From a virus, in IMG/VR virus record IMGVR_UViG_3300046009_003263, positions 1 through 27,429 of that record: DNA of 27,429 nt; one strand, written 5' to 3'. Below, in pieces: positions 1 to 27,429 of the stretch (the stretch's first letter is position 1; each line of letters opens with the position of its first letter). The position numbers were made by a program, and so were the translations under genes. The notes below the pieces were generated by a model that worked only from the letters and a program-made list of their open reading frames with translations, searched no databases and was not told where the DNA came from.

Positions 1-600
1 TACGCCAGTGGCGTTGTAATACCGGTGCACACCAAAGTTCCACTTCACGATCACTTCCGTGTAAGAACCGGGGAAACCAGCGATTGCTGTCTCAGGTACA
101 ACGTCGATAATACGAACAGGCAGGGTCGTCGTGGTGTTAGTAGCATCATTGATGGCTACACCAGAGTTACCAGTGGTCGTAGAACCGGAGTTCTGAACCA
201 AAGCAGCGTTACGATTGACATCAGTACGGTTTAGGTAACTGATAGTTGTTGTACCAGTGTCACACACTGCGGCTTTAAACAAAGCATCCGGGTCGTCTTG
301 CACGTATGCAGACAGTGTGGAGTTTGTTAAACCGCCGGGGTAAGACTGACGGAAGGTCAGACCATATGTGGGGTCCACATAGGTGCAACCAAGGAAAACA
401 CCAACTACAGAGCCAGAGTCTGTGGTGGTCAACTTTGTCACATTACCATCGCTGTTCAAGTTAACAACGTCGCCAAAGAAAATAGCGGTTGCTTCAGCAG
501 AACCAATGGGAATTTGACGAGTAGCACCAGCAAACACCTGACCGCCGATCAAATTGATCGGGATAAGCCCGTAAGGGCCTGATACGGTGGGATATGCCAT
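1..600 (-). CDS. Phage structural protein, head-associated (3' end cut by window edge)
   Basis: The minus strand opens at the ATG at 598-600 and stays open for 200 codons to the window edge, so the C-terminus is missing. The protein starts MAYPTVSGPYGLIPINLIGG and is rich in Gly, Thr, Val and Asn with few charged residues, as in a beta-rich virion protein. The pattern 'GDVVNLNSDG...VGVFLGCTYVDP...YVQDDPDALFKA' resembles a family of roughly 200-aa head or decoration-like proteins common in uncultured aquatic phages; this is from memory, not a search. It is the distal gene of the leftward late operon, just after the scaffold and a conserved head gene, where the capsid or a capsid-stabilising protein is expected. 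It could be the major capsid protein itself, but the sequence does not resemble HK97-type capsids I know. Confidence 0.75.
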   Translation of the reverse strand, partial: MAYPTVSGPYGLIPINLIGGQVFAGATRQIPIGSAEATAIFFGDVVNLNSDGNVTKLTTTDSGSVVGVFLGCTYVDPTYGLTFRQSYPGGLTNSTLSAYVQDDPDALFKAAVCDTGTTTISYLNRTDVNRNAALVQNSGSTTTGNSGVAINDATNTTTTLPVRIIDVVPETAIAGFPGSYTEVIVKWNFGVHRYYNATGV

Positions 601-621
601 TTTTAAGCCTCGTTAAAAAGT

Positions 622-1071
622 TTATTTACCTTTGCCAAACGAAGTCGTAGACCTTTTTTCTCTAAAGAGTGGCATACGGCTATCGTTCTCTCTCATGAAC
701 GTGTTGTCTACAGCCTCCATGTTGTCTTTTGTAGCCTTGGCGTAATAAGCCTTACGCTGTTCCATAAACTCAACAGGGATTTTGCAAAGTAACAGTCCGG
801 CGACCTCAATATTGTCCTTAAAGCGACTATTGGGGTCAGTTAACATACTGAACTTAGGCTGCTCTTCGATCCGAACAGGCTCCCAACCCTCACGCATCTT
901 AGAAGATGTGTTCTTGGCGTCAGCCTGCCCTTGTGAGGCAACTCGAATCCAACGGTATGCATAACCCGGCTGTTTATCCGGTTCCGGCAATGCGGAAGCA
1001 GGCATCCAAGCCTTGGGGCGCTCTACGGCGGATCGGTTTTCAAGTTCGCGTGCAAGTCGGTTTTCAGCCAT
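622..1071 (-). CDS. Conserved phage head-region protein, 149 aa
   Basis: This 149-aa protein begins MAENRLARELENRSAVERP and contains 'GYAYRWIRV', 'REGWEPV' and a C-terminal 'NDSRMPLFREKRSTTSFGKGK'. The same pattern recurs, as I recall it, in a protein between scaffold and capsid genes of many podovirus-like and aquatic phages. Its function is not established. No signal peptide or membrane segment is visible and it is basic at the C-terminus. Its start overlaps the 3' end of the upstream scaffold gene by 8 nt, which suggests translational coupling and production in fixed proportion with head proteins. A role in head assembly is inferred from position only. Confidence 0.8.
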   Translation of the reverse strand: MAENRLARELENRSAVERPKAWMPASALPEPDKQPGYAYRWIRVASQGQADAKNTSSKMREGWEPVRIEEQPKFSMLTDPNSRFKDNIEVAGLLLCKIPVEFMEQRKAYYAKATKDNMEAVDNTFMRENDSRMPLFREKRSTTSFGKGK

Positions 1072-2065
1072 TTTGATTCTCCAGTTTCATAAATTCCCGG
1101 GCGTACTGCTCCGGAGTTAAATTTAGTCGCTTCGCAATGTTTAATTGCGACTGCTTAAGCACAATCTTTTTGGAGGACGTGCTTCTAGAAGCGGGAGCAA
1201 CCACAGTGGCGGGTTTTTCAGTGCGCTGAACGGGCTTGCCGCCCCCGTCAGACGTTTTTGTTTCAGTTCCGAATTCCTCCGGAAATTTAGTGCGCATTGT
1301 TTTATCAATGCGTTGGTAGTACTCATCGGTTGTCGCATACGCTTGACCGTGCGTACTGGTTAATTCCTCATGCAAGCCAAGAGCCATCGCGGTCATGACA
1401 CGATTAGGCCCAAACCAAGGGTTGCGTTCTTTCCATGTTGCAGCCTTGGCATCGGGTTTTGGAACTTGACGTTGCTGTTCATAATCGCTATTTACAGGAG
1501 TTTCTGGTTCTTGTAAAGGGGGTGGTCTATACCCTCTAATTTGCTGTAGGCGGTAGTTGACCTCAGCCATCTTGGCCTGCGCATCCACCATCCTGTCAGA
1601 ATCACCAGACTCATGGGCTTCTTTATAAAGCCGTTTAGCCATCTCCATTTCCAGTTCCGCCGCTCCTTTGGCGGTATTAATGAAGGTTTTTTCTCCCTCA
1701 TTAATGCGAGATTTGAGGCGTCGATTCTCCTCAATCATCTTCTGGGCAAGAGAAATAGCCTCTTGTTGCTCCCGTAGAGCACGTTCTTTTTCCCGCCGCT
1801 CATCATGCCAAACCTTCTTCATTTGATGAAGGCGGGTCTTAACTTTGTCAGAGTATTCCTCTAATTCATCGGCTTCTAACTCGTCTACCAAATACTTTGG
1901 CATCGGGTCTCGACCTCGATCATCCTCCGGGGTATCGTCCTCAACTTCTATGTCAACCTCGGGTTTACCCTTAGATTCTTTAGTTTCTTGTTGCGGCGCA
2001 GCAACTTCTTTATCTTCGCCCTCAACTTCAAACTCGAATTCGTCTTTCTTTTGTTCTTCAGCCAT
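1064..2065 (-). CDS. Probable head scaffolding protein
   Basis: The 333-aa product has a very acidic N-terminus (about the first 50 residues are rich in Glu and Asp), a charged helical middle from about residue 65 to 180 likely to form coiled coil ('RREKERALREQQEAISLAQKMIEENRRLKSR'), and a basic C-terminal end. This acidic-coil-basic layout is typical of internal scaffolds of P22-like and T7-like phages, which line the inside of the procapsid and bind the coat protein through a basic C-terminal helix. The C-terminal segment 'KKIVLKQSQLNIAKRLNLTPEQYAREF' recurs in such proteins. It lies between the co-chaperonin and other head genes, as expected. No catalytic residues are visible. Confidence 0.75.
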   Translation of the reverse strand: MAEEQKKDEFEFEVEGEDKEVAAPQQETKESKGKPEVDIEVEDDTPEDDRGRDPMPKYLVDELEADELEEYSDKVKTRLHQMKKVWHDERREKERALREQQEAISLAQKMIEENRRLKSRINEGEKTFINTAKGAAELEMEMAKRLYKEAHESGDSDRMVDAQAKMAEVNYRLQQIRGYRPPPLQEPETPVNSDYEQQRQVPKPDAKAATWKERNPWFGPNRVMTAMALGLHEELTSTHGQAYATTDEYYQRIDKTMRTKFPEEFGTETKTSDGGGKPVQRTEKPATVVAPASRSTSSKKIVLKQSQLNIAKRLNLTPEQYAREFMKLENQNG

Positions 2066-2074
2066 TACTTACTC

Positions 2075-2476
2075 CTATTTGCGAGAAATCCCACGGGGGT
2101 CTTCAACTACACCCTCCACAGAATCGTCGTTGATGATCCGAAACTCACGTCCATGAATCTTGAGTCGCGTACCTGCGTGTGGGCGCACGAGAATAAAGTC
2201 CCCTTCTTTGCACCACGCTCCTGATGGGAAACGTGCTGTGTCTTTGTAGCAATCCGGCCCCATCTTCACGACAAAAAGAACCGTTGTGAGTAGTTCTTCA
2301 TGCTGAAGTGTCAGGTCTGATTTAATAATCCCACTTTCGTAGGTCTCGTCAATCTCCGGTATTGCACACAAAATGCGGTATCCCGAGGGATCCGGTAACT
2401 GCTTGGCTTTGCGTTCGTCTGTGTCTGGCAGAGTACTAACTTCACCGTCTTCCGTTGCGATGGCAAGTTCAGTCAT
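2075..2476 (-). CDS. GroES-like co-chaperonin (Cpn10 family)
   Basis: The start is taken at the ATG at 2474-2476 (MTELAIATEDG), giving 133 aa; a longer frame to 2506 lacks support and would overlap the upstream gene further. The core 'LPDPSGYRILCAIPEIDETYESGIIKSDLTLQHEELLTT' followed by 'GPDCYK', 'CKEGDFILVRPHAGTRLKIHGREFRIINDDSVEGVVEDP' matches the Cpn10 fold: first beta strand, mobile loop (ESGIIK) and closing strands. Phage GroES analogues such as T4 gp31 replace host GroES on host GroEL to fold capsid protein. No GroEL is present here, so use of host GroEL is inferred. The gene sits beside the scaffold gene and overlaps its upstream neighbour by 8 nt. Confidence 0.87.
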   Translation of the reverse strand: MTELAIATEDGEVSTLPDTDERKAKQLPDPSGYRILCAIPEIDETYESGIIKSDLTLQHEELLTTVLFVVKMGPDCYKDTARFPSGAWCKEGDFILVRPHAGTRLKIHGREFRIINDDSVEGVVEDPRGISRK

Positions 2477-2663
2477 CGTTTTGTTCCATCCTTTCCGATG
2501 TTTCAATGAGAATATTATTTGCGATCAGTAAACCACGATAGATACCGCAAGCATATTGGTATGACCCAAAATCCTTGGCGTTGCCTAAAACGGTGTCCTG
2601 CTCGATTACTTTCATTTCCTCTTGTATCTTGTTTGAGAGATACTTGAGTAAGTCACTGCTCAT
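2469..2663 (-). CDS. Small conserved phage protein, 64 aa
   Basis: The 64-aa product MSSDLLKYLSNKIQEEMKVI... is mostly helical, acidic, without signal peptide or membrane segment. Similar short proteins with 'YACGIYRGLL'-like helices lie after the portal gene in many podovirus-like phages, but I know no function. Its ATG overlaps the portal gene's stop by 4 nt and its stop overlaps the co-chaperonin start by 8 nt, so it is translationally embedded between the two. This context and its coding sense make it a real gene. Confidence 0.75.
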   Translation of the reverse strand: MSSDLLKYLSNKIQEEMKVIEQDTVLGNAKDFGSYQYACGIYRGLLIANNILIETSERMEQNDD

Positions 2664-5161
2664 TTACGCTCCTTGTTTGAAGGTTGAGGTCTACTACGAA
2701 GCCGGAGAAGTTCTTTGTCCCTCTCTAGCCTATTCTTTTCATCCTCTGCCACGGCTTTGATTATGGCGTCAGACTTTTGAATCTTTAATTTCTCATCTTC
2801 AGCAGTGGCTTTGACTATTGCATTAGCCGTAGCAATCTTTTCTTGAGACTGAATTCTTCGGCGTTCAATGTCTTGTTGCTGCATTTTAAGTTGCGCATCG
2901 GTTTGATCCTTCATAGTCTTACGCTGCACGTCTTGCGCTTTGATTTGCAATTCTTGCATTTGCATCTGAATAATCGGATCTTGTGCTTGTTGCTGTGCCT
3001 GCTGTTGTGCAGCGGCGGCTTGGTTCTGCTGTAGTAGTTGCGTAGAAGCCTGAGCCACGAGTCGTGAAAGTGCTGCTTCCATTTCCTCTGACAATGCCTC
3101 ATCGTCGTCTTGCGTGTATGCAGGTATGGGTGCCCCAACCTGTTGTTCAATCATATTGCGGTATTGATAACCGAAGTGCTCTGCAATGTGTGATTGCAGT
3201 GAAGCCATGATCTGTTGAGCCATTGGGTTTTGACCAATAACTTGCGCAGTCATGGGGTCTTGCATAAACGACTGGTGAGCCGTTATGTGTGCTTGATGAT
3301 CCTGATATGCAAATGCCTTAATGGGTTTGCCAGTAACTGCGTCCATATTTTCGGATATGGGATCGCGTGGCTTCATATCATCTTTCATCGGTACAAGTTT
3401 CTGGACGTTTTTGACGCCTAGAACCTCAAGCATCTGGCGATGCAGATATGGCAGGTCGTACAACTGGGGTGCGCCTTGCGCCAACTGCATCACCGCTTGA
3501 TACTGAACAACCTTCTGCGACATGGTTGCCGCATTAGGATCGCTAACTGGGATTACCTCAACATCATCGTAATCAGACTGCTTTGCACGACGGTTGCCTT
3601 CTACCGGCTCGTATTCGTAGTCTTCGGGGGTGTAGTCCCTAATAATGTCGCGTAGTAACCGGAACTCCTGCTTCATCGCATAGTGGATGCGTGCCTGAAC
3701 GGCAGACATCACTTTTAATGTACGCTCAAGAATTGCCAGCGTAGTCCCTACGGGGGACTGAGCACTCATGTCGGATACCTTCAGATCCGCTGCACTAGCG
3801 AACCTACGACCTTCTTCAACTATGGTGCCCAGTAGACTGTATAACACCTGCGACGGCTCCTTATATGGGAGCGTCATGATGTTGTCTTTGATCGTACCGC
3901 TTGGAACGTCTACATCTCTAAACTCCGCCGGAGAAATCGGCGTATCGTCGCCCTTAACTCTAAGACCTTTGGTCTTGAATCCACCGGGCAAATTACTAAG
4001 AGTGCCAGCGTCAACCAATTGGCGAATAAGGCTAGTGCCAGACTTAGCAAAAGCACCAATAAGATGAATGAGACCAAAACAGTAGAAGCCAAAGCCCGGA
4101 ATGTATCCGTAATGAACGAAGTGATTGCGTTTCTGTTTAGTCTCATCTTCTGGGTGCCAGTTGCGTCGTATTGCTAAGATTGTTTGAGTTTGCTTCTCAA
4201 TAGTGACGACGTAAGGTATTGCAATGCCTGTCGGCTCGCCGTCTTCATCGGTATCCTCATAGCCTTCAAGGTCCAAGTCAACGTGCATCTCCAATATCTT
4301 GTAGCGGTCATCCGTTGAGGCACGGAACCCCATCTTCTCAGCGATCTTCTTCTCAACCTCATCGAACGTATCCTGTGGGTCTGGTAACTCCACGTCACGG
4401 TAGAACCCAGCCACCATAAGTTTGCGCAACTCATTTGGCGTCTTACGCATTACATGAGTTACACGTGATGACGATTGCAAGTCAGATGCGCCATAGGGGA
4501 CAACAACATCCTCGGCGGGGACAAATACAGAGACCTGTCGGTTAAGCGACGGATCAAAATATACTTTCTTAAACGCATTACCCGAGAGACCCAAGCCCCA
4601 CAACATGCGCTCATGCTCAGGGCGATACTCCGTCATCACGTCAGTCAACTGATAGTTCATATCATCTTGGACGCGGACAGCGGCTTCTTTTTTCTGCGGG
4701 GTTTCTTTACCAATAATCTGTGTGCGTACCGGACCCTTGGCTGGGAACGTCTCCATCATGGTCTCGGCTTGGAACTTCACCAACGCTTCACTTAGCATCG
4801 GGTGGTACACGCCACACGCTCCGGGCCACGGCTCGGTGCGGTCTTCAATCTTTAGACCTAGAAGTTCTAGTCCGTCTACATAAGTCTGCATCCAGTCCTT
4901 GCGGCTGGAGAGATCGTCATCAAAGTCGCCTAGTAAGTCTCCGGCTATCTCTGTTAGTTGCCCATCGTCTATGTCATCGGCAAGGTTGGCGTTGAAGTCA
5001 TCATCTGACTCTTCGCTCGGCTCAATCTCAATTTCCATGTCACCCATACCAATGGTGACTTTCTCAGGATCCTCGATCTCTATCTCAATAGCGGGTTCCT
5101 GATTTAATAATTCTGGGTCCATCCCCATCGGCGCTTGCGCCAACGATTTGTCAATTGCCAT
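2660..5161 (-). CDS. Portal protein, P22-type
   Basis: The 833-aa product is the dodecameric ring at one head vertex through which DNA enters and leaves. After an acidic N-terminal extension (about residues 1-75), the segment 'RKDWMQTYVDGLELLGLKIEDRTEPWPGACGVYHPMLSEALVKFQAETMMETFP' and 'RMLWGLGLSGNAFKKVYFDP' match the P22-like portal core. From about residue 690 there is a Gln-rich then Lys/Glu-rich helical tail, likely a long coiled coil, comparable to the helical barrel of P22 portals (725 aa in P22). The size and barrel argue for a podovirus-like particle. It follows terL directly and overlaps the next gene by 4 nt. Confidence 0.9.
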   Translation of the reverse strand: MAIDKSLAQAPMGMDPELLNQEPAIEIEIEDPEKVTIGMGDMEIEIEPSEESDDDFNANLADDIDDGQLTEIAGDLLGDFDDDLSSRKDWMQTYVDGLELLGLKIEDRTEPWPGACGVYHPMLSEALVKFQAETMMETFPAKGPVRTQIIGKETPQKKEAAVRVQDDMNYQLTDVMTEYRPEHERMLWGLGLSGNAFKKVYFDPSLNRQVSVFVPAEDVVVPYGASDLQSSSRVTHVMRKTPNELRKLMVAGFYRDVELPDPQDTFDEVEKKIAEKMGFRASTDDRYKILEMHVDLDLEGYEDTDEDGEPTGIAIPYVVTIEKQTQTILAIRRNWHPEDETKQKRNHFVHYGYIPGFGFYCFGLIHLIGAFAKSGTSLIRQLVDAGTLSNLPGGFKTKGLRVKGDDTPISPAEFRDVDVPSGTIKDNIMTLPYKEPSQVLYSLLGTIVEEGRRFASAADLKVSDMSAQSPVGTTLAILERTLKVMSAVQARIHYAMKQEFRLLRDIIRDYTPEDYEYEPVEGNRRAKQSDYDDVEVIPVSDPNAATMSQKVVQYQAVMQLAQGAPQLYDLPYLHRQMLEVLGVKNVQKLVPMKDDMKPRDPISENMDAVTGKPIKAFAYQDHQAHITAHQSFMQDPMTAQVIGQNPMAQQIMASLQSHIAEHFGYQYRNMIEQQVGAPIPAYTQDDDEALSEEMEAALSRLVAQASTQLLQQNQAAAAQQQAQQQAQDPIIQMQMQELQIKAQDVQRKTMKDQTDAQLKMQQQDIERRRIQSQEKIATANAIVKATAEDEKLKIQKSDAIIKAVAEDEKNRLERDKELLRLRSRPQPSNKERK

Positions 5162-5170
5162 AGTCTGTCC

Positions 5171-6694
5171 TTAGTAATATCCCTCTACCTTGCGCCTGAA
5201 GTACTTCTGCTCATCTGGCTCATCCAGCGCAGTCCGTATATATCCGCCCTTGCGGAACCTCATCAACGCAAGGGATACCGAGTCAACATAGTCATCATGC
5301 TCGCCCGCCGGGAAAGATGCAACCTCATCTATGACCTCCTCAGCCCACTGAGTGTTCGGTGCCCAGACTCTACCACTTGCGAACAGGTCTGACACAGCAT
5401 TTAACCGGCTGATCTTGTCGTTACCTTTACTGGGCGTGAACTCTTGCACGGGTATGCCCATTGCCCGCATCTCATATATTAGAGGGGCACCGGAAGCCTT
5501 CTTCTCGATAATTATTGAGTCCGGGTCCCACTCCTTAAACTGCTCCACGGCCTCCTTTTTGAGCCTTGGGAACTCCATGCGCTCCCTAAATGCATTGAGC
5601 AAGATGATGTTTGACTGGGCTATCCCATTGTCGTCCGGGTGATAAAACACCCCCCACGTCGTCACGGCTGAGTAGTCGGCTCGATTGCTTTTCTCGAACG
5701 CCGTATCCCACGCTTGGAGGATAAAGTCGCAGTTCGGGGGGTCTTCTTCCTCCCAAGTCTGCCACCACTCCCTTTTTACAATAGCGGACGCCTCGGAAAC
5801 TGGGTTTTGCTGGTACTGGGCCTGCCACTTACTATTAGGAAGTTCTTCTTTTAGTGCGGCAAGTTCCTTTAGGGACCAAAACTCAGGCCAAAGTGGGTTC
5901 CCAGACGGTAAAAGAGCCGGAAATTCGATGACTTCCCACTCATCCCCACCCCTTTGGGCGGCACTCTTGAGCACTTGCCCCGTTAAATCTCTCTTACTCC
6001 ACCGCGTCATAACCACTACGATGGATCCACCCGGCTGGAGACGCTGCCGTGGGCCTGATGTGTACCACTCGTAGGTTTTATCGTAAATATCTGGGTTTAT
6101 TTCCGCCAAGGCGGCTTCTTGTTCCGAGTGAGGGTCGTCAATAATGAGCAAATCCGCGCCTTTACCGGTAACAGCACCCCCAACACCGATAGCAAAATAG
6201 TCTCCGCCAGCGTTAGTCGCCCACCTGCCAGCAGCCTTAGAGTCCGCCTGTAACTCAACTCCTTGAAATACGCTTCTATAGGTCTCTTGATCAACTAAGT
6301 TCCTCACTTTTCGCCCGAAACCCACCGCCAACTCGGCAGTGTGGCTGGTCTGAATGACTTTTTTATGCGGGTAATTACCTAGAAACCACGCCGGAAGTAG
6401 ATAGGAGGCGAATTCTGACTTGGTGTGCCGTGGCGGCATATTAATAATGAGCCTCTTTAGTTCTCCGCAAGCCACCCGCTCGAACGCCCGGGCCATTCTG
6501 GCATGGTGCCTGCCTGCTATGAATGTGGGCCACACCTTTCTAACGAACTCCATAAAGTTCTTGCGGGCCTTTTCCTGCTCCTGCATACGCTCGTAAGCCT
6601 CTAACTGCTGATAGACCTTGCGCTTTTCTCCGTCTGGGAGTTGCGGCAAAATTTGCAAAAGAGATTTGAGTTCAGACAGGGTTGGGGCTTGCAT
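5171..6694 (-). CDS. terL: Terminase large subunit (ATPase and nuclease)
   Basis: The 507-aa protein is the DNA-packaging motor. The ATPase has a deviant Walker A 'MPPRHTKS' at residues 86-93 and Walker B 'LLIIDD' ending at D186-D187. The C-terminal RNase H-like nuclease shows 'QAWDTAF' (D330) and 'HDDYVDSVSLAL' near residue 475, supplying the acidic metal ligands. This matches the terminase family with the psiM2-ORF9-type C-terminus. The start ATG is preceded by a good Shine-Dalgarno (GAGGACGAGG on the minus strand). The gene overlaps the upstream terS gene by 23 nt, and the portal follows after 9 nt, the standard packaging order. Confidence 0.93.
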   Translation of the reverse strand: MQAPTLSELKSLLQILPQLPDGEKRKVYQQLEAYERMQEQEKARKNFMEFVRKVWPTFIAGRHHARMARAFERVACGELKRLIINMPPRHTKSEFASYLLPAWFLGNYPHKKVIQTSHTAELAVGFGRKVRNLVDQETYRSVFQGVELQADSKAAGRWATNAGGDYFAIGVGGAVTGKGADLLIIDDPHSEQEAALAEINPDIYDKTYEWYTSGPRQRLQPGGSIVVVMTRWSKRDLTGQVLKSAAQRGGDEWEVIEFPALLPSGNPLWPEFWSLKELAALKEELPNSKWQAQYQQNPVSEASAIVKREWWQTWEEEDPPNCDFILQAWDTAFEKSNRADYSAVTTWGVFYHPDDNGIAQSNIILLNAFRERMEFPRLKKEAVEQFKEWDPDSIIIEKKASGAPLIYEMRAMGIPVQEFTPSKGNDKISRLNAVSDLFASGRVWAPNTQWAEEVIDEVASFPAGEHDDYVDSVSLALMRFRKGGYIRTALDEPDEQKYFRRKVEGYY

Positions 6695-7292
6695 CCTCGT
6701 CCTCTTCCTTGGGCGCTTCTATTTCTTTCACACCCAGTTCGGCTTCTAGGTCATCCACTAGCGGCTCTACGTCTATCGTATTGCTGTGAATTAGGCGGCG
6801 AACCTTGCTACGAATGGCCTCTTCCAGATCCTCGCTAGTCTTGTGGATAACTGTAACCTCGGATTTCTCTGAAAAGAGACCCACATCTTGGATCTTGCCC
6901 AGCAGTTCTAGGGCCTTAAGTTCGTACTTGGTATCCCCACAGTCCGCCAAAAGGATTAGTTTGTTCGTAATTACTGTCCGTAACTGGACTGCATCTGCAA
7001 CCACTTGGTGATCATAGGCTTTAAGCATGCCACCGACCCTAGCCGCCACCTCGGGGCTATTAAGTTCTGCAGGGAGATGCTTTGAATTTGGGTTCTTTCT
7101 GAGATCCTCAAATAGTTTATTTGCCGCCTTTTCGTCCTCAGCGGTCATATCAAAGCCCATCCCTAGTTCCTGAAGAACCATGGCTGTCGTAGAGGAAACC
7201 TCTACCGCTTCGCGCACTGTTTGGGGTGCGTCGTCAGTTTGTGTATCCGGCAACGGTTTGGCGTTATCCGGAACAATTTTAATTGTTGGCAT
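6672..7292 (-). CDS. terS: Probable terminase small subunit
   Basis: The 206-aa product is expected to recognise phage DNA and hand it to TerL. The segment 'KYELKALELLGKIQDVGLFSEKSEVTVIHK' (about residues 135-165) resembles the C-terminal part of small terminases, where the helical domain is followed by 'GLFSEK-EVTV'. Position immediately upstream of and overlapping terL by 23 nt supports this. I chose ATG at 7290-7292 (MPTIKIVPDN); a GTG at 7394 would add 34 residues of atypical sequence encoded by a G/C palindromic tract, so it is less likely. No clear Shine-Dalgarno is seen for either start. The N-terminal DNA-binding domain is not obvious. Confidence 0.7.
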   Translation of the reverse strand: MPTIKIVPDNAKPLPDTQTDDAPQTVREAVEVSSTTAMVLQELGMGFDMTAEDEKAANKLFEDLRKNPNSKHLPAELNSPEVAARVGGMLKAYDHQVVADAVQLRTVITNKLILLADCGDTKYELKALELLGKIQDVGLFSEKSEVTVIHKTSEDLEEAIRSKVRRLIHSNTIDVEPLVDDLEAELGVKEIEAPKEEDEDASPNPV

Positions 7293-7400
7293 GTAAGAAG
7301 CAGTTTGGGGCTTCGATATGCGAAATGTAACACATAAAAAATAAAGGTGTGGGGGACTTGGATAACCCCCATCGTCAAAAAGAGGCGCCCCCACGAAAAA

Positions 7401-7406
7401 ATTATA
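7401..7406 (-). promoter_or_regulatory. Possible late-operon -10 element
   Basis: On the minus strand the hexamer TATAAT lies about 110 nt upstream of the terS start. No matching -35 is seen 16-18 nt away, so this may be an activated late promoter or chance. It is the only plausible leftward promoter I see. Confidence 0.3.
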
Positions 7407-7550
7407 TACCCCCGGGGGGTATGGGACCCATTAGGAAAAGTACGGGGGGTGTTTCTGTATATACAAAAACTAACTTAGCGGCAAAATTTACCTAGGGGGT
7501 GGGGGTAGACGCTGCGCGCAGTGACTAAGGGTCATTCTGTGGACGCGGTA

Positions 7551-7579
7551 TTGACAGTGCAAAACACTGTGTATGTAGT
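7551..7579 (+). promoter_or_regulatory. Candidate sigma70 promoter
   Basis: A perfect -35 TTGACA (7551-7556) is followed after 17 nt by TGTAGT (7574-7579, four of six matches to TATAAT). Transcription would run rightward from about 7586, through the direct repeats at 7641 and 7681, towards the 232-aa gene. Confidence 0.45.
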
Positions 7580-7640
7580 AAGACTGTACGTACGAGTATG
7601 TTTATGGGGGTACCGGAGTAGTAGGGGTAGACGTAGGAGG

Positions 7641-7696
7641 ATTGAGTTGCCGGTAGGGTTACTAAAACTATCGTAGAGATATTGAGTTGACGGTAG
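7641..7696 (+). repeat. Pair of 16-bp direct repeats, 40 bp apart
   Basis: ATTGAGTTGCCGGTAG (7641-7656) recurs as ATTGAGTTGACGGTAG (7681-7696) with one mismatch; starts are exactly 40 bp apart, close to four helical turns. They lie downstream of one promoter and upstream of another, a layout fitting operator half-sites on one face of the helix, though no binding protein is known. Confidence 0.6.
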
Positions 7697-7791
7697 TCGA
7701 TTCGATTTTATTTTTTGGCGTTTGATTCTTGCGCATGGCGTGTCTGCGCTCGGCGTGGTTCTTCGCGCTCGGCGTGGATCCTCACGAAAAA

Positions 7792-7821
7792 ATAACACAT
7801 TGTCGCTGATTGTGGTATTAT
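7792..7821 (+). promoter_or_regulatory. Candidate extended -10 promoter
   Basis: TATTAT (7816-7821) is preceded by TGG, forming an extended -10 (TGnTATTAT), with a weak -35 ATAACA (7792-7797) at 18 nt. Transcription from about 7829 would give an 80-90 nt leader for the 232-aa gene that contains the reverse-oriented copy of the 27-nt repeat. Confidence 0.45.
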
Positions 7822-7865
7822 GTGTACATGGTGATGCGGGGCGATTGATCAGCGCGACCATTGCG

Positions 7866-7892
7866 GACATTCCCGTGTGACGCGGTTTTGTC
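7866..7892 (-). repeat. Dispersed 27-nt inverted repeat, copy 1 (reverse orientation)
   Basis: Read on the minus strand this is GACAAAACCG, loop CGTCACA, CGGGAATGTC, flanked by G and C that extend the pairing. It lies in the leader of the 232-aa gene, ending 24 nt before its chosen start. It shares its loop with the terminator copy at 15933-15959. It is the only copy in reverse orientation. Confidence 0.85.
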
Positions 7893-7916
7893 CGGTTCTT
7901 TATGATTGGATTGATT

Positions 7917-8615
7917 ATGTCTAATGTTCCTTCTGTTGTGGCTGACGCTGTCGCGTCGGTGTTTGTTCTGTCTGCTGAGTTGTCCGAGCGCGTTGCGGTT
8001 GCGGCTGAGATGGCGATGGATTCGGCGTTTGATTTCCGCAAGTCCTGCGATTCAATCGCGTCGGTGTTCGGTGCGGTCAAGTCTGACGGCGTTCTCAATT
8101 TTGATTCTTGGGAGGTTGTTCGCAAGAAATGGGAGGCCGTTGCATCGGTTCGGGCGCGGGATAATGGCGCTCTTGATCCTGACGGCGCGGCTAATGATCG
8201 TTGGCAGGATGTCTCTAAGTTCTTGCGGGAGTTTCACGGTCTGACTAAGCCCAAGTCGGCAAAGTCCGATTCTGTCGAAAAAGCGCAGAGACGCGCGGCT
8301 GAAAAGGATAAGGCGCTTGCTCAGGCTCAGGGTCGTTCGGCGGTTGAATTGCAGACTGAGGTTCTCGCGGCGTACGGTCTTGGCACACCTGACGGTGTGG
8401 CTCACGCCAAAGCCCTTGAGAAAGTTCAGAAGATTGTCGCGGTTGTTGAGAAGGACGCGATTGACGCGCAGATGAAGCCGTTGATCAATGCCGCGAACGA
8501 TCAGCATAAAAAGGTCATGGAGTATCTCAAGGGCAAAAATGACCCGAAGTTGATCGGCGATTATGTGGTTCTGTTGAAGTCCACGATTGATGCGTGGGAG
8601 TCTTTAAGTAAGTAA
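7917..8615 (+). CDS. Unknown protein, 232 aa, helical
   Basis: I do not recognise this protein. The start is taken as the ATG at 7917 (MSNVPSVVADAVASVFVLSAELSERVAVAAEMAMDSAF...), because the context 'GATTATGTCTAA' is shared with the next small gene; an in-frame ATG at 7902 would add five residues. The product is Ala-rich and mostly helical, with a Lys/Arg/Glu-rich stretch at about residues 115-140 that could be coiled coil, and no signal peptide or clear membrane span. Codon use favours G/C in the third position more than the neighbouring genes, hinting at a separate origin. It is preceded by its own promoter and followed by a hairpin and a very basic 30-aa peptide, so the two look like one unit. 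Confidence 0.75.
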   Translation: MSNVPSVVADAVASVFVLSAELSERVAVAAEMAMDSAFDFRKSCDSIASVFGAVKSDGVLNFDSWEVVRKKWEAVASVRARDNGALDPDGAANDRWQDVSKFLREFHGLTKPKSAKSDSVEKAQRRAAEKDKALAQAQGRSAVELQTEVLAAYGLGTPDGVAHAKALEKVQKIVAVVEKDAIDAQMKPLINAANDQHKKVMEYLKGKNDPKLIGDYVVLLKSTIDAWESLSK

Positions 8616-8621
8616 ACCCTT

Positions 8622-8644
8622 GGGGCGAGCGTGGTGCTTGCCCC
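8622..8644 (+). terminator. Hairpin between the 232-aa gene and basic peptide gene
   Basis: GGGGCGAGC (8622-8630) pairs with GCTTGCCCC (8636-8644) around a GTGGT loop: nine pairs including one G-U. The following TATTCT is only weakly T-rich, so it may be an attenuator or an mRNA-stabilising hairpin rather than a full terminator. It starts six nt after the stop codon of the 232-aa gene. Confidence 0.55.
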
Positions 8645-8666
8645 TATTCTCTAGAAAGGTGTGATT

Positions 8667-8759
8667 ATGTCTAAGCGACCCAAAGGTAAAACTAAAGCAT
8701 GGCGCAAGTCCGGTGATCGCAGTATGTCCGGGCGCATTCGGGCTTCCCGCCGCCGCTGA
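8667..8759 (+). CDS. Very basic 30-aa peptide
   Basis: The frame from ATG 8667 to TGA 8757-8759 encodes a 30-residue peptide beginning MSKRPKGKTKAWRKS and ending RASRRR, with 13 Lys/Arg and one acidic residue. A Shine-Dalgarno-like AGAAAGGTG lies just upstream. It is placed between a hairpin and a double hairpin terminator. The composition fits a nucleic-acid-binding or DNA-condensing peptide, by analogy with the small basic packaging protein J of microviruses, though I see no homology. A host-directed peptide is also possible. Being short, it could be a chance frame, but the start context matches that of the gene upstream. Confidence 0.55.
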   Translation: MSKRPKGKTKAWRKSGDRSMSGRIRASRRR

Positions 8760-8772
8760 TTTTTAAGAGCCA

Positions 8773-8832
8773 CCGCCTCGGACTGCGCAAGCAGTTTGGG
8801 GCGGAATCAGGCTTTGCCTGACCAGTTTTTTT
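8773..8832 (+). terminator. Tandem hairpins with T tract
   Basis: The first hairpin has a 14-bp stem (8773-8786 with 8791-8804, three G-U pairs) closed by a GCAA tetraloop. The second, TCAGGC/GCCTGA (8807-8812, 8816-8821), is followed after four nt by seven T (8826-8832). The G-U pairs mean that the structure is favoured in rightward RNA. It likely ends the 7829 transcript. Confidence 0.7.
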
Positions 8833-8934
8833 CTGACCAGTTCTTAACCAACGTAATAGCCCACGCCCACTCCCCGCCTTCCCTTGATCATCAAAGCAAC
8901 GTCATAGCCTATGTTAGTACTCACGGACTTCTCT

Positions 8935-9314
8935 ATTGTTCGGAATGTTCTTAATGTTCTAGGTAATTGTTCCATTGTAAGTCTTTGATTATAAAGGAAT
9001 GTTCTATTGTTCCGTGTTTTTGGCACTTTTGCACCGTCTGCAAATATTTTTCAATGCCTGTTCGAGGCACTCCGCAAGTGCGAATATTCTAGACCAAAAA
9101 ATACCCCCGTATAATAATTTAAAGAACATTAAGAACAATAGAACAATACACCTCAAACGGCTTGCCCTAGCCATTTCTATTGTTCTATAAAAATTTAAAA
9201 ATTTAGAACATTCCGAACATTAGGAACAAAACACGCTCCTGTAACTTGACATTGTAAACTTACCATGCTATAATATAGATTCATCAGTCGTAGTTTGTCC
9301 GCAACCTATTGTTC
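8935..9314. repeat. Iteron-like array of GAACAWT / AWTGTTC
   Basis: Twelve exact copies of GAACA(A/T)T on either strand occur at 8935, 8944, 8953, 8966, 8998, 9006, 9124, 9133, 9141, 9179, 9206 and 9215, plus a near copy at 9224 and one more exact copy at 9308. Copies are often 9 bp apart. Longer matches form inverted repeats: 8938-8951 with 9205-9218, 8947-8960 with 9123-9136, and 9001-9012 with 9133-9144. An AT-rich stretch follows at 9187-9205. This is the usual design of an iteron origin or of a multi-site operator; which one is not determined. Confidence 0.7.
9246..9274 (+). promoter_or_regulatory. Perfect consensus sigma70 promoter
   Basis: TTGACA (9246-9251), 17 nt, TATAAT (9269-9274). 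The start site would be near 9281, so a GAACAAT-type site at 9308-9314 falls in the early leader. It should be the main promoter of the accessory operon 9339-15838 and is flanked by the repeat array, suggesting repression or coupling to replication. Confidence 0.85.
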
Positions 9315-9338
9315 TACTTTCAGATTGGAGCCTGCCCT

Positions 9339-9608
9339 ATGTCAGACAAAACCGTGCCGCACGGGAATGTCCGTAAAGATCCTTACGCGACTTTGCCCCC
9401 CAAGCCTTGCCGCATCTGCAAGCAAGCCATCGACCTTCGTCGTGTAGTTCTAGAGAAGACCACATGCTTCGAGTGCCAACAGAACTTGGACATCACCGAG
9501 CCTGTAAAACACCTTGTTGCTATCGCATACAACAAGGGAGCCTACCAATACATCCACAACCCTGCCGACCTGTTCGACACCAACCCAAAACAACCAAGAG
9601 GAGCATGA
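9339..9608 (+). CDS. Small zinc-ribbon-like protein with repeat-encoded N-terminus
   Basis: The 89-aa product begins MSDKTVPHGNVRKDPYATLPP. Residues 3-11 (DKTVPHGNV) are encoded exactly by a copy of the 27-nt dispersed repeat. Next comes 'PCRICKQ...TTCFECQ', two CxxC pairs that could bind one zinc ion, as in zinc-ribbon proteins. The start at 9339 is supported by GGAG 10-11 nt upstream. It is the first gene after the consensus promoter. Its function is unknown; nucleic-acid or protein binding is plausible. The stop overlaps an alternative ATG of the next gene. Confidence 0.7.
   Translation: MSDKTVPHGNVRKDPYATLPPKPCRICKQAIDLRRVVLEKTTCFECQQNLDITEPVKHLVAIAYNKGAYQYIHNPADLFDTNPKQPRGA
9345..9371 (+). 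repeat. Dispersed 27-nt inverted repeat, copy 2 (in gene)
   Basis: GACAAAACCG, loop TGCCGCA, CGGGAATGTC. It covers codons 3-11 of the zinc-ribbon-like gene and reads DKTVPHGNV. In RNA, five outer and three inner pairs flank a symmetric AAA/GAA internal loop. Confidence 0.9.
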
Positions 9609-9610
9609 CC

Positions 9611-9964
9611 ATGAGCCAAGGGAACCTGACCCAAGTCTTAGTACACATGATGGAGCACCAACGACTTGTAGACCAAATCGTGAAACCAAACCTTGTACCC
9701 AAGCCAACCAAGTCCATTACCTTAAACGACAAGGTTCACGCCATTCGCGAGAATCACGTGGGCAAAGACAAACCCGTGGAGAACGGGATTGTCCGAGTGA
9801 TGGTCAAGGTTAACTACGGCACGGAGCACTTCTATCCTGCCAACCCAACCGCCGAATTGTTCCGCAAGGTTCAGGGCGGCAAGACCCTGACCAAAGCAAC
9901 CCTGAAAGTCTTAAAAGACGAGGGCTATGCTATTCAATATCGCTACGAGGAGCCTGCAATATGA
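9611..9964 (+). CDS. Unknown protein, 117 aa
   Basis: I do not recognise this 117-aa protein (MSQGNLTQVLVHMMEHQRLVDQIV...). The ATG at 9611 has AGAGGAG seven nt upstream; an ATG at 9605 is too close to that site. The N-terminal third is helical and the C-terminal part ('VRVMVKVNYGTEHFYPANPTAELFRKV...LTKATLKVLKDEGYAIQYRYEE') looks like an alpha-beta domain. It is coupled to neighbours: the previous stop lies two nt before, and its stop overlaps the next ATG (ATGA). Confidence 0.7.
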   Translation: MSQGNLTQVLVHMMEHQRLVDQIVKPNLVPKPTKSITLNDKVHAIRENHVGKDKPVENGIVRVMVKVNYGTEHFYPANPTAELFRKVQGGKTLTKATLKVLKDEGYAIQYRYEEPAI

Positions 9965-10155
9965 ACCAAAACATGACCCATCAGGAGGCGTTTTTCTTAA
10001 TGCTCAAGGCAGCAACGGTCTACTACAAGGTGAGTGCCGACTTTGACGCCGACGCCAATGCCTTTAAGCCGACCAAGGAAGAGGTACGCCTTGCCACGTT
10101 GTATCAGAACTACATCGACGAGATGGTGGCTATCGGGGGAGACTTTGACCTATGA
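9961..10155 (+). CDS. Unknown small protein, 64 aa
   Basis: The 64-aa acidic product MNQNMTHQEAFFLMLKAATVYYKVS... is probably helical, with no signal peptide or cysteine motif. It starts at an ATGA overlap with the gene before and ends in an ATGA overlap with the gene after, which supports translation. No family is recognised. Confidence 0.65.
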   Translation: MNQNMTHQEAFFLMLKAATVYYKVSADFDADANAFKPTKEEVRLATLYQNYIDEMVAIGGDFDL

Positions 10156-10268
10156 GCGAGATCGCTGAGTTTTTGCGTGCTTTGAACGGAGCGTTGGGGC
10201 TGATAGCCATAGCGTTCTGCGTGTACTTTTTAGCCTGCATTGTGATGGGCAGAGGGGATAAAGAATGA
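10152..10268 (+). CDS. Single-span membrane peptide, 38 aa
   Basis: The frame from ATG 10152 to TGA 10266-10268 encodes MSEIAEFLRALNGALGLIAIAFCVYFLACIVMGRGDKE. Residues about 13-32 form one hydrophobic membrane span with a charged C-terminal tail. Both ends overlap neighbours by four nt, a strong sign of translation in this tightly packed operon. Function unknown; small membrane peptides in phage early regions may affect the host envelope, but nothing here shows that. Confidence 0.6.
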   Translation: MSEIAEFLRALNGALGLIAIAFCVYFLACIVMGRGDKE

Positions 10269-10480
10269 AAAAGAAATATGTGGTGACGCAGTATTACAGG
10301 GTTGAGTTGGAGGTGGAGGCAGAGAGTCAATACGATGCGTTATGCATGATTACCGATGATGACCGCAATTTCTACACCGTAACTGCCAACATGGACAATC
10401 CCGACAACGATGTGAAAAACCTTGGTGTGTGGGCGGCAGACCTAGACACCGAGGCACACGAGATGGAGGGTGACAAATGA
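10265..10480 (+). CDS. Unknown small acidic protein, 71 aa
   Basis: The 71-aa product starts MKKKYVVTQYYRVELEVEAESQYDA and continues as an acidic protein with alternating hydrophobic residues in the first strand-like segment. The N-terminal part resembles many short phage proteins that form a strand-helix-strand unit, but I cannot name a family. It is joined by ATGA overlaps to the genes on both sides. Confidence 0.65.
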   Translation: MKKKYVVTQYYRVELEVEAESQYDALCMITDDDRNFYTVTANMDNPDNDVKNLGVWAADLDTEAHEMEGDK

Positions 10481-10656
10481 AAACATCGTGGTGGTATGAA
10501 TCAGGTGCTGCTGCGCAAGCAGCACAAGAGTTGGTGTGGTTCGTAGTAATAGTCATAGTGGGTATCGGCGTCATGGCATGGCGGGATATGAGGAAAGAGG
10601 ACAAAACCGTACAACGCGGGAATGTCCGCAAAGGGGGAAAAAATGAATCTAAGTAG
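10477..10656 (+). CDS. Small membrane protein with repeat-encoded tail, 59 aa
   Basis: The frame from ATG 10477 to TAG 10654-10656 encodes 59 aa. Residues about 19-37 (LVWFVVIVIVGIGVMAW) are a membrane span, followed by RDMRKE and then DKTVQRGNVRKGGKNESK. Residues 42-50 (DKTVQRGNV) come exactly from a copy of the 27-nt repeat and so form most of the cytoplasmic or periplasmic tail. It overlaps the gene before by four nt and the gene after by 14 nt. Function unknown. A 7-bp hairpin lies in the early codons at 10505-10525. Confidence 0.6.
   Translation: MKTSWWYESGAAAQAAQELVWFVVIVIVGIGVMAWRDMRKEDKTVQRGNVRKGGKNESK
10600..10626 (+). repeat. Dispersed 27-nt inverted repeat, copy 3 (in gene)
   Basis: GACAAAACCG, loop TACAACG, CGGGAATGTC, with flanking G and C. 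It encodes DKTVQRGNV in the small membrane protein and ends 16 nt before the next start codon, so as an RNA hairpin it could influence translation of the 309-aa gene. Confidence 0.9.
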
Positions 10657-11572
10657 CGCACTTCTGCCGAGGTTTTATAACTACGAGCAGGCAAAGGCAT
10701 ACCACGACTCTGTGGTTCCGTTCAGGTCAGGCAACAATAAGGCCAAGCGCCCCTTGGGTGCCCGTAGGTATGACTACTGCCAAATCCTGCACTACCCCGA
10801 GACCAACGCGGTAGCCTTGCAAATGTATGGGTCAGACGTGGTGACATGGTTCCCCAACGGCGAAGCCCACGTGTCTCTATGCAAGTACGACACCATCGGG
10901 ACAAGGCAGTTTATTTATGCCACGACAACCGACATCAGACACGAGCGGGGTGTGACCTACCTGTACGCGGGTGGTGCGACTGAGGGCGGGTGGTATGCGT
11001 TCGCGGACAGCGAGACCCCGTTGATCCTCAAAGATAGCAAAGTGATGAACCCTGTTCAGACGTATACGTACAAACCCCGCCGTGACGTGATAAAAGCATT
11101 GCACAAACGATATGGTGGTTTTAGAGAATACGTTAAGACTATGGGTCTGGTAATGACGGGCTTAACCGAAAAGGAAGTGGAAGAGGTGAGCATGCATCTA
11201 CCGAGGTATGAGAACCAACGCTTTATTAAGTTGACCCTGCCCATCGCACGCAACGTCTACTACCACGGTGCGATAAAGCCGAAGGAAAACCTGACTGCGT
11301 TCTTGCAAAACATCGAGAAGGCGCAGGCAACGGAGGATTTGCATGCCTACTACCATATGTTCGTGCATCTTGGGGTGTCCGCACTTCACTACAACGCATA
11401 CACGCACACCTACACGGTGGCATGGGCAAACAACGCGGGAGAAATTGGCAAGACCCTGCTTGAGTATTTCGATGAAATCATTAAACATATCCACAGAGAG
11501 GAGGTCTTTAGCAAAGTAGAAGTACCGATTGGAACAAAGTCAGCAAACGTCAACCGTAAATACTTTTTATAG
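10643..11572 (+). CDS. Unknown protein, 309 aa
   Basis: I do not recognise this 309-aa protein. The start at 10643 (MNLSSALLPRFYNYEQAKAYHDS) follows the Shine-Dalgarno-like AAAGGGGG; an ATG at 10622 lies inside the dispersed repeat and is less likely. The sequence is rich in aromatic residues and Tyr/His ('YDYCQILHYPETNAVALQMYGSDVVTWFPNG', 'YLYAGGATEGGWYAF'), suggesting a beta-rich N-terminal half, with a helical C-terminal half. No membrane span or catalytic motif is obvious. Another copy of the 27-nt repeat begins right after its stop codon. Confidence 0.7.
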   Translation: MNLSSALLPRFYNYEQAKAYHDSVVPFRSGNNKAKRPLGARRYDYCQILHYPETNAVALQMYGSDVVTWFPNGEAHVSLCKYDTIGTRQFIYATTTDIRHERGVTYLYAGGATEGGWYAFADSETPLILKDSKVMNPVQTYTYKPRRDVIKALHKRYGGFREYVKTMGLVMTGLTEKEVEEVSMHLPRYENQRFIKLTLPIARNVYYHGAIKPKENLTAFLQNIEKAQATEDLHAYYHMFVHLGVSALHYNAYTHTYTVAWANNAGEIGKTLLEYFDEIIKHIHREEVFSKVEVPIGTKSANVNRKYFL

Positions 11573-11599
11573 GACAAAACCGTGCGATACGGGAATGTC
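11573..11599 (+). repeat. Dispersed 27-nt inverted repeat, copy 4 (intergenic)
   Basis: GACAAAACCG, loop TGCGATA, CGGGAATGTC. The G of the preceding TAG stop codon supplies the outer G. It fills half of the 56-nt gap before the MoxR-like gene. Confidence 0.9.
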
Positions 11600-11628
11600 C
11601 AACAACATCAAACCAAAGAGGAAATAAA

Positions 11629-12717
11629 ATGGAAATTAATCTGAAGAGCCGTGTGACACTAGCCGAAGCCGCCGACATCGTTGTAGCGGTGGGTAATACC
11701 AACGCCTGCTACCTAGCGGGTGAGCCGGGGATCGGTAAGACTGCGATGCACGATACTATCGTGGCAAAAACAGGCATGCGGGGTATCTACATCGACGTGC
11801 CTAACCTAGAGTTGGGTGACCTTGGTGTGCCTGTGCCCAACCATGAGACTAAGACTACGACGTTCTATCCCAACGAGCATTGGGGGTTTCATACGGGCGA
11901 GCCGCTTGCCATATTCCTTGACGAGTTTACGAAGGGCGCACAGAACGTGCAGAACATGTTGCACCCACTATTGAACGAGCGACGCATCGGTGGGATGAAA
12001 CTGCATCCTGATTCTATCGTAATGCTTGCGGGTAATTTATCCGGCGATGGCGTAGGCGACAACATGAAAGCCCACACACGAGGCAGACTGACTGAGATCA
12101 GCGTGAAGAAACCACATGCCGGTATCAACGCCGACGGGACTATCGACCCTGACTCATGGGGCATGTACGCGGTGCAAAACGACGTAGCGCCCGAGGTTAT
12201 TACGTTCGTCAAAGAGTATCCGCAAGTGCTTGCTTCTTATCTTGATGGTGGGCAGGCAGAGAACCCATACATCTTTCACCCGAAGAAGCCACAGGTTACT
12301 TGCGTATCACCACGCACTTTGGTCAAGGGTAGCAACATCGTTAAGAAGCGTCTCAACATGACACATAATTCTCTAAAGACAGCACTTGAAGGTACCATCG
12401 GTGCGACGGCAGCGCGGGATATGTTGGCGTACTTAGAAGTTGCCGACTCACTTCCAACGTGGGAAGCCATCGTGAACAAACCCAACGAAGCACCCGTACC
12501 CTCATCTCCAGCAGCACTTTGCATCTTAGCGTTCAATGCATTGCAGAGAATTGACCGAGGCAGTATTGGCAAGTGGTTCGAGTACATGAAGCGCACGCCG
12601 AAGGAGTTGCAGTCTGTGTTCTGTCTGTCTGCTATGAAGTCTGATGCCAAGAAGTCATTGGTCATGACGAGCGCACCGTTTGTTACATGGATGCGTGAGA
12701 ATCAATACTTATTCTAA
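11629..12717 (+). CDS. MoxR-type AAA+ ATPase
   Basis: The 362-aa protein has Walker A GEPGIGKT (residues 31-38), Walker B LAIFLDEF (93-100, D98 and E99), sensor 1 at 'LAGN' (N136) and arginine-finger candidates in 'HTRGRL' (R151/R153). This matches the MoxR/CbbQ-like group of AAA+ ATPases, which act as hexameric remodelling chaperones together with a VWA-domain protein. Its partner follows after 12 nt. AGAGGAAATAAA precedes the start. In the family, the ATPase opens or inserts metal into a target complex; the target here is unknown. The C-terminal 150 residues are less conserved. Confidence 0.85.
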   Translation: MEINLKSRVTLAEAADIVVAVGNTNACYLAGEPGIGKTAMHDTIVAKTGMRGIYIDVPNLELGDLGVPVPNHETKTTTFYPNEHWGFHTGEPLAIFLDEFTKGAQNVQNMLHPLLNERRIGGMKLHPDSIVMLAGNLSGDGVGDNMKAHTRGRLTEISVKKPHAGINADGTIDPDSWGMYAVQNDVAPEVITFVKEYPQVLASYLDGGQAENPYIFHPKKPQVTCVSPRTLVKGSNIVKKRLNMTHNSLKTALEGTIGATAARDMLAYLEVADSLPTWEAIVNKPNEAPVPSSPAALCILAFNALQRIDRGSIGKWFEYMKRTPKELQSVFCLSAMKSDAKKSLVMTSAPFVTWMRENQYLF

Positions 12718-12729
12718 AAGGAAAAAACA

Positions 12730-13962
12730 ATGGCTAAATTAACTGCCGAGCAGCGCATCGAGAAAGCCCACGTGGCTCTCATGCGTCACAAGAAGTTCTG
12801 TTTGTTCTCAGGTCTATTCATGGTGGGTAAAGTCACCGTGGAAGAGTTGATGCCGACTGCCGCGACTGATGGTGTCAATGTGTTCTATGGTCGTGCGTTT
12901 GTTGACCGCTTAGACGATAAGCAGTTGGGGTTTCTCATCATTCACGAGGCCATGCACAAGGCATATCGACACTTAACAACCTGGGAAAAACTGTTTAAGA
13001 AGAACGCATCTCTAGCGAACGCTGCGTGTGACTACGTGATTAACTTGCAGATCAAGGACTACGATCCTGACGAGGAGATCGTGCGCATGCCGACTGACGA
13101 GGAAGACAACGTCATGGGGCTGATCGATGAACGGTTCCGTGGCATGGATACCCAACAGGTGTTCCTGATTCTTGAGAAAGAAGAGAAGGACAAGGGTGGC
13201 TCAGGTGGCTCACATAAGTCTGAGCCATCAGACAAAACCGCGCCGCACGGGAATGTCCCCCGAGGGTTCGACGAGCATCTATGGGAAGAGGCGGGGCAGA
13301 TGGATGAGAAGGAAGCCGAGCAGATTGCCAAGGAGATCGACAACGCCCTACGTCAAGGTGCTTTGCTTGCAGGCAAGATGAATGGTGGTGTGTCCCGTGA
13401 GATCCAAGAGTTGCTGACTGCCAAGATTGATTGGCGTGAGGTGCTTCGAGACTTCATCAAGCAGATTGCCAAAGGGTACGACGACTCATCGTGGCGACGG
13501 TTCAACAAGCGGTTGGTTGGGTCTGACATCTACATGCCAACGCCCATATCGCAACGGCTTAACTGTATCGCGCTAGGCATCGACACATCGGGGTCTATCG
13601 GCAACGCCGAGATGGCTGAGTTCTTAGCCGAGGTCAAGGCTATCTGCGAGGAAGTCACACCACAGAAGGTAGAGTTAATGTATTGGGACAGCCATGTGGC
13701 AGGGCACGAGACGTATGAGGAAGGCGCCGTGCAACATCTGACTGATTCCACGAAACCACGAGGTGGTGGGGGTACTAATCCTAACTGCGTCATCAAGTTC
13801 ATGGGTGACAAGCAGATGGAACCCGACTGCATCGTGATGCTAACTGACGGATGCTTCTTCGATGGGGAGGGTGATTGGAGCAACGTCAGCGCCCCCTTGT
13901 TGTGGTGCATCAAAGACAACAAACAGTTCACACACAAGTATGGAAAGGCGGTGCATCTATGA
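12730..13962 (+). CDS. HExxH metallopeptidase-like plus VWA protein
   Basis: The 410-aa protein joins an N-terminal putative zinc-metallopeptidase domain, with HEAMH at residues 72-76 ('LIIHEAMHKAYRH'), to a C-terminal VWA domain with MIDAS motif DTSGS (285-289) and 'MLTDG' near 380. This is the DUF2201-type layout. VWA proteins of this type work with MoxR ATPases, and the gene before encodes one. Residues 168-176 (DKTAPHGNV) in the flexible Gly/Ser linker are encoded by a copy of the 27-nt dispersed repeat. The next gene starts at an ATGA overlap. Protease activity is inferred; only the motif is seen. Confidence 0.83.
   Translation: MAKLTAEQRIEKAHVALMRHKKFCLFSGLFMVGKVTVEELMPTAATDGVNVFYGRAFVDRLDDKQLGFLIIHEAMHKAYRHLTTWEKLFKKNASLANAACDYVINLQIKDYDPDEEIVRMPTDEEDNVMGLIDERFRGMDTQQVFLILEKEEKDKGGSGGSHKSEPSDKTAPHGNVPRGFDEHLWEEAGQMDEKEAEQIAKEIDNALRQGALLAGKMNGGVSREIQELLTAKIDWREVLRDFIKQIAKGYDDSSWRRFNKRLVGSDIYMPTPISQRLNCIALGIDTSGSIGNAEMAEFLAEVKAICEEVTPQKVELMYWDSHVAGHETYEEGAVQHLTDSTKPRGGGGTNPNCVIKFMGDKQMEPDCIVMLTDGCFFDGEGDWSNVSAPLLWCIKDNKQFTHKYGKAVHL
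13231..13257 (+). repeat. Dispersed 27-nt inverted repeat, copy 5 (in gene)
   Basis: GACAAAACCG, loop CGCCGCA, CGGGAATGTC. It encodes DKTAPHGNV in frame in the linker of the HExxH/VWA protein, next to 'GGSGGSHKSEPS'. The outer G is replaced by A here. Confidence 0.9.
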
Positions 13963-14120
13963 AAGAGGAAAGCAAATCAGTACGGGTGAGCCTTGAGGCA
14001 TACGAGACCCTGCGTCTTTTGCAGGGGGACTTTGCCAAGCAAGTGGGGTTCACTCCATCTATCACACAGGTCATTGAATATCTTGCTTCTAAAGAAATGA
14101 AAGAGAGGAATAAATCATGA
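13959..14120 (+). CDS. Ribbon-helix-helix-like small protein, 53 aa
   Basis: The 53-aa product 'MKEESKSVRVSLEAYETLR...' has the pattern of a ribbon-helix-helix DNA-binding protein: strand SVRVSLEAY, helix TLRLLQGDFAKQVG, then TPSITQVIEYLASKE as second helix. Such proteins bind operators as dimers, and this one may regulate this operon or the repeats near it; that is inference. The start at 13959 is an ATGA overlap with the VWA gene and has AAGGCGG upstream. Its stop overlaps the next ATG in the same way. Confidence 0.7.
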   Translation: MKEESKSVRVSLEAYETLRLLQGDFAKQVGFTPSITQVIEYLASKEMKERNKS

Positions 14121-14980
14121 GTTCATTCGGAATCGAAACAAGCGCCATGCTTGTAGAGTTATCAATTAGTTGCTGGACTGCCCGCAAGTTAGACAAGCGT
14201 GTTTCTCAAGAAGTAGATGCTACTAACGGTACGAAGGCCCGCGCAGGTAACTACAACAAGAACCTACTTGCAGGTACACAGAAGTTGGACAACATCGTGA
14301 AGTTCGCGGCTAACGCTCGGGCTTGGCACAACGTCAACACCTTGCCGTGGTCAGACAACGGACTACGACTGTTGCCTGTGGAAAACTTTCTACCGTACAA
14401 GGAACGGCTTAGTGAGTTGGAGCAGGAATACAACGCATTGGTGCAAGACTTCTTGACTTCTTATCCTGATTTAGTTGACGCGGCTGCGTTCCAATTGAGC
14501 AACCTATTCGACAGAAGCGAGTACCCCGCAGCGGAAGATATTGCCGGTAAGTTCCGGTTCCGTTACATGTTCTCGCCTGTGCCGACAGCAGGGGATTGGC
14601 GCATATCTGTGGGGCAGCAGGCACGCAATGAGTTGGAGATGCAATGCAACAATGCTATCGAAGAGCGTGTCAAGGGGGCTATGAAAGAAGCGTGGTCTCG
14701 ACTGCATGAATGTTTATCCCATGTTAGCGAAAGGCTTGAGGATACTCAGCAGGACGCCAAGAAGAAAATATTCCGTGACTCCTTGGTGGAGAACGCTCAA
14801 GACTTAATCGAGATGCTCAAGGTACTCAACGTAACAAAAGACCCTGAGTTGGAACGGGCACGAGTTCTGATGGCTCAGACGTTCACGGGGCTAGAAGCCA
14901 AAGACTTGCGTGATAGTGATGCCGCACGTCAAGGTGTGAAAGCCGAAGTTGATTCAATACTATCTAAATTTAATTTCTGA
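14117..14980 (+). CDS. DUF3150-like coiled-coil protein, 287 aa
   Basis: The 287-aa product starts MSSFGIETSAMLVELSISCWTARKLDKRVSQEV and continues with a helical domain including 'YKERLSELEQEYNALVQDFLTSYPDLV' and 'FRFRYMFSPVPTAGDWRI', then long charged helices (about residues 170-230). The first strand-helix 'SISCWTARKLD' and the total layout resemble DUF3150 proteins, which in many phages and plasmids lie beside MoxR and VWA genes; I am moderately sure. It follows the RHH gene at an ATGA overlap. Function in the family is not established; a structural partner or substrate adaptor of the MoxR-VWA pair is plausible. Confidence 0.6.
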   Translation: MSSFGIETSAMLVELSISCWTARKLDKRVSQEVDATNGTKARAGNYNKNLLAGTQKLDNIVKFAANARAWHNVNTLPWSDNGLRLLPVENFLPYKERLSELEQEYNALVQDFLTSYPDLVDAAAFQLSNLFDRSEYPAAEDIAGKFRFRYMFSPVPTAGDWRISVGQQARNELEMQCNNAIEERVKGAMKEAWSRLHECLSHVSERLEDTQQDAKKKIFRDSLVENAQDLIEMLKVLNVTKDPELERARVLMAQTFTGLEAKDLRDSDAARQGVKAEVDSILSKFNF

Positions 14981-14992
14981 TTGGAGAAACCT

Positions 14993-15838
14993 ATGAAGAT
15001 TAAAAACCTGCGCCAAGGCGCAACCCTCGCACCCCGACTACAAGAGGTACTTGATTTGGTCTATGCCAAGCGCCCCCTTCTAGAGTATGAGGTGGAATCG
15101 TATTCCGACAATCACTATGTCGAGACCGTTAAGGTATGGCAAGACGGACAAAAGGTGGGCAAGATCTACTCGCGTTATCAACGGTACAGTCCTACTAATG
15201 GAACAACCGAGATGTGGTATGCCCTTGAGTCCGACAATATCAAGAAGTCACGGGGGGATCGTGATACCAAGTATTGCAAGAACGCCAAGGTAGCAGCACG
15301 TACTGCAATAGAAGCATTTACGAAGAAGCCTCTGGCAGAGTTGGGCAAGAGTCTAATTTCAAATGTCAAGTACGCAGTAGAGTCTATGCACGAAAAAGTT
15401 GAGAGGGACTATCGGAACTCAATCAGTATTAATTCCCTAGAACTTGCTAATTACTTTGTCGATGTAGTCATGGCTAACAACCCCCCTGTGCCAAAGCGGA
15501 TCATCGACTCAATGAGTAGTAACGACACAATACGGAAGGGAGAAAACTATGAGATTGCCTGCAATGTGTTTGCTCACTTAAAAGCCAACAACGGCTATGC
15601 TATCAGGGTTATGCAAGATGAAACATTACTGTGTGCGCATATAGGCAACCCTGATACGACTAGCAAACACCAAAGCACTTATGAGTTGGATCAGTACACA
15701 CAGGAAAAATTTACCATGCTCAAATTGCTAGACAAGAATCAGTTTGCTGCCGACATCGGCATTAAGTATGAGAGCGACGACGGTGTTAAGAAAGAAACAA
15801 TCTATTTCATCGTAGCAGGCGAAACCAAGATTATGTAA
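14993..15838 (+). CDS. Unknown protein, 281 aa
   Basis: I do not recognise this 281-aa protein. The start at 14993 (MKIKNLRQGATLAPRLQEVLDLVYAKRPLLEYEVESY) follows TTGGAGAAACCT, a good Shine-Dalgarno at eight nt. An N-terminal alpha-beta domain with several Tyr-rich strands ('VETVKVWQDGQKVGKIYSRYQRYS', 'EMWYALESDN') is followed by helices and a C-terminal beta segment. It is the last gene of the accessory operon, with a hairpin and terminator downstream. No membrane span or metal motif is seen. Confidence 0.7.
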   Translation: MKIKNLRQGATLAPRLQEVLDLVYAKRPLLEYEVESYSDNHYVETVKVWQDGQKVGKIYSRYQRYSPTNGTTEMWYALESDNIKKSRGDRDTKYCKNAKVAARTAIEAFTKKPLAELGKSLISNVKYAVESMHEKVERDYRNSISINSLELANYFVDVVMANNPPVPKRIIDSMSSNDTIRKGENYEIACNVFAHLKANNGYAIRVMQDETLLCAHIGNPDTTSKHQSTYELDQYTQEKFTMLKLLDKNQFAADIGIKYESDDGVKKETIYFIVAGETKIM

Positions 15839-15930
15839 GGTTTGACGTAACCCGTATTGCAGATGCGGTAAGTAGTATCCAATCAGCCTGCGTGGGACAG
15901 GTTAATCTGCTAATCCCACACCTTTCCTCA

Positions 15931-15966
15931 CGGACAAAACCGCGTCACACGGTTTTGTCCGTTTTT
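15931..15966 (+). terminator. Rho-independent terminator built from repeat copy 6
   Basis: CGGACAAAACCG (15931-15942) pairs fully with CGGTTTTGTCCG (15950-15961) around CGTCACA, then TTTTTC. It ends the accessory operon. A weaker hairpin GTGGGA/TCCCAC (15892-15897, 15914-15919) precedes it. Confidence 0.88.
15933..15959 (+). repeat. Dispersed 27-nt repeat, copy 6 (symmetrised)
   Basis: GACAAAACCG, loop CGTCACA, CGGTTTTGTC. The right arm has TTT where the other five copies have GAA, so the stem is perfect. The loop is identical to that of copy 1. Confidence 0.85.
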
Positions 15967-15996
15967 CTTTGGGGTTCTCCCTACCTAAAAAATATC

Positions 15997-16025
15997 TTGC
16001 AATCTATTTTTATTTGAAGTATACT
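15997..16025 (+). promoter_or_regulatory. Candidate sigma70 promoter for replication block
   Basis: TTGCAA (15997-16002), 17 nt, TATACT (16020-16025). Transcription would begin near 16032, about 23 nt before the VRR-NUC gene and just after the terminator, so the replication genes start a new transcript. Confidence 0.7.
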
Positions 16026-16054
16026 CTGTCCATAATTAGACAAGAGGATATTTC

Positions 16055-16369
16055 ATGGCAGTCACACCTGAGGGCAGAGTCAAGGCTAAGGTCAAGGCTC
16101 TCCTAAAAAAGTACGACATCTATCACTTCATGCCTGCAACAGGCGGCTATGGTCGAAGTGGAGTTCCCGATATTATTGCGTGTATGCGCGGTAGGTTTCT
16201 TGCCATCGAGTGCAAGGCAGGCGCGGGTAAACTTACTGCATTACAAGAGCGTGAGTTAGCAACCATCGAAGAAGCCGGTGGTATTTCTTATGTGGTCAAT
16301 GAGACTAGCCTTGAGTCGCTTGAGATTGCGTTGCGTTCTTTCATCGCTGACGACGATGACAGATGCTGA
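16055..16369 (+). CDS. VRR-NUC family nuclease
   Basis: The 104-aa protein is a stand-alone VRR-NUC domain, the form found in phages. The catalytic PD-(D/E)xK set is visible: 'GRSGVPDIIAC' (D39) and 'FLAIECKAG' (E52, K54), with Q64 in 'LTALQERE'. Family members act as structure-specific endonucleases, on Holliday junctions or flaps. Position before DNA polymerase fits a job in processing replication or recombination intermediates. AGAGGATATTTC precedes the start. Length is typical for phage stand-alone members. Confidence 0.88.
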   Translation: MAVTPEGRVKAKVKALLKKYDIYHFMPATGGYGRSGVPDIIACMRGRFLAIECKAGAGKLTALQERELATIEEAGGISYVVNETSLESLEIALRSFIADDDDRC

Positions 16370-16393
16370 CCTGACCAGTTCTGAGGAGTAAAA

Positions 16394-16702
16394 GTGGGAA
16401 TAGTTTCTGAGCAAGTAAAAATTATGCTTGATCGTATGGATATGTACCCCGAAGAGTTTGTACACCCTTTTGAGTCACGCAACATAGAAACTAAGTGGAA
16501 TGACATATTACAAGAGGGTCGTTTCAATTGGATTGAGAAGTTTTTGATTAAGCGTAAATACATTAGGTTAAAACGTCAGGCTACGCGAGATGCCATCATG
16601 GCTACCATTATGCATGATAAAACAAAAGAGCCACCTAATTATTTCTTTGATGCTGTATCCCGTGTAGTCGCAAAAACTAAGAAACAAAAATATGATTATT
16701 AG
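16394..16702 (+). CDS. Unknown basic protein, 102 aa
   Basis: The start is GTG at 16394, supported by GAGGAG eight nt upstream. The 102-aa product (MGIVSEQVKIMLDRMDMYPEEF...) is basic and helical, with 'FLIKRKYIRLKRQATRDAIMATIM' in the middle. I recognise no family. It overlaps the polymerase gene by 11 nt, so it may be made in step with polymerase; a replication accessory role is only suggested by this. Confidence 0.7.
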   Translation: MGIVSEQVKIMLDRMDMYPEEFVHPFESRNIETKWNDILQEGRFNWIEKFLIKRKYIRLKRQATRDAIMATIMHDKTKEPPNYFFDAVSRVVAKTKKQKYDY

Positions 16703-18488
16703 CGTAGATTTTGAGACGTATTACGACAGAGAGTTTTCGCTCTCAAAGATGACCACAGAGGAGTACGTGCGTGACGACAACTTTGAAGTCATAGGGGTTG
16801 GCGTAAAGGTTGACGACGCCGAGACAGAATGGTTTAGCGGTACGTACTCTGAGACCATGCATTTCTTGGGTAAGTTTAAGTGGGCTGAGGCGTTTGTTTT
16901 GGCGCATAACACTATGTTCGATGGCGCAATCCTTTCTTGGAAATTCGGTGTTAAGCCGATGGCGTGGTTGGATACCTTGTGCATGGCACGTGCAACCGAC
17001 GGGCTTGAAGTCGGAAACAGTTTGGCGAAGTTGGCTGAACGATACAACCTAGGAGTCAAAGGCAATGAAGTGGTTAATGCGATGGGCAAAAGACGAGCAG
17101 CGTTTTCTGATGAGGATCTTAGCCGGTACGGTAGTTATTGTCGTAATGACGTTGACCTCACTTACGCTCTTTTTCAACGCCTTGCCCCTAGATTTACTAA
17201 AACAGAACTTAAACTTATTGACCTCACTCTGCGAATGTTTACTGAGCCGGTCTTAGAACTAGACCTACCGTCGCTTGAGCAACACTTAGAGGATGTCAAA
17301 GATAAAAAAGAAAAGTTGATGGCTGCTGCGGAGTCCGACAGAGATACGCTGATGTCGAACGATAAGTTTGCTGCTCTTCTACAAAGCATGGGCGTGATGG
17401 TGCCGACTAAGATTAGCCCTGTCACAGGCAAAAAAGCGTGGGCGTTGGCTAAGTCTGATGAGGGGCTGAAAGAATTACAGGAGCATGAGGATCTGCGGGT
17501 GCAAGCACTTGTCGCCGCACGGCTTGGAACTAAGAGTACGCTAGAAGAGACTCGTACCACACGATTTATTGGAATAGCAAAGCGGGGCAAGATGCCCGTG
17601 CCCCTACGGTACTACGCCGCCCACACGGGGCGTTGGGGAGGCGATGACAAACTTAATCTTCAGAACCTACCGAGGAGTGGGAGGCTTAAGCAAGCCATTA
17701 TCCCGCCGACTGGCTATGTGATTATTAATGCTGACTCATCACAGATTGAAGCCCGTACTGTGGCGTGGTTAGCGGGACAGGGAGACTTAGTTGATGCGTT
17801 CGATAAAGGTGAAGACGTATACAAAATTATGGCGTCGGCAATTTATGGCAAATCTGTCGAGGAAATTACGAAGGAAGAGCGATTTGTTGGTAAGACGACT
17901 ATCCTTGGGGCGGGATACGGAATGGGCGCGACTAAGTTTCAGGCTCAACTTAAGGTATTTGGGGTTGACCTACCGGAGGCAGAGTGCCAACGCATTATCG
18001 CCGTCTATCGACAAACCTATCCCAAAATCCCAGCGTTGTGGAAACAAGCACAAAAGAGTCTCGATGCTTTGGTTGCAAGACAGACTACACCCATTGGAAT
18101 GTACCCTGATGTTGTATCCGTCACAGAACAAGGTATCCGACTACCATCCGGGTTGTATCTTACCTACCGGGGACTCAAAGCCGACTCCGACGGTCAGTAT
18201 TCGTATAAAACAAGGATGGGCGAAACAAAAATCTATGGCGGGAAAGTCACCGAGAACTTTACTCAAGCGGTTGCGCGATGTGCGGTTGGTGAGCAAATGC
18301 TCCGTGTCGCAAAGAAATACAAAGTCGCGCTGACCGTACACGATTCTATTGTATGTATTGCTAAAGAAGCCGAGGCTGATGAGGCTGTGGCTTATGTAAC
18401 TGAGTGCATGAAATGGCGACCCAAGTGGGCGCAGACACTACCCCTTACCTGTGAAGTTGGAGTTGCTACAAACTATGGAGATGCCTGA
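16692..18488 (+). CDS. Family A DNA polymerase with 3'-5' exonuclease
   Basis: The 598-aa replicative polymerase has an N-terminal exonuclease with ExoI 'VDFETYY' (D5, E7), ExoII 'AHNTMFDGAIL' and ExoIII 'YCRNDVDLTY'. The polymerase domain shows 'HTGRW...LNLQNLPR', motif A 'NADSSQIEART' (D348; Ser replaces the usual Tyr), motif B R397, K401, L405, Y409 in 'RFVGKTTILGAGYG', and motif C 'VHDSI' (H550, D551). All catalytic acids are present. The site equal to E. coli Pol I F762 is Leu (L405). There is no 5'-3' exonuclease domain, as in other phage PolA. The start overlaps the gene before by 11 nt; its stop overlaps the next ATG. Confidence 0.95.
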   Translation: MIISVDFETYYDREFSLSKMTTEEYVRDDNFEVIGVGVKVDDAETEWFSGTYSETMHFLGKFKWAEAFVLAHNTMFDGAILSWKFGVKPMAWLDTLCMARATDGLEVGNSLAKLAERYNLGVKGNEVVNAMGKRRAAFSDEDLSRYGSYCRNDVDLTYALFQRLAPRFTKTELKLIDLTLRMFTEPVLELDLPSLEQHLEDVKDKKEKLMAAAESDRDTLMSNDKFAALLQSMGVMVPTKISPVTGKKAWALAKSDEGLKELQEHEDLRVQALVAARLGTKSTLEETRTTRFIGIAKRGKMPVPLRYYAAHTGRWGGDDKLNLQNLPRSGRLKQAIIPPTGYVIINADSSQIEARTVAWLAGQGDLVDAFDKGEDVYKIMASAIYGKSVEEITKEERFVGKTTILGAGYGMGATKFQAQLKVFGVDLPEAECQRIIAVYRQTYPKIPALWKQAQKSLDALVARQTTPIGMYPDVVSVTEQGIRLPSGLYLTYRGLKADSDGQYSYKTRMGETKIYGGKVTENFTQAVARCAVGEQMLRVAKKYKVALTVHDSIVCIAKEAEADEAVAYVTECMKWRPKWAQTLPLTCEVGVATNYGDA

Positions 18489-18658
18489 TGAATAACAAAA
18501 TGGACTTTGCCCCGTATTATCTTGAGGCAGATAAAAAGATGAAAGAAGCGTATCAGTTGCTAAAAATTAGCAAATACGAAGAAGCCAATACGCTGATTGA
18601 AGAAGCAATTGTTGAACTACGCATGATGCGCGTAGCGGTGAGAAGTCATGTCGAGTAA
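18488..18658 (+). CDS. Small helical protein, 56 aa
   Basis: The frame from ATG 18488 to TAA 18656-18658 encodes a 56-aa charged, helical protein: MNNKMDFAPYYLEADKKMKE... then 'YQLLKISKYEEANTLIEEAIVELRMMRVAVRSHVE'. The ATG shares its A with the polymerase TGA, and the frame overlaps the next gene by 11 nt, which supports translation. The pattern resembles one helical hairpin of a TPR-like repeat, but a single unit is too little to name. Function unknown. Confidence 0.65.
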   Translation: MNNKMDFAPYYLEADKKMKEAYQLLKISKYEEANTLIEEAIVELRMMRVAVRSHVE

Positions 18659-19325
18659 CTACACATGGTCTTACAGCAGTATCTCGCTGTTCCAACAATG
18701 CCCACGGAAGTATTACCGACTGCGGATAGCGAAGGATATTGTCGAGCCGCCACAGCAGCACTTGATCTACGGCACAGAAGTACACCAAGCCGCCGAGGAT
18801 TATGTCTGTAACGACAAGAGCCTTGACCCACGGTATGCCTTTCTGAAGCCGACGTTGGATGCGCTTAAGGCACTCCCCGGTCTTAAGTTGTGTGAGTACG
18901 AGATGGGGTTGACCAAAAACTTCGAGCCAGTTGGGTTCCGAGATGAGAACGTGTGGTTCCGTGGAATTGCGGACTTACTAATCATTGATCAAGACCGTGC
19001 GCATTTGGTTGACTACAAGACTAGCAAGAGCAGTCAGTACGCTGATCGCAAACAGTTAGAGTTGTTAGCCCTTTTAGTATTTAAGCACTTCCCTCACGTT
19101 AAAAGCATAAAAGCAGGGTTGGTATTTGTAGTTGCCGAGGATTTAGTTAGAGCCGCCTACACCGACGACATACAAGAAGGTGCGTGGGCTAAGTGGCTAC
19201 CCGAGATTCAACGCTTGGAAAAAGCGATGGAGACCGATGTGTGGAATGCCGTACCGAATTTCACATGCCGTAAATTTTGTCCGGTACAAGACTGTGAACA
19301 TAATGGAAAAGGGCTATACAGATGA
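18648..19325 (+). CDS. Cas4/RecB-like PD-(D/E)xK nuclease
   Basis: The 225-aa protein is a RecB-family exonuclease domain: H46, D109 in 'GIADLLIID', D122 and K124 in 'LVDYKTSK', and Q136 in 'RKQLELLA'. Four cysteines, C18 ('QQCPRKYY'), C207, C211 and C216 ('CRKFCPVQDC'), have the order and spacing of an iron-sulphur cluster as in Cas4 and AddB. It probably trims DNA ends in recombination or replication. Its neighbours are replication genes and no CRISPR array or cas1 is in the window, so it is not a CRISPR adaptation gene here. The start lies within the gene before; the stop overlaps the next by four nt. Confidence 0.87.
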   Translation: MSSNYTWSYSSISLFQQCPRKYYRLRIAKDIVEPPQQHLIYGTEVHQAAEDYVCNDKSLDPRYAFLKPTLDALKALPGLKLCEYEMGLTKNFEPVGFRDENVWFRGIADLLIIDQDRAHLVDYKTSKSSQYADRKQLELLALLVFKHFPHVKSIKAGLVFVVAEDLVRAAYTDDIQEGAWAKWLPEIQRLEKAMETDVWNAVPNFTCRKFCPVQDCEHNGKGLYR

Positions 19326-19696
19326 GAACCAAGACGAGAAAAACAGAGCAAATTCAAGCCGCAATTAAAGCAGGCAATTCCGTGGCAGCGATTGCTAAGA
19401 AATTTAAAGTAAAGCCACAAACGGTGTATTCAATGCGGTGGCAAATGAAAAATGGTATGAAGAAAGTCGCCATATCCAAGGTCGAGGCAACTATTGTTAA
19501 GAAATTGGGAGTGCCTCTTGAAGTTTATGCAAAGGAAAAAATTAGGATGAACAAAGAAATCGCACCCAAGCCGACACCCAACACCGACTTTGTTCGTGAA
19601 GAACTTGCAAATGTCGAGCGTCAGATTGATAACCTTAATGTGATTGCGTCGTTCCTTGCTATCCGGTTGCGTCAGTTGGAGCAAAATGGTGAGTGA
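19322..19696 (+). CDS. Helix-turn-helix protein with C-terminal coiled coil
   Basis: The 124-aa protein has a basic N-terminal helix-turn-helix ('IQAAIKAGNSVAAIAKKFKVKPQTVYSMRWQMKNG', residues 10-45), of the kind seen in transposase or resolvase-like DNA-binding domains. The C-terminal third ('REELANVERQIDNLNVIASFLAIRLRQLEQ') is a probable coiled coil for dimerisation. It may be a phage transcription regulator or a DNA-binding replication factor. It overlaps the genes on both sides (four and 11 nt). Confidence 0.75.
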   Translation: MRTKTRKTEQIQAAIKAGNSVAAIAKKFKVKPQTVYSMRWQMKNGMKKVAISKVEATIVKKLGVPLEVYAKEKIRMNKEIAPKPTPNTDFVREELANVERQIDNLNVIASFLAIRLRQLEQNGE

Positions 19697-19901
19697 ACCA
19701 CCGGTAGATTGGTTTTTGATAAACCAGTTGGTCGAGCCTGAGCATCAGTATCTTGATGCGGCTGATTTGCCCATTGATCCGATGCGTATGGCTTGGCCTT
19801 TTAAGACCGATGCAGAAAGAAAGTTAATTGCTAAGTGGATGAAAAAACAAACCAAAGTCCGCAGGATAAAGTTTTCGGAGTTTGAGGAAGCCCCGTTCTA
19901 A
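19686..19901 (+). CDS. Unknown small protein, 71 aa
   Basis: The 71-aa product MVSEPPVDWFLINQLVEPEHQYLD... starts at ATG 19686, with TTGGAG five nt upstream; GTG at 19689 is also possible. It is Trp/Pro-rich at first and basic at the end (KKQTKVRRIKFSEFEE). It overlaps the gene before by 11 nt. No family is recognised. Confidence 0.65.
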   Translation: MVSEPPVDWFLINQLVEPEHQYLDAADLPIDPMRMAWPFKTDAERKLIAKWMKKQTKVRRIKFSEFEEAPF

Positions 19902-19914
19902 AGAGGAGAATGTA

Positions 19915-20388
19915 ATGGTAACGCTTGCAGAAGCGCAGTTAGTGTTTCAAATTGCTATAGAAGAAGACGGCACTAATTGCCCTTGTTGCCATAGGTGGGG
20001 CAAGATCAATGGGTATCAAATAACAAGCACGCACGTACGAGGCATGATTTGGATGCTCCAAAACTTTCCTGAAGGGGATTGGGTTGATTTAGGTAAAGCC
20101 CCGCCGTGGATTTTGAGGTCTAAGTCGATGTCTACCCTGCAGCATTGGGGGTTACTAGAATCCAAGGTAAAAGGTATGGATGAAGATAAACGAGGTTCAG
20201 GGCTGTGGCGTCTGACGCCAACAGGGCGTGATTTTGTTTACCATCAAACAACAATGCCAAAACATGCGTTTGTTTTTGATAACAAATTGCTTAAGCATTC
20301 TGAAGAACATATAGATGTGATACAAGCGTTAGGTAAAAAGTTTTCCTATGCGGAACTAATGAGTACAACTTACAGAGGTGTTGCATGA
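19915..20388 (+). CDS. Winged-helix protein with CxxC zinc motif
   Basis: The 157-aa product starts at ATG 19915 after AAGAGGAG. Residues about 20-30 read 'NCPCCHRWGK', a CxCC-type knuckle that could bind metal. The following region ('MIWMLQNFPEGDWVDL...STLQHWGLLESKV...GLWRLTPTGRDFVYH') has the outline of a winged helix, ending in the 'LTPTGRDF' wing typical of MarR/PadR-like domains. It is probably a DNA-binding protein. Similar proteins are frequent in phage replication regions. The next gene starts at an ATGA overlap. Confidence 0.7.
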   Translation: MVTLAEAQLVFQIAIEEDGTNCPCCHRWGKINGYQITSTHVRGMIWMLQNFPEGDWVDLGKAPPWILRSKSMSTLQHWGLLESKVKGMDEDKRGSGLWRLTPTGRDFVYHQTTMPKHAFVFDNKLLKHSEEHIDVIQALGKKFSYAELMSTTYRGVA

Positions 20389-20972
20389 GTGATTATGAAT
20401 ACACAAAAGACTGGTTTGCATGGGCGCCCCAAGTATGGTCGCAGTTAATTCCACACCTACCGGCACGCAAGAACTTCTTAGAGATTGGTTCATTCGAGGG
20501 GCGGTCTTCTGTATGGACTATCGAGAACATGATGGAAGATGGCGGCGAGATTGTCTGCATCGACACATGGGACGGAGGCGCTGAACACACACCCGAAGAT
20601 ATGGCAGGGACAGAAGAAAGGTTCCATAAAAATATTTCTTTGGTTCGTAGTAAGTTTCCTAACCGTGCCGTAGTGTCGCTCAGAAGTACGTCTGTTGAAG
20701 GGTTGGCTGGATTGATTGCCCACAAAAAACAGTTTGACTTCATCTATATAGACGGGTCGCATCTAGCCAAAGATGTGCTGACAGATGCGTGCATGGCATG
20801 GCCTCTGCTGAAGAAAGACGGATTCATGGTGTTTGATGACTATGCTTGGAAGCCGCCGGGGTTCACCCTGTTACAGCGCCCCAAGGTAGCGGTAGATGCG
20901 TTTGTAAATATGTTTGAGGATGAATTACTTATTGCCCATTCCGGGTATCAACTTATCGTGAGGAAAGTATGA
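20385..20972 (+). CDS. Class I SAM-dependent methyltransferase (Methyltransf_24-like)
   Basis: The 195-aa protein shows SAM-binding motif I 'FLEIGSFEGR' (31-40), an acidic residue after strand 2 ('VCIDTWDGG', D60) and motif IV-like 'FDFIYIDGSH' (117-126). This pattern fits the Methyltransf_24 group, which mostly methylates sugars or small molecules rather than DNA bases. No DPPY-type DNA methylase motif is present. It is followed directly by a glycosyltransferase gene at an ATGA overlap, so joint modification of a glycan is a reasonable inference. Target unknown. Confidence 0.85.
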   Translation: MSDYEYTKDWFAWAPQVWSQLIPHLPARKNFLEIGSFEGRSSVWTIENMMEDGGEIVCIDTWDGGAEHTPEDMAGTEERFHKNISLVRSKFPNRAVVSLRSTSVEGLAGLIAHKKQFDFIYIDGSHLAKDVLTDACMAWPLLKKDGFMVFDDYAWKPPGFTLLQRPKVAVDAFVNMFEDELLIAHSGYQLIVRKV

Positions 20973-21724
20973 CCGAAGAAAAGAAACCAAGTCTAATGAT
21001 TGCAACTCCCATGTACGGCGGGATGTGCACAGGTCATTACGTAGCAGGGTTGTTGGGAACCCTAAACAAAATGCGGCAAGTGGGTGTGCCCGTGTACTGG
21101 GCGCAGATGATGAACGAGAGTTTGATTACCCGTGCCCGTAACGAGTTAGCAAGACTGTTTCTTGAAAAGGGTATGGACTATTTGATGTTCATTGACGCCG
21201 ACATTGGTTTTGATGGGCAGGCAGTAGCCACGCTGATGGCGGCAGACAAAGATATTTGCGTAGGTATTTACCCCAAGAAAGAAGTTGATTGGAAGAAAGT
21301 ATCCGAAGCCGCCAAGCAGGGTAAAGAAAACTTAGCCGACTACGGTGGGGCGTTCGTGTTTAACATGGTTGGGCAACGGGCAGAAACTAATCAAGATGGG
21401 TGCATCGAGATTCGTCACGGTGGTACAGGGTTCATGCTGATTAAGCGCAAGGTGTTTGAAGATCTGATGCCTCATGTACCGACCTACCGCACGTCGTCAT
21501 TTAAAGACCCTGAGACAGGCGAATACGCCAAGCCGCTGACCCATGAGTTCTTTGCCACGAGCATTGACGATACGGGTGCGTTGTTATCTGAGGACTACCA
21601 CTTCTGTGAGATATGGCGCAAGTTGGGCGGCTCGATATGGGCGAACCCATTTGTCAAACTAGACCACGTAGGTACTTATGTATTCGGTGGGGATATTGTC
21701 AAAGCAGGAGGAAACCTAAAATGA
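20969..21724 (+). CDS. GT-A type glycosyltransferase
   Basis: The 251-aa protein has the GT-A outline: N-terminal nucleotide-binding strand 'SLMIATPMYGG', 'SLITRARNELARLFLEKGMDYLMFIDADIGF' with the metal-binding DAD at 76-78, and a later acceptor region ('HGGTGFMLIKRKVFEDL', 'SEDYHFCEIWRKLGG'). The family transfers sugars from nucleotide sugars. Phage homologues decorate DNA, capsid or host surface; which of these applies is not shown. Stop and start codons overlap neighbours by four nt on both sides, linking it to the methyltransferase and Rap1a-like genes. Confidence 0.87.
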   Translation: MTEEKKPSLMIATPMYGGMCTGHYVAGLLGTLNKMRQVGVPVYWAQMMNESLITRARNELARLFLEKGMDYLMFIDADIGFDGQAVATLMAADKDICVGIYPKKEVDWKKVSEAAKQGKENLADYGGAFVFNMVGQRAETNQDGCIEIRHGGTGFMLIKRKVFEDLMPHVPTYRTSSFKDPETGEYAKPLTHEFFATSIDDTGALLSEDYHFCEIWRKLGGSIWANPFVKLDHVGTYVFGGDIVKAGGNLK

Positions 21725-22050
21725 AAAAACTAATTACTGGGTTGTTGTTTGTACCATGCATGGCAAGTGCTGAGTTTTTAGATGGTAACGGTCTGCTGTC
21801 GAGGATGAACGACTCCGAGTCCATTCCAAAGATGGTTGCCCTTGGCTATGTTCAAGGTGTGGCTGATGTGTACGCAAGAGTAAAGGTATGCGCCCCACAA
21901 AATGTAACAGCAGGCCAAGCCCGGGATGTGGTTAAGCAGTACTTAGAACTTAACCCTGACAGAAGACATTACTCTGCCGATTCTCTTGTGGTGAATGCGT
22001 TATCCCAAGTGTGGCCTTGCGCTAACAATCGTAGTGGTACTAGACTATGA
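21721..22050 (+). CDS. Secreted Rap1a/Tai-like protein
   Basis: The start is the ATG at 21721 (ATGA overlap), giving 109 aa. The N-terminus MKKLITGLLFVPCMASA is a signal peptide, with cleavage likely after ASA (residue 17). The mature part 'MVALGYVQGVADVYARVKVCAPQNVTAGQARDVVKQYLELNPDRRHYSADSLVVNALSQVWPC' closely follows the Rap1a/Tai domain, including two Cys likely to form a disulphide. Known Rap1a and Tai4 proteins are periplasmic immunity proteins against type VI secretion amidase effectors. In a phage it may protect the infected cell from rivals or inhibit a cell-wall amidase; both are inference. Assignment is from memory of the family pattern. Confidence 0.75.
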   Translation: MKKLITGLLFVPCMASAEFLDGNGLLSRMNDSESIPKMVALGYVQGVADVYARVKVCAPQNVTAGQARDVVKQYLELNPDRRHYSADSLVVNALSQVWPCANNRSGTRL

Positions 22051-22280
22051 GCGACCTACGAGATGCAGCAGAGTTGGCGTTGACGGCTTTAGAAAACACT
22101 TGCCCCAACAATTGGACATCAGTAAAAGAAAATCTACGCAAAGCACTAGCGCAACCAAAGCGTGAATGGGTTGAGTTGAGCCGAGATGAGGTTTTGGATA
22201 TTGAAGAAACCACAACGCACCCACTTGCGTTTTACCGAGCCATCGAAGCCAAACTAAAGGAGAAGAACAGTGGCAGTTGA
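22047..22280 (+). CDS. Small conserved phage protein, 77 aa
   Basis: The 77-aa product starts MSDLRDAAELALTALENTCPNNW and has 'REWVELSRDEVLDI...AFYRAIEAKLKEKN' at the end. Similar proteins with 'ALEAL...NLRKALAQP...WV-L...IEAKLKEKN' are very common in phages of Betaproteobacteria, as far as I recall, with no known role. It starts at an ATGA overlap and overlaps the next gene by 11 nt. Confidence 0.75.
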   Translation: MSDLRDAAELALTALENTCPNNWTSVKENLRKALAQPKREWVELSRDEVLDIEETTTHPLAFYRAIEAKLKEKNSGS

Positions 22281-22476
22281 GATGACCGACTTTGAGCAAG
22301 GAGTGTGGGAGTATTTATGCTCACATAAGAAAACCCCCGTTCAGGCAAAGACGATTGCAAAAGAGTGGATCGTAAGCGAGAACAGAGTAGCCCGTACACT
22401 AAACAGATTCTATGAAAATGGTATTGCTGACATAGTGCGCATTGGGTCTAAAAAGTTTTATAAGGTGAAAGAATGA
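22270..22476 (+). CDS. Small winged-helix protein, 68 aa
   Basis: The 68-aa product starts at GTG 22270, with AAGGAG nine nt upstream; ATG 22282 is an alternative. The sequence 'GVWEYLCSHKKTPVQAKTIAKEWIVSENRVARTLNRFYENGIADIVRIGSKKFYKVKE' is a compact winged helix, nearly the complete domain with no extra part. It likely binds DNA. It overlaps the gene before by 11 nt and the gene after by four. Confidence 0.7.
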   Translation: MAVEMTDFEQGVWEYLCSHKKTPVQAKTIAKEWIVSENRVARTLNRFYENGIADIVRIGSKKFYKVKE

Positions 22477-22688
22477 CCCTCGAAGAACAGATTGAAAAAT
22501 TAAAACAAGAGGTTGAGCACTGGAAACAGGCGTACCGCAGGGTCAAAACCGAGAACGAAAAACTGGCACTTGACTTAGGGATACGGGATTACCCACAATA
22601 CTGTATATCTACCCTAGGAGAGCAAAATGCCATACGTGAACAAGCCCCGCCCGTACAAGAAGGAATGGAACCAACAAAAGGATCGTGA
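22473..22688 (+). CDS. Small coiled-coil protein, 71 aa
   Basis: The 71-aa product starts with a coiled coil (MTLEEQIEKLKQEVEHWKQAYRRVKTENEKLAL, residues 1-34), followed by a less ordered tail. Its last 62 nt overlap the start of the HNH gene in another frame, longer than elsewhere in this region; a shorter product or a late insertion of the HNH gene is possible. Function unknown. Confidence 0.6.
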   Translation: MTLEEQIEKLKQEVEHWKQAYRRVKTENEKLALDLGIRDYPQYCISTLGEQNAIREQAPPVQEGMEPTKGS

Positions 22689-22902
22689 TGAGAAACCTGC
22701 TAGAGCCGCCCGTGAGCGTGCGCGATACCACATGGACAAAGACGGTGTTGACCGAAAAGGAAAAGACATTGACCATATCACCCCCCTTTCTAAGGGTGGG
22801 ACAAACGCCCGCAGTAATCTTAGACTCGTCGCTCCTAGCACTAATCGTTCTTTTAAGAGAAACTCAGATAGGTCAGTAAAGAAGAATGCAAGTAATAAAT
22901 AA
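22627..22902 (+). CDS. HNH endonuclease, small
   Basis: The 91-aa protein carries an HNH beta-beta-alpha metal motif: 'DIDHITPLSKGGTNARSNLRLVAPSTNRSFK' with D49, H50, N60, N64 and N73 as expected. The N-terminal half is very basic and binds DNA in this family. It is not fused to other domains and may be a free-standing homing-type or packaging-related nuclease; its place between replication genes and the large overlap with the gene before suit a mobile intruder. TAGGAG precedes the ATG by six nt. Confidence 0.85.
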   Translation: MPYVNKPRPYKKEWNQQKDRDEKPARAARERARYHMDKDGVDRKGKDIDHITPLSKGGTNARSNLRLVAPSTNRSFKRNSDRSVKKNASNK

Positions 22903-24442
22903 TAAAGTTTTGGTGGTGCGCACTAAGTTCCCAAGCCGCATCACCGAAACAATACAAAAAAGCAAGGTCGTACAAAAAGAGGGTGAAGTCAGCGAGGTAG
23001 CAGTGAATTGGGGTTTACACGAAGCCCAGACATTGCGCACGCTTAACCTTAAAAATGTTCCGTCCCCGATTGTTCGGGACTATGCTTGGCCCGGTGCGTT
23101 CCCCCCGATGAGCCATCAGAAAGACACGGCTTCATTTTTTACCCTACACAAGCGGGCGTTCTGCTTTAACGAGCAGGGCACAGGCAAGACTGCGGCGGCT
23201 ATATGGGCGGCTGACTATTTAATAAACCAAGGGTTAGTACGTAGAGTCCTGATTATCTGTCCCCTTTCTATTATGCAGGCGTCATGGCAGTCCGATCTGT
23301 TTAAGTGCGCCGTCCACCGCCATGTTGGGATAGCGCATGGTTCTAGAGAAAAACGTAAGGCAATTATTAATGGCGCCGCTGAGTTCATAGTAATTAACTA
23401 CGACGGGGTTGAGACGGTTGCCGAGGACATTCTTAATGACGGTACGTTTGACCTGATTATTGTGGACGAAGCCAATGCCTATAAGAATGTGACCACGAAG
23501 CGTTGGAAGACCCTCAAATCCCTCGTTGGGGATAAGACATGGCTGTGGATGATGACGGGCACACCGGCGGCTCAGTCGCCTACGGATGCCTTTGGGTTGG
23601 CGAAAATGAATGTTCCACAGAATGTTCCACGGTTTTTTGGGGCGTTCCGAGACATGGTTATGGTCAACATTAGCCGGTTCAAATGGATACCCAAGCCGAC
23701 TGCGCAACAGACTATTTTTGCTGCGCTGCAACCAGCAATTAGGTTTACCAAAGAGCAGTGTATTGACCTACCTGATATTACGTACACATCCCGCAACGCA
23801 CCGCTGACTCCCCAACAGGAAAAGTATTACAAGATTCTCAAGGATGACATGTTGTTGTCGGCGGCGGGTGAAGAGGTATCGACAGTCAATGCGGCTACAA
23901 ACCTTAACAAGTTGCTACAAATTTCAGGCGGTGCAGTTTATAGCGACGCAGGCAATGTGATTGAGTTTGATGTCTCAAACCGTCTCAGCGTGGTGCAGGA
24001 AGTAATAGATGAGGCGTCCCACAAAGTGCTGGTATTTGTGCCGTTCACCCACACCATAAATCTGCTTAAAGAGTACTTAACTAAACAGGGCGTTACTACA
24101 GAAATTATTAATGGGAATGTAAGCGTCAACAAACGTACGGATATTTTTAAGCGGTTCCAAGAACAGCCGGAGCCGAGAGTGTTGCTAATCCAACCGCAAG
24201 CAGCATCCCACGGAGTAACCCTAACTGCGGCGAACGTAATCATCTGGTACGCTCCAGTTACTTCTATCGAGACGTACCTACAGGCTAATGCACGTATACA
24301 CCGACAAGGGCAGAAGAACCCGATGACTGTGGTACATATTGCCGGTAGTCAAGTAGAGAACAAGTTATACAGCATGTTGCAAGGCAAACTAACAACCCAC
24401 TCGCAACTTGTTGATTTGTACAATACTGAAATTAGTTCTTGA
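22886..24442 (+). CDS. SNF2-family (SF2) helicase or translocase
   Basis: The 518-aa protein has motif I GTGKT (98-102, in 'NEQGTGKTAAA'), motif Ia 'VLIICPLSIMQASW', motif II DEAN (194-197, in 'LIIVDEANAYKN'), motif III 'MMTGTPAA' and motif VI 'QANARIHRQGQ'. This is the SNF2-like helicase found in phage replication clusters, with a normal core length. The N-terminal about 70 residues contain no recognised domain. It likely moves on double-stranded DNA during replication or recombination. Its start lies 17 nt inside the HNH gene, with a weak Shine-Dalgarno. The stop codon overlaps the -35 of the next promoter. Confidence 0.92.
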   Translation: MQVINNKVLVVRTKFPSRITETIQKSKVVQKEGEVSEVAVNWGLHEAQTLRTLNLKNVPSPIVRDYAWPGAFPPMSHQKDTASFFTLHKRAFCFNEQGTGKTAAAIWAADYLINQGLVRRVLIICPLSIMQASWQSDLFKCAVHRHVGIAHGSREKRKAIINGAAEFIVINYDGVETVAEDILNDGTFDLIIVDEANAYKNVTTKRWKTLKSLVGDKTWLWMMTGTPAAQSPTDAFGLAKMNVPQNVPRFFGAFRDMVMVNISRFKWIPKPTAQQTIFAALQPAIRFTKEQCIDLPDITYTSRNAPLTPQQEKYYKILKDDMLLSAAGEEVSTVNAATNLNKLLQISGGAVYSDAGNVIEFDVSNRLSVVQEVIDEASHKVLVFVPFTHTINLLKEYLTKQGVTTEIINGNVSVNKRTDIFKRFQEQPEPRVLLIQPQAASHGVTLTAANVIIWYAPVTSIETYLQANARIHRQGQKNPMTVVHIAGSQVENKLYSMLQGKLTTHSQLVDLYNTEISS

Positions 24443-24467
24443 CAAAGTATAGTTGTAGTAGTACCAT
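24439..24467 (+). promoter_or_regulatory. Candidate sigma70 promoter
   Basis: A perfect TTGACA (24439-24444) is followed after 17 nt by TACCAT (24462-24467), a four-of-six -10. The -35 overlaps the helicase stop codon. It lies 30 nt before the next gene, so the SSB-like and primase genes may have an extra transcript. Confidence 0.55.
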
Positions 24468-24496
24468 TATAAAAAATAAAACCAAGAGGACCATAT

Positions 24497-24886
24497 ATGG
24501 ATGTTTCCGTAGATAAACTTGTCTCCGTTTACATCAAGATGCGCGATGAGCGTGATCGGATTAAGCGTGACATGGAGTCGCAAATCGAAGCAGTTGAAGA
24601 ACAGATGAAAGTCATCAGTGCCGAGTTACTTAGTATTTGCAAAGAGACCGGTGCTGATAGTTTTCGTACGCCATTCGGTACGGCGTATCGCTCACTTAAA
24701 GAACGCTATTGGACAAACGATTGGGAATCTTTTCATAAGTTTATGCAAGAGAACCAAGCCATGGAGTTATTGGAGCGTAGGATTCACCAAAGCAATATGA
24801 AGCAGTTTTTGGAGGAAAACCCTGATATGCATCCCGCAGGGCTTCAACGGGATCGTGAGTATCAAATCACCATTAGGAGAAAATGA
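24497..24886 (+). CDS. Conserved phage replication-region protein, 129 aa
   Basis: The 129-aa protein has a coiled-coil N-terminal half ('YIKMRDERDRIKRDMESQIEAVEEQMKVISAELLSICKETGADSFRT') and the C-terminal pattern 'RYWTNDWESFHKFMQENQAMELLERRIHQSNMKQFLEENPDMHPAGL...EYQITIRR'. The same pattern recurs beside SSB-like genes of many podovirus-like phages, as I recall. Coil plus alpha-beta domain looks like Gam-type DNA-end-binding proteins, but this is not certain. AGAGGACCATAT precedes the ATG. The stop overlaps the next ATG. Confidence 0.8.
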   Translation: MDVSVDKLVSVYIKMRDERDRIKRDMESQIEAVEEQMKVISAELLSICKETGADSFRTPFGTAYRSLKERYWTNDWESFHKFMQENQAMELLERRIHQSNMKQFLEENPDMHPAGLQRDREYQITIRRK

Positions 24887-25764
24887 TGGCTAATGACATT
24901 AGTTTGTTTCAGCAAGCAGTACCCGACTACATTAAAGAAGTTGGGGTTGATGAGTTAACCAGATCGCTCGGCGGTGCTGGTGGTATGAAGCGTATCTCCC
25001 TGCGGGGCGCTGTGTTTCGTATGATGGTTAATGGCGAAGAGATTGCTAAGAACGAAAGCCGTTCGATGAATGTCGTCGTGGTTAACGGTACTAAGCACGT
25101 GGCGCGTAAATACTATTCAGGTGGCTACACTCCCGGTGAGGCGGCTCCCCCTAACTGCTGGTCTAACGATGGCGTAACACCTGATGTAAGCATCGAAGCA
25201 CCTCAGCATGCAAACTGCGAAGGTTGCCCACAAAACATCAAGGGTTCGGGTCAGGGCGAAAGCCGTGCATGCCGTTATGAAAAGCGTCTTGCTGTAGTTT
25301 TGGCAGATGACATCAAAGGCTCGGTGTATCAGTTGATCCTGCCGTCTAAATCTTACTTTGGTAAAGGTGATCAGGACCACATGCCGTTTGAGCAGTACGC
25401 CAAGTACGTCGCTTCACAAGGCTACAACATTAATATGATTGTTACCGAAATGAAGTTTGATTCGGATAGCGAGTCGCCTAAGTTGACCTTCAAGCCTGTT
25501 GGGTTCTTGAACAAAGAGCAGTGGGAATCAGCCAAGTTGCAAGGCGGTACACCGGAAGCCAAGTCTGCAGTAATCCAGACCGCATCCCAAGCCGACTCCA
25601 AACCCAAGGCTATTGCTGCACCTGTATCAGCACCTGCAGCAGCAAAGGCTGAAGTTGAGATTGCCGAGCCGACTAAGAAGACTACTAAGAAGTCCGCTGA
25701 AGCACCCGCTGCAAAAGCCGATCTCGCTTCAGTCATGGCTGGCTGGGCTACGGATGATGAGTAA
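24883..25764 (+). CDS. Single-stranded DNA-binding-like protein
   Basis: The 293-aa protein has a probable OB-fold region in the first 200 residues with four cysteines, C92, C112, C115 and C130 ('NCEGCPQ...SRACRYEKR'), that could bind zinc, an Ala/Lys/Pro-rich linker (about 225-275) and an acidic end 'VMAGWATDDE'. A flexible linker and acidic tail are typical of phage SSBs, where the tail recruits partners. A second ATG at 24886 may be the true start, better spaced from TTAGGAG. Neighbour genes (helicase, primase) fit. The assignment rests on layout and context; a direct search is needed for certainty. Confidence 0.7.
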   Translation: MMANDISLFQQAVPDYIKEVGVDELTRSLGGAGGMKRISLRGAVFRMMVNGEEIAKNESRSMNVVVVNGTKHVARKYYSGGYTPGEAAPPNCWSNDGVTPDVSIEAPQHANCEGCPQNIKGSGQGESRACRYEKRLAVVLADDIKGSVYQLILPSKSYFGKGDQDHMPFEQYAKYVASQGYNINMIVTEMKFDSDSESPKLTFKPVGFLNKEQWESAKLQGGTPEAKSAVIQTASQADSKPKAIAAPVSAPAAAKAEVEIAEPTKKTTKKSAEAPAAKADLASVMAGWATDDE

Positions 25765-25766
25765 TC

Positions 25767-26021
25767 ATGACGGAATCTCGTGGTTATTCGTCTCGGTTAG
25801 TCGAGCACAATAAGAATGCCCCCGCAACCCACCCCGGCGTAATGCTGGGGAGGTTGTGTATTGCTCAAGATATTTCAGTTATTGATGCTGCTCAGTTCTT
25901 TGGCGTAAGCCGCATGACCGTTTACAAATGGTTCAGAGGCGAAGCACTGCCGCGCAAGAAATTTATTGAAGATATTGAGGGGGTAATTGCCAAATTAAAA
26001 AGTAAAGCCCGTTTGGATTAG
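25767..26021 (+). CDS. Helix-turn-helix protein, Xre-like
   Basis: The 84-aa protein contains 'HPGVMLGRLCIAQDISVIDAAQFFGVSRMTVYKWFRGEALPRKKFIEDIEGVI', a complete Xre/HigA-type helix-turn-helix. The first helix pattern 'HPGVML' is like that of HigA antitoxins, but no HigB toxin is next to it. It may be a phage regulator. It lies two nt after the SSB-like gene and two nt before the primase gene. Confidence 0.8.
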   Translation: MTESRGYSSRLVEHNKNAPATHPGVMLGRLCIAQDISVIDAAQFFGVSRMTVYKWFRGEALPRKKFIEDIEGVIAKLKSKARLD

Positions 26022-26023
26022 GA

Positions 26024-27429
26024 ATGCCAACAACAGAACTACTACAAGCGGTGCTTCCATCCGAGGGATGGTATTGCATTGTTGGGTTAAAAACAGGGAG
26101 TAAGCCAAGGCAGACATTCCACAAGACATTGGAAGAATGTGAGCAAGCAATTGCTGGCTTAATGAAGGATGAGTACAACGCATACTTTGCTTGTTCTAAG
26201 TACGAGTCCAATACATCACGCACACAACCAAATGCCAAATACATCAAAGCCTTTTGGCTTGATATTGACTGCGGTGAAAACAAAGACTATCCGGATCAGC
26301 CAACAGGACTCCAAGCCCTACAACAGTTTTGCAAAGTAACAGGACTACCCAAGCCAACCATTGTTAACTCAGGTCGGGGGCTGCACGTCTACTGGAGACT
26401 TAGCAGGACTGTTACTGCTGAAGAGTGGAAGCCCGTCGCCGAGCGCATTAAGTATCTGTGCGAAGAGTACGACTTCAATGTTGACCCATCCCGCACGTCA
26501 GACTTAGCCTCGATACTTAGGGTTCCTGAAACTTTAAACTTTAAGGACGACCCACCTAAGCCTGTATCAATTCTAGCAATAGCACCAGAGATAGATTACG
26601 ATACGATCAAGAGTCGGCTCGGCGTATTAATTGCACCACCAGAATTTGAATTGCCTAAGCAACAACTTAACGAGTTGACAAAAGCGCTGGCAAACAATGA
26701 AGAGAAGTGGTTCAAGATTATTATCGCCAAGACTATCAAAGGCGAAGGCTGTGCGCAGATAGCAAAGATTGCTACAGAACAGGATACGGTTGACTACAAC
26801 CTATGGCGGGCAGCATTGTCCGTGGCATGGGCTTGCGAAGACCGCGATGTGGCAATACATAAGATCTCGGAAGGGCACCCAGACTACAATGCCGCCGAAA
26901 CCGTTCGTAAGGCTATGGATACCGGGGGGCCACAACGATGCTCTACGTTTGAGAAATACAATTCCGAGGGATGTGACGGGTGCCCACACAAAGGCAAGAT
27001 CGCGGGGCCGATTCAATTAGGCAAGAAGATTGCCAAGGCTGCTGCCGAAGACAACATTGTTGAAGTACCCCAAGAAATACCTGAGTTACCGCCGACTAAG
27101 ATTGTAATTCCTGATTATCCGTTTCCGTATTTCCGTGGGAAGAACGGTGGCATCTATCGCTCTAATGGCGACGGGGAAGATCCTGATCTGGTCTATGCGC
27201 ACGACTTGTACATTGTTAAACGTATGCACGACCCGCATCGTGGTGAGGTGGCTTGGATTCGGCTACACCTACCAAGGGACGGGATAAGAGAGTTTGCCTT
27301 ACCAGTTACTGAGTTAATGTCTAAAGAAAAAATAAAAGAGCGCTTGGGATGGTATGGCGTGGTCGGTGGCGTCAAGCAAATGGACGCAATCTCGCAATTC
27401 ATGATTAAGTTTGTTAACGAACTCCAATT
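26024..27429 (+). CDS. AEP primase with helicase-type C-terminus (3' end cut)
   Basis: The frame opens at ATG 26024 with GGATTAGGA upstream and stays open for 468 codons to the window edge. Residues 78-82 ('FWLDIDCGE') carry the DxD pair of archaeo-eukaryotic primases (D80, D82), followed by 'VNSGRGLHVYW' (H121) and 'SRTSDLASILRVPETLNFK', the third motif. A helical PriCT-like part follows, then 'CSTFEKYNSEGCDGCPHKG', a likely zinc site near residue 315-325. The last part ('YFRGKNGGIYR...HDLYIVKRMHDPHRGEVAWIRLHLP') resembles DUF927, which leads to an SF3 or RecA-type helicase in primase-helicases. The helicase motifs would lie beyond the window. Confidence 0.88.
   Translation, partial: MPTTELLQAVLPSEGWYCIVGLKTGSKPRQTFHKTLEECEQAIAGLMKDEYNAYFACSKYESNTSRTQPNAKYIKAFWLDIDCGENKDYPDQPTGLQALQQFCKVTGLPKPTIVNSGRGLHVYWRLSRTVTAEEWKPVAERIKYLCEEYDFNVDPSRTSDLASILRVPETLNFKDDPPKPVSILAIAPEIDYDTIKSRLGVLIAPPEFELPKQQLNELTKALANNEEKWFKIIIAKTIKGEGCAQIAKIATEQDTVDYNLWRAALSVAWACEDRDVAIHKISEGHPDYNAAETVRKAMDTGGPQRCSTFEKYNSEGCDGCPHKGKIAGPIQLGKKIAKAAAEDNIVEVPQEIPELPPTKIVIPDYPFPYFRGKNGGIYRSNGDGEDPDLVYAHDLYIVKRMHDPHRGEVAWIRLHLPRDGIREFALPVTELMSKEKIKERLGWYGVVGGVKQMDAISQFMIKFVNELQ

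Follow-up and report, generated by a model that had tools for sequence, protein, structure and literature searches.

The early region of this viral DNA raises the question of why a single 27-nt inverted repeat should recur along it, and of what reads the repeat. In the window (the whole stretch of DNA that was analysed, 27,429 nt) and in related records, the repeats probably serve as DNA docking sites along the early genes in a lineage of freshwater phages. The version of the site changes in step with a single neighbouring gene of the phage, g7917, which suggests a phage-versus-phage immunity switch operating without recognisable lysogeny genes.

A pattern search recovered seven copies in the window (Table 1), the mean number of matches in the shuffled window being 0. 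Sites 1, 2, 4, 5 and 6 match the pattern exactly; site 7 is a perfect palindrome with arms GACAAAACCGCGTCACACGGTTTTGTC and carries three mismatches whichever strand is read, and site 3, GACAAACCCGTGGAGAACGGGATTGTC, carries two and lies within a coding region. A PWM scan of the whole window yielded the same seven sites and no other score above the shuffled maximum. The repeat of the original prediction is real, the count of six given there having missed site 3. Four copies are intragenic, all in one frame.

Table 1. Repeat sites, predicted promoter and genes of the early segment (positions within the window)
Feature	Position	Strand	Location and properties
Site 1	7866-7892	-	24 bp 5' of the ATG (7917) of g7917; position common to L005, L003, L019 and the class B and C relatives
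g7917	7917-8615	+	First early gene; 232 aa, four-helix N-domain and long coiled coil; proposed cognate DNA-binding protein
Promoter	9246-9274	+	Predicted, sigma70-type; exact match to consensus TTGACA-N17-TATAAT
Site 2	9345-9371	+	In a small gene (start 9339), codons 3-11; ~70-95 bp 3' of the -10 box of the promoter; orthologs in L019, L100, L102, L103, L106
Site 3	9767-9793	+	Degenerate; within gene ending at 9964; ortholog in L019 and class B
Site 4	10600-10626	+	3' end of g10477, 16 bp 5' of the ATG (10643) of g10643; orthologs in close relatives whose records cover the locus
Site 5	11573-11599	+	Intergenic, 5' of the MoxR-like ATPase gene (11629)
MoxR-like AAA ATPase	11629-12717	+	Pfam AAA_5, PHROG 1297; within the site-bearing segment
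DUF2201 metallopeptidase/VWA-like gene	12730-13962	+	Pfam PF13203 and PF09967; carries site 6
Site 6	13231-13257	+	In frame, in linker of the VWA/metallopeptidase gene
Site 7	15933-15959	no strand	Perfect dyad followed by T-rich run; last site, 5' of the VRR-NUC gene (16055) and polA

Relatives carry 5-10 sites each within the same early segment of about 8-10 kb, often at identical positions. Nearly all sites of one phage share one sequence, which differs between phages, and the resulting classes include GACA..CCG/CGG..TGTC, AACA..CCG/CGG..TGTT and GACA..CCTAG/CTAGG..TGTC, among many others. Among close relatives (classes A, B and C) the positions are conserved, a point on which the original prediction was to stand or fall, while the sequence has changed in concert, and more distant relatives carry additional private dyad families with 4-10 copies against 1-3 in shuffles. 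One site stays unconverted in class-B phages, where site 3 is the copy that retained GACA/TGTC. In apparently complete genomes of 62 and 67 kb the sites are limited to 9-10 kb, and the absence of copies from structural and replication genes, noticed earlier for the window, holds there as well as in the window and its 36.8-kb twin record.

The original prediction also considered a small mobile element, and near-identical dispersed copies, including the four intragenic ones in one frame, would suit a small mobile palindromic element or MITE. However, the sites of relatives occupy common positions and are replaced without change of length, base for base in coding sequence: the linker of the VWA gene carries class B or class C dyads in relatives, always of 27 bp. 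The sole case of presence and absence is site 5, which is missing in L019; since a site is present between g10643 and the MoxR gene in seven other relatives (G009, G014, G015, G016, G017, G021 and G026), it was probably lost in L019 rather than gained elsewhere. Moreover, outside the lineage the pattern is virtually absent both from 2.9 M viral contigs and from 85k genomes; the single genome match, in Polaromonas, falls within an unrelated gene, in its coding strand, and we treated it as chance. The idea of a mobile element is therefore unsupported, and we regard it as highly improbable. The ORF on the minus strand of the Polaromonas match looks like a periplasmic solute-binding protein. No convincing palindrome array was seen in the first 50 kb of each of the cultured relatives HTVC027P, DSL-LC04 and 023Pt_psg01, and none of the same kind was found in the literature, of which our coverage was not exhaustive.

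The site itself is a 27-bp DNA dyad, GACA-WWW-CCG-Y-N5-R-CGG-WWW-TGTC, frequently extended outward to GGACA...TGTCC. In the tabulated class-A sites (window, L003, L005 and L019), the first base of the 7-nt centre is always a pyrimidine and the seventh a purine, except for one site readable either way; the centre, earlier described as a variable loop between the arms, does vary in its inner bases but is constrained at its ends (Y...R), so it is not free. The AAA/GAA internal loop, taken previously as a constant RNA feature, corresponds to an A/T-rich step that is variable and switches orientation.

These properties bear on whether the sites might act in the transcript as RNA hairpins that g7917 or a different RNA-binding protein recognises, with a part in processing, antitermination or the control of translation. 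All sites in the window appear to be transcribed, every one folds as a hairpin and site 7 resembles an intrinsic terminator. Nevertheless, at arm positions read on the transcript strand, A.C mismatches exceed G.U (29 versus 10 over 148 sites), the reverse of RNA pairing tolerance, and the internal asymmetry is found in both orientations relative to transcription. Furthermore, certain relatives have sites upstream of the nearest predicted promoter, and an Rfam scan of the window matched no family at its gathering score. We consider an RNA role unlikely; of the earlier reading as a bound RNA or DNA motif, the bound motif is retained, with DNA favoured. Only site 7 and its orthologs combine a GC-rich hairpin with a T run behind it, the T-rich run being kept in the orthologs of classes B and C, and site 7 may double as an intrinsic terminator.

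The gene most closely linked to the site class emerges from two decisive pairs of phages. G012 (class A') and G008 (class C) share amino acid identities of 99.4% for terminase, 98.7% for g6672, 97.8% for g10643, 98.6% for MoxR and 97.8% for the VWA protein, against 35.8% for g7917, and at the site in their VWA gene 14 of the 27 bases match within flanks that are 97-98% identical. Similarly, G006 (class B) and G007 (class C) show 96.7% for terminase, 99.2% for MoxR and 95.5% for polA, against 37.5% for g7917. Between the two class-C phages, G007 and G008, g7917 is 61% identical, compared with 31-37% between class C and other classes. The divergence of g7917 correlates with that of the sites at a partial Spearman rho of 0.90 given MoxR (Mantel p=0.0002), whereas five control genes yielded 0.01 to 0.34 (p at least 0.056); over all phages some control genes showed weaker but nominally significant correlations, e.g. 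g6672 at 0.36. L003 retains class-A arms although its g7917 is just 41-43% identical. Sequence comparison establishes the sites, their common positions, the per-phage classes, the confinement to the early segment and the change of g7917 in step with the site class.

Physical proximity of g7917 to site 1 could mean that it hitchhikes beside that site, which would be read by another trans-acting factor, either a phage gene such as g9340 or g9629, both of which are also divergent (45% in one alignment) between members of the decisive pairs, or a host regulator. Against this, g6672, on the other flank of site 1, keeps 98-100% identity between classes in the same pairs, and the divergence of g9629 is not class-linked, its identity being 58% within class C and yet 90% between A and B. 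A conserved HTH protein, g25767, has a recognition helix that is near-invariant across site classes, and a host regulator should vary between near-identical phages only if their hosts differ. We assign this alternative a low probability. Individual proteins were also considered as binders: g25767 is excluded because phages whose sites are entirely different have almost the same VSRMT-YKWF recognition helix in this protein, and the HTH protein g19322 is not conserved. The fast-evolving g10643 (43-51% identity to the window) was tempting but is 98% identical in G012 and G008, which belong to different classes.

The g7917 protein belongs to a new helical coiled-coil family without a recognisable DNA-binding fold. 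Its AF2 model is all-helical (mean pLDDT 85.6), Pfam, PDB and Foldseek yielded no convincing match, neither an HTH nor any other DNA-binding domain of Pfam being seen, and a Foldseek search of the model against PDB and BFVD gave no significant match. Where the record of a site-bearing phage spans the locus, the family is in most cases present and adjoins sites; counting against g7917 as the binder, no homolog was detectable in the site-bearing records G022 and G027.

A coiled-coil protein and many identical dyads within 8-10 kb, some distant from promoters, are also what might be expected of architectural sites, bound by g7917 for partition (as a centromere), replication or DNA organisation rather than as transcriptional operators. 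No ParA-type ATPase was detected in the eight records searched, two of them apparently complete genomes, and fast class switching suits immunity better than housekeeping. In addition, the first sites stand at a roughly fixed spacing from predicted early promoters: in most relatives a TTGACA-N17-TATAAT promoter with 0-1 mismatches is predicted 5' of a site, and sites adjoin predicted promoters, which they closely precede in G014, G023 and G026 and elsewhere follow at a distance of ~50-110 bp. An architectural role thus appears improbable.

We favour, with some confidence, the reading from sequence that the dyads are DNA operators bound by g7917 and silencing early transcription. The protein would recognise them probably as a dimer joined via its coiled coil, the site adjoining its own gene providing autoregulation. 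One site lies directly 3' of the predicted strong early promoter and the remainder follow along the ~8-kb early unit to the polA module. The protein would block both initiation and elongation, either for early-gene shutdown later in infection or for silencing a same-class phage that enters the cell. We infer g7917 binding to the sites, repression by that binding and superinfection immunity as the outcome. The gene and its sites would diversify together because a phage with a new pair escapes silencing, much as in heteroimmune repressor/operator sets. Intracoding sites distant from promoters are unusual for simple operators and count against the operator view.

Integrase was not found in 12 records (PF00589), nor PF00239 or PF13614 in eight that include G009 and G021, whose ends overlap; with no integrase or ParA detected, there is no evident stable prophage that would need a repressor. 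In lambdoid phages that are otherwise alike, cI repressor and operators are exchanged as a unit, conferring heteroimmunity, and the operators are located at two control regions; here, by contrast, the sites are spread along an 8-kb unit and inside genes. Cluster A mycobacteriophages (L5, Bxb1, TipsytheTRex) carry an immunity repressor with operators and stoperators, many dispersed sites per genome that lie mostly away from promoters, a consensus that is genome-specific and differs as the repressor does, one site close to the repressor gene, and heteroimmune relatives (PMC6550527, PMC9283540). The present sites are likewise dispersed, genome-specific, in transcribed regions and mostly off promoters, with one near the candidate regulator gene and a consensus that co-diverges with g7917. 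The L5 sites, however, are 13-bp, asymmetric and transcription-oriented, number more than 20 genome-wide and are bound by an HTH-bearing monomer, in a temperate phage with integrase or ParABS (PMC6550527, PMC9283540), whereas here 5-10 dyads of 27 bp occur in both orientations in the early segment only, alongside an unrelated, non-HTH coiled-coil protein and no detected integrase or ParA.

The SPbeta repeat SPBRE was, like ours, first noticed in silico as a dispersed repeat, and ChAP-seq later identified it as the site of the prophage-encoded master repressor MrpR, of unexpected fold; it is a 15-bp intergenic motif, MrpR is tyrosine-recombinase-like and the phage is temperate (PMC10516654). 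Class switching as seen here is not described for SPBRE in the parts of that account drawn on (PMC10516654). No repressor of the MrpR type was indicated here, PF00589 being absent from the records and the all-helical g7917 model giving no such structural match.

Dispersed operators co-diverging with a regulator are already known in temperate phages of Actinobacteria, as are dispersed operators in SPbeta; new, if true, would be such a pattern, with a very sharp gene-site coupling, in phages without detected integrase or ParA. We propose, tentatively and at somewhat less than even probability, that phages from freshwater and elsewhere without detectable lysogeny genes carry a true immunity-type specificity system, comprising g7917 as a new non-HTH DNA-binding family and an array of 27-bp operators in the early operon. 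Phages otherwise ~98% identical would exchange or re-evolve this pair as a unit, presumably since it silences the early genes of same-class superinfecting phages. Immunity-like specificity groups would then structure apparently virulent phage populations, and the many matched pairs of g7917 variant and site consensus would form a natural data set for decoding the specificity of a putative novel DNA-binding fold.

Counting against the proposed coupling, two contigs are of mixed class, L101/G005 and L107/G011. Past its first ~1.2 kb, G005 matches the pure class-B record G010 at 100% identity and so may be a chimera, but G011 may be a true recombinant.

The pattern GACAAAACCG-N7-CGGGAATGTC is present in five exact copies in the window, together with a copy at 15933, which is a perfect palindrome, and a copy at 9767 carrying two mismatches. 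The six copies reported in the original prediction are real, although that count was short, the 9767 copy having been overlooked. Dinucleotide shuffles yielded no matches to the pattern, and a PWM scan of the whole window recovered seven sites, spanning 7866-15959, with no other position scoring above the shuffled maximum. Outside the window, the exact pattern occurs in 4 of 2.9 million viral contigs (Table); a match in one bacterial contig looks like chance.

Searches with the terminase and the DUF2201/VWA-like (VWA) gene gathered about 130 related loci. L019, with a terminase 89% identical, carries arms of the form GACAAATCCG..CGGAWTTGTC at five sites matching those at 7866, 9345, 9767, 10600 and 13231. 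It lacks the copy corresponding to 11573 but this site is probably ancestral and was lost in the L019 group, because far relatives retain a site before the MoxR-like ATPase (MoxR) gene, as well as one after g14993. Other phages carry their own versions of the dyad, that of the window being class A; class B, with AACA..TGTT outer arms, is found in L100, L101, L102 and L109, and class C, GACA-WW-CCTAG-N5-CTAGG-WW-TGTC, in L103, L106 and L108. Within the VWA gene, the dyad is exchanged for a different dyad of equal 27-bp length. Distant relatives show private dyad families, detected with a de novo finder (Table), compared with 1-3 copies in shuffled sequence. Two records, G009 and G021, appear complete, judging by end overlaps of 57 and 127 nt, and every site lies inside 9-10 kb of their 62 and 67 kb. 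Further dispersed palindrome sets were seen in the terminase or VWA relatives L029 (AACTTACTGTC-N-GACAGTAAGTT, seven copies), L028, L031 and L039, and also in L133, L141, L144 and L145; L133/G027 carries TATAAACA-type dyads and its first gene, in the g7917 position, has no detectable similarity to g7917.

Table. Features of the window and dyad patterns in related phages
Record	Position	Feature	Pattern	Copies
Window	7917-8615 (+)	g7917, 232 aa
Window	8932-9229	Inverted and direct repeats	GGAATGTTC / AGAACATT(A)
Window	9246-9274	Predicted consensus promoter	TTGACA-N17-TATAAT
Window	11629-12717	MoxR gene
Window	12730-13962	VWA gene
Window	25767-26021	Small HTH protein
L001/G001		36.8-kb near-identical twin of window	Exact pattern
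L002		Fragment	Exact pattern
L003		Relative	Exact pattern
L005		Relative	Exact pattern
L124		Private dyad (de novo finder)	GACAAAGTGTCA-N5-TGACACTATGTC	10
L132		Private dyad (de novo finder)	GACAAAGTTAYA..TGTAACTTTGTC	10
L118		Private dyad (de novo finder)	ACTTGGCGACAT-N-ATGTCGCTAAGT	8

Mixed site classes in L101 and L107 reflect either chimeric assembly or recombination in progress. L101/G005 combines a first class C site and a C-type g7917 with later class B sites, and is likely to be a chimera because everything past the initial ~1.2 kb matches G010, a record purely of class B, at 100% identity, and the odd part is a contig end. For L107/G011, the switch falls inside a stretch that is ~96-99% identical to each of the two possible parents, and the contig may be either a recombinant or a chimera.

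At dyad positions 4-7 and 10-13 from the centre, the transcript strands of 148 sites show 29 A.C mismatches and 10 G.U pairs; an RNA helix would give the opposite bias. Moreover, the inner A/T step is asymmetric and found in both orientations, the 7866 site being reversed relative to the others in the window, and three relatives have a site just 5' of the predicted promoter closest to it. Taken together, these properties lead us to favour double-stranded DNA as the form of the site.

A candidate reader of the sites was isolated from phage pairs that are near-identical elsewhere but differ in site class. Between G012 (A') and G008 (C), identities are 99.4% for terminase, 98.7% for g6672, 97.8% for g10643, 98.6% for MoxR and 97.8% for VWA, and only 35.8% for g7917; G006 (B) and G007 (C) behave similarly (g7917 37.5%). 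In the former pair, 14 of 27 bases match at the VWA site, within flanks 97-98% identical; this site alone is relied on, some 200-bp flank identities being from gapped alignments. For eight close phages, which are not independent samples, the partial rank correlation of site with g7917 divergence, given MoxR, was 0.90 (Mantel p=0.0002), against 0.01-0.34 (p>=0.056) for g6672, terminase, VWA, g14117 and g10643; over 19 phages it was 0.58 for g7917 and <=0.36 for the other genes tested. g7917 was picked after the data had been seen, and the two decisive pairs agree. g9340/g9629 differ as well in these pairs, and g9629 is out of step with class (58% identity within C, 90% between A and B).

Most site-bearing phages whose records span the locus have members of the g7917 family, as one or two copies adjoining sites, with no homolog detectable in the site-bearing G022 and G027. 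Five phages (L120, L110, L124, L115 and L076) carry two paralogs each, which could divide labour, for example as repressor and anti-repressor. An AlphaFold2 model (mean pLDDT 85.6, pTM 0.52) predicts a four-helix N-domain and a long coiled coil. Since g7917 has no convincing relative in Pfam, PDB or Foldseek, we infer from co-variation alone that it binds the sites; class-to-class differences fall in both halves of the protein and, therefore, do not point to one of them as the recognition part.

The site-bearing stretch forms the first part of a rightward unit, putatively early from its gene order, which begins at g7917 and continues through small genes, g10643, MoxR, VWA and two further genes, ending before the VRR-NUC and DNA polymerase A genes; the terminase-portal unit leaves this region in the opposite, leftward direction. 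Promoters here are predictions, ORFs were called by simple rules and the relatives are metagenomic contigs. The next site starts ~70 bp past the -10 box of the predicted promoter (Table), with similar spacing from predicted promoters in close relatives. The g7917 product would be made first in infection and would bind its own operator as well as sites 3' of the early promoter and others spread over the early unit, functioning as both roadblock and repressor. This could serve early shut-off or exclusion of superinfecting phages of the same class; the latter is favoured because g7917/site pairs diversify between near-identical phages. These viruses do not resemble ordinary temperate phages: searches for a tyrosine integrase in 12 records, and for a serine recombinase or ParA in 8, gave no match.

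Among known systems, the repressor of Cluster A mycobacteriophages comes closest, with its dispersed stoperators, genome-specific consensus and heteroimmunity (PMC6550527, PMC9283540). The dyads are likewise dispersed with a genome-specific consensus, and by analogy may confer heteroimmunity, but they are not the short asymmetric oriented sites of Cluster A, nor does the candidate regulator g7917 show an HTH, and the system would thus work similarly without being a member. SPbeta MrpR/SPBRE (PMC10516654) provides a second analogue. We consider g7917 to represent a new candidate regulator family.

The 8932-9229 repeats, 5' of the early promoter, resemble GAACATT/TTGTTC elements in L019 and L076, and may serve as an origin or as the target of a second regulator. 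The VWA gene family is named HNH endonuclease in PHROG 1314 and several RefSeq phages, probably a mis-annotation; Pfam gives a DUF2201 metallopeptidase and a VWA-like domain. The small HTH protein, which regulates something other than the dyads, is kept in most relatives covering its locus, with a near-invariant recognition helix, VSRMT-YKWF.
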